A stretch of 64,000 nucleotides of DNA, from assembly GCF_003289945.1 (NCBI RefSeq), contig NZ_QMBP01000001.1:372001-436000 (forward strand), given 5' to 3'. Positions 1-64,000 of this stretch are shown piece after piece. The stretch's first letter is position 1; every line of letters starts with the position of its first letter. Below the pieces are notes generated by a model. That model saw only the letters and a program-made list of their open reading frames with translations. It did not search any database and was not told where the DNA came from. A program made the translations under genes and the position numbers. This DNA comes from Mesorhizobium hawassense (GTDB taxonomy: Bacteria > Pseudomonadota > Alphaproteobacteria > Rhizobiales > Rhizobiaceae).

Positions 1-1293
1 CGAAATCACCAGCGGCGGCGACAGGATGATGTTGTTGCCCGAGACGCGCAGCATGACGCCGGCGCCATAGGCGGCGTCGGCGACAGTGGCCATCGTCTTC
101 TTGTCGACCGGCTTCTTGGCTGCTCTGTCGGAGACCAGCTCGAGCGCGGCCATCAGGCCCTGGTAGCGGACATCGCCGACCAACTGGTGCTTGGCCTTCA
201 ACGCTTCGAGCGCCTTGCCGAGTTCGACGCCGCGCGCCGCCGCATTCTGGTCGACGGCAAGTCGCCTGGTTTCGGCGAGCGCCGCAAGCCCTGCCGCGCA
301 CCCCACGGGGTGGCCCGAATAGGTATAGCCATGGCCGATCGAGCCGAAGCTCGTCTTGTCGGCCTCGAAGACGTCGGCGACCTTGGCGCTGATCAATGTC
401 GCGCCGAGCGGGAAGTAGCCGGAGGTGATCGCCTTGGCGATGGTCATGAAATCCGGTCTGGTGCCGGAGAGGCGCGAGCCCGACCAGGCGCCGGTGCGGC
501 CAAAGCCGGTTACCACCTCGTCGGCGATCAACAGGATGTCGTCGCGGTCGCAGATCGCCCGCACCATCGGCATGAAGCTTTCATGCGGGACGATGACACC
601 GCCGGCGCCGAGCACCGGCTCCATGATGAAGGCGGCGATGGTGTCGGCGCCCTGGAAGGCGATCTCCTCCTCGATCGCCCGCGCGCAGAGTTTCGCCAGT
701 TTCGCCGGATCGGTCTCGTCGAACGGGTTGCGGTAGGTCATGGGCGCCGGGGTGTGGAAGACGCCGGGCAGCAATGGCTCGTAGTTGCGGCGGAAATTGG
801 CGTTGCCGTTGACCGAGGCGCCGCCGAAATGCGTGCCGTGGTAGCCCTTCTTCAGCGCCAGGAATTTCGTGCGGTCGCCCTGGCCGCGGATCTTCCAGTA
901 TTGCCGCGCGACTCGCAGCGCCGTCTCGACCGAATCCGAGCCGCCCGAGGTGAAGAAGGCGCGCACCATGCCTTCGGGCGCGAACCATTCGGTGAGCTCA
1001 TAGGCGAGCTCGATCGACGGTCCGGTCGAGGTGCCGCGAAAGCCGGAGTAATAGGGGAGCGCATCGAGCTGCGCGGCCATCGCCTTCTTGATCGGATCGC
1101 AGCTGTAACCGAGGTTGACGTTCCACAACCCGCCGACGGCGTCGAGCACGGTGCGGCCCTCGGCATCGGTGACCGAAACGCCTTCGCCCTTCATGATGAT
1201 CTTCGGCGGGCTCGCCCGCATTTCGGCCGGATGCGCCATCGGATGCCAGATCGGCTTGGCGTTGTTTTCGGTGAGGAAGTTGATGTCACGCAT
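1..1293 (-). CDS. Class III (omega) aminotransferase, C-terminus cut by window edge
   Basis: A PLP-dependent fold-type I aminotransferase of the omega-amino acid:pyruvate/beta-alanine class. It moves an amino group from an amine or omega-amino acid to a keto acid in the cytoplasm. The 431 visible residues include the SGGSDSVETAL phosphate-binding region near residue 116, the ADEVVTGFGRTG motif with the PLP-ring aspartate near D258, and the Schiff-base lysine in IAKAITSG near K287. The reading frame is open to base 1, so only about the last 30 residues should be missing. It is the last visible gene of a minus-strand run IclR, UPF0261, HAD, aminotransferase; the gap to the HAD gene is 24 nt. 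The amine substrate cannot be read from the sequence. Confidence 0.9.
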   Translation of the reverse strand, partial: MRDINFLTENNAKPIWHPMAHPAEMRASPPKIIMKGEGVSVTDAEGRTVLDAVGGLWNVNLGYSCDPIKKAMAAQLDALPYYSGFRGTSTGPSIELAYELTEWFAPEGMVRAFFTSGGSDSVETALRVARQYWKIRGQGDRTKFLALKKGYHGTHFGGASVNGNANFRRNYEPLLPGVFHTPAPMTYRNPFDETDPAKLAKLCARAIEEEIAFQGADTIAAFIMEPVLGAGGVIVPHESFMPMVRAICDRDDILLIADEVVTGFGRTGAWSGSRLSGTRPDFMTIAKAITSGYFPLGATLISAKVADVFEADKTSFGSIGHGYTYSGHPVGCAAGLAALAETRRLAVDQNAAARGVELGKALEALKAKHQLVGDVRYQGLMAALELVSDRAAKKPVDKKTMATVADAAYGAGVMLRVSGNNIILSPPLVIS

Positions 1294-1317
1294 CGGGAGG
1301 GACTCCGGTTTTTCCGA

Positions 1318-1983
1318 TCAGGAGAGTGTCAGGCCGAAAGGACTGAGCGCCTCGGCATAGCTTTGCGCCGGTCGGGCGACGTCGAAATGAACTGTGGGCA
1401 TGCCGGCGGCAATCGCGCCGTCGACATTGCGTTTCTGGTCGTCGACGAAGACGCAGGCCGAAAGCGGCAACTGCAGCGCCTCGCCAACCATCGCATAGGC
1501 GCGCGCGTCGGGCTTGAGGATTTTGGTATAGGTCGCGTCGACGATCGTCTCGAACAGCTCGAGCAGCGGCAGCCGCTCGCGAAAGGACTTGCCGTAGAAG
1601 AGGTCGAGCTCGTTGGAGAGGATGGCGAGCCGTATGCCGGCTTCATGCGCGATGTGGATCGCCCGCTCGGCCTGTGGCCGCACCACCGCCTGCGGATCGG
1701 CGCCGCGTGCCCGCTGCACGAAGGTCGACATGTCCTGCCAGTCTTCGCCGACCAATTGGGCGACTTCGCGCGTGCGCGTCTTCCAATAATCGCGCTCGCT
1801 GATCTCGTCGGCTTGCATCGAACACCATAAGGGATCGGAGGCGGGATCGAAAGGTCCGCGCCAGTCAAGCGTGCCGGGTTTTAGCCCCAGCGAGTGCTCG
1901 GTCAGCCCATGCGTCTCGAACAGCGTGCGGGTTACGACGCCGCCGAAGTCGAGCACCAGCGCCTGCGGTTTCACTTCGCTCAT
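1318..1983 (-). CDS. HAD-superfamily (subfamily IA-like) hydrolase
   Basis: A 221-residue haloacid dehalogenase-type hydrolase. Motif I is LDFGGVV with the nucleophile aspartate near residue 12. The usual second acid of phosphatase-type HADs (DxD) is replaced by glycine, as in a subset of subfamily IA that includes the epoxide hydrolase N-domain and various phosphatases. Motif II is the serine in AILSNE, the motif III lysine lies in TKILKPDARAY, and motif IV is FVDDQKRN. Its ATG overlaps the stop of the upstream UPF0261 gene by 4 nt, so the two are translationally coupled. The substrate is unknown. The context suggests a catabolic intermediate, but that is inference. Confidence 0.85.
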   Translation of the reverse strand: MSEVKPQALVLDFGGVVTRTLFETHGLTEHSLGLKPGTLDWRGPFDPASDPLWCSMQADEISERDYWKTRTREVAQLVGEDWQDMSTFVQRARGADPQAVVRPQAERAIHIAHEAGIRLAILSNELDLFYGKSFRERLPLLELFETIVDATYTKILKPDARAYAMVGEALQLPLSACVFVDDQKRNVDGAIAAGMPTVHFDVARPAQSYAEALSPFGLTLS

Positions 1984-3239
1984 GCCGCCCGCCTGCCGGT
2001 CACGCCGGGCGGCACGATGCCTTCGGCCACCCAGCGGTCGAAGATCTCCAGCGCTTTGGCGCTGAAGGCGGCATCATTGATGTGGCCGGCGATCTCATGC
2101 AACTCGGCATTATCGGGCACACGCACCCGCATCTCCTCGACAAACGCCGCAAGTGCCTCGGGTTCGTGGAGCGGTTCGCCTTCCTGGTCCCATTGCTGGA
2201 TACCGCCGACCGGCAAGATGAACGCCGTCGCGCCGGTCGCCGTGGCAAGCTTTTCGCCGATGGCACGCGCGATCTCCTGGCGTGTCGCGCCGTCGGAGGT
2301 GACCGAGGCGAGCAGCCGGTTATGCGCATGATAGGGCCGCTCGGTGAAGCGCGACGGCACGGCCTGCCAGGTCGGGAAATCGACCATGTCGATGGCGCCT
2401 GGCGCGACGATCTGCGGAATGCCCTGGCGTCCGGCATTCTCCAGCCGGTCGGTGCCCGAATTCACCACCGAGCCGGTGAGCTGGTTGGCGAGTTCCTGCA
2501 GGCTGAAATCGAGCACCGCGACGAAGCCCTTCTGCGCCGCGATCGCCTCCAGCGCTCGCCCACCCATGCCGGTGGTGTGGAAAACGATGACCTCATAGCC
2601 GCGTTTTTCCAATTCCGGCTTCAGCGTCACCATGTACTGAAGGCAGCTCTTTCCCAGCGAGCTCATGCCGATGCGCGGCCTGGACCGATCGGGCTTCACG
2701 ACGGCCCGGGCAGCCCCCACCACCGCGCCGCAGGCCTGCGACAGCACCGCCTTGCAGGCGCTGTTGAGGCCGTAAAGTCCGCCGGCCCACAGGATCATCA
2801 TCAAGTCGGTGGCGATCCGTTCTGGCGGCACGAGATGCGAATAGGCGATCGTCGAGACGACGAATTTCGGCACGCCGAGCGGCAGCGCAAGCGCAACGTC
2901 GAGCGCAAGATCGGTGCCCATTGTGCCGCCCAGCGCGATGAAGCCCTCGATATTGCCCTCGTCATGCAGTGAGCGCGCGAGCCGCGAGGCGCCGAGCGCC
3001 ATCAAGGTCATCGCCGTATTCTCGTCACCGCTGGCGATGATCGCCTCGACCGTCCTGCCGGCGGCTTTGGCCACGGCATGGCGGTCATGCTCCGGCCTGT
3101 AGGGCGGATCGCCAAGCACGCTCACGTCCATCATCACGGCGACGCCGCCTACGGCCTCGATGCGCTCGCGCATGAACAGAAGCTCGTCGGCCTTGGTGTC
3201 GCCGGTGCCGATAACCAGGATTCGGCGTTTCTCCTCCAC
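1980..3239 (-). CDS. Tm-1-like / UPF0261 family protein
   Basis: A 419-residue member of the UPF0261 (Tm-1-like ATP-binding) family, named after the tomato Tm-1 protein. The N-terminal IGTGDTKADEL motif and GTMGTDLAL glycine-rich loop are family hallmarks, and the length is normal. Members usually sit in catabolic operons in rhizobia; their reaction is not well established. The start is GTG, preceded by GGGAG about 6 nt upstream. It lies 30 nt downstream of an IclR regulator gene and overlaps the HAD gene, so it is probably co-transcribed with both. Confidence 0.85.
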   Translation of the reverse strand: MEEKRRILVIGTGDTKADELLFMRERIEAVGGVAVMMDVSVLGDPPYRPEHDRHAVAKAAGRTVEAIIASGDENTAMTLMALGASRLARSLHDEGNIEGFIALGGTMGTDLALDVALALPLGVPKFVVSTIAYSHLVPPERIATDLMMILWAGGLYGLNSACKAVLSQACGAVVGAARAVVKPDRSRPRIGMSSLGKSCLQYMVTLKPELEKRGYEVIVFHTTGMGGRALEAIAAQKGFVAVLDFSLQELANQLTGSVVNSGTDRLENAGRQGIPQIVAPGAIDMVDFPTWQAVPSRFTERPYHAHNRLLASVTSDGATRQEIARAIGEKLATATGATAFILPVGGIQQWDQEGEPLHEPEALAAFVEEMRVRVPDNAELHEIAGHINDAAFSAKALEIFDRWVAEGIVPPGVTGRRAA

Positions 3240-3269
3240 GTCAATCTCCCTGCAGTCTCTTGTTGGTTG

Positions 3270-4034
3270 TTATGCCCGTTTCTGGCCGGGCAGGCGGCCG
3301 AACAGCCGCTCGCCGATCTCGCGACCCGCAGCGATCACACTGACGCCGAGCCGCTCGATATCGCCCTTTTGCGTTCGCACGCGCGGCGCCGCCACGGCGA
3401 TGGCACCGAGGGCGTGGCCGTCGGCGCCGAGGATCGGTGCGGCGACGCTCATCACGCCTTCCTCGAAACCCTGCGCGCCGATCGAATGGCCGCGCGCGCG
3501 GGCAGCGGCGACATGGTCGGCGAGCGTATCTGCATCGCCGATGGTGAAGGTGGTGAAGGCGGGCATCGGGCCGGCCAGTATGCGTTGCCGGATGCGTTCC
3601 TCGGTGAAGGCCAGGAACACGATGCCGGACGCCGTCGCATGCATCGGCAGCACCGCGCCGAGCGGCACGCTGACCCGGTTGGCCTTGGCGGATTCGACGA
3701 CGTGGACGGAGATCAGCCCGCGCTTAGAATATTCTGAAAGATGCACCGTCTCGCCGGTCTCGGCAGCCAGCGCCTCGACGACCGGCACCGCCATGCGCAG
3801 GAAGGGGAACTGCGCCTCGCGCATCAGCGCCAGCCGCGTCAGGCCGGCGCCGAGGCGGTAAAAGCGCGTCGTCTCGTCCTGCTCGACCAACCCTTGCGCA
3901 ATCAGCGAAACCAGCAGCCGGCGCACCGTCGCCTTGTCGAAGCCGGCGGCCTTGGCAATATCGGCAAGCGCTGACTCGGGCGCGCCGCTGCCCAGCAGCT
4001 CCAGCAGCGAAATGGCTTTGGCCACCGTGCTCAT
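3270..4034 (-). CDS. IclR-family transcriptional regulator
   Basis: A 254-residue IclR-type regulator. Residues 1 to about 60 form the winged helix-turn-helix (KAISLLELL...DIAKAAGFDKATVRRLL). The rest is the effector-binding domain with the typical LSEYSKRGLISVHVVES and ASGIVFLAF segments. It probably controls its own operon and the divergent permease-P450-aldehyde dehydrogenase operon. It is clearly paralogous to the IclR gene at 23041-23787: both start MSTV-KA-SLLEL, and a near-identical 30-bp block lies just upstream of each start. The effector is unknown. Confidence 0.93.
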   Translation of the reverse strand: MSTVAKAISLLELLGSGAPESALADIAKAAGFDKATVRRLLVSLIAQGLVEQDETTRFYRLGAGLTRLALMREAQFPFLRMAVPVVEALAAETGETVHLSEYSKRGLISVHVVESAKANRVSVPLGAVLPMHATASGIVFLAFTEERIRQRILAGPMPAFTTFTIGDADTLADHVAAARARGHSIGAQGFEEGVMSVAAPILGADGHALGAIAVAAPRVRTQKGDIERLGVSVIAAGREIGERLFGRLPGQKRA

Positions 4035-4054
4035 CGCCTGTCCGATCCTCCGTC

Positions 4055-4084
4055 AGATACTTAACGTGCGAATTAACTTGACAG
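4055..4084. promoter_or_regulatory. Conserved 30-bp element upstream of IclR gene, copy 1
   Basis: This block matches 26 of 30 bases with 23801-23830, which sits in the same position upstream of the second IclR gene. The shared 3' half reads GAATTAACTTGACAG. It begins 20 nt before the IclR start and lies between divergent genes, so it is probably an IclR operator, a promoter core, or both. TTGACA on the plus strand could act as a -35 box, but no good -10 is found at 17 nt. Confidence 0.55.
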
Positions 4085-4096
4085 CAAGTCGATTCC

Positions 4097-4129
4097 TTTG
4101 CAAGTCTAATATCGAAATGCCGTTGCAAA
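4097..4129. promoter_or_regulatory. Inverted repeat TTTGCAA-N19-TTGCAAA upstream of permease
   Basis: Perfect 7-bp inverted repeat (4097-4103 and 4123-4129) in the divergent IclR/permease promoter region. A direct repeat GCAAGTC (4084-4090 and 4100-4106) overlaps its left arm. It could be an operator for permease transcription. No copy is seen at the second IclR locus. Confidence 0.35.
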
Positions 4130-4212
4130 TAGTGAAATGAACATCAGGCCCGCCAGAAGGCCCTCGGCATCTCAGGGACACTTGGCTTCCGCAGCGCGGA
4201 ATGGAGGGAAAA

Positions 4213-5658
4213 ATGACCACACTTGAAGCCTGCGAAGTGAACCGGCTGAGGAAGAACAGCCTTGGCGTCGGCGCCATCACCTTCATGGTGATCTCGGCTG
4301 CCGCCCCGCTCACCGCCGTTGCCGGCGGCACGCCGCTCGGCATGCTGATGGGCAACGGCGCCGGCTTTGCCGGCACCTATCTGATCGTGACGCTGTTGCT
4401 GCTCCTGTTCGCGGTTGGCTATGTCGCCATGTCGCGACACATCGGCAATGCCGGCGCCTTCTATGCCTATGCCGCGCGCGGCCTCGGCGGGCTCGCCGGC
4501 GGCGCCGTCGCGCTGATCGCCATCCTTTCCTACAACGCCATGCAGATCGGCGTCATGGGTCTGTTGGGCGCTGCCACCTCAGGCCTGTTCGCCGGCTGGG
4601 GCATCAACCTGCCCTGGTGGGTGTGGAGCTTCATCGCCATCGCCATCGTCGCCGTGCTTGGCTACCGCCAGGTCGACCTGTCGGCCAAGATCCTGACGGT
4701 GCTGGTGCTCGCCGAATATATCGTCGTGCTGATCCTCGACCTCACCATCCTCAAGACCGGCGGCGACAGCGGCCTGTCGGCCGCGCCCTTCAGCTGGAGC
4801 CAGATCACCAGCGGCGCGCCTGCCATCGCCATCCTGTTCTGCTTCGCCGCCTTCATCGGCTTCGAGGCGACGACGATCTATGCCGAGGAGGCGCGCGACC
4901 CGAAGGTGACCATCCCGCGCGCCACCTATTTCTCCGTCATCCTGATCGGCCTGTTCTACATGGTCACCGCCTGGCTGATGGCGGTCGGCGCCGGCGTCGA
5001 CAAGCTCTTGCCGTCGCTGCAGGCTTTGCAGGACCCCACCACCTTCCTGTTCGGCCTCTCTGACCGCTATTCCGGAACGCTGCTCACCCACGCCATGAGC
5101 ATCCTCTTCGTGTCGAGCCTGTTCGCCGGCGTGCTGGCCTTCCACAATGCGGTCGCCCGCTACATCTACGTCGCCGGCCGCGAGAAACTGCTGCCGCAGT
5201 CGATCGGCGTGACGCATTCGGCGCATCAGAGCCCGCATGTCGCCTCGGTGATCCAGACCGTGCTCGCGGCTGTCGTCGTCGGGCTGTTCGCGGTGCTCGG
5301 TCTCGATCCGGTGCTGGCGCTGTTCTCGTGGCTCACCAACGTCGCCACGCTCGGCGTCATCGTGATGATGGCGGTGGCCTCGCTCGCCGTCGTGATGTAC
5401 TTCCGCGCCAATCCGTCCAGCCAGGAGAACGGGCTGAAGACCACGATCCTGCCGGCGCTGACCTTCATCGCCTTCGTCATCATCATCTATCTGATCGTCA
5501 TCAATTTCGGCAGCCTGTCGGGAGCCGGCGGCTTCCTCGGCGTGTTCCTGCCGGCGCTGGTGCTGATCGCGGCCGTCGTCGGCCTGCTGCTGGCAGGCGC
5601 TCTGAGGAGCCGGGATCCGGCCGCCTTCGAGCGGCTCGGCCAGCCGCTGAGCGATTGA
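4213..5658 (+). CDS. APC-superfamily amino acid/amine permease
   Basis: A 481-residue integral membrane transporter of the amino acid-polyamine-organocation superfamily with about 12 hydrophobic segments. The N-terminal segment (LGVGAITFMVISAAAPL) and the FAAFIGFEATTIYAEEARDPK region are typical of bacterial APC permeases. The ATG at 4213 is preferred to the one at 4201 because GGAGGGAAAA lies directly before it. It is the first gene of a plus-strand operon with a cytochrome P450 and an aldehyde dehydrogenase and probably imports the compound they degrade. A second APC permease lies at the right edge of the window. Confidence 0.9.
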   Translation: MTTLEACEVNRLRKNSLGVGAITFMVISAAAPLTAVAGGTPLGMLMGNGAGFAGTYLIVTLLLLLFAVGYVAMSRHIGNAGAFYAYAARGLGGLAGGAVALIAILSYNAMQIGVMGLLGAATSGLFAGWGINLPWWVWSFIAIAIVAVLGYRQVDLSAKILTVLVLAEYIVVLILDLTILKTGGDSGLSAAPFSWSQITSGAPAIAILFCFAAFIGFEATTIYAEEARDPKVTIPRATYFSVILIGLFYMVTAWLMAVGAGVDKLLPSLQALQDPTTFLFGLSDRYSGTLLTHAMSILFVSSLFAGVLAFHNAVARYIYVAGREKLLPQSIGVTHSAHQSPHVASVIQTVLAAVVVGLFAVLGLDPVLALFSWLTNVATLGVIVMMAVASLAVVMYFRANPSSQENGLKTTILPALTFIAFVIIIYLIVINFGSLSGAGGFLGVFLPALVLIAAVVGLLLAGALRSRDPAAFERLGQPLSD

Positions 5659-5679
5659 TGGACAGGTGACTGATGGCTA

Positions 5680-5701
5680 GGGGCGGCGTCCGCGCCGCCC
5701 C
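5680..5701 (+). other. Intercistronic hairpin between permease and P450 genes
   Basis: Perfect 9-bp stem GGGGCGGCG / CGCCGCCCC with a TCCG tetraloop. It is not followed by a T-run. It more probably sets mRNA stability or relative expression than terminates transcription. Confidence 0.5.
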
Positions 5702-5726
5702 ACCTCAAGACAGCGGGAGCAGCGGC

Positions 5727-6923
5727 ATGAGCTTTGCCGATGATATCACGGTCGAGGCGCTGGAAGCCGACCCCAATCCGATCTACGCCGAGCTGAGGCG
5801 CAGCGCCCCGGTCGCTTTCGTGCCGGCCGTCAATCTCTGGTTCGTCACGCGCTGGAAGGACGTCGAGCTGGTGGCGAAGTCGCCGGACATCTTCTCCGCG
5901 GTCGTCAAAGCGGGCGTCTCTCCGGTCGAGCGCTCCTTCGGCAAGCCGACCATCCTGACCAGCGACGGCGAGGTCCACAGGGACCTGCGCCAGGGTATCG
6001 ACCCGAAATACCGGCCGCGCACCGTCGCCTCTTATGCCGGCGATCTCGTGCGCTCGATCGCCGAACCCTATCTCGATGAGATCGCCGAACGCGGTTCCGC
6101 CGAGCTGATGGCCGATTATTTCGAGCCGGTGTCGACGCTGAGCCTGGCGCGCTCGCTTGGCCTCATCGACATCGACATGCCGACCTTGCGGCGCTGGTTC
6201 TACGGTCTCGCCCAGGGCGCCATCAATTTCGAGAACGACCCGAAGCGCCAGGAGATCGCCGACGCGATCGGCGCCGAGGTCAGCGATGCGGTGATGCCGA
6301 CCTTGCAGCAGCTCGCCCGCGAGCCCGACGGCTCGGCGCTGTCGCATATGCTGCATGACGGCATGCCGAAGGGCAAAACCCGCGCGATCGATTTCCTGAT
6401 GCCGACCATCAAGGTCATCCTGCTTGGCGGCATGCAGGAACCGGGTCATGGCGCCGGGTCGATACTCGTCGGCCTGCTGACGAATCCTGAACAGTTGCGG
6501 CAGGTGCTGGACGACCTGGAAACTTTCGTGCCCAAGTCCGTCGACGAGGGTTTGCGCTGGGTGGCGCCGATCGGCACGCAGACGCGCGAAACGACCCGCG
6601 CCGTGGAGATCGGCGGCGCGACGATCCCGGCCGGCGCGCCGATCGCCGCGCTGGTCTCCTCGGCCAGCCGCGACGAGAGCCGTTTCACCGATCCGGACCG
6701 CTTCGACATTAACCGCGGCGAGGGCAACCACGCCGCCTTCGGCTTCGGCCATCATTTCTGCTCGGGCCGTTTCTTCGCGCGCGAGCAGATGTGCCTTGCG
6801 CTACGCCTGCTGCTGGAGCGCTTTCCGGATCTCAGGCTGGTGCCAGGCAAGGAGCCGGTGTTCCGCGGCTGGGAGTTCCGCGCGCCGGCGACACTTCATG
6901 TGGAATTTGGAGCAAACGTATAA
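5727..6923 (+). CDS. Cytochrome P450
   Basis: A 398-residue soluble class I-type bacterial P450 that would oxidise a small substrate with O2 and electrons from a separate ferredoxin system not present here. The heme-ligand loop FGFGHHFCSG places the thiolate at about C345, and the K-helix ExxR is seen as EGLR. The I-helix segment reads GGMQEPGHG. The usual acid-threonine pair is replaced by Glu-Pro, so proton delivery may differ from the P450cam pattern. The ATG at 5727 has GCGGGAG upstream; an upstream in-frame ATG at 5673 would run through the intercistronic hairpin and is not favoured. Its stop overlaps the next ATG (TAATG), showing tight coupling to the aldehyde dehydrogenase. Confidence 0.93.
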   Translation: MSFADDITVEALEADPNPIYAELRRSAPVAFVPAVNLWFVTRWKDVELVAKSPDIFSAVVKAGVSPVERSFGKPTILTSDGEVHRDLRQGIDPKYRPRTVASYAGDLVRSIAEPYLDEIAERGSAELMADYFEPVSTLSLARSLGLIDIDMPTLRRWFYGLAQGAINFENDPKRQEIADAIGAEVSDAVMPTLQQLAREPDGSALSHMLHDGMPKGKTRAIDFLMPTIKVILLGGMQEPGHGAGSILVGLLTNPEQLRQVLDDLETFVPKSVDEGLRWVAPIGTQTRETTRAVEIGGATIPAGAPIAALVSSASRDESRFTDPDRFDINRGEGNHAAFGFGHHFCSGRFFAREQMCLALRLLLERFPDLRLVPGKEPVFRGWEFRAPATLHVEFGANV

Positions 6924-8410
6924 TGATCAACCAGGACATCATCGACACGCTGCGCAAGATGGAGGTCGGCGCGCGGCGTCTGTTCATCGATGGCGCCCAT
7001 GCTGTTGCCGAGAGCGGCGCCAGCCTCGAAGTGATCTCGCCGATCGACGGCCGTCCCTTCGGCAGCATCGCTGACGGCGGTGCCGCCGATGTCGATCGGG
7101 CAGTCGCCTCGGCGCGCAAGGCGTTCGCGAAGGGCTCCTGGTCGCGCGCGGCACCCGCCTTTCGCAAGAAGGTGCTGTTGAAATTCGCCGAGCTGGTCGA
7201 AAAGCACGCGCTTGAACTGGCCGTGCTCGGCGTGCGCGACAACGGCACCGAAATCGGCATGGCCTACAAGGCCGAACCGCTGTCCGCCGCCGGCACCATC
7301 CGTTACTACGCCGAGGCGATCGACAAGGTCTATGGCGAGATCGCGCCGACGGCCGACAATGTGCTGGGTCTGATCCACAAGGAGCCGCTCGGCGTCGTCG
7401 GCATCATCGTGCCGTGGAATTTCCCGCTGATGATCGGCGCCTGGAAGATCGCGCCGGCCTTGGCCGCCGGCAACTCCATCGTCGTCAAACCGCCGGAGAT
7501 CGCCTCGCTGACACTGCTGCGGCTGGCGGAGCTTGCCGCCGAGGCCGGCCTTCCGGAGGGCGTCTTCAACGTCGTCACCGGTCGTGGTTCCGTCGCCGGC
7601 GAGGCGCTCGGCCTGCATATGGATGTCGACGCCATCGCCTTCACCGGCTCCGGCCCTGTCGGTCGCCGCTTGCTCGAATACTCGGCGCGCTCCAACCTCA
7701 AGCGCGTCTTCCTCGAGCTTGGCGGCAAGTCGCCCAACATCGTCTTTGCCGATGCGCCTGATTTGAAGCAGGCGGCGGTCGTTTCGGCCAACGGTATCTT
7801 CCGCAATTCCGGCCAGGTCTGTGTCGCCGGCTCGCGGCTGCTGGTCCAGGCCTCGGTCTATGACCGCTTCATGGAGGAGCTGCTCAAGGCCACCACCAAG
7901 CTGAAGGTTGGCGATCCGCTCGATCTCGGCAGTGACATCGGCGCGGTGTCGAGCGCCGAGCAACTGACCAAGAATCTCGGCTTCGTTGCAAAAGCTTCGG
8001 AGGAGGGCGCCCGTCTCGTCACCGGCGGCGAGCGCATCCTGGCGGAGACCGGCGGCAGCTATATGGCGCCGACGATCTTCGAGAATGTGACCGAGAAAAT
8101 GCAGCTCGCCCGCGAAGAGGTGTTCGGGCCGGTGCTCGGCGTCATGCGCTTCGACACCGAGGAGGAGGCGGTGCGGCTTGCCAACGCCACCGTCTATGGT
8201 CTCGCTTCCGCCGTGTGGACCTCGAACCTGTCGACCGCGCACCGCATGGTGCGCGCCATCAATGCCGGTGTCGTCCACGTCAACACCTATGGCGGCGCCG
8301 ACATCACGGTGCCGCTCGGCGGCGTCAAGCAGTCCGGCTTCGGCCGCGACAAGTCGCTCCACGCCATTGAGAAATACACCGACCTCAAGACGGCGTGGAT
8401 TTCGCTCTGA
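6923..8410 (+). CDS. NAD(P)-dependent aldehyde dehydrogenase
   Basis: A 495-residue ALDH-superfamily enzyme that oxidises an aldehyde to an acid with NAD(P)+. Landmarks are VPWNFPLMIGAWK in the cofactor site, FTGSGPVGR, the general-base glutamate in LELGGKSPN (about E265) and the catalytic cysteine in NSGQVCVAGSR (about C300). It is translationally coupled to the P450 gene. A product aldehyde from P450 oxidation or dealkylation, or from deamination by the nearby aminotransferase, is a natural substrate; this is inference. The gene converges on the GcvT-like gene across a short repeat. Confidence 0.93.
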   Translation: MINQDIIDTLRKMEVGARRLFIDGAHAVAESGASLEVISPIDGRPFGSIADGGAADVDRAVASARKAFAKGSWSRAAPAFRKKVLLKFAELVEKHALELAVLGVRDNGTEIGMAYKAEPLSAAGTIRYYAEAIDKVYGEIAPTADNVLGLIHKEPLGVVGIIVPWNFPLMIGAWKIAPALAAGNSIVVKPPEIASLTLLRLAELAAEAGLPEGVFNVVTGRGSVAGEALGLHMDVDAIAFTGSGPVGRRLLEYSARSNLKRVFLELGGKSPNIVFADAPDLKQAAVVSANGIFRNSGQVCVAGSRLLVQASVYDRFMEELLKATTKLKVGDPLDLGSDIGAVSSAEQLTKNLGFVAKASEEGARLVTGGERILAETGGSYMAPTIFENVTEKMQLAREEVFGPVLGVMRFDTEEEAVRLANATVYGLASAVWTSNLSTAHRMVRAINAGVVHVNTYGGADITVPLGGVKQSGFGRDKSLHAIEKYTDLKTAWISL

Positions 8411-8458
8411 AGCAGTTCCAGGAAAAGTGTGAAGCGGTTTTCCGTTCGGAATTGCGTA
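8411..8458. repeat. Rhizobial-type intergenic palindromic repeat
   Basis: Short element between two convergent genes. It contains the inverted repeat GGAAAA...GTTTTCC around GTGTGAAGC. The GAAAAGTG...GCGGTTTT core recurs in the element at 62466-62534. It may also serve as a bidirectional transcription stop. Confidence 0.55.
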
Positions 8459-8461
8459 CAC

Positions 8462-9580
8462 TTAAGCTCGCAGGCGCAAGCCCTCTGGATCGAAGAACGG
8501 CATCGGCGCGACGACGGCCTGCACCGGTGTCCCGTCGATGTCGATGCTGAGCTCGGTGCCGATCGTCGTGAAGGGCACCTTGATATGCGCCGTGGCCAGC
8601 ATCTTGCCGATGGAATAGCCATGGTCGCTATAGGTGACGATCCCGGCATCCTCGCCGTCTGACGACCGTACTCGTGCGTCCGTCGCGGCCGGCTTGTCGC
8701 TGTCGAGGATGAGGCCGGTCCATCGCTCGTCGATGCCCTTGTCGCGGATCCGCATCAGCGCGTCGCGGCCGACGAAGTCGCCCTTGTCGAAGCGGATCCA
8801 GCGGTCGAGGCCGACATGGAACGGCGTGCGGCTCTCGTCCATGTCGATGCCATGCGCCGGATAGGCCTTTTCCAACCCCAGCGTGAACATCGCCAGCACG
8901 CCATAGGGCTTCAGTCCGAAGTCCCGCCCGGTCCGCATCAGCGTATCCCAGACGGAAGCCGCTTCGTCGGCCGGCACGAACAATTCGAAGCCGAGCTCGC
9001 CGGTCACCCCGGTGCGTGAGATGCGCACGTTGGTCTCGCCGATGCGCCCCGAAATGAACGACCAGCGCTTCAGCCCGTCCAGGTCGGCATCCGAAACCAT
9101 CGCTTTGAGCAACGCGCGCGAGCGCGGGCCCTGGATGGTCGGGAAGGCGACGGCCGCGGTGATGTCGGTGACATAGGCCTTCCGGCCCTCGGCATGGTGC
9201 TGCAGCCAGGGCAGCATTTTCAGCCGGTTGACCGAACCGGTCACCAGCATGAAGTGCTCGGGCGACAGGCGGAACACGGTGAGGTCGTCCATGATGCCGC
9301 CGTCGTCGCGGCAAACGGTCGAATAGCGCACCTGGCCGGGCTTCATCGCCGAGGCATCATTGACGATGACATGATTGACCAGCGCCTCGGCGTCCGGCCC
9401 CTTGATGTCCATCTTGCCCATGGTGCTGAGATCCTGCACGCCGACATTGGCGCGGGTGTTCAGGTGCTCGTCCTCGATGCCGGAATAGTATTTGGCGGAG
9501 ACGAAATTGCCGCCGACCCGACCCATGGTCGCGCCAAGTGCGACGATGCTGGCATAGAAGGGGGAGCGCCGCTCGACCAA
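8462..9580 (-). CDS. Aminomethyltransferase (GcvT)-family protein
   Basis: A 372-residue folate-dependent protein of the glycine-cleavage T / dimethylglycine-sarcosine-DMSP demethylase superfamily. It would pass a one-carbon unit from a methylated substrate to tetrahydrofolate. Features include the N-terminal VGVQDLSTMGKMDIKGPDA segment, GYTGELGFE-like GVTGELGFELF, and GLEKAYPAHGIDMDES, plus a C-terminal barrel domain. No other glycine-cleavage genes (gcvH, gcvP) are adjacent, so it is more likely a dedicated demethylase or dehydrogenase partner than housekeeping GcvT. It faces the P450-ALDH operon. Confidence 0.85.
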   Translation of the reverse strand: MVERRSPFYASIVALGATMGRVGGNFVSAKYYSGIEDEHLNTRANVGVQDLSTMGKMDIKGPDAEALVNHVIVNDASAMKPGQVRYSTVCRDDGGIMDDLTVFRLSPEHFMLVTGSVNRLKMLPWLQHHAEGRKAYVTDITAAVAFPTIQGPRSRALLKAMVSDADLDGLKRWSFISGRIGETNVRISRTGVTGELGFELFVPADEAASVWDTLMRTGRDFGLKPYGVLAMFTLGLEKAYPAHGIDMDESRTPFHVGLDRWIRFDKGDFVGRDALMRIRDKGIDERWTGLILDSDKPAATDARVRSSDGEDAGIVTYSDHGYSIGKMLATAHIKVPFTTIGTELSIDIDGTPVQAVVAPMPFFDPEGLRLRA

Positions 9581-9976
9581 GGAAATGGATCTCCGTTGAC
9601 TGGCGGAGTCTACGGGCTTTCAGGGACGCGACGGAGACGGAAACGACATGTCATGCGCCGATCACGGCGCACGCGATGCCGGCCAATCTGCGCGGCGCCT
9701 ATATCTCGCCCAGGATGAAATCGGCGCAGCGCATCGTCGTGCCGGACTTACCACCCAGTGATCTCGGGCTGACGATCATCCTGGCTGCTGTTTCTGCCGA
9801 AGGGGACGATGCGGCTGGGCAGCAAGGCACGGACAGCCTGAGCGGTCAGTCTGCGGTAAACTCGAAATCGTCGAGATCGGCCGACCTGATCACGACATCC
9901 TTGTTCGGCCGCCGGATCAGCCCCTTGTCGTTGGCGCACCCAGGAAACGGGCGCGCATGATGCAGCCAAGGTAGCG
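9581..9976. other. 396-bp gap with no convincing gene
   Basis: No complete gene is supported. On the minus strand a short reading frame ends at complement(9846-9848) with a plausible C-terminal sequence (GLIRRPNKDVVIRSADLDDF and a few more residues), but no start or ribosome-binding site belongs to it. It may be the tail of a decayed gene. Confidence 0.4.
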
Positions 9977-11011
9977 CTATCCGCGCTTCTCAATCACCGC
10001 GTAAAGCACGTTGCGGTTCTCGCCATAGAACACCTGCGCGTCGACGGTGTTGCGGTCGACGCTGGCATTGATGATGTTCCACATGTCGGCCTCCGAGCGT
10101 AGCAGCAGCACCCAGTCCATGAAGGTTTCGCGGTAGCCGGCGTCGGGAGTGCCGTCGGCGTAGTTGGCGAACAGGAACCTGCCGTTCGGCTTCAGCATCT
10201 GCAGGCAGGTCTTGGTGAGCTTCACGGCGACGTTGTGCTGGAGATAGTCGTAAAGCCCGGAGGCGTAGATCAGGTCGAACTTGCCGAGCTTGTGGCCCCT
10301 GGTCAGCACCGTCCGCACCGAACCGTCGACGGCCTCGACCGCGGTGCCCTGGAAGTCGCGCGCGATCAGCCCGACGCTCTGCGGATCCTGGTCGAGCGCA
10401 ACCCAGCGCTTGAGCCTGCCCTCGGCGAGCGCGGTCGAACGATTGGCCTCGCGCAAATGGCCGGCCGCGATCGCCAGCACCTCGGCGTCCGGTCCGTTCC
10501 TCGCCGCGGTCTCATCGACATAGCGGGTCAGGAGGTCGCGCCGTTCGCGGGCCGCGACGCAGGACGGCACGTTCTGGGTATGGCTGTACAGCGCTTTGCC
10601 GACTTCCGAAGCGTTTGCCACGTCATCGGCCACATGCGGGTCGCAGTAGATGTAGTCGAGCAACTGCGCGTCGCCGGAATAGCCCCTGGGCTTGGTGAAG
10701 GACCAATGCGTGAGCGGGTCCTGGAGGAAGTACTGCTGGATCGGGTGGCTCTGCGCCACCGGTATCAAGGCCTGCCAGACGTCTGGGTGGACCCTGGAGC
10801 GCAAAGCATTGAGCACCGACAGCAGCCGGCGAACGATCTCGGCGGGATCTTTCCGCAGCTCGATCTGCTGCTGCGTCGTCAACAGGATGAGCGCCAGCTC
10901 CGCGCGCGCCGCTTCGAACGCTTCGCCGTGGCGCTCGGGCTTCCCTCGATGCAGGCCGGCGGCAATCGTCTTGGCAGTAATCAGGCTCTTGCCATCAAAA
11001 ACGGTCTGCAC
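9977..11011 (-). CDS. SAM-dependent methyltransferase resembling fatty-acid methyl-ester signal synthases
   Basis: A 344-residue class I methyltransferase. The SAM-binding region is about residues 180-210 (VLAIAAGHLREA then WVALDQDPQ), followed by FDLIYASGLYDYL and MLKPNGRFLFANY. The all-helical N-terminal half carries TKPRGYSGDAQLLDYIYC. I associate this motif with proteins annotated as extracellular-factor 3-hydroxypalmitic acid methyl ester biosynthesis (PhcB-like) enzymes; that link is from memory and moderate. The GTG start has GGAG 8 nt upstream. It is divergent from a GGDEF-EAL protein, which fits a signalling role. An alternative is a generic methyltransferase of unknown substrate. 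Confidence 0.7.
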   Translation of the reverse strand: MQTVFDGKSLITAKTIAAGLHRGKPERHGEAFEAARAELALILLTTQQQIELRKDPAEIVRRLLSVLNALRSRVHPDVWQALIPVAQSHPIQQYFLQDPLTHWSFTKPRGYSGDAQLLDYIYCDPHVADDVANASEVGKALYSHTQNVPSCVAARERRDLLTRYVDETAARNGPDAEVLAIAAGHLREANRSTALAEGRLKRWVALDQDPQSVGLIARDFQGTAVEAVDGSVRTVLTRGHKLGKFDLIYASGLYDYLQHNVAVKLTKTCLQMLKPNGRFLFANYADGTPDAGYRETFMDWVLLLRSEADMWNIINASVDRNTVDAQVFYGENRNVLYAVIEKRG

Positions 11012-11233
11012 CGGATACTCCGTGGTTAACAGTTCATTAATTTATTACGTAGAATGTCGGATTTGCCAACGGCGATCGTTAGCATTTTAATAATATGATT
11101 AATTTCCCGCTAACCATCTCGCTTCATTGGATATTTTGCAGGTCGGAATCCGGGTTCGAGTTAACGCAAACTTGTCTCCCGCCGTGGCATTTTATTGCTC
11201 GGCAAACCGTTGTTTCCCTAGGAGCGGGCCCGC

Positions 11234-13300
11234 GTGGGGGCAGAAGCGAGAAAAGAGCTCGAAGCGCAAAAATCCCTTGACCAGGGTTTCATCGCCAACG
11301 AACGCGTCGCGTCCAGATTGGCCGATATGGCGCATGTCGAGCCCTACGAGCCGCGCCCCGGCCCGGGGCCGAACGAACTGCGCGTCCTTTATCGTGAGGA
11401 ATCGCAGGCGAAGCGGCGCAAGGAAGCCAGGCCCGGGCTCTGGATGGCCGTTGCCATCTATGTGCTGTTCTCGGCGACGGACCTGCTGCTGATACCGGAT
11501 GTGGCGCTGTACACCATCACGGCGCGCTTTGCCGTCGGCCTCACGGCGCTGCTGACGCTGGAGGGTCAGCTTCGCCGCGGCGTTGCCACGCAATGGCTCG
11601 ACATGACCTGCGCCGCCGCCATCATCTTCGGTTATATCGGCTGGCTGTGGCCGACATCGTTGGGCGCGGAACGGGAAGCCGTCGCCTATTATATGGTGTT
11701 CGGCACGATCTTCATGATGAGTGCCAACCTGTTCTTCACGTTCAGCTTCAAGACGTCGATCATCACGTCGACCATAATCCTGTGCATACTGTACGTGGTG
11801 AATTATTTCGTACCCGCTTCGCTCACCTACAAGCTGGTGTTCGGCACGTTCTACGTCTCGTGCTTCACCTTCACCTCCTATGTGAACTGGAAGCTGAACG
11901 AGGAGCGCTACAACGTCTTCCTCAATGCGCTGGAAGCCAAGATCCAGCACAACGAGGCGACCGAACGCGGCAAGGCGCTGTTGCGGTTGTCGCGCACCGA
12001 CCCGCTGACGGGCCTGGAGAACCGCCGCGCGATCGACGAGAAGCTGCGCGACTGCTGGAGCGACTGGCAGAAGCTCGGCATTCGTTTCGCGGCGATCCTC
12101 ATCGACGTGGATTTCTTCAAGAAGTTCAACGACTGCTACGGCCATCAGGAAGGCGACCGCTGCCTGATCCATGTCGCCAACGCGCTGAGCGATCTGGTCA
12201 GGCAGCACAATGGCTCGATCGGGCGCTACGGCGGCGAGGAATTCATCGTGCTCGCGCGCCTGAACGACAAGGACCAGGTCGCGGACCTGGCGCAGGCCAT
12301 TTGCCGTACGGTGGAGGACCTTGCGCTGACGCACGAGCTGCGGCGGGACGGCACCTCGGTCGTGACGGTCAGCGTCGGTGCCGCGTTTACCCGCACGCAA
12401 GCCGGCGGCAAGCTCGAGAAGATTATCCACGAGGCCGACCGCGCGCTTTATCTGGCGAAGGCCGGCGGTCGCAATTGCGCGCGATTGTTCGATCCGACCG
12501 ATCCGCAATCGAGCGACGAGAGCGAGAACATCGCGGCCCTGCTGAAGATCGCCGTTGAACGGGATCTCGTCTCGCTGGTCTATCAGCCTATCCAGGATCT
12601 CGGCTCGGGCCGGTTCGACGCCGTCGAGGCGTTGATGCGCCTGAAAATGCTCGACGGCATACTGGTTCCGCCGAGCCTGTTCATTCCCGTCGCCGAACGC
12701 ACCGGCGCCATCCTCGAACTGGGGCGCTGGGCGATAAGGACGGTGTGCACGGATATGCTGGCGCACGACCATGTCCGTCTCGTCAGCGTCAACGTATCGC
12801 CGATTCAGCTCAAGACACCCGGCTTCGCCACGTCCGTCGCCGGCATCCTCGGCGAGACCGGCGTCGCCGGCAGCCGGCTGGCGTTCGAGATCACCGAAGG
12901 GCGCGAGTTGGAGATGGACTCCGACATCCTGCGCTGCATCAGCGATCTGAAGCTCCTGGGCATCAGGATCTGGCTCGATGATTTCGGCACCGGCTTCGCC
13001 GGCCTGTCGTGGCTGCGCCTGATCGATTTCGACACGGTCAAGATCGACCGTTCGTTCCTGCACGATTGCGGCACGCCGAAGGGCATGGCCATGCTCCAGG
13101 ACATCATCGCGCTGGTCCGCAACCGCGGCCACAAGATCCTGGTCGAAGGCGTGGAAACCGATGAGCAGATGGCGCTGATGCGCGAATTCGGCATCGACAA
13201 GGTGCAAGGCTACCATGTCGGCCGTCCGGTGCCGGCCGCCAGCTTCCAGACCAAGCGGCCCGTGCAGAAACGGCCGTTCACGGTGCTCAAGTCGGCTTGA
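11234..13300 (+). CDS. Membrane-bound GGDEF-EAL cyclic-di-GMP enzyme
   Basis: A 688-residue protein. Residues from about 70 to 225 hold several membrane segments forming a sensor-like module, followed by a GGDEF domain with intact GGEEF (about 333-337) and an EAL domain with EAL at about 465. The EAL motifs NVSPIQL, FEITEG, DDFGTGFAG, KIDRSF and EGVET are all present, so both cyclase and phosphodiesterase activity look possible. The RxxD product-inhibition site is absent at the expected position before GGEEF. The GTG start at 11234 is supported by AGGAG 9 nt upstream. The ligand of the membrane module is unknown. It is divergent from the methyltransferase and converges on araC. Confidence 0.93.
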   Translation: MGAEARKELEAQKSLDQGFIANERVASRLADMAHVEPYEPRPGPGPNELRVLYREESQAKRRKEARPGLWMAVAIYVLFSATDLLLIPDVALYTITARFAVGLTALLTLEGQLRRGVATQWLDMTCAAAIIFGYIGWLWPTSLGAEREAVAYYMVFGTIFMMSANLFFTFSFKTSIITSTIILCILYVVNYFVPASLTYKLVFGTFYVSCFTFTSYVNWKLNEERYNVFLNALEAKIQHNEATERGKALLRLSRTDPLTGLENRRAIDEKLRDCWSDWQKLGIRFAAILIDVDFFKKFNDCYGHQEGDRCLIHVANALSDLVRQHNGSIGRYGGEEFIVLARLNDKDQVADLAQAICRTVEDLALTHELRRDGTSVVTVSVGAAFTRTQAGGKLEKIIHEADRALYLAKAGGRNCARLFDPTDPQSSDESENIAALLKIAVERDLVSLVYQPIQDLGSGRFDAVEALMRLKMLDGILVPPSLFIPVAERTGAILELGRWAIRTVCTDMLAHDHVRLVSVNVSPIQLKTPGFATSVAGILGETGVAGSRLAFEITEGRELEMDSDILRCISDLKLLGIRIWLDDFGTGFAGLSWLRLIDFDTVKIDRSFLHDCGTPKGMAMLQDIIALVRNRGHKILVEGVETDEQMALMREFGIDKVQGYHVGRPVPAASFQTKRPVQKRPFTVLKSA

Positions 13301-13314
13301 GGGCAGCGTAAGGC

Positions 13315-14238
13315 TCAGCAGGCCGCGGCGGAGCCCGGTGTGGCCTGAAGGCGGTCGATGTCCCGGCGAGGCGGCGCGCCGAACAGGCGGCGATATTCGC
13401 GGCTGAACTGCGAAGGGCTGTCATAGCCGACCGCGAAGCCGGCCGCACCCGCGCTCGCCCCATCCGTCAGCATCAGCCTGCGCGCTTCCTGCAGGCGCAA
13501 CTGCTTCTGGTATTCGAGCGGGGTCATGCGGGTGATCGCCTTGAAGTGGGCGTGCAGCGACGACGAGCTCATGCCCGACGCGGCGGCAATCTCGTCGATA
13601 CGCAACTGCGTGTCGAAGCCGCCGCGGATCGTGGCGATGGCGCGGCTGATCTGGTTCAGGTGACTGCCCACGGACGCCATCTGACGAAGCGTCGCGCCGT
13701 GTGGCCCGGTGAGCAGCCGGTAGAGGATCTCGCGCTCTATCAGCGGCGCCAGGGCCCCGATGCTCTCGGGGCAATCGAGCAGCCTGACAAGCCGGCAGGC
13801 GGCATCGATCAGGTGGGGGTCACCCGGATAGACGGCAAGCACGGGCAGGTTACCGCCGGGAGGAGCACGCCCCTCCGTCATCAGCAGGTCGGCAAGTGCT
13901 GCGGAATCGAAATCGATCTTGCAGCAAAGATACGGCGCGGCTGGACTTGCCTCCAGCACATGGCCAACCAGATGCAGGTCGACCGAGACGAGAAGATAGC
14001 TGGAAGCGTCATAGACCACGCTCTGGCCAGCCAGCGAGACACGCTTCGACCCTTGGGCGATTATGCAAAGCGAGGCTTCATAGACAGCCGGCAGCGGCGC
14101 GCTGGGATGGTCGGCGCGAAAGAGCGTCAACCGCGGCACTGCGGTGCCCGACATGCCGGAAACCCGCGCGAACCGCGAGATCATCTGCGCCAGATCGGTG
14201 ATTTTGTCCATGCCGCATAAATCGGCATCGCGCGCCAT
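13315..14238 (-). CDS. AraC-family transcriptional regulator
   Basis: A 307-residue regulator with an AraC_N-type cupin domain (RLTLFRADHPSAPLPAVYE onward) and a C-terminal pair of helix-turn-helix motifs (RIDEIAAASGMSSSSLHAHF and VGYDSPSQFSREYRRLFG). It is divergent from a short-chain dehydrogenase gene 124 nt away, a common rhizobial pairing in which the AraC protein activates the reductase gene. The inducer is unknown. A start further in, at MDKITDLAQ, is possible because no strong ribosome-binding site precedes either ATG. Confidence 0.92.
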   Translation of the reverse strand: MARDADLCGMDKITDLAQMISRFARVSGMSGTAVPRLTLFRADHPSAPLPAVYEASLCIIAQGSKRVSLAGQSVVYDASSYLLVSVDLHLVGHVLEASPAAPYLCCKIDFDSAALADLLMTEGRAPPGGNLPVLAVYPGDPHLIDAACRLVRLLDCPESIGALAPLIEREILYRLLTGPHGATLRQMASVGSHLNQISRAIATIRGGFDTQLRIDEIAAASGMSSSSLHAHFKAITRMTPLEYQKQLRLQEARRLMLTDGASAGAAGFAVGYDSPSQFSREYRRLFGAPPRRDIDRLQATPGSAAAC

Positions 14239-14362
14239 GTTGCAAGGCTAGGCCGGGCTCATTTGGAGGATCGTGCAAACTCTTTGGACGATCACGCTAC
14301 CGTCATCCGGCTTCGAGCCACCATCTTGCGTTCCGTCACCGCAAACGAAGAAGGACACGATC

Positions 14363-15088
14363 ATGACGGGACTGAAAGACAGGGTTGTACTCATCACCGG
14401 CGCCTCGAGCGGCATCGGCGAAGCGACGGTTCGCGAGCTTGCCGCGGCGGGCGCCAAACTGTTCATCGGCGCCCGCCGCACCGAGCGGCTGGCGGCGCTG
14501 GCGGAGGAACTCGGCAAGGGGATTGCCTGGCGCGGGCTCGACGTGACGGATGCGGCGAGCTTCGACGCTTTCGCAAATGCTGCTCATGCGCAATTCGGGC
14601 GGATCGACGTGCTGGTCAACAATGCCGGCGTCATGCCGCTGTCTCCGCTTGCCGCGCTGAAGCGCGATGAATGGGAGCGTATGATAAACGTCAATATCTT
14701 CGGCGTGCTGAACGGCATCGCTGCGGTGCTGCCTCGCTTCGTCGCGCAGAAGAGCGGGCACGTCGTCAATGTCGCGTCGGTCGGCGCGCACATCGTGCTG
14801 CCCACGGCGGCGGTCTACTGCGGCACGAAATACGCGGTGTGGGCGATAACCGAAGGCCTGCGGCAGGAGCACGACGACATCCGCGCCACGATCATCTCCC
14901 CCGGCGTCACCGCGACCGAACTCGGCGACGACATCAGTGACCCCCAGGTAGCTGCAGCCTTGAAAGACTGGCGGCAGAAGTCGCTGACCCCGGACGCCAT
15001 AGCCCGCGCGATCCGCTTCGCCCTCGAACAGCCCGACGGCGTCGACGTCAACGAAGTGATCGTGCGCCCGACCGCGGCGAACATGTAG
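14363..15088 (+). CDS. Short-chain dehydrogenase/reductase
   Basis: A 241-residue classical SDR using NAD(P)(H). The cofactor loop TGASSGIG is at residues 12-19, NNAGVM follows near residue 85, and the catalytic YCGTK has Y152 and K156. An ATG 90 nt upstream is in frame, but AAGGA precedes the ATG at 14363 and the family N-terminus fits there. It belongs to the subgroup of unspecific oxidoreductases usually found beside AraC_N regulators. The substrate is not predictable. Confidence 0.92.
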   Translation: MTGLKDRVVLITGASSGIGEATVRELAAAGAKLFIGARRTERLAALAEELGKGIAWRGLDVTDAASFDAFANAAHAQFGRIDVLVNNAGVMPLSPLAALKRDEWERMINVNIFGVLNGIAAVLPRFVAQKSGHVVNVASVGAHIVLPTAAVYCGTKYAVWAITEGLRQEHDDIRATIISPGVTATELGDDISDPQVAAALKDWRQKSLTPDAIARAIRFALEQPDGVDVNEVIVRPTAANM

Positions 15089-15499
15089 ACGCTATGCTTT
15101 GTAGCGAATATCGGCTTGCGGGTGAGCGACTGAGCTCCCCGCAAGTCAGACGGGGCCGCCTGCTGTCGATCAGGCATGAGTTTCGTGACGATCGGACGGA
15201 TCGGAGCAGGCTCCGCGATGGTCCAGAACATTACTACGGCCGTCTGCATCGCGGCCAAGAGATCTGGCGAGTGCTGGGTCGATTTCACCCTCACGGGGGC
15301 GCTTCAGCCAGTTTAGCAGGGCTTAAAGACGCCGAGGTCAACCATCATTTACCGGGAGGTGCGTCAGCCGCTCATTTAGTCTGGCCTGTCTCAGTGATCT
15401 GTTTCACACCGGTGTCTTGCTGGTTGCAGTATGCAATGGCAACCAGGGCTGGAGCGTCATCGACTGGCAACCGGAACAACAGCGGCTGGGATTGTGAAG
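15089..15499. other. 411-bp gap with no convincing gene
   Basis: Reading frames here lack ribosome-binding sites and family-like sequence. It presumably contains the promoter of the NHL-EEP operon; no clear -35/-10 pair is recognised. Confidence 0.5.
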
Positions 15500-16324
15500 A
15501 TGGCTGGACTTGCCGTTTCCGACTTGAGGCGAGGAATTTCAATCCTCCAGGCGAATCCGTCCGATCCCCCGGCTGACGTGCCGGCCCCCGCCGGGTTCGG
15601 CCTTCCGTACGGCTTGGCCCGCCTTCCAGACGGACGGTTGTTGACAGCCGACCGCAGCCAAAGCCGGATCATCGCCTGCGCCGAAGACGGCACGAATTGG
15701 GAAAGTTTCGGGTCGCAGGGTGCCGGGGGCGGCCAATTTCAAAACCCGATGGGAGTTGCCGTCTCCGACGAGGGACGGATTTTCGTGGCCGATACCGGCA
15801 ATTTCCGAATAGTCGCCATGGATGCCTTTGACGGGACCGGTTGGCAGGCTTACGGCCAGAAAATTGCCGCAGGCTCCGTCGGGCCGGGCAGGTTCGCAGG
15901 TCCGGTCTGCATCCAGCACGGACCGGGTGGGCTGGTGGTGGCGGATCCAGCCGCGGCGCGTATCGTGCAGCTTGCTCAGCTCGACGATGCTTACTGGGAT
16001 GTGAGTTCGCAGGGTACGTTCCGAAATCCCGCCGCGGTCGCCGTGCTGCCCGACGGTACGATCATCGTGGGAGACCTGACACGCGAAGGGCTTTCCATCA
16101 TGGCCTCGCCGTCAGGCGGGATCACGGAGACGATCCTCGGGGATGTCCTGCGTTATCCGGCGGCACTTGCCGTGACAGGCGCGGGGGCCTTGGCCGCATT
16201 CTTCCTTCCTACGCTTGCGCTCTGCTCTGTTGTTCGCGACGCCTCGGGCTGGAATGTGTCCCTCGATGCCAGGCTCGATCAAGTCGGCATCCGCCGGCCA
16301 ACCGCCCTGTGCCAACTGCCGTGA
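15500..16324 (+). CDS. NHL-repeat beta-propeller protein
   Basis: A roughly 274-residue protein made of NHL/SMP-30-like repeats. Units such as PYGLARLPDGRLLTADRSQSRI and GVAVSDEGRIFVADTGNFRIV recur about every 45 residues, consistent with a five- or six-bladed propeller. No signal peptide is evident. The start is uncertain: an in-frame ATG at 15431 lacks a ribosome-binding site, and the one at 15500 is weakly supported. It lies 7 nt upstream of an endonuclease/exonuclease/phosphatase-type gene and is surely co-transcribed, so it may be a partner or scaffold for that enzyme. No catalytic residues are recognised. Confidence 0.7.
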   Translation: MAGLAVSDLRRGISILQANPSDPPADVPAPAGFGLPYGLARLPDGRLLTADRSQSRIIACAEDGTNWESFGSQGAGGGQFQNPMGVAVSDEGRIFVADTGNFRIVAMDAFDGTGWQAYGQKIAAGSVGPGRFAGPVCIQHGPGGLVVADPAAARIVQLAQLDDAYWDVSSQGTFRNPAAVAVLPDGTIIVGDLTREGLSIMASPSGGITETILGDVLRYPAALAVTGAGALAAFFLPTLALCSVVRDASGWNVSLDARLDQVGIRRPTALCQLP

Positions 16325-16331
16325 GGACGAG

Positions 16332-18629
16332 ATGAGCGCGTCGATTAGAGTTCTGACCTACAATGTCCAGATGCGGTCGTGGGCCATGGAAGCCGGCGCG
16401 CAAGGATCCCTGACGCCATACGAGAACGTAGAGGACCGCGCCAAGCTGATCTCGAAGAGGATTCTCGACAGCGAGTGGGACTACGACGTCTTGTGCTTCC
16501 AGGAAGTATTCGACGAGGACGGGCGCGATGCGTTGATCTCGCATCTCAAGGCCAAATACCCATTCCGCGTCGAGAAGGCGCAAGGTGACTCGGTTTCCAC
16601 CGTGTGCGCTACGCTTTTGGGTATTGCCGGCTATGCGGCGACCATTCCCGGCGGCGCCGCGCTGTCGATCGTCGCTGGCGCCATCGGGTTGATCCTGATC
16701 CCTTTCAGCAAGTTCGAAGACTCGGGCCTGATGATTTTCAGCCGCATTCCGTTCGACGGCACACCGGTCCCAGCCGACCTGCAGCACATTGTTGGACAGG
16801 ACAAGATCCCCATCGTCGCGTTCGTGGAATACGAAGACTCGGTTTGGGACGATTCCGCCGCCTCCAAGGGCGTGCTGTACGCCAAGCTCGTACAGGATGG
16901 GAAGGCATTCCATCTGCTGAACAGCCACACACAGGCCGACTCGACCGACAATGTCGAGGCACACAAGGACATACGCCGCAAGCAACTCAACCAGGCCTTC
17001 GATCTGATCAAGACAATGTCCGGCAACGTCGAGGATGCCGAGATCCTGATGTGCGGCGACCTCAACATCGATGGCATGAGTCATCCGACCACTGGTTTCC
17101 GACAGGAGTGGACCGAGCGCTTCGACACGCCGAGCGCCCCTTTCACGAAGGTGCTGCACGACTCGTGGATGCACGAACAGTCGCCGGGCGACGTGCGCCT
17201 CGGCATGCTGACTTTACCTGATTGGTTCGACCGGGGAATGACCGTGCACAACCAGCGGCTCGACTACGCGTTGCGCGGCCGTGGGCCACTGAACGGACGG
17301 CGGGCGATGCAGCATATGTGCATCGCCTATGACATTGCGACAGACGCGACGAATCCGACGTCCTATGTCAGCGACCATCTTCCGGTCCGCATCGATCTCG
17401 ACCTTGACCGACCTTTCGCGTCGATCGCCACGTCCGAGCAGATCAACATGCCGATCGGAAGCGGTGACAAGATATTCGACGGCTTCCTGGTTGAAGGCCA
17501 GATGCATTGGATCTGCATCAAGGATCCCGGCGGCTATGCGATCGACCTTAAGCTGGGTGGTCCCGACGTGAGGATGGACATCTTCACCGCCGACAATCTG
17601 TCGGTTCCGGTGAAACCATTCAGTATCCAGGACGAAGGCGGGCCGCGCCAGGAAAAGATGACGCGCTTCGCATTGCCACTTGCTCCGTTCCTCATCCGCA
17701 TCGCCCATCCAAGCCGGCGCGGCGAGCGACGCTACAGGGTGCGGGTCCATCGCTATGCCGGCACGAGCCGCCTGGACGCCATTCCCTTGCAGCGCAACGT
17801 GCCGTTTGTCGCCCAAGCCAAGGTCGGTGCACCGCACTCGCTGGATGACCCGTCCACGCCCGATTTCGATGAGATGGACACGGTCTGGTTCTGCGCGGCG
17901 CTCGACACCGAGCCGGATGGCAGCTTGAACGCCAACTCGACCATATCCATAAACAATGCGGACATGGATGCATTCGGTCTGCTCGTGGTCGCTTCGAAGC
18001 CCGGATCGAACGACTTGGCTCTATTGGACAAAGTGGATGCCGGCCCTGCTGTCGTCTCGCAGGTAGGCTATGACCGCCCGCTGAACGGCTATTTTCTGGC
18101 GCAACGTCAGGATCCAAGCTTTACCGCGGAGCGCTTCACCATCACGCTGAAGTCGAACGTCAGCTACCTCTACGGCAACCCGAACAACGCCGGCTCCCGC
18201 GCGCGGACGATGGCGCGCCTCTTCTGTCGCGACGAGACGGACGGCTTCCTGGGCAGCGAGGCCGGTTCCGATGACATCCAAATCAATGTCAGCGTTGGTG
18301 GTCTGCTTCGCGTTCATATTCCAAACAGCGACGAATTGGAGTTCGACGACGATTCGTTCCGCGATCTGCCCCAACTCAACATGGTTCGGTACATCGATTC
18401 GGCTGAATTCGAGTTGGTCGAACTGGACGACCTCAGCGCGGCAGACCGGACATCGATCCACATACCTTCCTTCGACATGCTGGCCAACACGGATAAGGTT
18501 CTGGAGGGAGTAGGGGCCAGTCTCACAGTTCAGCTTCCGCTGGTCTTCAACCCGGCTGAGGACGATGACGACGACGATGACGGGGTATATGACCTTCAGA
18601 TAACCGTATCGTGCGAGCCGCCCCCATAA
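16332..18629 (+). CDS. Endonuclease/exonuclease/phosphatase-fold (neutral sphingomyelinase-like) phosphodiesterase
   Basis: A 765-residue protein. The N-terminal 350 residues are an EEP domain: LTYNVQ, the metal-binding glutamate in CFQEVF (E58), H199 in NSHTQ, GDLNID (D243, N245) and the terminal SDHLPV (D348, H349). This arrangement fits neutral sphingomyelinase-like phosphodiesterases. A very hydrophobic glycine/alanine-rich stretch (about 91-125) interrupts the domain and could insert into a membrane. Residues 360-765 are beta-rich repeats of unknown family ending in a run of seven aspartates near the C-terminus. There is no signal peptide. The ATG at 16332 follows GAGGACGAG; an upstream in-frame start would overlap the NHL gene. 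Substrate is inferred only. Confidence 0.78.
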   Translation: MSASIRVLTYNVQMRSWAMEAGAQGSLTPYENVEDRAKLISKRILDSEWDYDVLCFQEVFDEDGRDALISHLKAKYPFRVEKAQGDSVSTVCATLLGIAGYAATIPGGAALSIVAGAIGLILIPFSKFEDSGLMIFSRIPFDGTPVPADLQHIVGQDKIPIVAFVEYEDSVWDDSAASKGVLYAKLVQDGKAFHLLNSHTQADSTDNVEAHKDIRRKQLNQAFDLIKTMSGNVEDAEILMCGDLNIDGMSHPTTGFRQEWTERFDTPSAPFTKVLHDSWMHEQSPGDVRLGMLTLPDWFDRGMTVHNQRLDYALRGRGPLNGRRAMQHMCIAYDIATDATNPTSYVSDHLPVRIDLDLDRPFASIATSEQINMPIGSGDKIFDGFLVEGQMHWICIKDPGGYAIDLKLGGPDVRMDIFTADNLSVPVKPFSIQDEGGPRQEKMTRFALPLAPFLIRIAHPSRRGERRYRVRVHRYAGTSRLDAIPLQRNVPFVAQAKVGAPHSLDDPSTPDFDEMDTVWFCAALDTEPDGSLNANSTISINNADMDAFGLLVVASKPGSNDLALLDKVDAGPAVVSQVGYDRPLNGYFLAQRQDPSFTAERFTITLKSNVSYLYGNPNNAGSRARTMARLFCRDETDGFLGSEAGSDDIQINVSVGGLLRVHIPNSDELEFDDDSFRDLPQLNMVRYIDSAEFELVELDDLSAADRTSIHIPSFDMLANTDKVLEGVGASLTVQLPLVFNPAEDDDDDDDGVYDLQITVSCEPPP

Positions 18630-18726
18630 TCGGCGGCGAGTTTCCGGCTTGCCACGTTACCGTTATCCAGCGGTTATCGCGGAGCGTTCGTTTCTGGCGA
18701 GATCAAAGTTCAACCGAAAGTCCGAC

Positions 18727-19038
18727 TTAGGCGCATATCGGTCGTTCGGCTACATACTTTTTTCGACCGAACGGATCGAGCTCCCCTCCCGACTTGCGCT
18801 GCATCAGGATCTTGATCGCGTCGGGATCGAAGCTGCGCCAGAAGGCGCGGTCGTTGAGGACCAGATGCGACTTGGCTTGGATTTCGGACAGGCGGCGGGC
18901 GCCGAGGTTGACCGAAACCAGCTTCGGCAGCGACGGTGCCTCGCCGCGCGAGAAACGCTGGGTGATCGGGCCGAACAGCATCCGCGAGGCGGACAGGAAG
19001 GCTTCGCCGTAGGCGACGCTCACATGATGGCCGTGCAT
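18727..19038 (-). CDS. Small conserved-looking hypothetical protein
   Basis: A 103-residue protein that I do not recognise. The start at 19038 (MHGHHVSVAYGEAFL) is chosen because GGAGGAGG stands 5 nt before it. An open frame continues upstream to 19164, but that part would encode the ribosome-binding site. The sequence is mixed, with no membrane segment, signal peptide or known motif; the C-terminal half is rich in charged residues. It lies downstream of, and on the same strand as, the acyltransferase gene, separated by a large hairpin. Confidence 0.5.
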   Translation of the reverse strand: MHGHHVSVAYGEAFLSASRMLFGPITQRFSRGEAPSLPKLVSVNLGARRLSEIQAKSHLVLNDRAFWRSFDPDAIKILMQRKSGGELDPFGRKKYVAERPICA

Positions 19039-19162
19039 CGTTTCCTCCTCCGGTTCATTGGGCCCCGTCTTGTCTCGGGATTGAGACGCCACGGCGGGAG
19101 CCGATGCAACCGGAAAGGAAAATGACATGCTAACCATCTCTGCCGCAGCGGCGGAGATGAGC

Positions 19163-19200
19163 AATGAACCGGCCGGCGTTTTCGCGCCGGCCTGTTCATT
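19163..19200 (-). terminator. Large hairpin after the acyltransferase gene
   Basis: Inverted repeat AATGAAC(c)GGCCGGCG / CGCCGGCC(t)GTTCATT with a short loop, just past the stop of the minus-strand acyltransferase gene. No T-run follows, so it may act as a terminator or as an mRNA 3' end stabiliser. Confidence 0.5.
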
Positions 19201-19207
19201 GATCAGA

Positions 19208-22200
19208 TCAGGCGGCCTTGACCTTCAGCTCTTCGGCGCCGCGCACCATCCGGGTCACGCCGGCGAAGTCGAGCTTGCCGGAACCGAGCACCGGCACCTT
19301 CGGCACCACGCGCACTTCGGCCGGCACCATCAGGTCCATGGCGCCGTTCGCCTTGGCGAAGGCCAGGAACTCCGCGCGGGTGGCGCCGGAGGCCTCGGTG
19401 ATCAGGATCAGCTTCTCGCCCTTGCGGGCATCGGGCAGCGTGGCGACGGCCGACAGCGCGCCTTTCCAGAGTTCGCCGGCCAGCGCCTCGACCGCTGCCA
19501 GCGAGACCATCTCGCCGGCGATCTTGGCAAAGCGCTTGGCGCGGCCGCGGATCGAGATGAAGCCCGCATCGTCGACCGTGACGACGTCGCCGGTATCGTG
19601 CCAGCCATCCGCCAGCGGCTCGATCACGCCGGGGTTCTCGGCGCGCAGATAGCCGGCCATGACGTTCGGGCCGCGCACGAACAGCCGCCCGCCTTCGTCG
19701 ACGCCGGGCACCGGCTCCAGCCGGTACTCCATGCCGGGCATGATTTTGCCGACACTGCCGGACTTGTTGTACATCGGCGTGTTGATGGCGATCACCGGCG
19801 CGGTTTCGGTCACGCCATAACCTTCCAGGATGCGCAGCCCGAACTTCTCCATATAGGTCGTGCGCGTCGCCACCTTCACCGGCTCGGCGCCGGCGAAGCA
19901 GTAGCGCACCGAACGGAAGTCGTAAGGATGCGCCGTGCGGGCATAGCCCGACAGGAAGGTGTCGGTGCCGAAGATGATCGTCGCGTTCGAGGCGTAGATC
20001 AGTTCCGGCACGATGCGGTAGTGCAGCGGCGAGGGGTAGAAATACACCGGCACGCCCGAGATCAGCGGCAGCACCGTGCCCGCCGTCATGCCGAAGGAAT
20101 GGAAGATCGGCAGCACGTTGAACACCTTGTCGCCCGAATGGAAGTCGATGCGCGAGGCGGCCTGGGCGGCGTTGGCCAGGATGTTGCGATGGGTGAGCGC
20201 CACGCCCTTCGGCGTGCCTTCCGAGCCCGAGGTGAACAGGATCGCGGCCGCATCGTCCGCCTTGCGCGCCACCCGCGGCGTCGCCTTGCGCAGCAGGCCG
20301 AGCAACTTGTCCTTGAGGCCGATCGTGGCGCGCAGGTCGTCGAGCCAGACGATGTCGAGGGAACGGCCGATCTCCTCGACCACCGGCCCGAGCTTTGCCT
20401 GTTCGACGAAGGTGCGCGAGGTCAGCACCGTGCGCACCTCGGCCGCCTTGCAGGCCGACAGGATGTTCGCGGCGCCGGCGGTGAAGTTGATCATCGCCGG
20501 AACCTTGCCGGCCGACATGACGCCGAGCAGCGCTGCGCAGGCGCCGTTGGCGTTGGGCAGCATGATGCCCAGCGTCTGCTGTCCGGCATAGAGATGCTCG
20601 AACTTCTCGCCGAGCACCGCGGCGGCGGTGAGCAGCTTGCCGTAGCTCAGCGAACCGGTGACCGGATCCTGCACGGCGAGCTCCTTCATGCCGCGCTCGT
20701 GCGCCGTCTCGATGATCTTCTCCAGCACCGTCTTGTTGGTGTCCTGGGTGCGGAAGACGAGGTCGGACATCACCTGGTAGAGCGCCGAGCCGGCCGCGCC
20801 GCGGCGCTGGCGGCCCTTCAGTTCCTGCTGAACTTCGAGTTTGACCGGCTCCAGTATGGTCACCTTGACCTTCGGGAACAGGCGGCGGCGCACATGCTGC
20901 GAGGAGAGCCGCGAGAAGTAGCTCTTCTCCAGCCCGTCGATGCGCACGGGCACCACCATCGAGCCGGTCCTGTCGGCGACCATGGCGGCGCCGTCATAGA
21001 CCTTCATCAAGCCGCCGGTGACGGTGATGCGGCCCTCCGGGAAGATCACCAGCGGATCGCCGCCCTGCACGATCTTGATCAGCGTGCGGGTCGACATGGG
21101 CTTCGCCGGGTTGAGCGGCAGCGCGCGGGCGAGCTTCATGAACGGCTTCATCCACCAGGCCTGGGCGATCGTGTAGTCGATGGCGAAGACCGGCTCCTCG
21201 TCGGTCAGCGTCAGCGCCAGCGGGCCGTCGAGGAAGCTGACATGGTTGAGCGCGAGGATCGGCGCCTTGCCGGCAGCCTTGAGATTGTCCAGCCCCTCGA
21301 CTTCGAGGCGCAGGAAGGCGCGAAACAGGATCGAGACGAAGTCGCGGAACGGATTGGTCGGCAGGAATTTCAGCATCAGCCAGGCGGCAACGGCGTTGGC
21401 AACGACGAGGCCGAACAGGATGCCCGCGATCGAGACGCCCGCCGCCTGGATCAAGCTGACCAGCAATCCGCCGACTGTCATGAAGCCGGCATTGACGATG
21501 CTGACCGCGGCGACGACGCGGGCGCGGCGCGCCTCGGGCGACCAGGCCTGCACGGCGGCGAAGGTCGGCACCACCAGGAAGGCGGCCGCGATAGCCATGC
21601 CGGCGAGGTCGATGGCGACTCGGATGGTGTTCGAGCCGACGAAGAAGGCGGCGAGCGTCTCGGTCTTCGGCGACGGCTGCATGGCGCCGATGGTCCAGGC
21701 CAGATGCAGGCCGAACAGCGCCAGCAGCGCGGTGCCGACCGGCGCCGGCAGCAGAACCATGCGCCCCTGCGACATCCAGGCGGCGATGGCCGAGCCGATG
21801 GCGATGGAGACGGCGAACACGGCGAGATAGGCGGTGACCGCGATCTCGTTGCCGCCGAGCGAATCCTTGATCAGCGACGGCAGGATCGACAGCACGATGG
21901 CGCCGACCAGCCAGAACCAAGACGTCATCAGGCCGGCGCGCCAGATGCGCATGTCGGTGCGCAATTCGGCGACCTGCCGCCAGGTCGAACGGAAGATGTT
22001 CTTGTCGATGACGAGGTTGGGGGCGGCCGAGCCGGTGGAAGGGATGTAGCGGCTGACGAACCAGCAGCCGACGGCCAAAGCCATCATGATCGGCCCGAAC
22101 ACCGTGACGCCGATGCCGTCGGCGGAAACGACGCCGCCGGCGATCGTGCCGCCCAAGATCGCGGCGAAGGTGGCCGACTCGATCCAGGCGTTGGCCTTGG

Positions 22201-22612
22201 GCAGTTCCTTGCGCTCCAGGTGATCCGGCAGGATGCCGTATTTGATCGGCCCGAACAGCGCCGAGATGATGCCGAACATCAACAGCGCCGTCATCAGCAC
22301 CGGAATCGAGGACAGCGCGATGCCGACGACGGCGACGGCGGCTGCGGCGATCTCGGTGAATTTCAGCCGCCGCGCGATCAGCGCCTTGTCGAAGCGGTCG
22401 GCGATCTCGCCGCCCAGCGCGGAAAGCAGCAGGAAGGGCGCCATGAAGATGGCGCCGGCAAGCGTCACCAGCGACGCGGCCTGATCCTTCGCCAGCGTGA
22501 AGAGAATGAGGAACACCAGCGTGTTCTTCAGGAAATTGTCGTTGAAGGCCGAGAGGAATTGCGTCCAGAAGAGAGGCGCGAAGCGCCGCGACATCATCAG
22601 ATGGGTGTTCAT
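19208..22612 (-). CDS. aas: LplT-Aas type fusion: MFS transporter, acyltransferase and acyl-ACP synthetase
   Basis: A 1134-residue three-part protein for recycling lysophospholipids. The first 420 residues or so are a major-facilitator domain like lysophospholipid flippase LplT (FNDNFLKNTLVF, GPIKYGILPDHL). Next comes a PlsC-type acyltransferase with the NHVSFLD box and FPEGRIT. The C-terminal part is an AMP-forming ligase with LFTSGSEGTPKGVALTHRN and GYGVTETAP, which loads fatty acid onto ACP. In E. coli these are two proteins; here all three steps are fused. The start at 22612 (MNTHLMMSRR) has GGAAA upstream and is preferred to two earlier in-frame starts. Three palindromic operators lie about 290-360 bp upstream. 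Confidence 0.93.
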   Translation of the reverse strand: MNTHLMMSRRFAPLFWTQFLSAFNDNFLKNTLVFLILFTLAKDQAASLVTLAGAIFMAPFLLLSALGGEIADRFDKALIARRLKFTEIAAAAVAVVGIALSSIPVLMTALLMFGIISALFGPIKYGILPDHLERKELPKANAWIESATFAAILGGTIAGGVVSADGIGVTVFGPIMMALAVGCWFVSRYIPSTGSAAPNLVIDKNIFRSTWRQVAELRTDMRIWRAGLMTSWFWLVGAIVLSILPSLIKDSLGGNEIAVTAYLAVFAVSIAIGSAIAAWMSQGRMVLLPAPVGTALLALFGLHLAWTIGAMQPSPKTETLAAFFVGSNTIRVAIDLAGMAIAAAFLVVPTFAAVQAWSPEARRARVVAAVSIVNAGFMTVGGLLVSLIQAAGVSIAGILFGLVVANAVAAWLMLKFLPTNPFRDFVSILFRAFLRLEVEGLDNLKAAGKAPILALNHVSFLDGPLALTLTDEEPVFAIDYTIAQAWWMKPFMKLARALPLNPAKPMSTRTLIKIVQGGDPLVIFPEGRITVTGGLMKVYDGAAMVADRTGSMVVPVRIDGLEKSYFSRLSSQHVRRRLFPKVKVTILEPVKLEVQQELKGRQRRGAAGSALYQVMSDLVFRTQDTNKTVLEKIIETAHERGMKELAVQDPVTGSLSYGKLLTAAAVLGEKFEHLYAGQQTLGIMLPNANGACAALLGVMSAGKVPAMINFTAGAANILSACKAAEVRTVLTSRTFVEQAKLGPVVEEIGRSLDIVWLDDLRATIGLKDKLLGLLRKATPRVARKADDAAAILFTSGSEGTPKGVALTHRNILANAAQAASRIDFHSGDKVFNVLPIFHSFGMTAGTVLPLISGVPVYFYPSPLHYRIVPELIYASNATIIFGTDTFLSGYARTAHPYDFRSVRYCFAGAEPVKVATRTTYMEKFGLRILEGYGVTETAPVIAINTPMYNKSGSVGKIMPGMEYRLEPVPGVDEGGRLFVRGPNVMAGYLRAENPGVIEPLADGWHDTGDVVTVDDAGFISIRGRAKRFAKIAGEMVSLAAVEALAGELWKGALSAVATLPDARKGEKLILITEASGATRAEFLAFAKANGAMDLMVPAEVRVVPKVPVLGSGKLDFAGVTRMVRGAEELKVKAA

Positions 22613-23040
22613 GGCAATTTCCATTGGGCAGGGCCGTCTGGCAATCCGACTGGACTGAGCGGACACTTGCGCGGTTTGAGCCTTGTTTATCGGGAAGCGG
22701 TTAAACTTCGTTACCGCGATTTATTCCAATCCATTTGTTTCTTGCCCTTGGCGCCCCGCATCTGTCGTCCGCGATCGGTCTCCAGGGCTTGCAGGCGCTC
22801 GAATATTTGCGGGCATGGCTGTCGGTGAGCATCGATATGGTCCTTTCGTTTCAGGCTTAGGCTGCGTCGGCGCAGGCTTGTTTCAGGCCGGATACGTTCT
22901 CTTGAACGCCGTTCATAGGTGCACGATAGCACATCGTGAACGACGTTCAAGAGAAAAATGAACGATGTTCACAAGCTGGGCCGGTAGGAAAAAAATGGCG
23001 AAAGGCGGGGAGCGGCGGCTTTCGGCGCTTAAGGCGCGGC
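22613..23040. other. 428-bp intergenic region, regulatory only
   Basis: Holds the three-palindrome operator cluster and a long leader for the acyltransferase gene. A 79-codon frame at 22711-22950 on the minus strand begins inside an operator, lacks a ribosome-binding site and is not accepted as a gene. Confidence 0.55.
22902..22973 (-). promoter_or_regulatory. Three TGAACGnnGTTCA palindromes over a minus-strand promoter
   Basis: Three near-identical palindromes occur at 22902-22916, 22936-22950 and 22959-22973, with core GAACGnnGTTC. On the minus strand TTGAAC inside the middle copy (22945-22950) and TATCGT (22923-22928) have near-ideal spacing for a promoter reading toward the acyltransferase gene. 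The layout suggests repression by a dimeric regulator, for example of the TetR family. The regulator is not identified here. Confidence 0.6.
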
Positions 23041-23787
23041 TCACGCCTCGCCTGTCAGTCGGGCCGTGATCAGCCTTGCCGCCCTGAGCGCCGCCTCGCC
23101 CTGGCTGCCCGCGATCGCGTCATCGATACGCGAGATCGGCGAGGCGACCGCCAGAGTGCCGATCGGCTGGCCGTCGGCGCCGAGGATCGCGGCGCCGATG
23201 CTGTGCACGCCTTCCTCATAACCCTGGGAACTGCGCGAATAGCCGCTTGTGGCCGCAAACGCGATGGCTTTGGCCAGCGTGTCCGGCCCCGTCATCGTAT
23301 GCGCGGTGAAGGCTCGCAAAGGCTTCTCGAGATAGGCGCCGACCACTTCCAGCCGCGAGGCGGCAAGGAAGGCGATGCCCGACGCCGTGCCGTGCAACGG
23401 CAGCACCTGGCCGACATCGACATTGACGCGGTTGGCCTTGGCCGACAGCTCGACATGCAGCGTCAGCAGCGCGCCGGCGCTGAACTCGGACAGATGCACC
23501 GTCTCGCCGGTTTCGAGCGACAGCTCGCGGATGACGGGCGCTGCGAGGCGTACGAAGGGGAAATGCGCGTCGCGGATGCGGGCGAGCCGAGACAGGCCGG
23601 CGCCCAGCCGGTAGCGGCGACTCCGGGGTTCCTGCTCGATCAGCCGATGCGCGGCGAGCGCCATCAAGAGCCGCCTGGCTGTCGCCTTGTCGAGCCCGGC
23701 GCGGCGGGCGAGATCGGAGAGCCCGATCTCCGGCTCGTGCAGCGTGAACAACTCCAGCAGCGACACCGCCTTGCCCACCGTGCTCAT
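23041..23787 (-). CDS. IclR-family transcriptional regulator, second copy
   Basis: A 248-residue IclR regulator, paralogous to the one at 3270-4034. The N-terminal winged helix (DLARRAGLDKATARRLLMAL) is followed by the ligand-binding domain (VHLSEFSAGALLTLHVELS; GTASGIAFLAAS). The ATG at 23787 has GGAGAATGG upstream; a longer frame to 23868 would swallow the shared promoter element. It is divergent from an aminotransferase gene and probably controls it. Confidence 0.93.
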   Translation of the reverse strand: MSTVGKAVSLLELFTLHEPEIGLSDLARRAGLDKATARRLLMALAAHRLIEQEPRSRRYRLGAGLSRLARIRDAHFPFVRLAAPVIRELSLETGETVHLSEFSAGALLTLHVELSAKANRVNVDVGQVLPLHGTASGIAFLAASRLEVVGAYLEKPLRAFTAHTMTGPDTLAKAIAFAATSGYSRSSQGYEEGVHSIGAAILGADGQPIGTLAVASPISRIDDAIAGSQGEAALRAARLITARLTGEA

Positions 23788-23800
23788 CGTCCATTCTCCG

Positions 23801-23830
23801 AGATACTTCGCATGTGAATTAACTTGACAG
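23801..23830. promoter_or_regulatory. Conserved 30-bp element upstream of IclR gene, copy 2
   Basis: Second copy of the element at 4055-4084, with 26 of 30 positions identical, beginning 13 nt before the IclR start and about 43 nt before the aminotransferase gene. Its placement between divergent genes fits an IclR operator overlapping the promoters. Confidence 0.55.
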
Positions 23831-23872
23831 GCGCCTGTCCTGCCTTCAGTGTAACCTATAACATACAAAACA

Positions 23873-25336
23873 ATGGTTCAAATAATGGACCGATTGGAAC
23901 GGCTACGCACCCCAGATTTTGCGCGCCAGGGAGAGTTCAGCGCCGTGACGGCCGCCAGCAAGACTGCTTTGCAACCCGTAACCATCGAAGACCTGCTCGA
24001 CCGCGAGCAGGCGCGGTTCCTCGCCACGCATCCGCGCTCGGCGGCGGCCTGGGAAGAGGGCAAGACACATTTCCTCTATGGCGGCCCGTCGCACTGGATG
24101 CGCCGCTGGGCCGGCGGCTTCCCGGTCTACGCCGCGTCCGCGAGCGGCGCGCATATCCGCGACATCGACGACCACGACTATGTCGACTTCGCGCTGGGCG
24201 ACACTGGCGGCATGTGCGGCCACGCGCCCGAGGCGGTGACGCGCGCCGCGCTCCACCAACTGCGGAACGGCACCATGATGCTGCCCACCGAGGACAGCCT
24301 CTGGGTCGGCGCCGAACTGACGCGCCGCTTCGGTCTGCCTTACTGGACGCTGACCACCTCGGCCACCGATGCCAATCGTGGCGCGATCCGCATCGCGCGC
24401 ATGATCACCGGGCGCGACAAGGTGCTGGTCTTTTCCGGCTGCTATCACGGCGGCGTCGAGGAGGCGCATGTCGAGATCCGCGACGGCAGGATCGGCATGC
24501 GCAACATGATCCACCCGAACGGCGTCGATCATTCCGCCGTCTCAAGGGTGGTCGAATTCAACGACGTCGCGGCGCTCGAGGAAGCGCTGTCGCATGGCGA
24601 CGTCGCCTGCGTGCTGACCGAACCGCTGATGACCAATTTCGGCATGATCCCGGTCGCCGAGGGTTTTCACACCGCACTTCGCGAAATCACCCGCCGCACC
24701 GGCACCGTGCTGATCATCGACGAGACCCACACCATCTCCAGCGGTCCTGGCGGCTACACCGCGCTGCACGGGCTGGAGCCGGACATGCTGGTCGCCGGCA
24801 AGGCGATCGCCGGCGGCATTCCGGCCGGCATTTTTGGCGTCTCGCGTGAAATTGCCGAACGGTTTTGGAAAATCGTGCCGATGGTCAATCCACGCGTGCG
24901 CCAGTCGGCGCATCTCGGCATCGGCGGCACGCTGGCGGGCAACGCGCTGACCGTCGCCACCATGCGCGCTGTGCTGGAAGAGGTGCTGACGCCGGCCAAT
25001 TTCGAGCTAATGATCGCGAACGCCACGAGCCTTGCCGAGGCGGCGTGGGACATCATCCGCGCCAACGCCTTGCCCTGGCATGTGACGCAGACGGGCGCCC
25101 GCGCGGAGATCATGTTCATGCCGAACCCGCCGCGCAATGGCGCCGACGTCATTGCCGGCCGGCGCGGCGACCTGGAGACGCTTTTGCATGCCTTCTACAT
25201 GAACGAAGGCATATTGGTGACGCCGTTCCACACCATGTTCCTGATGTGCCCGGCGACGTCGGCCGGCGATGTCGACCGTCACACGGAAGTCTTCGGCCGT
25301 TTCGTCGACCTCATCCGCGGCGCGGGCGTCGTCTGA
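23873..25336 (+). CDS. Class III aminotransferase, glutamate-1-semialdehyde aminomutase-like
   Basis: A 487-residue (or 483 from the ATG at 23885) PLP enzyme of the class III family, closest in style to glutamate-1-semialdehyde 2,1-aminomutase-like transaminases. VFSGCYHGG, IIDETHTISSGPGGY and the lysine in LVAGKAIAGGIPAG mark the cofactor site. It is unlikely to be the biosynthetic HemL, because it carries an extended N-terminus and lies beside its own IclR regulator. A catabolic amine or beta-amino acid substrate is more likely. No good ribosome-binding site distinguishes the two starts. Confidence 0.88.
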   Translation: MVQIMDRLERLRTPDFARQGEFSAVTAASKTALQPVTIEDLLDREQARFLATHPRSAAAWEEGKTHFLYGGPSHWMRRWAGGFPVYAASASGAHIRDIDDHDYVDFALGDTGGMCGHAPEAVTRAALHQLRNGTMMLPTEDSLWVGAELTRRFGLPYWTLTTSATDANRGAIRIARMITGRDKVLVFSGCYHGGVEEAHVEIRDGRIGMRNMIHPNGVDHSAVSRVVEFNDVAALEEALSHGDVACVLTEPLMTNFGMIPVAEGFHTALREITRRTGTVLIIDETHTISSGPGGYTALHGLEPDMLVAGKAIAGGIPAGIFGVSREIAERFWKIVPMVNPRVRQSAHLGIGGTLAGNALTVATMRAVLEEVLTPANFELMIANATSLAEAAWDIIRANALPWHVTQTGARAEIMFMPNPPRNGADVIAGRRGDLETLLHAFYMNEGILVTPFHTMFLMCPATSAGDVDRHTEVFGRFVDLIRGAGVV

Positions 25337-25393
25337 GCGATGGCGAACCCATTCGCTGCCGCGCCACGCGCGGCCGACTATTAGCAAAATTTA

Positions 25394-25432
25394 AAACGTT
25401 TGCAATTTCGAAAAAGGCGATTACAAACGTTT
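25394..25432. promoter_or_regulatory. Two LacI-type operators (AAACGTTT core)
   Basis: AAACGTTT with the central CG typical of LacI/GalR sites occurs at 25394-25401 and 25425-25432. The centres are 31 bp apart, about three helical turns, so the sites lie on the same DNA face. They stand just before the lacI-type gene, implying autoregulation, and probably control of the ABC operon that follows it. Confidence 0.7.
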
Positions 25433-25445
25433 CAACACCGCGTTC

Positions 25446-26513
25446 ATGGAGGAGCGATTGCCGGCCCGCGTCACCACGCTGAAGGAGCTAGCCGCGAGCC
25501 TCGGCCTGTCGATCACGACGGTATCGCGGGCGCTCGCCGGCCATCAGCAGATCGCCTTGAAGACGCGCGAGCGCGTCGCCCAGGCGGCACGCCAGGCCGG
25601 CTACGTGGCCAACACCGCGGCGCGCACGCTGGTTTCCGGACGCAGCGGCTTCGTCGGCCTGGTGCTGCCGATCCGCGGGCCCCACCTGGTCGATTCCTTT
25701 CTTGGCGAATTCGTCACCGGGCTCGGCGAAGGGCTGGTTGCGCATGGCGCGGATCTCATCCTCGCCACCGCCGCGCAGGACCAGGCCGAGCTTGCCGTCC
25801 TGCGTCATGTCGTCGAGTCCGGACGCGCCGACGGCGTCGTCATCACGCGCATCGCCGAGGTCGACGAACGCCTCGCTTATCTACGCAATAGGGGTTTTCC
25901 GTTCGTCGCGCATGGCCGCCTGCTCGACAGCGACTTTGCCTACAACTGGCTCGACACCGATGGCGCCCATGCCTTCGGTGAAGCCTTCGACATGCTTTAC
26001 GATCTCGGCCACCGCCATTTCGGCCTCGTGACGATTTCCGAGCCGATGACCTTCCGGCATCTGAGACAGGACGGCCTCGCCGCCGCGATCGCCCGTCGCG
26101 GCGATCCGTCCGTGCGGCTCGACGTGGCGACCGCTTCGCGCTTCGACCGGGGCGCCCGCATCCAGGCTGTCAACCGCCTGCTCCAGGGTCCTAGCCGGCC
26201 GACTGCGATCATCGCCCTGTTCGACGAACTAGCGCTGACGGTCATGGAGGAGGCGGCGCGGACCGGCCTCACGGTGCCGCGCGACCTCTCCGTCATCGGC
26301 TTCGATAATGTCTTGGCCTCAGCCTATGCGCCGCCGGGCCTCACCACTTTCGACGCCTCGATCCGCCAGTGCGCGCGCGAGATCGCGGACATGCTGCTCA
26401 CCATCATCGCTGAAAAACCGGCTGAGCCGCTGACCCGTCTGATCCGGCCGGCCCTGGTGTCGAGGGCGAGCCATGGACCCGCGCCGAGAACAAGAAAGAT
26501 GACGCCGGCGTGA
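25446..26513 (+). CDS. LacI-family transcriptional regulator
   Basis: A 355-residue LacI/GalR repressor. The helix-turn-helix and hinge occupy residues 9-60 (TLKELAASLGLSITTVSRAL ... AARTLVSGRSGFVGLVLP), and the rest is a periplasmic-binding-protein-like sugar sensor. The ATG at 25446 has no ribosome-binding site. A TTG at 25458 preceded by GGAGG is an equally good start and would give MPARVTTLKEL. It leads a plus-strand unit with the sugar ABC transporter 25 nt downstream and probably represses it until its sugar is present. Confidence 0.93.
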   Translation: MEERLPARVTTLKELAASLGLSITTVSRALAGHQQIALKTRERVAQAARQAGYVANTAARTLVSGRSGFVGLVLPIRGPHLVDSFLGEFVTGLGEGLVAHGADLILATAAQDQAELAVLRHVVESGRADGVVITRIAEVDERLAYLRNRGFPFVAHGRLLDSDFAYNWLDTDGAHAFGEAFDMLYDLGHRHFGLVTISEPMTFRHLRQDGLAAAIARRGDPSVRLDVATASRFDRGARIQAVNRLLQGPSRPTAIIALFDELALTVMEEAARTGLTVPRDLSVIGFDNVLASAYAPPGLTTFDASIRQCAREIADMLLTIIAEKPAEPLTRLIRPALVSRASHGPAPRTRKMTPA

Positions 26514-26538
26514 TGGCGTCAATCCAGGGAGGAAGAGC

Positions 26539-27810
26539 ATGACCAATGTGTTGAGGAAACTGGCGGGTGCGGCGCTGGCGCTGTCGTTTGCCCTTGGTGC
26601 TGCCCAGGCCCAGCAGGTGCTGTTCTGGTCGACGCAGGCGCGCCCTGTCGAGGAAACGCAGAAGATGCGCGACGAAGTGCTGAAGGGCTTCGACGGTCCG
26701 GTCGACTATCAGGTCGCCGAGGACGGCCCGTGGCTGACACGCCTGCAGGCCGAGTTGCAGGCAGGCTCCGGCACCATCGGCCTGCTCGGCGGCCTGCATG
26801 GCGACTTCTCCACGGTCGGCGCCAACCTCGTCGATCTCTCCGCTGTCGATGTCGGCGGAGTCAAAGTCAACGAGGCCTACAAGAAGCTCGGCACGCTCGG
26901 CACCGGCGAGCAGAAATATATGCCCTGGATGCAGGCCACCTATCTGATGGCCGCGAACAAGCAGGCGCTGCAATATCTGCCGCCCGGTGTCGATCTCAAG
27001 ACCATCACCTATGACCAGCTGATCGAATGGTCGAAGACCATCGCCGAAAAGACCGGCTCGCCGAAATTCGGCTTTCCTGCCGGTCCGAAGGGGCTGAAGC
27101 ACCGCTTCTTCGAAGGCTTTCTCTACCCGTCCTACACCGGCTCGATGGTCACCAAGTTCCGTTCCGCAGAGGCCGAGACCGCCTGGAACAAGTTCAAGGA
27201 GCTTTGGCAGTACACCAATCCGAACTCGACCAATTACGCCTTCATGCAGGAGCCGCTGCTGTCGGGTGAAGTGTGGATTGCGTTCGACCATGTCGCGCGC
27301 CTCGCCGATGCCTTCAACCAGAAGCCTGACGACTTCGTCGCCTTCCCGGCGCCGGCCGGTCCTGCCGGTCGCGGCTTCATGCCGGTGGTGGCCGGCGTCG
27401 CCATCCCGAAGACCTCGCCCGACATGGCCAAGGCCAAGGCGCTGGTCGCCTATATGTTGAAGCCGGAGACGCAGATCGCGACGCTGAAGGCGACCAACTT
27501 TTTCCCTGTCGTCGACGTCAAGCTGCCCGACGACATGCCTGCCTCGGTGAAGGCTTTCGGCCCGGCGATCGCCACCATGACCGGCGCGCCCGACGCGCTG
27601 CCGGCGTTGCTGCCGATGGGGCTGGGCGATCTCGGCGGCAAGTTCAACCAGGTCTACACCGACAGCTTCGAGCGCATCGTGCTTGGCGGCGAGGACGTGC
27701 ATGGCGTGCTCGAAGAACAGGCTGCCGCGCTCAAGGCGATCATCGACCAGGCCAAGGCGCCGTGCTGGGCGCCCGACAAGCCGTCCGAGGGGGCTTGCCC
27801 GGTAGACTGA
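26539..27810 (+). CDS. Sugar ABC transporter substrate-binding protein
   Basis: A 423-residue extracellular solute-binding protein of the CUT1-type family. The signal peptide spans residues 1-25 or so (LAGAALALSFALGAAQA, cut before QQ). The mature part shows family features such as TVGANLVDL and YMPWMQATYLMAANKQAL. It delivers a sugar or oligosaccharide to the two permeases encoded next. GGAGGAAGAGC upstream of the ATG is a strong ribosome-binding site. The sugar is unknown; the downstream GH63-like enzyme suggests an alpha-glucoside or mannosyl-type compound. Confidence 0.92.
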   Translation: MTNVLRKLAGAALALSFALGAAQAQQVLFWSTQARPVEETQKMRDEVLKGFDGPVDYQVAEDGPWLTRLQAELQAGSGTIGLLGGLHGDFSTVGANLVDLSAVDVGGVKVNEAYKKLGTLGTGEQKYMPWMQATYLMAANKQALQYLPPGVDLKTITYDQLIEWSKTIAEKTGSPKFGFPAGPKGLKHRFFEGFLYPSYTGSMVTKFRSAEAETAWNKFKELWQYTNPNSTNYAFMQEPLLSGEVWIAFDHVARLADAFNQKPDDFVAFPAPAGPAGRGFMPVVAGVAIPKTSPDMAKAKALVAYMLKPETQIATLKATNFFPVVDVKLPDDMPASVKAFGPAIATMTGAPDALPALLPMGLGDLGGKFNQVYTDSFERIVLGGEDVHGVLEEQAAALKAIIDQAKAPCWAPDKPSEGACPVD

Positions 27811-27825
27811 CCGATCCTCCCGAGG

Positions 27826-27856
27826 GGCGCCCGGAGTTTGTTGCACTCCGGGCGCC
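27826..27856 (+). other. Hairpin between binding-protein and permease genes
   Basis: Perfect 12-bp stem GGCGCCCGGAGT / ACTCCGGGCGCC with a 7-nt loop. It lies right after the binding-protein stop. Such hairpins often protect the upstream mRNA, giving more binding protein than permease. Confidence 0.65.
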
Positions 27857-27896
27857 GGACCGTCGCGCTCGACGGCGGCGCGTAAGGACAAACACC

Positions 27897-28742
27897 ATGA
27901 ACGGCAAGGCTCTGCCCTATCTGCTGCTGATGCCCGCGACTTTGTTTCTGTGCGTCTTCTTCCTCTATCCGTTCGCGCTGGTCGCCTTCGAGGCAGTGAC
28001 CCGCGACGGCGCCTTCACGCTCGACAATTTCCGCACCATGGCCGGCAGCTGGAAATTTCCGGTCACCGTGAGCAACACGCTGCTGCTTGCCGCGATCGTG
28101 GTGCCGATCCAGCTCGCCATGGCGCTCTTGATGGCAAGCGTCGTGTCGCGGCTGGAGACCGGACGCAGCGTGGCACTTTACATCTTCGCCATCCCGCTTG
28201 GCATTTCCGACCTTGCCGCCGGGCTGATCTGGCTTGCCATCTTCGACCAGTCCGGCTTCCTCAACACGCTGCTCTCGACGCTTGGCATCGTCGACCGGCC
28301 GATCATGTTTCTCGGCTACCAGGACAAGCTCACCATCTTCGTTGCCGTGGCGCTGGCCGAGATCTGGCGCGCCACCGCGATCATGATGGTCATCCTCGTC
28401 GCCGGCATGGGGCTGATCCCCAAGGAATATTGCGAGGCGGCTGAAGTGTTCGGCGCCGGCCCGTGGAAGCGCTTCATCCGCATTACGCTTCCGCTGCTTC
28501 GCCCCAGCCTGCAGACGGCGATCATCTTGCGCGTCATCCTCGCCTTCGAGGTCTTCGCCGTGGTCGCGGCGCTCGGCGGAACGAACCTGCCGGTGCTGAT
28601 GGGTGAGACGTACAACTGGCAGTTCACGCTGCAGGACCGCAATGTCGCCGCCGCCTCGGCACTGCTCATCCTCGCCATCTCGATTGGCTTCACGCTGTTC
28701 TTCCTCAGAGTGCTGCGCGTGCCCAAGGAAGCCCGGATATGA
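27897..28742 (+). CDS. Sugar ABC transporter permease 1
   Basis: A 281-residue inner-membrane permease of the MalF/UgpA type with six predicted membrane segments. The EAA loop (EYCEAAEVFGAGPWKRFIRITLPLL) that docks the ATPase is clear. The ATG at 27897 follows TAAGGACA; an earlier in-frame start would run through the intercistronic hairpin. It forms a heterodimer with the next gene product. Confidence 0.93.
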   Translation: MNGKALPYLLLMPATLFLCVFFLYPFALVAFEAVTRDGAFTLDNFRTMAGSWKFPVTVSNTLLLAAIVVPIQLAMALLMASVVSRLETGRSVALYIFAIPLGISDLAAGLIWLAIFDQSGFLNTLLSTLGIVDRPIMFLGYQDKLTIFVAVALAEIWRATAIMMVILVAGMGLIPKEYCEAAEVFGAGPWKRFIRITLPLLRPSLQTAIILRVILAFEVFAVVAALGGTNLPVLMGETYNWQFTLQDRNVAAASALLILAISIGFTLFFLRVLRVPKEARI

Positions 28743-28755
28743 AGGAGGCGCGGAT

Positions 28756-29601
28756 ATGAGCGTCGCCGCGGAGGCGCCGGTTGCCGTGGCCGCCGACGCC
28801 CGCAGGGCCGGCGACTGGCTGCTCGTCGCCACCGCCGTCCTGCTGTGCGTCTGGGTGCTGCTGCCGATCTATCTGCTGATCGTCAACGCGCTGTCGTCGC
28901 CGGATCAGGTCACCGCCTTTCCCAAGCGCTTTTTTCCATCCTTCGATGTCGGCAGCCTGTCCTTCTTCATCAACTTCGCCGGTGTCGCCAGGGCGCTGTG
29001 GAACTCGGTCCTCGTCGCCACGCTGACGATGATCCTGTCGATCGGCTTCGGCGCGCCGGCCGGCTACGCGCTGTCGCGCTTCGACTTTCCGGGCAAGGGC
29101 ACGTTCCGTTTCCTGGTGCTGATGACCCGCGCCTTCCCGCTGCCGCTGCTCGCGCTGCCGCTGGCGGTGATGTTCATCCGCACCGGCCTCGACGACACCG
29201 CGATCGGTCTGGCGCTGGTGCACACAACGCTGGCGCTGCCCTTCGCCGTGCTCATCACCTTCTCGCTGTTTTCCGGCATACCGGTCGAACTCGAGGAGGC
29301 GGCCTGGACGCTCGGCTGCACCCGATGGCAGGCCTTTCGCAAGGTGATCCTGCCGCTGGCGCTGCCGGGCGTCGCAGCCTCGGCAGTGTTCGCCTTCACC
29401 ATCTCTTGGAACGAGGTGTTCGCCGCCGCCGTGCTCACCATCGAGAACCGCACGCTGACGGCCTTCCTGCTGCAGAGCCTCGGCGAGTCGCCGCTCTACC
29501 TCAAATTCGCAGGCGGCGCGGCCCTGGTCGTGCCGGCGCTGATCTTCATCTTCGCCGTCCGGAAATACCTGTTCGCCATGTGGGGGATCGCCAACCGATG
29601 A
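28756..29601 (+). CDS. Sugar ABC transporter permease 2
   Basis: A 281-residue MalG/UgpE-type permease with six membrane segments. The EAA motif reads ELEEAAWTLGCTRWQAFRKV, and the C-terminus is the usual short cytoplasmic tail. The start at 28756 has a strong GAAGGAGG site. It begins 13 nt after permease 1. Confidence 0.93.
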   Translation: MSVAAEAPVAVAADARRAGDWLLVATAVLLCVWVLLPIYLLIVNALSSPDQVTAFPKRFFPSFDVGSLSFFINFAGVARALWNSVLVATLTMILSIGFGAPAGYALSRFDFPGKGTFRFLVLMTRAFPLPLLALPLAVMFIRTGLDDTAIGLALVHTTLALPFAVLITFSLFSGIPVELEEAAWTLGCTRWQAFRKVILPLALPGVAASAVFAFTISWNEVFAAAVLTIENRTLTAFLLQSLGESPLYLKFAGGAALVVPALIFIFAVRKYLFAMWGIANR

Positions 29602-29622
29602 CGTGCGAGACGGAGAACGATC

Positions 29623-30663
29623 ATGGCTGAAATCGCCATCAAGGGAGTGGCCAAGCGCTTCGGCGGTTTCACCGCGCTGCATCAGGTCGACCTCGCCATC
29701 GCCGACCAGGAATTCATGGTGCTGCTCGGCGCCTCCGGCTGCGGCAAGACCACGCTGCTCAGGATCGTTGCCGGGCTGGAGACGCCAAGCCAGGGCGAGG
29801 TCTGGATCGGCGGCCGCCGCGTCGACCATCTGCCGCCACGCGAGCGCGGCATCGCCATGGTGTTCCAGAACTATGCCGTCTTCCCGCATCTGACCGTGTT
29901 CGAGAACATCGCCTTCGGCCTGCGCATGAAGAAATTGCCGCAGCAGGAAGTCGAGCGCCGCGTCAACCGCACCGCCGAGCTGATGCATATCGAGCAGCTT
30001 CTGAAGCGCTACTCAGGCCAGCTCTCCGGCGGCCAGCGCCAGCGCGTCGCCGTCGCCCGCGCGCTCGCCGTGGAGCCTGACGTCATCCTGATGGACGAGC
30101 CGCTGTCCAACCTCGACGCGCTGCTGCGGCTGGAGATGCGCGCCGAACTGAAGGGCGTGCTCGCGGCCTCGAAGACCACGACCATTTACGTCACCCACGA
30201 CCAGGTCGAGGCGATGAGCCTCGCCGACCGCATCGCCGTCATGCATCAGGGCCGCATCGTCCAGGCAGCGTCTCCGGTCGAGGTCTACCGCGATCCGGCG
30301 GCCCGCTTCGTCGGCTCCTTCATCGGCAACCCGCCGATGAATTTCCTGCCCGCGTCCAAGGCCGCGAACGGCGGCTGGAGCGTTGCCGGGCTGACGCTGC
30401 CCGGCCCGAGATCGGAAAGGCAGAATATCGAATTCGCCATCCGGCCCGAGGACGTCGATGCCGGCGACGACGGGTTGCAGGCCACGGTGCGCGTCATCGA
30501 ACCGCTCGGACCCCACACGCTGGTCACTTGCGACGTCGAGGGCGGCCTGTTCCGTGCCGTCCTGGACTCCGGCGCCACCGTTGCCGTGGGCGACCGCCTG
30601 CGGCTTGCTCCCAAGCCCGACCGCATCCGCTGGTTCGATCCCGAAACCACCAATGCCCTCTGA
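29623..30663 (+). CDS. Sugar ABC transporter ATP-binding protein (MalK/UgpC type)
   Basis: A 346-residue ATPase for the preceding permeases. Walker A is GASGCGKTT, the Q-loop lies in VFQNYAVFPH, the signature is LSGGQRQR, Walker B is VILMDEPLSNLD and the switch histidine is in VTHDQ. The C-terminal 110 residues are a TOBE/regulatory domain. It starts 21 nt after the second permease gene. Confidence 0.95.
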   Translation: MAEIAIKGVAKRFGGFTALHQVDLAIADQEFMVLLGASGCGKTTLLRIVAGLETPSQGEVWIGGRRVDHLPPRERGIAMVFQNYAVFPHLTVFENIAFGLRMKKLPQQEVERRVNRTAELMHIEQLLKRYSGQLSGGQRQRVAVARALAVEPDVILMDEPLSNLDALLRLEMRAELKGVLAASKTTTIYVTHDQVEAMSLADRIAVMHQGRIVQAASPVEVYRDPAARFVGSFIGNPPMNFLPASKAANGGWSVAGLTLPGPRSERQNIEFAIRPEDVDAGDDGLQATVRVIEPLGPHTLVTCDVEGGLFRAVLDSGATVAVGDRLRLAPKPDRIRWFDPETTNAL

Positions 30664-30679
30664 AAGACCTCGATCCCCT

Positions 30680-31957
30680 ATGACCGCATCCGCCGCAAAA
30701 GACATCATTGCCCGCGCCGTCGAGGTGCTGAAGGAAAACGACCACGGCGACTACACCGTCCCGACGAAGGGGCTCTACCCGTTCCAGTGGAATTGGGATT
30801 CCTGCCTGACGGCGCTTGGCCTCGCCCATTATGACGAGGCGCGCGCCTGGACCGAGATCGAGACCCTGTTCGCGCATCAATGGCCCGACGGCATGGTGCC
30901 GCATATCGTCTTCCATGTCTGGAACGATGGTTATTTTCCGGGGCCCGAGGTCTGGCGCACCGGCCGCCCGACGGCGACGTCCGGCATCACCCAGCCGGCC
31001 GTCGCCGGCTTTGCCGTGCGCCGCCTGTTCGACCGGGCGCGCGACAGGAAACTTGCCGCGGCGCGTGCTCGCGCGCTGCTACCCAGGATCGACGCCTGGC
31101 ATCGCTGTTTCTATGAGAACCGCGACCCCAAGGGGGAGGGGCTGGTTGCGATCGTCCATCCTTGGGAGTCCGGTCGCGACAACTCCATCGATTGGGATGA
31201 AGCCTTCGAGCGCGTGCCGACCGAAGGCGTCGAGCCCTACACCCGCCGCGACACTTTGCACGCCGATCCGGCGCACCGTCCGACCCAGGCGCAATACGAC
31301 CGCTATCTCTGGCTGGTGCAGCATTTTCGCGGGCTGGGATGGGATAATGCCAGGCTGCACGACGCCTCGCCGTTCCAGATCGTCGATCCCGGCTTCAACG
31401 CCATCCTGATCCGCGCCTGCGCCGACCTTGCCGATCTCGCCGAGGCGCTCGGCGAAACCAGGATCGCCGATGCCAATCGAGCCCGTGCCGTAAGAGGCCT
31501 TGCGGCGATGGAGCGGCTGTGGAGCGAGGCGCACGGCCAGTATCTGTGTCTCGACCGCATAACCGGCAAGCTTGTCGACAGCGCCTCCGTTGGCGGCATC
31601 CTGGCCGCCTTCGCCGCCATCCCGCAGGCGCGCGCCGCGGCGATCGCCGCAACGGTCGAACGCCTCGCCGGCAAGGCGCGTCACGTCGTCCCCTCGCACG
31701 ATCCCGGCGATCCGCGCTTCGACGCCAAGCGCTACTGGCGCGGTCCGGTCTGGCTGGTGGTCAACTATATGGTCGCCGACGGGCTTCTGGCAGCCGGCCA
31801 CGTTGAGGTCGCCCGGCGTATCACCCAGTCCAGTCTCGACCTGATCACCGAAAGCGGCTTCGCCGAATATTACGACCCGCTCACCGGCGAGCCGCTCGGC
31901 GGCGGCCGCTTCACCTGGACGGCGGCGATGGTCATAGAGTTTTTGCGCGAAATGTAA
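30680..31957 (+). CDS. GH63/MGH1-like glycoside hydrolase
   Basis: A 425-residue (alpha/alpha)6-type glycosidase related to GH63 and mannosylglycerate hydrolases. Typical sequences are PFQWNWDSC near the N-terminus, WDSCLTALG, HPWESGRDNSIDWDEA and RYWRGPVWLVVNYM, which carry the acidic catalytic residues of the clan. It has no signal peptide, so it would hydrolyse the imported sugar in the cytoplasm. It is the last gene of the ABC operon. An in-frame ATG at 30653 inside the ATPase gene is an alternative start; neither has a strong ribosome-binding site. Confidence 0.85.
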   Translation: MTASAAKDIIARAVEVLKENDHGDYTVPTKGLYPFQWNWDSCLTALGLAHYDEARAWTEIETLFAHQWPDGMVPHIVFHVWNDGYFPGPEVWRTGRPTATSGITQPAVAGFAVRRLFDRARDRKLAAARARALLPRIDAWHRCFYENRDPKGEGLVAIVHPWESGRDNSIDWDEAFERVPTEGVEPYTRRDTLHADPAHRPTQAQYDRYLWLVQHFRGLGWDNARLHDASPFQIVDPGFNAILIRACADLADLAEALGETRIADANRARAVRGLAAMERLWSEAHGQYLCLDRITGKLVDSASVGGILAAFAAIPQARAAAIAATVERLAGKARHVVPSHDPGDPRFDAKRYWRGPVWLVVNYMVADGLLAAGHVEVARRITQSSLDLITESGFAEYYDPLTGEPLGGGRFTWTAAMVIEFLREM

Positions 31958-31981
31958 GCGCCCTTTTATTGGGGCGTAAAC

Positions 31982-32017
31982 TTTGCGACGACTGGAGCTA
32001 CACCGGCGCGTCGCAAA
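31982..32017. promoter_or_regulatory. Inverted repeat TTTGCGACG-N18-CGTCGCAAA before the SWIM gene
   Basis: Perfect 9-bp inverted repeat in the short region between the GH63-like gene and the five-gene SWIM-MoxR-VWA block. It could be an operator or a transcript hairpin controlling the block. Its presence argues that SWIM translation starts downstream of it rather than at the TTG at 31983. Confidence 0.5.
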
Positions 32018-32063
32018 CGGCTATCTATCGTTGCGGAATCATGCTTCGGGGGTGAGGCGCGGC

Positions 32064-33464
32064 TTGCAGCTGGATTTGAAAACAATCGAGGCGCTTGCTC
32101 CCGACCAGGCCTCGCTTGGCGCAGCCGCGAAGCTGACCAAGCGCTCGAACTGGCCCCGGCTTGAAGCGTATGAGCATCTGCCGCTGATCTGGGGCGAATG
32201 CCAGGGCTCGGGCTCCAATCCCTACCGCGTTGCCTTCGACACGTCGGATCACGGCTATAAATGCACCTGTCCCTCGCGGAAATTCCCCTGCAAGCACATA
32301 CTGGCGCTGGCGTGGATCGGCGCCACGGCACCAGACAGCTTCGCGCTCGTCGACCAGACGCCCGACTGGGTCAACGATTGGCTCGGCCGGCGCCGCAAGC
32401 CCGGCCAGTCTCCAATACCGGCCGCGGCCGGTTCCGAGGGCAAAAGCATCGACGAAGCCACGCGGCCCGCGGAAAGCGCGCCGGTAGAGGACACGGCTGC
32501 CGCGGAACGCCGCGAGGCGACGCAGCGCAAGCGGGCGGAGGACACGCGAAGCGCGGTTTCTGCCGCGCTTGACGAGCTCGACCAGTGGATCGCCGACCAA
32601 CTGCGGCTCGGCCTTGCCGGCTTTGTCGATGCCTCGAGCGAGCGCTGCCGCCGCATCGCGGCGAGGCTTGTCGACCTGAAGGCGACGGCGCTCGCCGGTC
32701 GCATCGACGAATTGCCGGCGCGGCTGATGGCGCTGCGCGGCGAGGAGCGGCCGGACGCTGCGATCCGCGAGCTGGGCAAGCTGGTGCTGCTTGCCAAGGC
32801 CTGGCGCGCCGCGCCCGACGATGCCGAATTGAAACGTCTGGTCTCGACATCGGAGACGCGCGACCAGATCCTCGCCAATCCCGATGCGATCCAAGTGGAA
32901 AGTGACTGGGAAGTGCTCGGCGAGAAGATCGAGACCCGCCGCGACGGCCTCGTCAGCCACGCGACCTGGCTGTTAGATCTTGGGAGCACAACCCCGCGCT
33001 TTGCTCTGTTGCTCGATTTCTTCCCGGCTTCGGCCGGCCGGCGGTCCGGTGCTTTCGCGCCAGGGGACCGCTTCAAAGCGAGGCTGGTGTTCTATCCGTC
33101 GCGCAATCCGCTCCGGGCCCTGGTCGCGGAACGGCTGGGCGATGTGGTGGCCGGTGCATGGCCAGTGTTCGCTCCGAACACGGCCGGCGATCCGCTGGCC
33201 GCCTATGCCGCCTTTCAGGACGGCGCGCCATGGCTGGCCGAATGCCCGGTCATCCTGCCGGCCGGTGCGATCGCGCTGGACGAAAAGGAGGGCGCCTGGT
33301 GGCAGGCGGCAAGCGATCCGCACGGCATTGCCCTGCCTGTCGCGGGCTCCGTCAGCCAGACTTTGCTTGGGCTGGATCTCGCGGCGACGGCAGCGCTCTG
33401 GAACGGCGCCAGGCTCGAGCTTCTGGCCTCGCAAAGCAGCATCGGGAGGCTCGATCTGTCATGA
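32064..33464 (+). CDS. SWIM zinc-finger protein (YehQ-like)
   Basis: A 466-residue cytoplasmic protein. The SWIM zinc-binding motif CTCPSRKFPCKH (C67, C69, C76, H78) lies near the N-terminus, followed by an alanine/glutamate-rich linker and a long helical and mixed C-terminal region. SWIM motifs bind DNA or proteins. The TTG at 32064 is chosen because GGTGAGG precedes it and family members begin at this point (QLDLKTIEALAPDQAS); GTG at 32052 and TTG at 31983 are also in frame. Its stop overlaps the next ATG by 4 nt. The gene resembles E. coli yehQ in its gene neighbourhood. Function is not established. Confidence 0.85.
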   Translation: MQLDLKTIEALAPDQASLGAAAKLTKRSNWPRLEAYEHLPLIWGECQGSGSNPYRVAFDTSDHGYKCTCPSRKFPCKHILALAWIGATAPDSFALVDQTPDWVNDWLGRRRKPGQSPIPAAAGSEGKSIDEATRPAESAPVEDTAAAERREATQRKRAEDTRSAVSAALDELDQWIADQLRLGLAGFVDASSERCRRIAARLVDLKATALAGRIDELPARLMALRGEERPDAAIRELGKLVLLAKAWRAAPDDAELKRLVSTSETRDQILANPDAIQVESDWEVLGEKIETRRDGLVSHATWLLDLGSTTPRFALLLDFFPASAGRRSGAFAPGDRFKARLVFYPSRNPLRALVAERLGDVVAGAWPVFAPNTAGDPLAAYAAFQDGAPWLAECPVILPAGAIALDEKEGAWWQAASDPHGIALPVAGSVSQTLLGLDLAATAALWNGARLELLASQSSIGRLDLS

Positions 33465-34906
33465 GCGAGCTCGATCAAGCCGGACTGGCGCGGTTGCGCG
33501 ACGGCTGGATTTCGGGTGGCGCGGCTTTCGAGCTTGCGCCCGCCGAATGGAAGGAGGTCGCCTCGGCTGCCAGCCCCGACGAACAGGAGCGGCGGCTGTT
33601 GGCCATCGCCGCGCAGGCGCTTGATGTCGCGCTTCGCCCGGCCGCGCCGAAAACGTTGAAGCGGCGCCAGCCGCTGCCGGTTCTGGCCTTGCCGATGCTC
33701 CCTGAACGGCTACGGCCGTTGCTGCGTGCGGCGCTGAAATATGCAGCCGATGCGAGGCTCAAGACGCGCGTGGCCACGCTCGTCGCCAGCCGCGGCTTCG
33801 TCACCCATCCCATGGACTGGATGCCCGCCGCATCCGACCAAGCCGCCCCGGAGGTCTATGCCCCCTGGGTCGACTGGCAGGCTGGCGCGGATGGCGAAAA
33901 GCACTCCCGACGCGAACAGCTGACGGCGGAAACCTGGGATGATTTCTATCCCGCAGCGCGCCGCATTGCTTTGGCCGATTTGCGGCGCGCCGCGCCTGCT
34001 TTGGCAAGGACGCTGATTGAGACCAAAGGGGCAAGCGAACCGGCGGAGGTCAGGCTCGCCCTTATTGAACTCATGCGTGTCGGCTTGAGCGCCGACGACA
34101 TTTCGTTCCTGAAAAGCCTCTCTGCCGATCGCTCGGGCAAGGTGCGGGAAATGGCGGGCCGGCTGCTGGCAAGGTTGGGGGAGCGTGGCAATCCAACGGA
34201 TGCCGGGCCGCAAGATCCGACAGCCGAGCTGGCCGCTTTCATCGAGGAAGGCAAATCCGGCTTCCTTCGCCGCCGTACCACCTACGCACCGATAAAACTC
34301 AAGTCGCCCGCGCAACAGGCCCGTCGCGCCGACTTGTTCGCTTCCTGCTACTTCGGCGATCTCGTCGCCCGCTTCGGCAAGACAGAGCCTGATTTGATCG
34401 GCGCATGGCAGTTCGGCGTCGATGACAATGCCGATCGTTTTCTCGTTCTAATGGTCTCGGTGTCCGGCAGCGATGCGGCGGTGGCCTGTTTGGCGGATAT
34501 GCTCGTCGCCGAAGGCGGCAAGCTGACGCTTCTCGTCCTCCAGCTCATGTTGCGTTTGGACAGCGGCAGGAAGCGTCTCCTGATCAGGCAGATCCTGAAT
34601 GACGCGCAGAATCTGCACGCGCTCAACTTGGTCGAAGGCGCGGAGGCAGGCTGGCTGGAATGGGGCGACCTCGCAAACGGCAAGACGCTTTCGGCGCTGC
34701 GCTCCGCCGTCTCGGGTGACAACGACGTCATGAAACGAAGCGCCGAGCAGTATATCGAGGCCATAGGTTTTCTCGCCACGGCGGCGACGGCGGAGAAACT
34801 AATCGGCGACGTCGTCGCCGCCGGCCTGCCGCCCGCATCCCCATCGCTCGGCCTGTTGCGGCTCAACGCGGCGCTGGCCGAAAATCGTTCCCAATCCGAC
34901 AGATGA
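33461..34906 (+). CDS. DUF5691-family helical protein of the SWIM-MoxR-VWA cluster
   Basis: A 481-residue, largely helical protein matching the DUF5691 family by position and character. Its middle holds HEAT-like stretches (VRLALIELMRVGLSADDISF; VREMAGRLLARLG), consistent with a scaffold. No catalytic motif, signal peptide or membrane segment is seen. It overlaps the SWIM gene by 4 nt and lies 19 nt before the MoxR gene, so translation is coupled. The family label is from context and moderate similarity and should be checked with a profile search. Confidence 0.75.
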   Translation: MSELDQAGLARLRDGWISGGAAFELAPAEWKEVASAASPDEQERRLLAIAAQALDVALRPAAPKTLKRRQPLPVLALPMLPERLRPLLRAALKYAADARLKTRVATLVASRGFVTHPMDWMPAASDQAAPEVYAPWVDWQAGADGEKHSRREQLTAETWDDFYPAARRIALADLRRAAPALARTLIETKGASEPAEVRLALIELMRVGLSADDISFLKSLSADRSGKVREMAGRLLARLGERGNPTDAGPQDPTAELAAFIEEGKSGFLRRRTTYAPIKLKSPAQQARRADLFASCYFGDLVARFGKTEPDLIGAWQFGVDDNADRFLVLMVSVSGSDAAVACLADMLVAEGGKLTLLVLQLMLRLDSGRKRLLIRQILNDAQNLHALNLVEGAEAGWLEWGDLANGKTLSALRSAVSGDNDVMKRSAEQYIEAIGFLATAATAEKLIGDVVAAGLPPASPSLGLLRLNAALAENRSQSDR

Positions 34907-34925
34907 TCAATCCGGAGAAGATCGC

Positions 34926-36005
34926 ATGAACGCAGCCATCCGCCTCCCGGCCGAGCAGGTCTATGCCGCCGAACTGCAGGCGCTCGCGCGCGGCGACGAT
35001 CGCCAGAAGCCCGCCGGCTGGAGCCTGTCGCCCAAGGCCGTGCTGACCTATCTGATGGGCGGCAAGGCGAGCGACGGCACGGTGATTTCGCCGAAATATG
35101 TCGGACGCCGGCAATTGATGGAAACGGCGGTCGCCACGCTCGCGACCGACCGCGCGCTGCTTCTGCTCGGCGTCCCAGGGACGGCGAAATCCTGGGTCTC
35201 GGAACATCTCGCTGGCGCCATCATGGGCAATTCGACGCTGGTCGTGCAATGCACCGCCGGCACCGACGAGAACCAGATCCGTTATGGCTGGAATTATGCC
35301 CAGCTTTTGGCAAAGGGGCCGAGCCAGGAGGCGCTGGTGCCGACGCCGCTCTACCGCGCCATGCAGGACGGCAAGCTCTGCCGCTTGGAAGAATTGACGC
35401 GCATGGGCTCCGATGTGCAGGACACGCTGATCACCGTGCTGTCGGAAAAGATGATGCCGGTGCCGGAGCTGAACACCTCCATCTACGCGCAGCGCGGCTT
35501 CAACATCATCGCCACCGCCAACAACCGCGACAAGGGCGTCAACGAGCTCTCCTCGGCGCTGAAGCGGCGCTTCAACGTCGTGGTGCTGCCTTTGCCGGAC
35601 GACATGGCGGAAGAAGTCTCGATCGTCTCCCGGCGCGTCGGCGAGATGGCCGGTGGGCTGGACCTGCCGGTGCCGAAGAATGTCGGCGAGGAGATCGCCC
35701 GCGTGCTCACCATTTTCCGCGAGCTGCGCTCGGGCGCGACCGCAGACGGCAAGGTGACTTTGAAGACGCCGTCCGGCTCGCTGTCCACCGCCGAGGCGAT
35801 CGCCACGATGGTCAGCGGCCTCAGCCAGGCGGCATGGTTCGACGACGGCAAGTTGCATGCCGAAGGCCTAGCGCCGAGCCTTGTCGGCGCCATCGTCAAG
35901 GACCCGGTGCAGGACAAGGTCGTGCTCGAGGAATATCTGGAGACGGTGCTGAAGAAGCGGCCGGATTATGCCGGCTACTACGCGGCGCTCAATGCGGCCA
36001 TCTGA
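34926..36005 (+). CDS. MoxR-type AAA+ ATPase (YehL-like)
   Basis: A 359-residue AAA+ ATPase. Walker A is GVPGTAKS (82-89). The Walker B position reads LCRLEE (151-156), with glutamate in place of the usual first aspartate. Sensor 1 is ATANNRD (about 196-202) and an arginine-finger candidate is in ALKRRF (211-216). MoxR ATPases work as chaperones with VWA proteins, inserting cofactors or remodelling targets; a VWA protein is encoded two genes downstream. GGAGAAGATCGC precedes the ATG. The best-known relative by layout is E. coli YehL. Confidence 0.9.
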   Translation: MNAAIRLPAEQVYAAELQALARGDDRQKPAGWSLSPKAVLTYLMGGKASDGTVISPKYVGRRQLMETAVATLATDRALLLLGVPGTAKSWVSEHLAGAIMGNSTLVVQCTAGTDENQIRYGWNYAQLLAKGPSQEALVPTPLYRAMQDGKLCRLEELTRMGSDVQDTLITVLSEKMMPVPELNTSIYAQRGFNIIATANNRDKGVNELSSALKRRFNVVVLPLPDDMAEEVSIVSRRVGEMAGGLDLPVPKNVGEEIARVLTIFRELRSGATADGKVTLKTPSGSLSTAEAIATMVSGLSQAAWFDDGKLHAEGLAPSLVGAIVKDPVQDKVVLEEYLETVLKKRPDYAGYYAALNAAI

Positions 36006-36008
36006 GCC

Positions 36009-38267
36009 ATGACGCAAGGCGGCATCAGCTATTTCGGCATTCGCCACCACGGGCCGGGCTCCGCCGAGAGCCTGGTCAAGGCGTTGCGGGAATTGCAGCC
36101 CTTCGCCGTGCTGATCGAAGGGCCGGTCGATGCCTCGCCGCTGCTGCCGCTGCTCGCCAGCCCCGACATGAAGCCGCCGGTGGCGCTGCTTTGCTATCCG
36201 GAGGACGATCCCGCCGCAACCAGCTTCTGGCCCTTCGCCGAATTCTCGCCGGAATATCAGGCTGCACTTTGGGCCGTCGCCAACGGGGCGGCGCTGCGCT
36301 TCATCGACCTGCCGTCCGCCGCACGGCTCGCCGAGCAGGCGCCTGAAGGGTCAGCGGACACTGAAGCAGCCGAGGCAGAAGTCACAGAAAAGCAGGCCGA
36401 GGAACCCACGCGCATCCAGGATCCGATCGGCACTTTGGCGCGCGCCGCCGGCTATGAGGACGGCGAGAGCTGGTGGTCGGACATCATCGAGCAGAATCCC
36501 GAACCCGGCCCGATCTTCGCGGCCATCGCCGACGCGATGACGACGCTGCGCGACGGCGAGGGCGCGATCGGCAAGTTCGAGGCGATGCGCGAGGCGCATA
36601 TGCGGCTCGAGATCGCCGCCGCGCGGAAAGAATTCGAAGGCCCGCTGGCCGTCGTCTGCGGCGCCTGGCATGTGCCGGCCTTGCAGGCGGCGCACACGCA
36701 AAAGAGCGACCAGGCGCTGCTCAAGGGTATCGGCCGGCGCAAGACCACGATGACTTACGCGCCTTGGACCGGACCGCGCCTGGCGCTGGGCTACGGCTAC
36801 GGCGCCGGCGTCGTCGCGCCCGGATGGTGCAAGCATCTGTGGCAGACGCGCGGGCAGGGCGACGCCTCGGTCCTGTGGCTCGCGCGCATCGCCTCGGTGC
36901 TTCGCGCCAAGGGCCACATGATCTCGACCGCCTCCCTGATCGAAGCGGAGCGTCTCGCCCGCGCGCTTGCCGCCATCCGCGAGCGGCCGAAGCCGGGCTT
37001 CGAGGAACTGCGCGATGCCTCGATCTCGGCCCTCTTCAACGGCGAGGCCCTGCTGTGGAAGATGGTCGAGGCCGAGCTGCTGCTCGGCGCCGATGTCGGC
37101 GAGATTCCGCCCGACACCCCGCTGGCGCCGCTGATCGACGACTTGCAGCGCAACCAGAAGGCGGCCCGGCTGAAGCCCGAGGCGCTGGAGCGGGAGCTTT
37201 CGGTCGACCTGCGCAGCGAGAGCGGGCTGTTTCGCTCGACATTGCTGCACCGGCTGAACGTGCTTGGCGTCAGCTGGGGCAGGCTGACGGATGTCGGCCG
37301 CAGCCGCGGCACGTTCCGCGAGCGCTGGATGCTGGCCTGGCAGCCGGAATATGCCGTCCGCCTGGTCGAGAACCTGGTCTACGGACCGACCATCGAGAAG
37401 GCCGCCAATGGCCGGCTGATCCAAATGATCGGCGCTGCCGCGACGCTCGATGCTCTGGCCACGCTGGTGCAAAGCGCGATCACGGCGGCATTGAGCGAAG
37501 CATCCGCCGCTGGCCTCGCGGCGCTCGAGGAAAAGGCGGCGCACAGCAGCGAGTGCCTGGAACTGCTGGCCTCGGTGCCGCCGCTGGCCGACATCATCCG
37601 CTACGGCGAAGCCCGCAAGACCGAGACGGAGCGCCTCGCCGGCCTGCTGGAACGGCTGATCATCGAGGGTTCCATCGCGCTGCCTTATGCGGCGCGCGAT
37701 CTCGACGCGCAGGCCGCAGCCGCGCTGATGGCAGCACTGCGCAAGGCCGACGGGGCGATCAAGCTGGTCGAACCGGGCGAGCATGTCCTGGAGGCTTGGC
37801 GTAACGGACTGGCGGCCGTGCTCGATTCGTCGCGTTCCACGGCGCTGGTCGCCGGCTGCGCCGCGCATCTGCTCTACGAGGCCGGGCGACTCTCAGCGGA
37901 TGAGACCGCCAACCTCCTGGCAAAGCGCCTGTCGCCGGGGACTCCCGTTCTCGATGCGGCTGCCTTCTTCGAAGGTTTCTTCAGCGGCGCCGGCCAGCGG
38001 CTGATCTACGACGAGGGTTTGCGTGGCGCCGTCGACGCCTGGCTGGCATCGCTCGACGAGGAGGCTTTCGTGGCGCATCTGCCGCTGCTGCGCCGCGTCT
38101 TCTCCAATCTCGACAGCATGGAGCGCCGCCGCCTGATCGAGGCCGTGCTCGGCAAGAGAGCGAGCCTGCCCGCCGGGCTCAAGCCCGCGCCGGACGGCGG
38201 CGAGGCATGGCGCAGGCATTTCGCTCTCCTCGGCAAGCTGCTTGCGGGGGAGGCCAGCCATGGTTGA
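36009..38267 (+). CDS. DUF5682-family protein (YehM-like) of the MoxR-VWA cluster
   Basis: A 752-residue protein. The N-terminus carries SYFGIRHHGPGSA (H13, H14) and VLIEGP (E37), the signature of DUF5682. The pattern recalls the ChaN/TraB/erythromycin-esterase group, where paired histidines and a glutamate form a hydrolytic or metal site. That similarity is an inference from the motif. A second conserved segment reads VVCGAWHVPAL. The remaining 450 residues are mostly helical. It starts 3 nt after the MoxR stop and overlaps the VWA gene by 8 nt. The name YehM-like is from synteny. Confidence 0.82.
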   Translation: MTQGGISYFGIRHHGPGSAESLVKALRELQPFAVLIEGPVDASPLLPLLASPDMKPPVALLCYPEDDPAATSFWPFAEFSPEYQAALWAVANGAALRFIDLPSAARLAEQAPEGSADTEAAEAEVTEKQAEEPTRIQDPIGTLARAAGYEDGESWWSDIIEQNPEPGPIFAAIADAMTTLRDGEGAIGKFEAMREAHMRLEIAAARKEFEGPLAVVCGAWHVPALQAAHTQKSDQALLKGIGRRKTTMTYAPWTGPRLALGYGYGAGVVAPGWCKHLWQTRGQGDASVLWLARIASVLRAKGHMISTASLIEAERLARALAAIRERPKPGFEELRDASISALFNGEALLWKMVEAELLLGADVGEIPPDTPLAPLIDDLQRNQKAARLKPEALERELSVDLRSESGLFRSTLLHRLNVLGVSWGRLTDVGRSRGTFRERWMLAWQPEYAVRLVENLVYGPTIEKAANGRLIQMIGAAATLDALATLVQSAITAALSEASAAGLAALEEKAAHSSECLELLASVPPLADIIRYGEARKTETERLAGLLERLIIEGSIALPYAARDLDAQAAAALMAALRKADGAIKLVEPGEHVLEAWRNGLAAVLDSSRSTALVAGCAAHLLYEAGRLSADETANLLAKRLSPGTPVLDAAAFFEGFFSGAGQRLIYDEGLRGAVDAWLASLDEEAFVAHLPLLRRVFSNLDSMERRRLIEAVLGKRASLPAGLKPAPDGGEAWRRHFALLGKLLAGEASHG

Positions 38268-39495
38268 TGAAGCTACCGGGCCGAAGCTCGATCCGACGGG
38301 AGACAACAGGGAGCGCCGCTGGCGGCTGGCGATCGGCGCCGACGATGAGTCTTCATCCGCGCTGTCGGCCGAGGACCGGCGACTGTCGGCGGCGCTAGAT
38401 GCGCTCTATGGCGACGGCAGCGGCGACACCGCCGGCGACCCGCGCAAGCGGCGTGGCGGGCTCGGCCGTTCGGCGCCGCGCGTCGCGCAATGGATGGGCG
38501 ATATCCGATCGTTCTTCCCCGAGCAGGTCGTCCAGGTGGTGCAGAAGGACGCCTTCGAGCGGCTCAACCTGAAACAGATGCTGATGGAGCCGGAGTTCCT
38601 CAAGGCGATCGAGGCTGACGTCAATCTCGTCGCCGATCTGATCTCGCTGCGCTCGGCGATGCCGGACAAGACCAAGGATATCGCCCGCTCGATCATTGCC
38701 GACATCGTCGCCAAGCTGATGCAGCGCCTGGAGCAGAAGACCGCCGAGGCTATCCGCGGCGCGCTCGACAAGTCGCGGCGCACCAACCGGCCGCGCCAGC
38801 GCGACATCGACTGGCCGCGCACGATCACGGCCAACCTTCGCCACTACCAGCCGGACCACAAGACCGTGGTGCCGGAAAAGCTCGTCGGCTTCATGCGCCG
38901 CCAGCGCCGGCTGGTCGACCTCGACGAGGTGACGCTCTGCGTCGACCAGTCCGGCTCGATGGCAAGCTCGGTCATCTACGCCTCGATCTTCGCCGCGGTA
39001 ATGGCCTCGCTACCGGTGGTGCGGACGAAACTCGTCTGCTTCGACACCGCGATCGTCGACTTGACCGAAGAGCTCAGCGATCCCGTCGAGGTGCTGTTTG
39101 GCGTCCAGCTCGGCGGCGGCACCGATATCAACCAGGCGGTCGCCTATTGCGCCGAACGCATCGAGCGGCGGACCAAGGCGCATTTCGTGCTGATCACCGA
39201 TCTCTACGAAGGCGGCAACGGCAAGGAGCTCTTGCAAAGGCTGGCGACGCTCGTCCGTTCGGGCGTCAACGTCATCGTTCTCCTGGCGCTCACAGACCAA
39301 GGGCGTCCCGGCTACGATCCGTCGATGGCGGGGTCTGTCGCGGCGCTGGGCATTCCCGTCTTTGCCTGCACGCCCGACCATTTCCCGGACATGATGGCGG
39401 CCGCGCTGCGCCGCGAGGACATCGGCGCCTGGGCAGCTGGGGCCGACATCAAGCTGATCCGCGCCGACGCTGAAACGCCGAACGCCGCCGAATAG
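38260..39495 (+). CDS. VWA-domain protein (YehP-like), partner of the MoxR ATPase
   Basis: A 411-residue protein. A helical N-terminal part with a basic segment (RKRRGG, RRTNRPRQRD) precedes a C-terminal von Willebrand A domain. The metal-ion-dependent adhesion site is intact: DQSGS (D229, S231, S233), GGGTDINQA and ITDLYEGG. The VWA domain probably binds the MoxR ATPase. The ATG at 38260 is preceded by GGGGGAGGCC and overlaps the DUF5682 stop. It is the last gene of the block; a terminator hairpin overlaps its stop codon. Confidence 0.9.
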   Translation: MVDEATGPKLDPTGDNRERRWRLAIGADDESSSALSAEDRRLSAALDALYGDGSGDTAGDPRKRRGGLGRSAPRVAQWMGDIRSFFPEQVVQVVQKDAFERLNLKQMLMEPEFLKAIEADVNLVADLISLRSAMPDKTKDIARSIIADIVAKLMQRLEQKTAEAIRGALDKSRRTNRPRQRDIDWPRTITANLRHYQPDHKTVVPEKLVGFMRRQRRLVDLDEVTLCVDQSGSMASSVIYASIFAAVMASLPVVRTKLVCFDTAIVDLTEELSDPVEVLFGVQLGGGTDINQAVAYCAERIERRTKAHFVLITDLYEGGNGKELLQRLATLVRSGVNVIVLLALTDQGRPGYDPSMAGSVAALGIPVFACTPDHFPDMMAAALRREDIGAWAAGADIKLIRADAETPNAAE

Positions 39496-39522
39496 CCCTC
39501 GGCGGCGTTCGGGACGACTTTT
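39478..39522 (+). terminator. Rho-independent terminator overlapping the VWA stop codon
   Basis: Perfect 14-bp stem CCGAACGCCGCCGA / TCGGCGGCGTTCGG with a 7-nt loop, then TTTT at 39519-39522. The left arm encodes the last residues of the VWA protein and the TAG lies in the loop. It closes the five-gene unit. Confidence 0.85.
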
Positions 39523-39559
39523 GCGCGACCGGATGGCGACCGGTCGCATGGGGTGATGC

Positions 39560-40624
39560 TCAGCCGAATCTCGGGTCGAGGCTGCCCGACTTGTAGCGCT
39601 TGGCCATTTCCGAGACCGGCAGCGGCTTGATCTTCTGGGCGTTGCCGGCGGTGCCGAACTCCTCGAAGCGCTGCTTGCATAGCTTCCGCATCGCGGCCAT
39701 CGCCGGCGTCAGATATTTGCGCGGATCGAACTCCGACGGGTTCTCGGTCAGCACCTTGCGGATAGCGCCGGTCAGCGCCATGCGGTTGTCGGTGTCGATG
39801 TTGATCTTGCGCACGCCATGCTTGATGCCGCGCTGGATCTCTTCCACCGGCACGCCCCAGGTCGGCTTCATCTGGCCGCCATATTTATTGATGATCTCCT
39901 GCAACTCCTCCGGCACCGAGGAGGAGCCGTGCATGACCAGATGCATGTTGGGCAGGCGGCGGTGGATCTCCTCGATCACGTTCATCGCCAGCACCGCGCC
40001 ATCCGGCTTGCGCGAGAATTTATAGGCGCCGTGGCTGGTGCCCATGGCAACGGCCAGGGCATCGACATGCGTGTCCTTGACGAACTGCACGGCCTGTTCC
40101 GGGTCGGTCAAAAGCTGGTCGTGGCTGATCGCGCCTTCGACGCCGTGGCCGTCTTCCTGCTCGCCGCCGCCGCTCTCCAGCGAGCCGAGCACGCCGATCT
40201 CGCCTTCGACGGAAACGCCGCCCCAATGCGCCATGTCGACGACGCGGCGCGTGATGCCGGAATTATAGGCATAGTCGGCCGGCGACTTGCCGTCCTCCTT
40301 CAGCGAGCCGTCCATCATCACCGAGGTGAATCCGTACTGGATCGCGGTGACGCAGGTGGCTTCGTTGTTGCCGTGGTCGAGATGCATGCAGACCGGGATG
40401 TCGGGGTGGATCTCGACCAGCGCGTCGATCAGCTTGGCCAGCACCACGTCATTGGCGTAGGCGCGAGCGCCCCGGCTGGCCTGCAGGATGACCGGCGACT
40501 TGGTCTCCTCCGCCGCCTCCATGATCGCGAGGCCCTGTTCCATATTGTTCATGTTGAAGGCAGGCACGCCATAGCCATGTTCGGCGGCATGGTCGAGCAA
40601 TTGTCTCAGTGTGATGCGAGCCAA
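39560..40624 (-). CDS. fba: Class II fructose-bisphosphate aldolase
   Basis: A 354-residue zinc-dependent class IIB aldolase that interconverts fructose 1,6-bisphosphate with DHAP and glyceraldehyde 3-phosphate, in the Calvin-cycle/proteobacterial subtype. The zinc ligand histidines lie in [22 protein letters not shown] and [18 protein letters not shown] and NIDTDNRMA complete the active site. Length is normal for the subtype. It converges on the MoxR-VWA cluster and is a stand-alone gene here. Confidence 0.96.
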
Positions 40625-40660
40625 CGACTAGTCTCCATATCTGGTTCGAGCCTATGTTTG

Positions 40661-40687
40661 AAAAGGCCGCCTGGGTCTCGGGCGGCC
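40661..40687 (-). terminator. Terminator of ribH
   Basis: Read on the minus strand: stem GGCCGCC, 9-nt loop, GGCGGCC, then TTTT. It lies about 90 nt beyond the ribH stop codon. Confidence 0.75.
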
Positions 40688-40775
40688 CCGTTGCTTCTGG
40701 CCGGATTTCGAACCTACCGCAACCTTTTGCAGCCGCAATTCTTGTTGCAGCGCTGAAATCCGGTCTTTGGCAGGC

Positions 40776-41318
<543 letters not shown>

Positions 41319-41326
41319 TTAGCGAT

Positions 41327-41464
41327 CGTTCTCTTCCATCCGGACTTTAACCGTCGGCCCCGGAATCGCACCGGATCTGCTGACCCTCCCGTCGCCGGGA
41401 GGCGCTCGCGGGCTCGGGTCGAAACCCTTACCGCCGGTGGGGACTTTCACCCCGCCCTGAGAAC
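41327..41464 (-). promoter_or_regulatory. FMN riboswitch (RFN element)
   Basis: On the minus strand the RFN consensus is plain: CAGGGCGGGGTGAAAGTCCC, CACCGGCGGTAA, AGCCCGCGAGCGC, GGTCAGCAGATCCGGTG, CCGGGGCCGACGGTTAAAGT and CCGGATGGAAGAGA. It ends about 84 nt before the ribH start. FMN binding should switch off ribH expression. A helix C/D insertion (CTCCCGGCGACGGGAG) is the variable arm. Confidence 0.96.
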
Positions 41465-41516
41465 ATTAACGGGGGCAGGTATGGAGGGGGAGGCAGGCGC
41501 TGTCAATTGATGATTG

Positions 41517-41566
41517 GCGGATCTCCCCCCTCGTGGGGAGATGCCCGGCAGGGCAGAGGGGGGCGC
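41517..41566. repeat. Short palindromic intergenic repeat
   Basis: GC-rich element beginning GGATCTCCCCCCTCGTGGGG and containing nested hairpins (CTCCCC...GGGGAG; GCCCGGCAGGGC). It has the look of a dispersed rhizobial intergenic repeat, but only one copy lies in this window. Confidence 0.5.
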
Positions 41567-41592
41567 GAAGGATCGCGGCGCCGCAAGATCAA

Positions 41593-41722
41593 GGTTCCTC
41601 GCCCCACGAGTGTGGGGAGAGGTGGCTCGGCGAAGCCGAGACGGAGAGGGGAGCGCCCTACGAAGGCCCCTCTCCGTCCGCTTCGCGGCCACCTCTCCCC
41701 GCCTTTGGCGGGGCGAGGAACC
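41593..41722. repeat. Long imperfect palindrome (two about 57-bp arms)
   Basis: The left arm 41593-41651 and right arm 41667-41722 are inverted copies: GGTTCCTCGCCCC ... GGGGAGAGGTGG ... CGGAGAGGGG. Each arm also holds its own smaller hairpins. It lies between the FMN riboswitch and mtnA, just past the mtnA stop, and resembles dispersed palindromic units of Mesorhizobium intergenic DNA. Confidence 0.75.
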
Positions 41723-41768
41723 CAAGCACTGTAACGTCGGCGGGACGGCGCCCGCCTCTGTCCTGCCG

Positions 41769-42863
41769 TCACCCCCGCTCCGGGAACATCGCCTTCAGCC
41801 CCTCACGCGAGGCTTTCGCCACACCGCGCTCTGTGATGAGCCCGGTCACCAGCCTTGCCGGCGTCACGTCGAAGGCCGGGTTGGCGGCCGGCGTGGCATC
41901 CGGCGAGACGCGCACCTGTGCGATCTTGCCGTCCGCCGTCTTGCCCCAGACCAGCGACACCTCATCGCCGGAGCGCTCCTCGATCGGGATTTCGGCCAGC
42001 CCGTCGGTCACGGTCCAGTCGATGGTGGGCGAGGGCAGCGCGACGTAGAAGGGCACGTCATTGTCGGCTGCGGCCAGCGCCTTCAGATAGGTGCCGATCT
42101 TGTTGCAGACGTCGCCATTGGCGGTGGTGCGGTCTGTGCCGACGATGACCATGTCGATGTCGCCATGCTGCATCAGATGGCCGCCGGCATTGTCGACGAT
42201 GAGCGTGTGCGGCACGCCGTGGCCGGCCATTTCCCAGGCGGTCAGCTGGGCGCCCTGGTTGCGCGGCCTGGTCTCGTCGACGTAGACATGCACGGGAATA
42301 CCGGCCTCCGTCGCCAGATAGATCGGCGCGGTGGCGGTGCCGTAGTCGACCGTTGCCAGCCAGCCGGCATTGCAATGGGTGAGGATGTTGACGCTCTCGC
42401 CCTGCTGCTTGCGCGCCGCGATCTCTTTGATGATGGCAAGCCCGTTCTCACCGATGGCGCGATTTAAGCCCACATCCTCGTCGGCGATCTCGGCGGCGCG
42501 CCGGTAGGCGGCCTCGGCGCGCTCTTCGGGCGCCAGCGGCTTGAGGAAGCGCCGCATCTCGTCCAGTGCCCAACGCAGATTGATCGCTGTCGGCCGCGTC
42601 CTGTTGAGCGTTTCCCACACCGCGTCGAGCGCTTCGTCCGACGGATCGTCCTTCATCTGGATGGCGACGCCATAGGCTGCTGTGACGCCGATCAGCGGCG
42701 CGCCGCGCACCCACATGTCGCGGATGGCGGTGGCGACGCCTGCAACCGTTCCTATCGTCTCGACGCGGAACTCATGCGGCAGCCAGCGCTGGTCGATGAT
42801 CTCGACCGACCGCTTGTCGTCGCTGAGCCAGATGGTGCGGTAGTGGCGTTCGCCGACGTTCAA
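41769..42863 (-). CDS. mtnA: S-methyl-5-thioribose-1-phosphate isomerase
   Basis: A 364-residue enzyme that converts methylthioribose 1-phosphate to methylthioribulose 1-phosphate in methionine salvage. The eIF2B-like fold is shown by [32 protein letters not shown] (catalytic cysteine), [19 protein letters not shown] and [20 protein letters not shown] (catalytic aspartate). The start is TTG at 42863, overlapping the mtnK stop (TTGA), with GGGAG 8 nt upstream, so the two are coupled. No mtnB, mtnC or mtnD is visible nearby. Confidence 0.96.
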
Positions 42864-44128
42864 ATTCTGTTCTCCCGTTCGATCAGCGCGGCGAGATTGT
42901 TGACCTCGTCGATGCTGTGGATCTGGCGCCGGTTGACGGCGATATGGCGGCCGAAGCGCAAAGCCTTGGCCTCACATCTGGCGCGCAGGTCTTGATCGGC
43001 AATGGTTTCGAAATCGGCGTTATGGGCCAGCCCGAGGATGCGCCGGTGCACCTCGATGCCGGCGAAGCCGAGCAGGTCGGTCCAGATCGAATGCAGCATG
43101 TGATCGAGCGCCTGTTCGGCGCCGAGCAGATCGCCCTGATCCTCGAACAGGCTTTTCTGGTAGAGCATGCCGCTGCGCTCGGTGCGCCACAGATGCGAGA
43201 ATTCGGCGCGGAAGGTTGCCCAGGTCTCGGCCGTGACGCCGAGCAGATAGGCGCGCATCGGCGCGCGGCTGCCCTTTTCCTCATGGCCGCGCTGCGAGAA
43301 GAAGGCCATCCAGAAATTGGCAAGCAGCATGCCGACGTCGAAGGCGATCGGGCCGTAGAAGGCGAACTCCGGATCGATCATCCGGGTCTCGGTGTCGGTG
43401 ACCATGATCGAGCCCGAATGCAAATCGCCATGCAGCAGCGTCTCGGCATTGGCGGCGAAGAGATGCTTCAGCCGCTGTGCCTCCACCTTGAGGTCGCGGT
43501 CGGCGCGCAGTTCGGCCACCAGGCCGTCGAGCTGCGGGCTGGTGTGCCGGTTCATTTTGGCGTCGAAATAGGGATCGGAGAACACCAGGTTCTCGGTGAT
43601 GTCGCAGAGCTCGACATTGTCGGCGAACAGCGCGAGATCGGCCTTGCGATCCTTTGCCGCCATCGCCAGGTCCGAACCGCGGAACAGCGTGCGGGCCATG
43701 AACAGGCCGATGTCGGGCGCGATATTCGGCAATTCGCGCCCGTCGATCAGCGCGCGCCTGAGGATGACGTGCGGCGGCGCCAGATACTCCATGACGATCA
43801 GCGCCTGGCTCTCGTCGAAATGATAGATCGCCGGCACCGAGCCGGGCGCCCGGCGCTCCTGCCTGGTAAGCGCATGATATTCGAAGAAGGAACGCTTGAG
43901 CGGCAGCGGCCAGCTGTCGCCGACCAGCCGCACATAGGGCAGTGCCTGTTTCACCACCGCCGCGCCCTGGTCGCCCTCGACGATGAAGACGAGGTTCAAA
44001 TTGCCGTCGCCGACCTCGCGTACCTTCCAGCGGCCGGCATCCTTGCCGATGCGCTCGGTCAGCGCCGCGGTCCCGCCAAGGCGCTTCGGCAGTGTCTCCA
44101 CCGACAATGCTTCGAACTTTCCGGTCAT
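42860..44128 (-). CDS. mtnK: S-methyl-5-thioribose kinase
   Basis: A 422-residue kinase that phosphorylates methylthioribose to its 1-phosphate. It has the choline kinase-like fold: GDGNLNLVF (nucleotide loop), the catalytic [11 protein letters not shown] and the metal-binding [11 protein letters not shown]. The ATG at 44128 follows GGAGGGGAGAGA; a longer frame to 44224 would cross the divergent promoter. It is the first gene of mtnK-mtnA. Confidence 0.96.
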
Positions 44129-44183
44129 TCTCTCCCCTCCTGCGCGTGGTTTCCGACGATAGCGGAGCCACGGCGGCGAGGCC

Positions 44184-44246
44184 AAGCTAGGAAGCGCTCT
44201 GGCAAATGTCAATCGTGTTGACAATTGACGAATGAGCCCATAGCGT
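44184..44246. promoter_or_regulatory. Divergent promoters with -35 boxes forming one palindrome
   Basis: TGTCAA-TCGTG-TTGACA (44207-44223) is a palindrome whose arms are both -35 boxes. Plus strand: TTGACA (44218-44223), 17 nt, TAGCGT (44241-44246). Minus strand: TTGACA (44207-44212), 17 nt, TAGCTT (44184-44189). A dimeric regulator bound to it would control mtnKA and the ABC operon together. Confidence 0.7.
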
Positions 44247-44266
44247 CACGGATCAGGGAGGAACGA

Positions 44267-45778
<1,512 letters not shown>

Positions 45779-45850
45779 AGGTCGAGAAATTGCAGGGAGT
45801 GGATTGGGAATGCGTTTGAGTTTGAATGCCGCGCGGCGGGGCGCTGGGTG

Positions 45851-46843
45851 ATGTTGCGCGACCACGCCATCCGCTACGGCTTCATCGTCCTGCTGGTCGG
45901 GCTGATCGCTTATTTCGCGGTCGCCGCCGACGGTTTTGTCTCGCCGCAGAGCGCGGTCTTCATCTTCCAGTCGGTGGCCATCACCGGCGTGCTGGCGCTC
46001 GGCGTCACCGCGACGCTGGTCGTCGGCGGCTTCGATCTGTCGATCGGCTCGGTCGCGACCAGCGCCATGATGGCGGCCTCCTACGCCATGGTGGTGCTGG
46101 AGCAGAACGCCATCGTCGCCGTCATCGCCTGCCTGGTCATCGGCGTCATCGTCGGCCTGATCAATGGCTGGCTGATCGTCTATATGCGCGTGCCCGATCT
46201 TCTGGCCACACTCGGCATGATGTTCCTGCTGCTCGGCCTGCAGCGCATCCCGACCGAGGGCCGCTCGATCGCCACCGGCATGACCATGCCCGACGGTTCG
46301 GTCGCCAACGGCAAGTTCTCGGAAGCCTTCCTGGCGCTCGGCCGCCACCGCATCGACTTCTTCATTCCGAACCTGATCCCGGTCTCGGTGGTGGTGCTGG
46401 TGGTGCTTGCGGTGCTGATCTGGTTCTTCCTCGAATACACCCGCTTCGGCCGCATGATGTATGCCGTCGGCAGCAACGAACGCGCCGCCGAACTCGCCGG
46501 CGCGCCTGTCAAGGCATACAAAATCTGGGCCTATGTGATTTCGGGAGTTTTTGCCTCGATCGGCGGGATTTTGCTCGCCGCCCGGCTTGGACGCGGCGAC
46601 ATCGCCTCGGGTAATAATCTGTTGCTCGACGCGGTGGCGGCGGCGCTCATCGGCTACGCGGTGCTTGGCGCTGCCAAGCCCAACGCCTTCGGCACCGCCG
46701 TCGGCGCGGTGTTCGTCGGCGTCCTGCTGCAGGGCCTGACGATGATGAACGCTCCTTACTACACGCAGGATTTCGTCAAGGGCGCGGTGCTCGTCGTCGC
46801 CCTTGTCTTCACCTTCGCCCTTTCCGGCAGGGGCAAGAGATAG
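45851..46843 (+). CDS. Sugar-type ABC permease (RbsC family), probable methylthioribose importer
   Basis: A 330-residue inner-membrane permease of the ribose/branched-chain type, with eight or more hydrophobic segments. VVGGFDLSIGSVAT and GSNERAAELAGAPVKAYKI are family signatures. The GTG at 45848 directly before the ATG is an alternative start. A gap of 72 nt separates it from the ATPase gene, holding only a 13-codon frame with no support. Confidence 0.9.
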   Translation: MLRDHAIRYGFIVLLVGLIAYFAVAADGFVSPQSAVFIFQSVAITGVLALGVTATLVVGGFDLSIGSVATSAMMAASYAMVVLEQNAIVAVIACLVIGVIVGLINGWLIVYMRVPDLLATLGMMFLLLGLQRIPTEGRSIATGMTMPDGSVANGKFSEAFLALGRHRIDFFIPNLIPVSVVVLVVLAVLIWFFLEYTRFGRMMYAVGSNERAAELAGAPVKAYKIWAYVISGVFASIGGILLAARLGRGDIASGNNLLLDAVAAALIGYAVLGAAKPNAFGTAVGAVFVGVLLQGLTMMNAPYYTQDFVKGAVLVVALVFTFALSGRGKR

Positions 46844-46882
46844 TTTCGACCGGGGTATTGAGACAAAACGGAGGAAAACAAA

Positions 46883-47935
46883 GTGAGCATCACAAGAAGA
46901 CTTTTGGGGAAGGCGGCGCTCGGCCTCGCCGGCGCGGCGCTGCTGATGCAGGGAACCGCATCGGCGGCGGACAGACCGGCGCCGTTCGACAAGCCCGGCG
47001 TCAAGATCGCGCTGGTGCGCTATCTGTCAACCGGTGACTTCTTCCAGGCCTATCTGTCGGGCGTCGAGGCGCAGGCCAAGGCGCTCGGCGTCGACCTGCG
47101 CGTGCTGGACAGCCGCCAGGATGCGGCGCTCCAGGCCGACATGGTCGACCAGGCCATCGCGCTCGGCGTGCAAGGCATCATCATCCAGCACGGCCTGACG
47201 GAATCGATGAAGGACGCCGCTCAGCGCGCTGTCGACGCCGGCATCAAGGTCGTCGCCTTCGACGTCAATGTCGAGAACCCGAAGATCCCGCAGATCGAAC
47301 AGTCGGACAAAGACCTGGCCAAGCTCGCGCTCGAGCAGGCCGTCAAGGACAATGGCGAGAGCTGGAAGGCCGGCTATGTCTATGTCGCCGGCATCGCCCC
47401 GCTCGACCGCCGCAACGAAACCTGGGTGGACGTGAAGAAGAAATTTTCGGGCATCAGCGAGGTCGCCATGTTCGGCACGCTCGACAACCCGATCGCCAAC
47501 TCCGTCGCCAACCAGGCGCGCTCGGTGCTGCAGGCGCATCCCGATATCAAGGTGATGTTCGCTCCCTATGACGAGTTCGCCAAGGGCGTGAAGATCGCCG
47601 TCGACGAGGCCGGCCTGAACAAGGGCATCAAGATCTACTCGGCCGACATCTCGACCTCGGACATCGCCGCAATGCGCGAGCCGGACAGCGCCTGGGCGGC
47701 GACCGCCGCCACCAACCCGGCCGTCGTCGGCCAGGTCTCGGTGCGCGCGCTGGCGCAGCTTCTCGCCGGCGAGGATCCTGGCCACAACGTCATCGTACCG
47801 CCGACGCTGATCACCCAGAAGGAGCTGATCGACAAGGACATCAAGAACATGGAAGACCTGTCGGCCAGGCTGCCGCAGTTCGCCCATGCCGATGTCGCGA
47901 TGCCGGCCTGGATGCCGAACCCGAACGCCAAGTAA
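46883..47935 (+). CDS. Sugar-type ABC substrate-binding protein, probable methylthioribose importer
   Basis: A 350-residue periplasmic binding protein of the ribose-binding (Peripla_BP_4) family. The signal peptide has a twin-arginine-like start (SITRRLLGKAALGLAGAALL) and ends near ASAAD. The mature part begins KIALVRYLSTGDFFQAYLSG and includes VVAFDVNVEN. The start is GTG at 46883, with GGAGGAAAAC upstream. It completes an ATPase-permease-binding protein operon next to mtnKA. Confidence 0.9.
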   Translation: MSITRRLLGKAALGLAGAALLMQGTASAADRPAPFDKPGVKIALVRYLSTGDFFQAYLSGVEAQAKALGVDLRVLDSRQDAALQADMVDQAIALGVQGIIIQHGLTESMKDAAQRAVDAGIKVVAFDVNVENPKIPQIEQSDKDLAKLALEQAVKDNGESWKAGYVYVAGIAPLDRRNETWVDVKKKFSGISEVAMFGTLDNPIANSVANQARSVLQAHPDIKVMFAPYDEFAKGVKIAVDEAGLNKGIKIYSADISTSDIAAMREPDSAWAATAATNPAVVGQVSVRALAQLLAGEDPGHNVIVPPTLITQKELIDKDIKNMEDLSARLPQFAHADVAMPAWMPNPNAK

Positions 47936-47958
47936 GGTTAGGGCAGTTGCAAACGAAG

Positions 47959-47990
47959 AGAGCGGTCCGATGGGCCGCTCTTTGTCTTTC
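47959..47990 (+). terminator. Terminator of the ABC operon
   Basis: Stem AGAGCGGTCC / GGGCCGCTCT (one G-U pair) with a 3-nt loop, followed by TTGTCTTTC. It lies 24 nt after the binding-protein stop. Confidence 0.8.
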
Positions 47991-48009
47991 CAAGGCGACT
48001 GTTGCGGCC

Positions 48010-48246
48010 TCATCGCTGCCAGAAGGGCAGCTTGGCGATTTCGGCCTCGACCTCTTTCTTTGTCAGCCCGATATCGTCGATCAGATGCGGATTGTCCCTC
48101 GCCATCCGCTTGAGCTCGAAGCGGAAATAGGTCTGCCTGCGGTGCTCCGCGATGAGGCTGCGCAGAACCGCGAGGCTGTAGCGCCGGCGGCCCGTGTGCA
48201 TTGCCGGTGCCGCCAGACAAGTGGAAGACGCAAAGCTGTCGTTCAT
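48010..48246 (-). CDS. DUF1127 (YjiS-like) small basic protein
   Basis: A 78-residue protein. The C-terminal half has the DUF1127 pattern of a helical RRxxxFRxELxRMxRDNPHLIDDIGLTKKEVEAEI segment (about residues 30-70). Such proteins are widespread in rhizobia; some affect RNA turnover or phosphate and carbon metabolism. The ATG at 48246 has GGAGGTTGCC upstream. It is divergent from the CadC-like regulator gene, 134 nt away. Confidence 0.88.
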   Translation of the reverse strand: MNDSFASSTCLAAPAMHTGRRRYSLAVLRSLIAEHRRQTYFRFELKRMARDNPHLIDDIGLTKKEVEAEIAKLPFWQR

Positions 48247-48380
48247 GGCAACCTCCATCGAATGAGGGTTCCGAAAACCCTCGACCTGATTGAGATTGCA
48301 GTGTGCCGCAGGCGGCCGGCGGCGTAATTAAGCCCTCCCAAATAGTTCTCAAAACTTCCAAATCCGCTATAGATCGCCGC

Positions 48381-49889
48381 ATGCAGGGATCGCGCTTTGC
48401 CTTTGGACCGTTCGTGTTTGATCCTGGCGCGGGAACGCTGCTCCGGGGCGACGTTCCCGTTGCCGCCGGTCACCGCGGGCTGAAGCTGCTCGAGGCGCTG
48501 GTCGGGCGTCCGGGCGAAATCCTGGCCAAGGCCGAGCTGATGGATGCGGCGTGGCCCGGCACCGTCGTCGAGGAAGGAAATCTCACCGTCCAGATCGCGC
48601 AGCTTAGAAAGCTGCTTGGCTCGACGGCCGATGGCGGCGAGTGGATCGCCACGGTTCCGCGCGTCGGCTACCGCTTCACCAGCGTCGTCGAAAAACTCGA
48701 CGGCACGCAGCAAAGGCCTCTGCCGCTGCCGGACAAGCCGTCGATCGCCGTGCTGCCCTTCGCGGCCTTCAGCAGCGATCCCGAGCAGGAGTCCTTCGCG
48801 GACGGCCTGACCGAGGATCTGATCACCGACCTCTCCAGGATGGGCGGCCTGTTCGTCATCGCCCGCAACTCGGTGTTTGCCTACAAGGGCAAGGCCATGG
48901 ATGTGCGCATGATCGCGAAGGACCTCGGCGTGCGCTACCTCCTGGAAGGCAGCGCGAGGCGCGCCGCCGGGCGCGTGCGCGTCAACGCCCAGCTGGTCGA
49001 CGCCTTAAGCGGCGAGCATCTGTGGGCGGAACGCTTCGATCGCGGCCTGGAAGATATCTTCGCCGTCCAGGACGCGGTCACTGCCAGGATCGTCGAAGCG
49101 CTGCTCGGCCGGCTGCGCGCGCCGCCGGCCCGCAATCGGCCGCGCAATCTGGAAGCCTATGATCTCTGCGTGCGGGCTCGCAAATCATTCGACGAGTCGC
49201 CGCAGATGGCGCGCGAAGCCCATCTGATGCTGACGCGCGCGATCTCCCTCGATCCGGACTACGCCGAGGCCCATCGCTGGCTGGCAATGAACCACTGGAT
49301 GAGTTGGGTGCATTGGGGCGAGCCGTTCGAGCCTGCGCGCAGCATCTCCCTGGAACTGGCGCGCAAGGCCGTGGCGATCGATCCCAACGATGCCGGCTGC
49401 CGCTGGGTGCTGGCCAATTTGCTTGCCTATGAACGCGATTTCGACCAGTCGGACGTGGAATTCGCCAAGGCGATCGAGCTCGACCCGAACGAGGCCGACA
49501 TCTGGGCGACATTGTCCGATATCGACGTGCTTGGCGGGCGGATAGACGAGGGCCTGGAGCACATTCGCAAGGCGTTCCGGCTGAATCCGTTTCCGCCGAG
49601 CTGGTATTACCTGACGCTCGGCCAGGCGCAGTATGCTGCCCACGACTACGAGTCCGCCGTCGAGACGCTGCGCCGCGACGAAACCTATCGCACCAGCTCA
49701 CGCCGGTTCCTGGCGGCAGCCCTTGCTCAGCTCGGCCGCCTCGACGAGGCTCGCACGGAAGTTGCCCTGTTCCTTGTCGGCAATCCGCATTTCTCCACGC
49801 AGCGCTGGGTCGACACCGAGCCGTTCCGCGACGACTCGACACTCACGCATTTCGTCGACGGCTTCCGCAAGGCCGGCCTGCCGGCGTGA
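48381..49889 (+). CDS. Winged-helix regulator with TPR domain (CadC/OmpR-type DNA binding)
   Basis: A 502-residue protein. Residues 5-100 are an OmpR/CadC-type winged helix (LKLLEALVGRPGEILAKAEL ... LRKLLGSTADGG ... VPRVGYRF). Then comes the SIAVLPFAAFSSDPEQESFADGLTEDLITDL segment found in adenylate-cyclase-associated TolB/TPR proteins, followed by TPR repeats (about residues 285-480). There is no membrane segment and no receiver domain. The signal and targets are unknown. The ATG at 48381 is chosen because it starts the conserved FAFGPFVFDP region; no ribosome-binding site is clear. Confidence 0.87.
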   Translation: MQGSRFAFGPFVFDPGAGTLLRGDVPVAAGHRGLKLLEALVGRPGEILAKAELMDAAWPGTVVEEGNLTVQIAQLRKLLGSTADGGEWIATVPRVGYRFTSVVEKLDGTQQRPLPLPDKPSIAVLPFAAFSSDPEQESFADGLTEDLITDLSRMGGLFVIARNSVFAYKGKAMDVRMIAKDLGVRYLLEGSARRAAGRVRVNAQLVDALSGEHLWAERFDRGLEDIFAVQDAVTARIVEALLGRLRAPPARNRPRNLEAYDLCVRARKSFDESPQMAREAHLMLTRAISLDPDYAEAHRWLAMNHWMSWVHWGEPFEPARSISLELARKAVAIDPNDAGCRWVLANLLAYERDFDQSDVEFAKAIELDPNEADIWATLSDIDVLGGRIDEGLEHIRKAFRLNPFPPSWYYLTLGQAQYAAHDYESAVETLRRDETYRTSSRRFLAAALAQLGRLDEARTEVALFLVGNPHFSTQRWVDTEPFRDDSTLTHFVDGFRKAGLPA

Positions 49890-49926
49890 CGGGCTGACCT
49901 GAGCGGTTGGTCGCTTAGCCCCGGCC

Positions 49927-50991
49927 TCAGCGGCCGGCGCGCGCCAGCCCATGCGCCACCAGGCGGTCGATGAGCTCCGGGTAGCTGACGCCGCTTGCCG
50001 TCATGGCCTTGGCGTACATGCTGATGTTGGTGAAGCCGGGAATGGTGTTCAGCTCGTTGATCAGGAAACTCGTGTCCGGCATCAGGAAGAAGTCGACGCG
50101 GGCCATGCCGTCGCAGCCGAGCGCCCGGAACGCCCTTGCGGCCATACCGCGCATGGCCTCCTCGACCTCCGGCGGCAAGTCCGCCGGCACGATCAAGGCC
50201 GCGCCATTCTCGTCGATATACTTGGCGTTGTAGTTGTAGAAACCATGGCTTTCCGCCGGCACGATCTCGCCTGGACGCGAGACGAAGAGTTCGCCTTTAG
50301 GGCTTTCCAGCACGCTGTACTCGATCTCGCGGCCACGAACGAATTCTTCCGCCAGCAGCTTGCGGTCGTGCTGGAAGGCTTCCGTCAGCGCGCGATCGAA
50401 TTCCTGGCTGGCGTTGACCTTGGCGACGCCGACGGACGAGCCCTGCCGCGCCGGCTTGATGAATATCGGCAGGCCGAGTTGGTCTTCCAGTTCGGCGAGC
50501 GAAGGCGCCGCACCCTCGTCGATCGTCACCGAGCGTGCGACGGGCACTCCTGCCGCCTTCAGCAGCCGCTTGGCGATGTCCTTGTCGAGGGCGGTCGCCG
50601 AACCGAGGATGCCGCAGCCGGCGAGCGGCATGCGCGCCACTTCGGCCAACCCCTGCACCGCTCCGTCCTCGCCATGCAGCCCGTGCAGCACCGGAAACAA
50701 GATATCGATGGCGGGCAGTTCGTGGGCAGCGCCGCTGGCGGGGAGCGCCAGCATCCGCCCACGGCCACCCGGCACCAGGCAAAGCTGCGTGCCGGCCGAC
50801 GGTGTCGCCAGCACACCGCGTTCGAAACTGCTGAGCAGCCATTGCCCTTCGCGGGTGACGAAGATCGGAACGGCGTCGTATTTCGCCGGATCCAGCGCGG
50901 CCATGACGTTGGTCGCCGAAAGCAGCGATACCTCGTGCTCGGCGGAGCGCCCGCCGAACAGCACACCGATACGCAGTCGATTCGCGGCCAT
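49927..50991 (-). CDS. ddl: D-alanine--D-alanine ligase
   Basis: A 354-residue ATP-grasp ligase that joins two D-alanines for peptidoglycan. Signatures are LFGGRSAEHEVSLLSA, HGLHGEDGAVQGLAE, KPARQGSSVGV and INELNTIPGFTNIS. Start at 50991 with GGAGATATCC upstream. It is not in a division/cell-wall cluster; instead it lies 18 nt after a C39-like peptidase gene on the same strand. It may be a second Ddl copy, and D-Ala-D-X specificity is possible. Confidence 0.93.
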   Translation of the reverse strand: MAANRLRIGVLFGGRSAEHEVSLLSATNVMAALDPAKYDAVPIFVTREGQWLLSSFERGVLATPSAGTQLCLVPGGRGRMLALPASGAAHELPAIDILFPVLHGLHGEDGAVQGLAEVARMPLAGCGILGSATALDKDIAKRLLKAAGVPVARSVTIDEGAAPSLAELEDQLGLPIFIKPARQGSSVGVAKVNASQEFDRALTEAFQHDRKLLAEEFVRGREIEYSVLESPKGELFVSRPGEIVPAESHGFYNYNAKYIDENGAALIVPADLPPEVEEAMRGMAARAFRALGCDGMARVDFFLMPDTSFLINELNTIPGFTNISMYAKAMTASGVSYPELIDRLVAHGLARAGR

Positions 50992-51009
50992 GGATATCTC
51001 CAGGAATGA

Positions 51010-51630
51010 TCAGAGTTGGAAATCGACGGTGATGCCGCGATTTGCGAAAAAGCGGTCGAAGCTGACGAGCGGCAGCGCGACGTCTGCCTGGCTAGGCCGA
51101 TCATGGCCGGACGGGTTATGAAAACGGATCGTCTCGGGCAAGGCCGCCGTCACCAACACCAGATGCCCGCCCTTCGATGGCGGCTCGCGCCCCGGCCAGC
51201 GGATGCTGCTGCTGACGGACGCGATGAAGAACCGATGCTTCGACAGCAATGCGGGAAGGGCGGCAATGTCGACATTCGTCATCACCTGCGCCGCCAACCC
51301 GAAGCGCTCGGCCACGAAGGTTACGAACGGGGCGTAGATCAATCCCTTGATCGAACCGTCGACCTCGTTGACGACATAGCCGCCATAAGCCATGCAGGCG
51401 CGGGCGAGCTCTAGCGTCGGGTGGATATCGCCGCGCGCGGCAAGGATCATCTTCAGGCAGGCCATGCCGCAGACATTGACCGCCCAGCGCGCATAGTCCT
51501 CGATCGTCTCGGCGCCGGAGTTGCGCCACAGCGGATCGCGGTGGAGCGCCGACGGTCCCTCCGCCAGAACCGGCAAGGTCATGCCGGGCGATTCCCACTG
51601 GCTGAAAAAAGGCACTTCCCTGGATTGCAT
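51010..51630 (-). CDS. C39-like cysteine peptidase family protein
   Basis: A 206-residue papain-fold protein of the Peptidase_C39_2 type. The likely catalytic cysteine is in VNVCGMACLKMIL, the histidine in KGGHLVLVTAA and the polar third residue in RFHNPSGHDRP. No signal peptide or membrane segment is present, so it would act in the cytoplasm unless exported by another route. The ATG at 51630 has GGAGTTTGC upstream. It forms a two-gene unit with ddl. The substrate is unknown; a peptide or D-amino acid-containing product is a possible link. Confidence 0.75.
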   Translation of the reverse strand: MQSREVPFFSQWESPGMTLPVLAEGPSALHRDPLWRNSGAETIEDYARWAVNVCGMACLKMILAARGDIHPTLELARACMAYGGYVVNEVDGSIKGLIYAPFVTFVAERFGLAAQVMTNVDIAALPALLSKHRFFIASVSSSIRWPGREPPSKGGHLVLVTAALPETIRFHNPSGHDRPSQADVALPLVSFDRFFANRGITVDFQL

Positions 51631-51837
51631 GCAAACTCCGCCTTGCGCCTGGATATGAGACGCAAGTCACCCCCTAAAGCTGCGCAAACAATAAGCGGAG
51701 CATTGGAGCGGGATTTTGATCGGTTAGCGCAGTTTTCCAGCAGAAGCCGCGAAACGGCTTGCTGTCCGGAAACGCATCAACACGAAGAGGCGGTCCATCG
51801 TTGCGAGAAACGACGAACCGCTCCAAGTTCTACGCCG

Positions 51838-53892
51838 TCAGCGCAACGCCGCCGCGATGTTGCCGCCATCCACCGTCGTCACGTTGGCGGTGGTGCGTTC
51901 GGCCAGCGCCTGATGCAGGAAGGCCTGCGCCACGTCGTCGGCCGTCACTTCCTGCCCGAGCAGGTTGCCGGACATGTATTCCTTCTCCGAGACGCCGCGC
52001 GCGCCGGAACGGCTGGCGATCATCGCATCGGTCAACAGGCCCGAGCGGATTCGGTCGGCATTGACCGCGTTGGAGCGGATGCCGTCAGCGCCATAGTCCA
52101 GCGCATATTGCCTGGATAGGAACAGGGTCGCCGCCTTCGGGATGCCGTATGCGCCGAACTTTGGCCCGGGATTGATCGCCTGCTTGGAGGTGTTGAAAAG
52201 CAGCACGCCGCCGGTGCCCTGTTCCAGCATGATGCGCACCGCGTTCTGCGCCGCCGACTGGTGGGCGAAGAAGTTGAGCTCGAAGCTCTTGCGCAGTGCG
52301 GCGTCATCCAACTCGCCGATGCGGCCTTCCCAGGCGGCGCCCGCATTCGAAACCAGAATGTCGACGCCGCCATAGACGGCGACCGCTCTGTCGAAGGCGG
52401 CGCGCATTTCGGCCGGATTGGTGATGTCGGCGCCGACGCCGATCGAGTTGTTGCCGGCCGCCTTCGCAGCGCCCGCGGCCTTGGCCGGGTCGAGGTCGAC
52501 GATCACCGCATGCGCGCCGTTGGCGGCGAACAGTTTCGCCGTCGCGGCGCCGATGGCGCCAGCGCCGCCGGTGATCAGCACCACCTGGCCGGTCAGCGGC
52601 TTCGGCTTGTTGGAGGCAAGCTTGGCCTGCTCCAGCGACCAGTATTCGAGCGGGAAGAGATCGGCCTTGGAGAGCGGATGGAAATTGCCGACGGCTTCGG
52701 CGCCACGCACCGCCTCGATCCACATCTCGCCGACATCCGAGGCGATCTTCGCGTCCTTCAGCGTGCGGCCATGGCCGAACATGCCGAGGCCCGGCACCAG
52801 CGTCAGGCGCGGCATCGGGTCGAGCATGGTGCGCTTGACGTCGTCCAGCGCGTCATTGGTCTCGAAATAGGCGGTGTAGTCCTTGACGAAAGCCTCGACA
52901 TGGCTGCGCACCACGGCCTTGTAGTCGCCGAGCTTGTCGGCGTCGGGCGCCGGCACCGCCATCGGCCCGGTCTTGATGCGGATCGACAGGTCCGGCGTCG
53001 ACACGCCGCGGCCGGCATAATCGGCGATCTTCGCCGAATTGATGAAATCGACGATCGCGTCCGAGGTACGGAAGTCGCTGATCATGCGGTCGAAGCGGCC
53101 TTCGCCGCGCGCCACGGCGACGGCGCCGCGCAATGTCGGCGCGATGTCGCTCGGCTTGCCAAGCTTAGCCGGCAGCGCAGCCTTGGCCGCTCCTGGCTTG
53201 CCGTTCCTGGCGACATAATCCTCGGCCACGTTCACGTAATGGATCATGCGGTCGTAGGCCTGCCTGGCATCGTCGCCGAAGGTGAAGATGCCGTGCTTGT
53301 CGAGGATCAGGCCCTCGACTTGTCGGTCGGCGTCGAACACTTCCGCTGCCACCTTGGCGAGGTCGAAGCCCGGCTTGATGTAGGGCACGTAGCCCATTTT
53401 GTCGCCGAACACGGTCTTGATCAGCGGTTTGCTGTCTTCCTGGTCGACGATGGCGAGGATCGCCGTCGAATGCGTGTGGTCGACGAAACGGTGCGGCAGG
53501 AAAGCATGCAGCAGCGTCTCGACCGACGGGTTGGGCGAGGCGGGGTCGATGAGGTTGGAGCGCTGCAGCGCCACCATGTCCTCGTCGGAGAGCCTATCCA
53601 GCCCACGCGCCTTGAGCAGCGCGCCCATCTTCACCGCCGGCAGGCCTTGCGGCTCGATGACTGCCATGTCCCAGCCGCTCCCCTTGACGCAGAGCACGTC
53701 CCATTCGTCACCGACCAGGTCGGTGGCCCTGGTCTTGCAGGAGGTGTTGCCGCCGCCATGCAGCACCAGGCGCGGCTCGCCGCCGAGCAGGCGGGTCGTA
53801 TAGACGCGCAGCGCAAGGTCGCGGCCGACGCCTTTCTTCGCATAGTCCGCAACCATCTTTTCCGCGTCGGCGTCATTCCAAAGGTTCTGCAT
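51838..53892 (-). CDS. Class II aldolase / short-chain dehydrogenase fusion (RhaD-type)
   Basis: A 684-residue bifunctional protein. The N-terminal 420 residues are a class II (zinc) aldolase with LHGGGNTSCK and the metal-binding FVDHTHSTAIL. The C-terminal 250 residues are an SDR with LITGGAGAIG and YGIPK. The family includes the rhamnulose-1-phosphate aldolase/lactaldehyde dehydrogenase of rhizobial rhamnose use, which splits a ketose phosphate and oxidises the aldehyde product. The start at 53892 is the family N-terminus; an open frame upstream to 54288 overlaps the regulator gene and is spurious. It lies 86 nt after its SorC regulator gene. The sugar is not certain. Confidence 0.9.
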   Translation of the reverse strand: MQNLWNDADAEKMVADYAKKGVGRDLALRVYTTRLLGGEPRLVLHGGGNTSCKTRATDLVGDEWDVLCVKGSGWDMAVIEPQGLPAVKMGALLKARGLDRLSDEDMVALQRSNLIDPASPNPSVETLLHAFLPHRFVDHTHSTAILAIVDQEDSKPLIKTVFGDKMGYVPYIKPGFDLAKVAAEVFDADRQVEGLILDKHGIFTFGDDARQAYDRMIHYVNVAEDYVARNGKPGAAKAALPAKLGKPSDIAPTLRGAVAVARGEGRFDRMISDFRTSDAIVDFINSAKIADYAGRGVSTPDLSIRIKTGPMAVPAPDADKLGDYKAVVRSHVEAFVKDYTAYFETNDALDDVKRTMLDPMPRLTLVPGLGMFGHGRTLKDAKIASDVGEMWIEAVRGAEAVGNFHPLSKADLFPLEYWSLEQAKLASNKPKPLTGQVVLITGGAGAIGAATAKLFAANGAHAVIVDLDPAKAAGAAKAAGNNSIGVGADITNPAEMRAAFDRAVAVYGGVDILVSNAGAAWEGRIGELDDAALRKSFELNFFAHQSAAQNAVRIMLEQGTGGVLLFNTSKQAINPGPKFGAYGIPKAATLFLSRQYALDYGADGIRSNAVNADRIRSGLLTDAMIASRSGARGVSEKEYMSGNLLGQEVTADDVAQAFLHQALAERTTANVTTVDGGNIAAALR

Positions 53893-53978
53893 GTCGTTCC
53901 GTCCGGTTTCAGTCTTTTTTTGCTCATGAACAGAAAGCCGCGACGTCTTGATGACAGAAGCGGCGAGGGGTGGTCTCT

Positions 53979-54944
53979 CTAGGATGCTTTTTTGCCGGCT
54001 TCGCCCGCGCGCTCGAGAAGGCGTGCGGCCATATGCGCGCCGATCACCAGATGCGTGCAGAGCCCACCGGCGATCGCTGAAAGCAGCGGCTCGAATTTGC
54101 TGTCTTCCTGCACCACCATCAGCCGTTTTTCGATGGCGCGCAGCGAGGCGAGCTCGGCGGAAATGACGCGCCGGTTGTAGCTGCAATCCAGCGCTTCGCC
54201 CTTGGCGTCGATGATCTGCCCGGCAATGACGCCGGCCGCGCCTTCCTCGCGCAGCGCCGCCATCTCGGCCGGCGCCAGCGCGCCGCATTTGACCAGATGG
54301 CTGTCGGCATCGACCGCGCCGACGGAATAGAGCGCGAGATCGCAGTCGGCGACGCCGGCGAGCTGGTCGCGGATCACCGGTTCGGCGCGCAGGCCTTGCG
54401 CCAGTTCCTCGGTGGAGAGCACCAGCGGCGCGTAGAAATTAAGGCCCTTGGCATTCAGCCGCCGCGCGATCTCCATCGTGCATTGGTCAGGCCGGTAGGA
54501 ATAGGGCGCGCCGAGATTGCCGCAGAGTTGCACCACGGTGACGTCCTGCAGGTCGGCATAGGACATGATGTCGGCGATCGTGTAGACGGTGCGGCCCCAG
54601 GCGACGCCGATGCGGTCGCCTTTCCTGACGAGCTCCAGGAAGACGCTCGCCGCCAGCACCGCGATATCGGTCGAGGGATCGGCGAGATAGGCATTTTCCG
54701 GCGCGATCCAGACGGCGTCGAGCTTGAAGGCGTCCTCCAGCCGGCGCGCCATGACGTCGTCGGTGAAAAGCTGCGTCGAGGTCGAGATGTTGACGATGCC
54801 GGTCTCGCGCGCCTTGCGCAGATACATGGCCACCGAAGCGCGCGAAATGTTGAGCTGGCTCGCCACCTCGTCCTGGCGCAGGCCATGGGCATAGTAAAGC
54901 CAGGCGGCCTTGTGGATGAGCTGTTCTGCCGGTCGGATCGCCAT
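53979..54944 (-). CDS. SorC/DeoR-type sugar-binding transcriptional regulator
   Basis: A 321-residue regulator. The N-terminal helix-turn-helix reads YYAHGLRQDEVASQLNISRA, and the C-terminal sugar-phosphate-binding domain contains GVAWGRTVY and LCGNLGAPYSYRPD. The ATG at 54944 follows AGGAGGCGGC; a longer frame to 54983 is not needed. It precedes the aldolase/dehydrogenase gene on the same strand and probably regulates it in response to a sugar phosphate. Confidence 0.93.
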   Translation of the reverse strand: MAIRPAEQLIHKAAWLYYAHGLRQDEVASQLNISRASVAMYLRKARETGIVNISTSTQLFTDDVMARRLEDAFKLDAVWIAPENAYLADPSTDIAVLAASVFLELVRKGDRIGVAWGRTVYTIADIMSYADLQDVTVVQLCGNLGAPYSYRPDQCTMEIARRLNAKGLNFYAPLVLSTEELAQGLRAEPVIRDQLAGVADCDLALYSVGAVDADSHLVKCGALAPAEMAALREEGAAGVIAGQIIDAKGEALDCSYNRRVISAELASLRAIEKRLMVVQEDSKFEPLLSAIAGGLCTHLVIGAHMAARLLERAGEAGKKAS

Positions 54945-55148
54945 GCCGCCTCCTGGGCTGACATTAGTCACGGCTCTCGACAAAAGTCAAATTTGGATGT
55001 GCGGAAGGCGATCGCCTCTCGGCGGGGGCGGATCGTGGATCGCCATTCCACCAAGCTGGCGCAGCATAGCATTTTCAGCCATTCAGGGGGATGGCTTGAC
55101 GACAGGCCTAAGGTTAGAAAGTTCGAAAAGAACTTTGGGGAGAACGGG

Positions 55149-56789
55149 ATGGCCAATCCCTACGAACAGGATCTCGACAGGAACGCCGCCAACCACCAGC
55201 CGCTGACGCCGCTCACCTATCTCGAGCGCGCGGCCAGGACCTATCCCGACCATATTGCCATCATCCATGGCAGCCAGCGCATCACTTACCGCGATTTCTG
55301 GCGCCGCTCGCTGAAGCTCGCCTCGGCGCTTGCGAAGCGCGGCATCGGCAAGGGCGATACGGTGACGGTGATGCTGTCGAACACGCCGCCGATGCTGGAG
55401 GCGCATTTCGGCGTGCCGATGACCAAGGCGGTGCTGCATTCGCTGAACACCCGCCTCGACGCTGCCGTCATCGCTTTCCAGCTCGACCATGCCGAGACCA
55501 AGGTGCTGATCGTCGACCGCGAATTCTCGGGTGTGGTCAAGGAGGCGCTGGCCTTGGCCAAAGCCAAGCCATTGGTCATCGACTATGACGATCCCGACTA
55601 CGCCGCCGATGCGCCCTATCCGAAGGGCGAGCGGATCGGCACGCTCGACTATGAGGATTTTCTCGCCGGCGGCGACGAGGCTTTCGCCTGGTCGATGCCG
55701 GATGACGAATGGGACGCCATCTCGCTCAACTATACCTCGGGCACGACGGGCAATCCGAAGGGCGTCGTCTACCATCACCGCGGTGCCGCCCTGATGGCCT
55801 ACACCAACACCATCCATGCCGGCATGGCCAAGCACGCCGTCTATCTGTGGACGCTGCCGATGTTCCACTGCAACGGCTGGTGCTTCCCCTGGACGCTTGC
55901 CGTGCAGGCCGGCACCCATGTCTGCCTGCGCTGGGTGCGGGCAAAGCCGATGTACGACGCCATCGCCGACCATGGCGTCACCCATCTCTGCGGTGCGCCG
56001 ATAGTCATGTCGGTGCTGATCAACGCCAAGGACGAAGACAAGCGCGAATTCCCGCAGACCGTCACCTTCAACACCGCCGCGGCACCCCCGCCCGAGGCCG
56101 TGCTGTCCGGCATGGCCGACGCCGGCTTCGCCGTCACCCATCTCTACGGCCTGACCGAAACCTACGGCCCGGCGGTCGTCAACGAATGGCACAATGAATG
56201 GGACGCGCTGGACAAGGGTCCGAGGACGCAGAAGAAGGCGCGCCAGGGCGTACGCTACGCCTCGCTCGAGGGGCTGACGGTGATGGACCCTCAGACGATG
56301 GTGGAGACGCCGGCCGATGGCGAGACCATCGGTGAGGTCATGTTCCGCGGCAACATCGTCATGAAGGGCTATCTGAAGAATAGGAAGGCCACCGACGAAG
56401 CCTTCGGCGGCGGCTGGTTCCACTCCGGCGATCTCGGCGTCATGCATCCCGACGGCTACATCCAGCTCAAGGACCGCTCCAAGGACATCATCATATCGGG
56501 CGGCGAGAACATTTCCTCCATCGAGGTCGAGGACGCGCTTTACAAGCACCCGTCCGTCGCCTCCTGCGGCGTGGTTGCCCGCGCCGACGACAAATGGGGC
56601 GAGGTGCCGGTCGCCTATGTCGAGCTGAAGCCGGGCAAGGCCGCGACCGAGGCCGAGATCATCGAGCACTGCCGCGGGTTGCTTGCGCGCTTCAAGGTGC
56701 CGAAGGCGGTGGTGTTCGCGGAAATCCCGAAGACGTCGACGGGGAAGATCCAGAAGTTCCGGCTGCGGGAAATGGCGAAGGGGGCGTAG
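55149..56789 (+). CDS. Acyl-CoA synthetase (AMP-forming)
   Basis: A 546-residue ANL-superfamily ligase that activates a fatty or other carboxylic acid with ATP and CoA. YTSGTTGNPKGVVY is the phosphate loop, LYGLTETYGP the adenine-site motif, GWFHSGDLG the hinge region and TSTGKIQKF holds the catalytic lysine. The length and the AGTHVCLRW region fit the medium-chain/acyl-CoA synthetase group with DmdB-like members. The ATG at 55149 has GGGGAGAACGGG upstream. It is divergent from the SorC gene and apparently monocistronic. Confidence 0.94.
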   Translation: MANPYEQDLDRNAANHQPLTPLTYLERAARTYPDHIAIIHGSQRITYRDFWRRSLKLASALAKRGIGKGDTVTVMLSNTPPMLEAHFGVPMTKAVLHSLNTRLDAAVIAFQLDHAETKVLIVDREFSGVVKEALALAKAKPLVIDYDDPDYAADAPYPKGERIGTLDYEDFLAGGDEAFAWSMPDDEWDAISLNYTSGTTGNPKGVVYHHRGAALMAYTNTIHAGMAKHAVYLWTLPMFHCNGWCFPWTLAVQAGTHVCLRWVRAKPMYDAIADHGVTHLCGAPIVMSVLINAKDEDKREFPQTVTFNTAAAPPPEAVLSGMADAGFAVTHLYGLTETYGPAVVNEWHNEWDALDKGPRTQKKARQGVRYASLEGLTVMDPQTMVETPADGETIGEVMFRGNIVMKGYLKNRKATDEAFGGGWFHSGDLGVMHPDGYIQLKDRSKDIIISGGENISSIEVEDALYKHPSVASCGVVARADDKWGEVPVAYVELKPGKAATEAEIIEHCRGLLARFKVPKAVVFAEIPKTSTGKIQKFRLREMAKGA

Positions 56790-56843
56790 TACGCTCCTTC
56801 CAGTATGGCCGTGACGCCGACAGTTTGCGCCAGCATCCGCGGC

Positions 56844-57071
56844 GTCGTCATCCTAGGGTGGAGCAGTCGCGAAGCGACGTCGCGGAAACCCTAGGATCCA
56901 TGCCGTGACCTCGCGGCAGTGCTCCGGCGGTCGAGAATAGCTTGCAACGGACGGGCAGTGCCGAGCCGGCGTAACTTATTGATACCGTGCCATTCTTCGG
57001 TCGATGTTCCGGCATGGATCCTCGGGTCTGCGCGCGTCGCTTCGCTCCTTGCTTCGCCCGTGGATGACGAC
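56844..57071. repeat. Large imperfect palindromic intergenic repeat
   Basis: Outer arms GTCGTCATCC (56844-56853) and GGATGACGAC (57062-57071) pair perfectly. Inner arms near 56896-56905 (GATCCATGCCG region) and 57010-57021 (CGGCATGGATCC) also pair. Sequence between shows further inverted similarity (CTAGGG, GAAGCGACG). It resembles the dispersed palindromic repeats common between rhizobial genes. The region 56790-57236 holds no gene. Confidence 0.7.
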
Positions 57072-57166
57072 GGCACAGGCGTTAACGGCTAATCGCCATC
57101 GTCGCCCTGCCGACCCTCGCAACTGTCACCATCTGTCACCAATTATACGCGTACGTCGATTTCGCG

Positions 57167-57232
57167 TTGACTCCTCGCTGCTTTCGTTTTACGACTGACG
57201 AAAATTGAAATTCATCACTAGTCAAACGAAAG
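57167..57232 (+). promoter_or_regulatory. Promoter and inverted-repeat operator of the TetR-RND operon
   Basis: TTGACT (57167-57172), 17 nt, then TACGAC (57190-57195) is a plausible promoter. CTTTCGTTT (57181-57189), lying between the two boxes, pairs perfectly with AAACGAAAG (57224-57232), which ends 4 nt before the tetR start. TetR binding here would block its own operon. A tandem CTGTCACCA repeat stands upstream (57123-57141). Confidence 0.6.
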
Positions 57233-57236
57233 CGCT

Positions 57237-57842
57237 ATGTCAGAAGCCGCCAACATCGTGGCAGACCCCGCCAGACAGGAGAATGTGACCCGCATTCTCG
57301 ACTGCGCCGAGCGGCTGTTCCGCCATTACGGCTACGGCAAGACCAATGTTGCCGACATCGCCCGCGAGCTTGGCATGTCTCCGGCCAACATCTACCGCTT
57401 CTTTGCCTCCAAGGTGGAGATCCACCAGGCCGTCTGCGGTCGCATGCTCGGCGCCAGCTACAAGATGGCTTACGAGATCATGCATCTGCCGATCAGCGCC
57501 GAGGAGCGGCTGCGGCGCTACATCCATGCCCAGTACAAGATGACGCTGGAGGTCATGCTCGACCAGGAGAAGGTGCATGAGATGGTCATCGTCGCGCTGG
57601 AGCGCGACTGGGGCGTCATCGACAAGCATGTCAACAGCATCCACGACCTGTTCGCCGAAGTGATCCGCGACGGCATCGCGACCGGCGAGTTCAGGGAACA
57701 GGATCCAGAAACGGCCTCGCGCTGCTTCGGCGCCGCGACCGTCATTCTGTGCCACCCGCAGATGGTGGCGCAGTGCCTCGCCAAGACCAACCGGGCGATG
57801 CCCGACGAGCTTATCGACTACGCCATCAGGGCCTTGAAATAG
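57237..57842 (+). CDS. TetR-family repressor of the RND operon
   Basis: A 201-residue TetR regulator. The helix-turn-helix is at about residues 35-60 (TNVADIARELGMSPANIYRFF); the C-terminal part is the ligand-binding domain typical of RND-pump repressors. It is the first gene before a membrane-fusion protein and an RND pump and probably senses the exported compound. The ATG at 57237 overlaps the downstream edge of a 9-bp inverted repeat spacing. Confidence 0.93.
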   Translation: MSEAANIVADPARQENVTRILDCAERLFRHYGYGKTNVADIARELGMSPANIYRFFASKVEIHQAVCGRMLGASYKMAYEIMHLPISAEERLRRYIHAQYKMTLEVMLDQEKVHEMVIVALERDWGVIDKHVNSIHDLFAEVIRDGIATGEFREQDPETASRCFGAATVILCHPQMVAQCLAKTNRAMPDELIDYAIRALK

Positions 57843-57897
57843 AAGCTGCCCGCCGGGCGCGGTATCGACAGATCATCTCCAGTTCGGGAGCGTTAAG

Positions 57898-59061
57898 GTG
57901 TCTTTGTCCAGTTCCATCCTCCGCAAGCTGCCGGCCGCCGGCCTCCCAGCCGCCGCCATCATGGTCGCGGCGCTCGGCCTCGCCGGTTGCAGCCAGGAGA
58001 AGGCCGAGATCGTCCAGGAAATCGTCCGGCCGGTGAAGGTCGTCGAGATCGGCGAGGCGCAGACCACCCGCCAGCTCGAATATTCCGGTTCGGTGCGCGC
58101 CCGCACCGAGATGAATCTCGGCTTCCGCATCGCCGGCAAGGTCACCGAGCGTCTGGTCGACATTGGCCAGCATGTGAACGAGGGCGACGTGCTAGCCCGC
58201 GTCGATCCTTCCGACTACCAGCTTTCGGTGAAGAGCGCCGCGGCGAGCCTCGACGCCGCCGAGCGCCAGGTCGAGACGGTCGACCTCGCCAGGACGCGCG
58301 CCGAGCAGCTCTATGCCAAGAATTTCGCGCCGAAGTCGCAGCTCGATCAGGCGCGGCTGACCTACGACCAGGCCGTGGCGACGCGCGATGCCGCTCGCTC
58401 GACACTGGCGCAGGCACAGAACCAGGTCCAGTACGCCGATCTCAAGGCCAGCAAGAACGGCATCGTCACCGCGATTTCGGCCGATGTCGGCCAGGTGGTC
58501 GCCGCCGGCACGCCGGTGATGACGGTTGCGGTCGACGGCGAGAAGGAAGTGTCGATCGCCGTGCCGGAGATGGACATCGCCGGCTTCAAGCCCGGCAAGG
58601 AAGTCAAGGCGAGTTTCTGGTCGGACGAGGGCTTGACGCTTGACGGCAAGGTCCGCGAAGTCGCCGGCAGTGCCGATCCGCAATCGCGCACCTTCGCGGT
58701 CCGGGTTTCGCTGCCCAACGATCCGCGCGTGCTGCTCGGCATGACCGCCAATGTTGAGGCGACTGTCGGCAACAAGACGCAGCTTGTGTCGGTCCCGCTC
58801 ACGGCGATGACGGAGAAGGACGGCAAGCAGATCGTCTGGACGGTCGATCGCGGCTCCGACACCGTCCATCCGCGCCCGATCAAGGTCGCGAACTTCACCG
58901 CTGACGGCGTCGCAGTGGCCGACGGCCTCAAACAGGGCGATGTCGTGGTCGCGGCCGGCACGCAGTTCATGACCGAGAATCTGAAGGTCAAGCTTTCCGG
59001 CGACGCCCAGCAATCCGCCTCGGCGGAGGACGACGTCGCCACGACTGGCAGCCTGCACTAA
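57898..59061 (+). CDS. RND efflux membrane-fusion lipoprotein
   Basis: A 387-residue periplasmic adaptor. The lipobox LAGC sits near residue 31 after a hydrophobic signal, then a barrel-sandwich/lipoyl motif (GFRIAGKV, VDIGQHVNEGDVLARVD), an alpha-hairpin (about 85-165) and beta-barrel domains. It links the inner-membrane pump to an outer-membrane channel not encoded here. The start is GTG at 57898, with CGGGAG upstream. Confidence 0.94.
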   Translation: MSLSSSILRKLPAAGLPAAAIMVAALGLAGCSQEKAEIVQEIVRPVKVVEIGEAQTTRQLEYSGSVRARTEMNLGFRIAGKVTERLVDIGQHVNEGDVLARVDPSDYQLSVKSAAASLDAAERQVETVDLARTRAEQLYAKNFAPKSQLDQARLTYDQAVATRDAARSTLAQAQNQVQYADLKASKNGIVTAISADVGQVVAAGTPVMTVAVDGEKEVSIAVPEMDIAGFKPGKEVKASFWSDEGLTLDGKVREVAGSADPQSRTFAVRVSLPNDPRVLLGMTANVEATVGNKTQLVSVPLTAMTEKDGKQIVWTVDRGSDTVHPRPIKVANFTADGVAVADGLKQGDVVVAAGTQFMTENLKVKLSGDAQQSASAEDDVATTGSLH

Positions 59062-59310
59062 CCAGGCGCAAAGAACGCCTTTCCCGCTCTCGCGGCGTCA
59101 AGCCGCGAGCCGGGGAGGGCATGGGTTCCGGGCGGCGGACGCCCGATCGCGGGACGCCGGCATGTTGGCTTCCCCCGCGGCAGTGCCGCGTCCAGCGCGA
59201 TTGCGTTTCTCTCTCCGCTCGAGGGGTCTCGCCGCCCGGAAACCCGATCGAGAATTCATGGAACTGCGTGGCAAGCCTGGCTTGCCGATCAATTGGACTG
59301 GACTTGTGCC
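59062..59310 (+). other. 249-bp structured intercistronic region within the efflux operon
   Basis: Holds an 8-bp hairpin CTCGCGGC-GTCAA-GCCGCGAG (59089-59109) and a distant inverted repeat, GGGTTCCGGGCGGCG (59123-59137) with CGCCGCCCGGAAACCC (59230-59245). No gene is supported. The spacing between adaptor and pump genes is unusually long; folding of this leader may tune pump expression or mark an inserted palindromic repeat. Confidence 0.6.
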
Positions 59311-62300
59311 ATGACCACCACGACCGACAGCAGCACTGAAAAGCGGCCCTTCAACCTCTCGCGCTGGGCGATCGGACATCCGAGCATCGCGCGCTTCCTG
59401 TTCGGGCTGATCATCCTTGCCGGCGCGCTCGGCCTGATGCGCATGGGCCAGAAGGAAGACCCGGACTTCACCTTCCGCGTCATGGTCGTGCAGGCGATCT
59501 GGCCGGGCGCCTCGATCCAGGACATGGAGGACCAGGTCGTCAACAAGATCGAGCGCAAGCTGCAGGAAACGCCGCATCTCGATTTCGTGCGCTCCTACAC
59601 CCGCGCCGGCAGCGCCATCATCACGCTGCAGGTGAAAGGCGACACCAACGCCGAGGAGGTGAAGGACGCCTTCTATCAGGTGCGCAAGAAGGTCGGCGAC
59701 ATTTCAAGCGACCTTCCGCAGGGCCTGCTCGGTCCGTATTTCAACGACGAGTTCGGCGACACCTTCATCACGCTGCATTCGATCAGCGGCGACGGCTTCA
59801 CCTATCCGGAGCTGAAGAAATTCGCCATCCAGGCGCGCGACATGCTGCTGACGACGCCGGGCGTCGAAAAGGCGGTCATCATCGGCGACCAGCCGGAGAA
59901 GATCTATATCGACGTCTCCTCCAAGGCGCTGGCCGAGCGCGGCCTGACCATTGTCGACCTGCAGAACGCCGTCAAAGGACAGAACGCCGTCGATCCGGCG
60001 GGTTCCGTGGACACCGGCCTGCGCTCGGTGCGCATCTCGGTCGAGGGCGACGTCACCAAGGCCGCCGACATCCGCGAGCTGAGACTGCGCTCCGGCACCC
60101 AGGTGACACGTCTCGGCGACATCGCCACCGTCTCGTCCGGCCTCGAGGACCCTTACGAGCGCAAATACCGCTTCAACGGCCACGAGAGCGTCCAGCTCGG
60201 CGTCGTCATGGCCAAGGGTTTCAACGTCAGGGACGTCGGCAAGGATGTGGAGGCCACCTACCAGCGCTTCGAGGCCGGGCTGCCCTACGGCGTATCGGTC
60301 GACCAGATCTCCGACCAGCCCGAGGTCGTCAAGGATGCGGTGAGCGAGTTCATGGAAGCGCTCGGCGAAGCGCTGCTCATCGTGCTTGCCGTCTCGCTGC
60401 TGTCGATTGGCTGGCGCTCAGGCCTCGTGATCGCCATCGCAATCCCGCTGGTTCTGGCCGCTACCTTCGCCATCATGTACGAGATCGGCATCGACCTGCA
60501 GCGCATCTCGCTCGGCGCCTTGATCATCGCGCTCGGCCTGTTGGTCGACGACGCTATGATCGTCGTCGAGATGATGGAGCGAAAGCTTGAGGAAGGGCTG
60601 GTCAAGATCGAGGCGGCGAGCTTCGCCTACACCTCGACCGCCTTCCCGATGCTCACCGGCACGCTGATCACCACCGCGGGCTTCATCCCGGTCGGCTTCG
60701 CGGCGTCGACCGCCGGCGAATACGTGCGCACGCTGTTCTATGTCGTCGGCATCGCTCTGATCGTGTCGTGGTTCGTCGCGGTCTATTTCACGCCGTGGCT
60801 CGGCTACATGATCCTGAAGCAGCGCAAGCATGCCGGCACGCATCACGATGTCTTCGACACCGGCTTCTATCGCCGGCTGCGCGCGACGGTCACCTGGGCG
60901 GTGCGCCACCGCATCATCGTGCTGGTCATGACGCTGGTTACCTTCGCCACCAGCCTGTGGGCCTTCCAGTTCATCCCGCAGAACTTCTTTCCGCAGTCCT
61001 CGCGTCCGGAAATCCTGGTCGATCTGTGGCTGCCTGAAGGCACCTCGATCAAGGAGGTCGAGAAGCAGGCCCAGGCGCTGGAAGCCAAGATGATGGACGA
61101 TCCCGACAAGCGCTTCATTGCCACCTATATCGGCGAAGGCGCGCCGCGCTTCTTCCTGCCGCTCGACCAGCAGCTCCGCAACCCCAACTTCGCCCAGTTG
61201 CTGGTGATGGCCAAGGACGAGCCGGCGCGCGAGCGGCTGATCGTCAAGATGCGCAGGATCCTGGCGCAGGATTTCCCCTCGATCCGCGGCAAGGTCGACC
61301 GCCTCTTCCTCGGTCCGCCGACCGGCTGGCCGGTGCAGATGCGCGTCATGGGTCCGGACCGCAAGGAGGTGCGTCGCATCGCCGACGAGGTGAAGGCCAA
61401 GTTCCAGGCCAACCCGTTGCTTGGCGCCATCCATGACGACTGGCTGGAGCCGGTGCCGGCAATGAAGCTGGTGATCGACCAGGATCGTGCCAGGGCGCTC
61501 GGCGTCACCTCGCAGCGCATCCGCCAGATGCTGCAGGCGACCATGTCCGGCGCGCCGCTCGACGACTTCCGCGACGGCGAGGAGACGGTCTCGATCGTCG
61601 CCCGCGAGCCGGACGCGACCCGCCACCTCCTGTCCTCGGTCGACTCGGTCTATATCCCCACCGATTTCGGCGGCTCGGTGCCGCTGTCGCAGGTGGCCAA
61701 GGTCGTGCCCGTGATGGAGCAGGGCATCGAATGGCGGCGCGACCGCCTGCCGACGATCAGCGTGCGCGCCACGCTGCCGGATGGCGTCCAGTCGAACGAC
61801 GTCGTCACCAAGATGTACAACGACATGAAGGACCTGCGCGCCGGCCTGGCGCCCGGCTACAAAATCGAAATCCAGGGCGGCGCAGAGGACTCGGCCGAGA
61901 GCCAGGCCTCGATCGCCGCCAAGGCGCCGATCATGCTCGCCATCATCGTCGTGCTCCTGATGGTCCAGCTGCAGCATTTCGGCAAATCGATGCTGGTGCT
62001 GGCGACCGGTCCGCTGGGCATCATCGGCGCCGCGGCGGCGCTCCTGATCAGCGGCGCGCCGTTCGGCTTCGTCGCCATCCTCGGCGTCATTGCCCTGCTC
62101 GGCATCATCATGCGCAACTCGATCATCCTCGTCGACCAGATAGACCAGGATATCGCGGCCGGCATGGAGCGATCAGAGGCGATCGTGGGCGCTGCCGTGC
62201 GCCGCTTCCGGCCTATCATGCTGACGGCGCTGACCGCCGTGCTGGCGCTGATCCCGATCTCGCGCGCCGTGTTCTGGGGGCCACTGGCCTACGCCATGAT

Positions 62301-62466
62301 GGGCGGCATCCTGGTCGCCACCGTGCTCACCATCCTGGTGCTGCCGGCCGGCTATGCCCTGTTCTTTGGCCGGGAGCCGAAGAAGGCGAAGACCGACGAG
62401 CAGTCGCCCGAGCCGGAACAGATCGAAGGCATTGAAAGACCGCAGCTGGCACTCGCCGCGGAGTAG
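59311..62466 (+). CDS. RND efflux transporter (AcrB/MexB superfamily, HAE1-like)
   Basis: A 1051-residue proton-driven inner-membrane pump. It shows 12 membrane segments in two halves, with N-terminal helix around ARFLFGLIILAGAL, periplasmic pore and docking domains, and a TM4 proton-relay region LGLLVDDAMIVVEMMER with the paired aspartates. FMN/drug specificity is not clear. The ATG at 59311 is chosen; TTG 18 nt upstream is in frame. It probably works with the preceding adaptor, with an outer-membrane channel from elsewhere. Confidence 0.95.
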   Translation: MTTTTDSSTEKRPFNLSRWAIGHPSIARFLFGLIILAGALGLMRMGQKEDPDFTFRVMVVQAIWPGASIQDMEDQVVNKIERKLQETPHLDFVRSYTRAGSAIITLQVKGDTNAEEVKDAFYQVRKKVGDISSDLPQGLLGPYFNDEFGDTFITLHSISGDGFTYPELKKFAIQARDMLLTTPGVEKAVIIGDQPEKIYIDVSSKALAERGLTIVDLQNAVKGQNAVDPAGSVDTGLRSVRISVEGDVTKAADIRELRLRSGTQVTRLGDIATVSSGLEDPYERKYRFNGHESVQLGVVMAKGFNVRDVGKDVEATYQRFEAGLPYGVSVDQISDQPEVVKDAVSEFMEALGEALLIVLAVSLLSIGWRSGLVIAIAIPLVLAATFAIMYEIGIDLQRISLGALIIALGLLVDDAMIVVEMMERKLEEGLVKIEAASFAYTSTAFPMLTGTLITTAGFIPVGFAASTAGEYVRTLFYVVGIALIVSWFVAVYFTPWLGYMILKQRKHAGTHHDVFDTGFYRRLRATVTWAVRHRIIVLVMTLVTFATSLWAFQFIPQNFFPQSSRPEILVDLWLPEGTSIKEVEKQAQALEAKMMDDPDKRFIATYIGEGAPRFFLPLDQQLRNPNFAQLLVMAKDEPARERLIVKMRRILAQDFPSIRGKVDRLFLGPPTGWPVQMRVMGPDRKEVRRIADEVKAKFQANPLLGAIHDDWLEPVPAMKLVIDQDRARALGVTSQRIRQMLQATMSGAPLDDFRDGEETVSIVAREPDATRHLLSSVDSVYIPTDFGGSVPLSQVAKVVPVMEQGIEWRRDRLPTISVRATLPDGVQSNDVVTKMYNDMKDLRAGLAPGYKIEIQGGAEDSAESQASIAAKAPIMLAIIVVLLMVQLQHFGKSMLVLATGPLGIIGAAAALLISGAPFGFVAILGVIALLGIIMRNSIILVDQIDQDIAAGMERSEAIVGAAVRRFRPIMLTALTAVLALIPISRAVFWGPLAYAMMGGILVATVLTILVLPAGYALFFGREPKKAKTDEQSPEPEQIEGIERPQLALAAE

Positions 62467-62534
62467 AGCATGATCCCGAAAAGTGCACGGCGGTTTTTGC
62501 TGCGCTGACCTTCGGTTCGGAAAAGATCATGCTC
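62466..62534. repeat. Rhizobial-type palindromic intergenic repeat, second copy
   Basis: GAGCATGATC (62466-62475) and GATCATGCTC (62525-62534) form a perfect 10-bp inverted repeat enclosing GAAAAGTG...GCGGTTTT, the core shared with 8411-8458. The left arm overlaps the pump stop codon. Confidence 0.65.
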
Positions 62535-62555
62535 AAACGATAAGGTGGCAACCTT

Positions 62556-62595
62556 GGATCATCCGCCATCGGCGAAAGCCGTTGGCGGATGATCC
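62556..62595. repeat. Perfect 12-bp inverted repeat hairpin
   Basis: GGATCATCCGCC (62556-62567) and GGCGGATGATCC (62584-62595) enclose 16 nt. It sits between the convergent pump and permease genes and may be a transcription stop or part of a dispersed repeat. No gene lies in 62535-62707. Confidence 0.55.
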
Positions 62596-62707
62596 GCAAT
62601 GCAGGGGTCTCGCCGGGCGAAAATGCTCCGCGGCAAGCCTTCCGAACCGCTTCTTCGAAACAAGGCGGTACGCAAAGCGCCGAATAGAACCTGTTCACGG
62701 CCGGCGC

Positions 62708-62737
62708 AAAAAAACGGGCGCGGCGAAGCGCGCCCGT
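62708..62737 (-). terminator. Rho-independent terminator of the right-edge permease
   Basis: On the minus strand: stem ACGGGCGCG / CGCGCCCGT with a 6-nt loop, then a run of seven T. It lies about 20 nt past the permease stop. Confidence 0.85.
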
Positions 62738-62756
62738 TTCCTTTCAGGTTGCCAGG

Positions 62757-64000
62757 TCAGATGACGAACACCCAGTTGGCGATCAGCATCACCACCACAC
62801 CGGCCGCGAGCGTCAGGTAGGGCAGCATGCCCGCCTTCTTGACCGAGAGGTCGGCGCCCGTCATGCCGAGATCGGCCAGCATGTGGTCGGGGAATTTGCC
62901 GCCGTCCTGGATGTAGTGGCGGAAGCAGAACACCGGGATGATGAGCGCCGCGGTGATCAGGCCGGCCCACAGCGCCATCGGGTTCCACACTTTGGCGCCG
63001 GCGCCCATGAAGATCGCGTTGACATAGGCGAAGATGGCTCCGATGCCGAGCAGCCAGCTCGGCGCCTTCCATGGGCGGTTGATGTGGCCGTTGTCGATGC
63101 GATGGATCCAGCCGGCATTGAGGTTGAGGAAGTTGAAGATGATGTAGCCGCAGTTCGACACGGCGAGGATGAAGAAGAAGCTCGTCGCGTCGGCCGAGGC
63201 GATCGCCAGAACGGCCAGGTTGAAGCAGAGGTCGGTCCACATCGCCCTTGTCGGCGCGCCGTGTTCGTTGACGTGGCTGAGATAGCGCGGCAGCCAGCCG
63301 TCGACCGAGCCCTGGTAGAGCGTGCGCGAGGAGCCGGCCATCGCCGTCATGATGCACAGCACCAGCGCCAGGATCATCAGCATCACCAGCAGGGCGTGGA
63401 TCAGCTTGCCGCCGCCGACCATGCCGGCCAGTGCGTCTGCGACGCCCGAGCCGTCGACGATCGGCGTCGCCAGCATGCCGTTGAGGCCCAGCACGCCCTG
63501 GAAGGTGAAGGGCACCAGGATGAAGAGCAGCATGCAGAGCAGGCCCGAATAGAAGATCGCCTTGAAGGTGTCGGTGCCGGGGTTCTTGAACTCCGACGTG
63601 TAGCAGACCGCGGTCTCGAAGCCGTAGGTCGACCATGCGGCGATGAACATGCCGCCGAGCGCCAGCGTCCAGCCGGCGATGTTCCATGAGCCTGGATCAG
63701 GTGCATAGGCGGCCGCGAGCGGCACCAGCGGCGAGAAATTCGCCCAGTCGATCTGGCCGGTGAAGATCGGCACGACGCCGACGATCAGCATCGGGATGAT
63801 GACCAGCAGGCCAATATATTTCTGCACGTTGGCCGTGCCGAGGATACCTCGGTGCTGGATGGCGAAGATGACCAGCATCAGCACCGCACCGATGAAGAAG
63901 GTGGCGTTGAGCGTGAACGAGACGGGCCCGAGCGTGTGGCTGAACAGCGTCCAGTTGCGGATCGCCGGCGTCGCTGCGGCGGCCACCGCGGTGATGGCGT
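62757..64000 (-). CDS. APC-superfamily amino acid permease, N-terminus beyond window edge
   Basis: At least 414 residues of a multi-pass amino acid transporter. The visible part has about ten membrane segments, with AAWSTYGFETAVCYTSEFKNPG matching the substrate-binding helix region of APC permeases and GSSRTLYQGSVDGWLPRYL the loop with reentrant helix. The frame stays open to base 64000, so the first 60-100 residues are missing. It is followed by a strong terminator, so it is probably the last gene of its unit. Substrate unknown; it differs from the permease at 4213. Confidence 0.9.
   Translation of the reverse strand, partial: AITAVAAAATPAIRNWTLFSHTLGPVSFTLNATFFIGAVLMLVIFAIQHRGILGTANVQKYIGLLVIIPMLIVGVVPIFTGQIDWANFSPLVPLAAAYAPDPGSWNIAGWTLALGGMFIAAWSTYGFETAVCYTSEFKNPGTDTFKAIFYSGLLCMLLFILVPFTFQGVLGLNGMLATPIVDGSGVADALAGMVGGGKLIHALLVMLMILALVLCIMTAMAGSSRTLYQGSVDGWLPRYLSHVNEHGAPTRAMWTDLCFNLAVLAIASADATSFFFILAVSNCGYIIFNFLNLNAGWIHRIDNGHINRPWKAPSWLLGIGAIFAYVNAIFMGAGAKVWNPMALWAGLITAALIIPVFCFRHYIQDGGKFPDHMLADLGMTGADLSVKKAGMLPYLTLAAGVVVMLIANWVFVI

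Follow-up and report, generated by a model that had tools for sequence, protein, structure and literature searches.

The pairing of a MoxR AAA+ ATPase with a VWA protein recurs in several described systems, and for one of its types, that of E. coli YehL, we know of no client or activity that has been assigned. Seven MoxR subfamilies have been named, with YehL among them (PMC3893208). The characterised pairs act on separate enzyme complexes, as described for NorQD (PMC13036017) and RavA-ViaA (PMC3893208), and the proposal that NorQD inserts iron into nitric oxide reductase (PMC13036017) is a precedent for a motor of this kind. Conflict systems form another group, in which a GXXXTAKS P-loop is reported to be frequent in subsystems 3 and 4 (Kaur 2020, PMC7159879). 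Here, we describe an operon from Mesorhizobium hawassense (GCF_003289945.1, NZ_QMBP01000001.1, 372,001-436,000 of the forward strand; this whole stretch of 64,000 nt is the window) which, judged from its sequence, is a YehL type of MoxR-VWA system. What is new is the recognition of the N-terminal domain of its DUF5682 protein as a predicted member of the TraB/TIKI superfamily. The features of the locus, in window coordinates, are:

31982-32017, no strand: inverted repeat upstream of the operon, 9-nt arms TTTGCGACG / CGTCGCAAA with 18 nt between, exact in the sequence
32064-33464, plus strand: gene A, SWIM zinc-finger protein (Pfam SWIM PF04434, E 5.5e-6; ORF open from 31983)
32262-32297, plus strand: SWIM motif CxC-x6-CxH of gene A
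33461-34906, plus strand: gene B, DUF5691 protein, 481 aa (Pfam PF18944, 2.2e-17)
34926-36005, plus strand: gene C, YehL-type MoxR AAA+ ATPase, 359 aa (Pfam AAA_5 PF07728, 7.3e-38; bpMoxR, 2e-6)
35169-35192, plus strand: P-loop GVPGTAKS of gene C
36009-38267, plus strand: gene D, DUF5682 protein, 752 aa (Pfam PF18934, 1e-210)
36009-36788, plus strand: predicted TraB/TIKI-superfamily domain of D, residues 1-260 (hhalign with controls, residue invariance, strand/helix alternation in the model)
37188-38156, plus strand: helical-repeat part of D, residues 394-716 (structure model, VIA-align)
38260-39495, plus strand: gene E, VWA (CoxE-like) protein, 411 aa (Pfam VWA_CoxE PF05762, 1.9e-54)
38944-38958, plus strand: MIDAS start DxSGS of gene E
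39478-39512, plus strand: terminator-like inverted repeat over the stop codon of E, 14-nt perfect arms, 7-nt loop

The SWIM, DUF5691, MoxR, DUF5682 and VWA genes form a single tight operon at 32064-39495 of a Mesorhizobium chromosome, as read from the ORFs. A and B overlap by 4 nt (33461-33464), 19 nt separate B from C and 3 nt separate C from D, and D and E overlap by 8 nt; the original prediction of five genes packed with overlaps or gaps of a few bases is thus confirmed. All five named families lie above their Pfam cut-offs, and the proposed partnership of a MoxR ATPase with a VWA protein holds by the AAA_5 and VWA_CoxE matches. At the ends of the operon, the original prediction needs correction. 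The upstream palindrome is exact but not general among relatives, as exact 8-nt arms occur in 10/19 close Mesorhizobium loci (the window counted) versus 0/28 other Mesorhizobium-like loci, with a chance rate of 1.5% in 1000 shuffles of the window's stretch. In place of the closing terminator there is a terminator-like 14-nt inverted repeat, with TTTT seven bases past it, which is absent from the output of a strict terminator scan. Since the alignments of relatives begin at the TTG at 32064, this is most likely the start of gene A, and a start at 31982 is rejected. A foreign base composition (GC 0.63-0.69 inside the operon versus 0.62-0.67 around it) and an upstream LexA-type site (the sole GTTC-N7-GTTC of the window lies at 42858; chance expectation 1.55) were considered and set aside.

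The five genes stand in one order in 72 of 79 related loci, and the remaining seven are interrupted by a contig end; the 79 were taken as the best matches among 115 DUF5682 relatives of the window's protein, which biases them to the window's own class (class 1). The order is also intact in all seven class-1 loci of the genome samples. Among 299 genomes of the phylum, the six with class-1 DUF5682 are exactly the six with DUF5691 above the cut-off (two further genomes have sub-threshold DUF5691 matches), and a gene A profile finds the same six strongly, one more over 168 positions and two weakly. The co-occurrence of the five families, on which the original prediction had made itself depend, was therefore found (72/79 loci, 6/6 genomes of the 299), and the synteny survey recovers them as a unit, in distant bacteria as well. 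Pairwise distance matrices of the five proteins from 31 loci correlate at 0.81-0.92, values that include common descent, against at most 0.51 in 500 permutations each. No natural fusions among the five proteins were seen in the loci compared. Genes D and B are the only DUF5682 and DUF5691 matches in their genome. DUF5682 is present in 12/299 genomes of the phylum and 55/119 of the genus (absent from 64/119), two copies in the genus are broken (G501, G505), and relatives are also found on rhizobial replicons filed as plasmids. Such patchy presence does not look like a core role. The flanks vary among 50 Mesorhizobium-like loci (an aldolase gene adjoins 28, an upstream glycoside hydrolase is nearby in 11, and none of six flank probes matched in 15), and the flanks examined showed no gene that was a constant neighbour.

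Among known systems, a close relative of this arrangement is found in E. coli K-12, formed by yehI, yehL, yehM, yehP and yehQ. There, the MoxR, DUF5682 and VWA genes keep the order of C-D-E, a SWIM protein is included, and YehL, YehM and YehP share 42%, 28% and 34% identity with the products of C, D and E over nearly their full length. However, a DUF4132 gene (yehI) lies upstream, no DUF5691-type profile match is found nearby, and the SWIM gene stands last. Beyond the SWIM motif, the likeness of YehQ and the gene A protein stays under the control level in a profile comparison (hhalign probability 11; score 34.0, highest control 37.3), and homology between DUF5691 and DUF4132, also considered, found no support (profile comparison score 23.9). 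The order C-D-E recurs in eight of nine class-2 loci as well as in E. coli K-12, the ninth (L111) stopping at a contig end; in another class-2 locus (L113), two DUF4132 ORFs precede the VWA gene. The claimed resemblance to yehLMPQ thus extends to the three related core genes, but by sequence the E. coli set is a sister architecture with DUF4132 instead of DUF5691, not the same set.

Some motifs of the motor components are kept throughout. By sequence, gene C is nearer to YehL (42% identity, 244 bits) than to either of the two MoxR proteins of AAA_3 type detected in its own genome (22-25% identity, 32 and 25 bits). With patterns composed from the window's own sequence, the P-loop GxPGTAKS, which fits the GXXXTAKS form, and the L[KR]RRF motif are each present in 84/84 class-1 and 10/10 class-2 relatives, and the VWA motif DxSGSM in 85/85 and 9/9. 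Walker B is less uniform (81/84 and 7/10), as are sensor 1 written as I[IV]AT[AS]N (60/84 and 4/10) and the third MIDAS pattern (77/85 and 2/9).

The DUF5682 protein is of particular interest. It had been described as one of two large helical proteins, and this remains apt for residues 394-716, for which the best VIA-align Z of 8.6 is inside the tool's chance range for helical repeats; in residues 1-260, however, strands and helices alternate in the structure model. A profile of the DUF5682 N-terminal part (46 sequences) aligns with TraB (26 sequences) at an hhalign probability of 91.7 and a score of 52.3 over 219 columns, collinear from the first motif to the last, and the score is 51.9 after removal of duplicates. 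Controls score far lower, with 12.8 for reversed TraB, at most 23.3 for 40 column shuffles and at most 21.9 for 72 other families against the DUF5682 N-terminal profile. With TraB as the query, DUF5682 comes first among 73 families (58.5; runner-up 27.6). The score of TraB against ChaN, which has been placed in its superfamily (PMC6254334), is 43.9, below that of DUF5682. Eleven residues (R12, H13, H14, E37, E82, D100, R194, E195, M198, G218 and H221) are invariant in all 84-86 class-1 and 10/10 class-2 loci, counted over loci with a letter at the position and from rows not chosen by motif. They include H13, E37, G218 and H221, which the alignment places at the TIKI motifs, namely two GX2H-type motifs and an acidic residue after strand 2. 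The first GX2H glycine is kept in 83/84 class-1 but 4/10 class-2 loci, with proline in the other six.

The detection varies with the profiles compared. Four TraB rows give a probability of 67 over 71 columns, GumN-type rows 76 over 36 columns and an enlarged GumN set 54; against TraB, class 1 alone scores 45.7 (63 columns one way, 222 the other) and class 2 by itself 39.9 or 48.4, according to how it is aligned. Pfam's own TraB model (PF01963) does not reach DUF5682 in a Pfam scan, and an hmmsearch of the PDB with profiles of D and of its N-terminal part returned no relative. Foldseek and VIA searches with the whole D model list helical repeats at residues 394-716, with no known TIKI structure among the matches listed, so that the fold of residues 1-260 stays a prediction. 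Close kinship with erythromycin esterases was also considered and rejected, since EreA scores 20.2, equal to background, though TraB itself barely detects EreA (30.4). Taken as a profile-profile detection only, the first 260 residues of DUF5682 turn out to resemble a TraB/TIKI-superfamily domain; the profile comparison and the invariant residues suggest an enzyme-like protein in place of the merely helical one of the original prediction. Our literature search did not find DUF5682, and the matches listed include none that combine MoxR with TraB or TIKI and none that name DUF5691.

Less can be said of the remaining two proteins. In the model of gene A (mean pLDDT 84.7), a helical middle is followed by an OB-like fold at about 32874-33158. 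For residues 298-392, SSB, PriB, RecO and other OB folds make up most of ranks 3-50, at Z values of 5.1-6.4 where the tool warns of chance, and the best Foldseek E is 0.02, so that the OB-like assignment is a weak one. PDB sequence searches with profiles of genes B and A found nothing useful.

The TraB/TIKI likeness of DUF5682 suggests what the MoxR motor acts on. We see about an even chance that the operon encodes one YehL-type remodelling machine with DUF5682 as its dedicated client or effector. By analogy with NorQD, the pore of the MoxR hexamer could receive a finger of the VWA protein, which itself would grip DUF5682; ATP hydrolysis might then twist or open DUF5682, such that metal is loaded or the hydrolase site is switched on, and the TraB-like site would cut a peptide bond or a related one. 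Recognition of the trigger or substrate may fall to the SWIM-OB protein, by binding nucleic acid or protein, and to the DUF5691 protein. These two would be the exchanged part of the machine, as the sister class appears to use DUF4132 and a YehQ-type SWIM protein. That MoxR-VWA remodels or metal-loads a DUF5682 hydrolase is in part our inference: genes C and E are presumed to act on D and not on another client, and metal loading is a guess, since metal independence is reported for one endopeptidase of the TIKI family (PMC6254334). A bolder version, which we hold to be quite unlikely, is a nucleic-acid-triggered, ATP-gated protease, in which a DUF5682 peptidase would be held inactive in MoxR-VWA and released or metal-loaded when SWIM-OB binds damaged or foreign ssDNA or RNA. 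The DUF4132 sister class (E. coli yeh, perhaps the Deinococcus WGR/DUF4132 genes) would then be a DNA-damage branch. To our knowledge, there is no precedent for a TraB-type peptidase under the control of an AAA+ ring.

The locus could instead be an anti-phage or anti-invader conflict system, in which the TraB-like domain would be a dormant effector that starts to cut host or phage proteins once SWIM-OB has detected foreign nucleic acid. MoxR-VWA would set an ATP-dependent threshold, as was put forward for other MoxR-VWA systems by Kaur et al. The patchy distribution, broken copies, varied flanks and plasmid-filed relatives are in keeping with this, as are the P-loop, in the variant described for conflict subsystems 3 and 4 (PMC7159879), and the bpMoxR match of gene C, barely above its cut-off (27.5 versus 27 bits). 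We nevertheless consider it unlikely. The same five families are found in the 72 complete loci, with no variable effector, and PADLOC models (2023 library) match the five proteins at a meaningless chance level only (best E 0.0078). The neighbourhoods of 24 class-1 loci from outside the genus hold 149 ORFs, and a scan of 146 of them gave four matching PADLOC models at E 1e-15 (mad3 in two members, two WYL models and PDC-M17B in one each), few defence genes as a raw count. The Pfam families listed for these neighbours (25 of 109) are metabolic, regulatory or transport families, with two integrase-core matches. A phage linkage was likewise rejected, as a relative occurs in just one of the 50,697 records of phages, on a 14-kb faecal scaffold that is unverified, and in none of the viral contigs scanned with two short patterns. 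The earlier likening to published MoxR-VWA conflict systems thus keeps the GXXXTAKS P-loop, but the words SWIM, yeh and TraB are absent from the main text of PMC7159879.

It seems similarly improbable that the operon encodes a housekeeping-like assembly chaperone whose client enzyme is encoded elsewhere, and reaches the MoxR-VWA ring through DUF5682 as an adaptor. The separate clients of NorQD and RavA-ViaA and the lack of a constant neighbour speak for it, but an adaptor would have no need of hydrolase-type motif residues that stay unchanged across two diverged classes, and the absence of DUF5682 from more than half of the genus genomes makes a core role doubtful. Neither the housekeeping alternative raised in the original prediction nor defence is favoured over the other. 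We think it very unlikely that the TraB-like domain is an inactive scaffold in an operon that only remodels a partner of the DUF5691 or SWIM protein; a member of the TIKI superfamily that lacks the catalytic set has been reported (PMC6254334) and the first glycine is lost in most class-2 loci, but neither class shows any change in the histidines or in the acidic and basic residues of the motifs.

If DUF5682 is, as predicted, a TraB/TIKI-superfamily protein, it provides a testable enzyme with named residues for the whole YehL subfamily, E. coli K-12 included, and a first guess at the substrate of its motor. The two versions of the operon would have a common core of motor plus predicted hydrolase, with the other proteins exchanged. 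With TraB of the TraB/PrgY/TIKI superfamily (PF01963), DUF5682 shares an end-to-end alignment of residues 1-260 and the motif positions, but the domain precedes a long helical region and sits inside a MoxR-VWA operon. Like the beta-propeller subsystem of Kaur et al. 2020, as described there, the locus has a GXXXTAKS MoxR gene beside a VWA gene plus a third component; unlike those systems, its five proteins carry no beta-propeller, FtsH or effector domain by Pfam. The MIDAS start of the VWA protein is intact here, the VWA match extends to residue 377 of the 411 and so leaves no room for a C-terminal beta-propeller on gene E, and Pfam profiles (not those of the Kaur paper itself) find no FtsH, iSTAND or VMAP component in the five proteins. 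Finally, NorQ/NorD and CoxD/CoxE likewise join a MoxR ATPase to a VWA partner, gene E matching Pfam VWA_CoxE, and those pairs serve metalloenzymes, of which nitric oxide reductase is one (PMC13036017 for NorQD), whereas the operon described here has as its constant third protein a predicted TraB-like hydrolase.

The five plus-strand genes lie between a sugar ABC-transporter/glycoside-hydrolase operon, which the original prediction had placed upstream, and a gene for fructose-bisphosphate aldolase that runs on the opposite strand, in a 7.3 Mb genome where the whole window falls on a single contig. The tight packing and the five family names that had been proposed were likewise borne out: A and B overlap by 4 nt, B and C are 19 nt apart, C and D 3 nt, D and E overlap by 8 nt, and a scan of the five proteins matched the Pfam families SWIM, DUF5691, AAA_5 (MoxR), DUF5682 and VWA_CoxE, all above cut-offs. 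The same proteins gave nothing over any cut-off in NCBIfam and chance-level matches only in PADLOC.

31982-32017, inverted repeat (the upstream palindrome)
32064-39495, plus strand, operon of genes A (SWIM protein), B (DUF5691), C (MoxR AAA+ ATPase), D (DUF5682) and E (VWA protein)
42858-42872, GTTC-N7-GTTC site near other genes

Gene A most likely begins at the TTG at 32064, since alignments of its relatives begin there and the TTG is kept in the Mesorhizobium loci printed. The palindrome, exact in the window, is kept in 10 of 19 close relatives and in none of 28 others; conservation of the block 31960-32064 across Mesorhizobium is partial, and one lineage carries a promoter-like TTCACA ... 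TATACT in place of the right arm. A 14-nt hairpin overlaps the 3' end of the VWA gene, the last in the operon. The GTTC-N7-GTTC site, of which 1.55 are expected by chance, has the form used by alphaproteobacterial LexA.

This five-gene set is a real conserved unit. A single scan of the species-genome collection with the window's DUF5682 gave 115 relatives, and the 79 best loci were taken further (closest named relatives Mesorhizobium, at up to 96% identity). In 72 of these 79, profile searches placed A-B-C-D-E in this order and on the same strand; the remaining seven (L041, L071, L075, L082, L094, L095, L100) end at a contig border, two actinomycete loci among them. The complete loci include Alpha- and Gammaproteobacteria as well as two Pirellula (Planctomycetes), and extra pieces were seen in four (L038, L078, L081, L085). 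Among 299 genomes drawn evenly from the phylum, 12 carry DUF5682 and six of these the five-gene type. DUF5691 passed its cut-off in exactly those six, with sub-threshold matches in two others, and the gene A profile found the same six strongly, one more across 168 positions and two weakly. In 31 diverse loci the distance matrices of the five proteins have correlations of 0.81-0.92, against a maximum of 0.51 in permutations, a measure in which co-evolution is not separable from common descent. The original prediction had hung on the five families occurring together in other genomes, and they do, by gene order and by co-occurrence. At one locus (L033) both genes that flank the operon in the window, glycoside hydrolase and aldolase, lie downstream, more than 6 kb off, so that the surroundings have been rearranged with the operon still whole.

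DUF5682, not found by name in the literature searched, very probably carries a TraB/TIKI-superfamily domain in residues 1-260, as judged by profile comparison. In the predicted model (whole-chain mean pLDDT 81.9) this part alternates strands and helices, and TraB was suspected because of the pattern G-x-R-H-H, E, D, R-E-x-x-M, G-x-x-H. We searched genomes with PF01963, PF05139, PF04187 and one TraB protein, built profiles from the results and set a profile of 46 DUF5682 N-terminal domains against them. The first comparison gave a probability of 67 against 4 TraB rows (71 columns) and 76 against GumN-type rows (36 columns); against 26 TraB rows it was 91.7 (score 52.3, 219 columns, reaching both ends), with H13, E37, D100, R194 and H221 falling on TraB motif residues. 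Scores were 37.3 against the GumN-type profile and 32.1 against ChaN (class-2 rows 46.1), with no signal against EreA (20.2). Taken alone, class 1 (the five-gene type) scored 45.7 against TraB, over 63 columns or 222 with roles swapped, and class 2 (the sister class with DUF4132) 39.9 or 48.4, depending on the alignment. Controls stayed low: 72 other families reached at most 21.9 (class-2 rows 25.4), reversed TraB 12.8, reversed DUF5682 17.4 and 40 shuffles at most 23.3. When TraB was run against the same 73 families, DUF5682 came top at 58.5 (next best 27.6), and the yardstick superfamily pairs TraB-ChaN and TraB-EreA scored 43.9 and 30.4. In rows not picked by motif, R12, H13, H14, E37, E82, D100, R194, E195, M198, G218 and H221 are identical in every class-1 locus that has a residue at the position (84-86 loci) and in all 10 class-2 loci. 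Against the assignment, EreA gave no signal, PDB searches with the DUF5682 profiles found no relative, and the matches listed in structure searches of the whole model cover its helical part. Two papers describe members of the TIKI superfamily as peptidases or esterases whose site is of the His/Glu kind, some using metal and some not (PMC6254334, PMC12329661).

Several of the ATPase and VWA motifs are similarly constant, and others are less uniform. Gene C keeps its P-loop GxPGTAKS and L[KR]RRF in 84/84 class-1 and 10/10 class-2 loci; with patterns written for the window, Walker B was matched in 81/84 and 7/10 and sensor 1 in 60/84 and 4/10. It shares the GXXXTAKS P-loop, a frequent variant there, with two MoxR-vWA subsystems of Kaur et al. 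(PMC7159879). Gene E keeps DxSGSM (85/85 and 9/9) and GGGT[DN]I (83/85 and 9/9); a third MIDAS pattern was matched in 77/85 and 2/9. The model of protein A (mean pLDDT 84.7) matched ZSWIM8 in its SWIM part (Z 8.9, 110 residues, rmsd 4.1), while SSB, PriB, RecO and other OB folds filled most of ranks 3-50 for residues 298-392 (Z 5.1-6.4; best Foldseek E-value 0.02). These OB-like matches to a predicted structure are a lead toward nucleic acid binding, not a proof.

In NorQD, according to one study, a finger of the VWA protein reaches into the pore of the MoxR ring; the proposal there is that ATP hydrolysis twists the VWA linker and thereby lets iron into the client (PMC13036017). If this model is transferred to the YehL type, its constant third protein, DUF5682, would most likely be the client of MoxR-VWA, and we infer that its enzyme-like site may be what is activated. 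The SWIM-OB and DUF5691 proteins, replaced in the sister class, would likely be the recognition parts.

Defence and housekeeping are both candidate roles for the operon. Within the genus, 55 of the 119 genomes have DUF5682. In two of the 55 the gene is in two pieces (G501:C11:391295-393354; G505:C68:34637-36711), with a TGA inside one. Of 50 Mesorhizobium-like loci, 28 have the aldolase gene next to the operon and 11 have the upstream glycoside hydrolase nearby, whereas at 15 no match was seen to any of the six window flank probes; among 72,556 plasmid records, 27 hold relatives, and several of these records are as large as chromosomes. Such patchy presence, varied flanks and plasmid records do not fit a core housekeeping role. 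On the other side, few defence genes were seen nearby: the scan took in 146 of the 149 ORFs that neighbour 24 class-1 loci from other genera, and at E 1e-15 four PADLOC models were matched (mad3 in two members, two WYL and one PDC in one each), counts that have no background rate for comparison. The 25 of 109 neighbour Pfam families shown were mostly metabolism, transport and regulation, with two integrase-core matches. Viral contigs scanned with two short patterns gave no relative. A DUF5682 relative (31% identity) lies at 1456-3564 of MT835988.1, an unverified, unannotated 14-kb 'Bacteriophage sp.' scaffold from human faeces that may be bacterial DNA.

At nine more loci of the genome samples, as in E. 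coli K-12, DUF5682 comes with MoxR and with no match to the A or B profiles. E. coli and 8 of the 9 loci also have a VWA gene alongside, and E. coli and 8 of the 9 a DUF4132 (YehI) relative near the set; single-sequence search turned up a YehQ relative in 3 of 9 (L110, L112, L116) and iterated profile search in 7 of 9. No similarity between DUF5691 and DUF4132 was seen by profile comparison, and gene A against YehQ scored 34.0, where the best control reached 37.3. MoxR, DUF5682 and VWA thus form the core of both classes. Both occur at separate places in two genomes (G196, with L104 and L107; G324, with L114 and L116), and two or three DUF4132-type ORFs stand in tandem beside the class-2 set at L107, L113 and L116. 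In a study of Deinococcus radiodurans, a DUF4132 operon and a WGR gene went up on DdrO depletion and did not rise in irradiated cells without irrE (PMC8533742); this single DdrO-depletion response would tie the sister class to DNA damage.

Judged by its proteins, the window operon is a second layout of the YehL-type MoxR-VWA system, itself already known, and what is new is the probable TraB/TIKI identity of DUF5682 and the division into two classes. The resemblance to E. coli yehLMPQ that had been proposed holds for the core, in which C, D and E share 42%, 28% and 34% identity with YehL, YehM and YehP. Beside that core the E. coli set has DUF4132 nearby and no match to the A or B profiles, and the window operon has DUF5691 and gene A.
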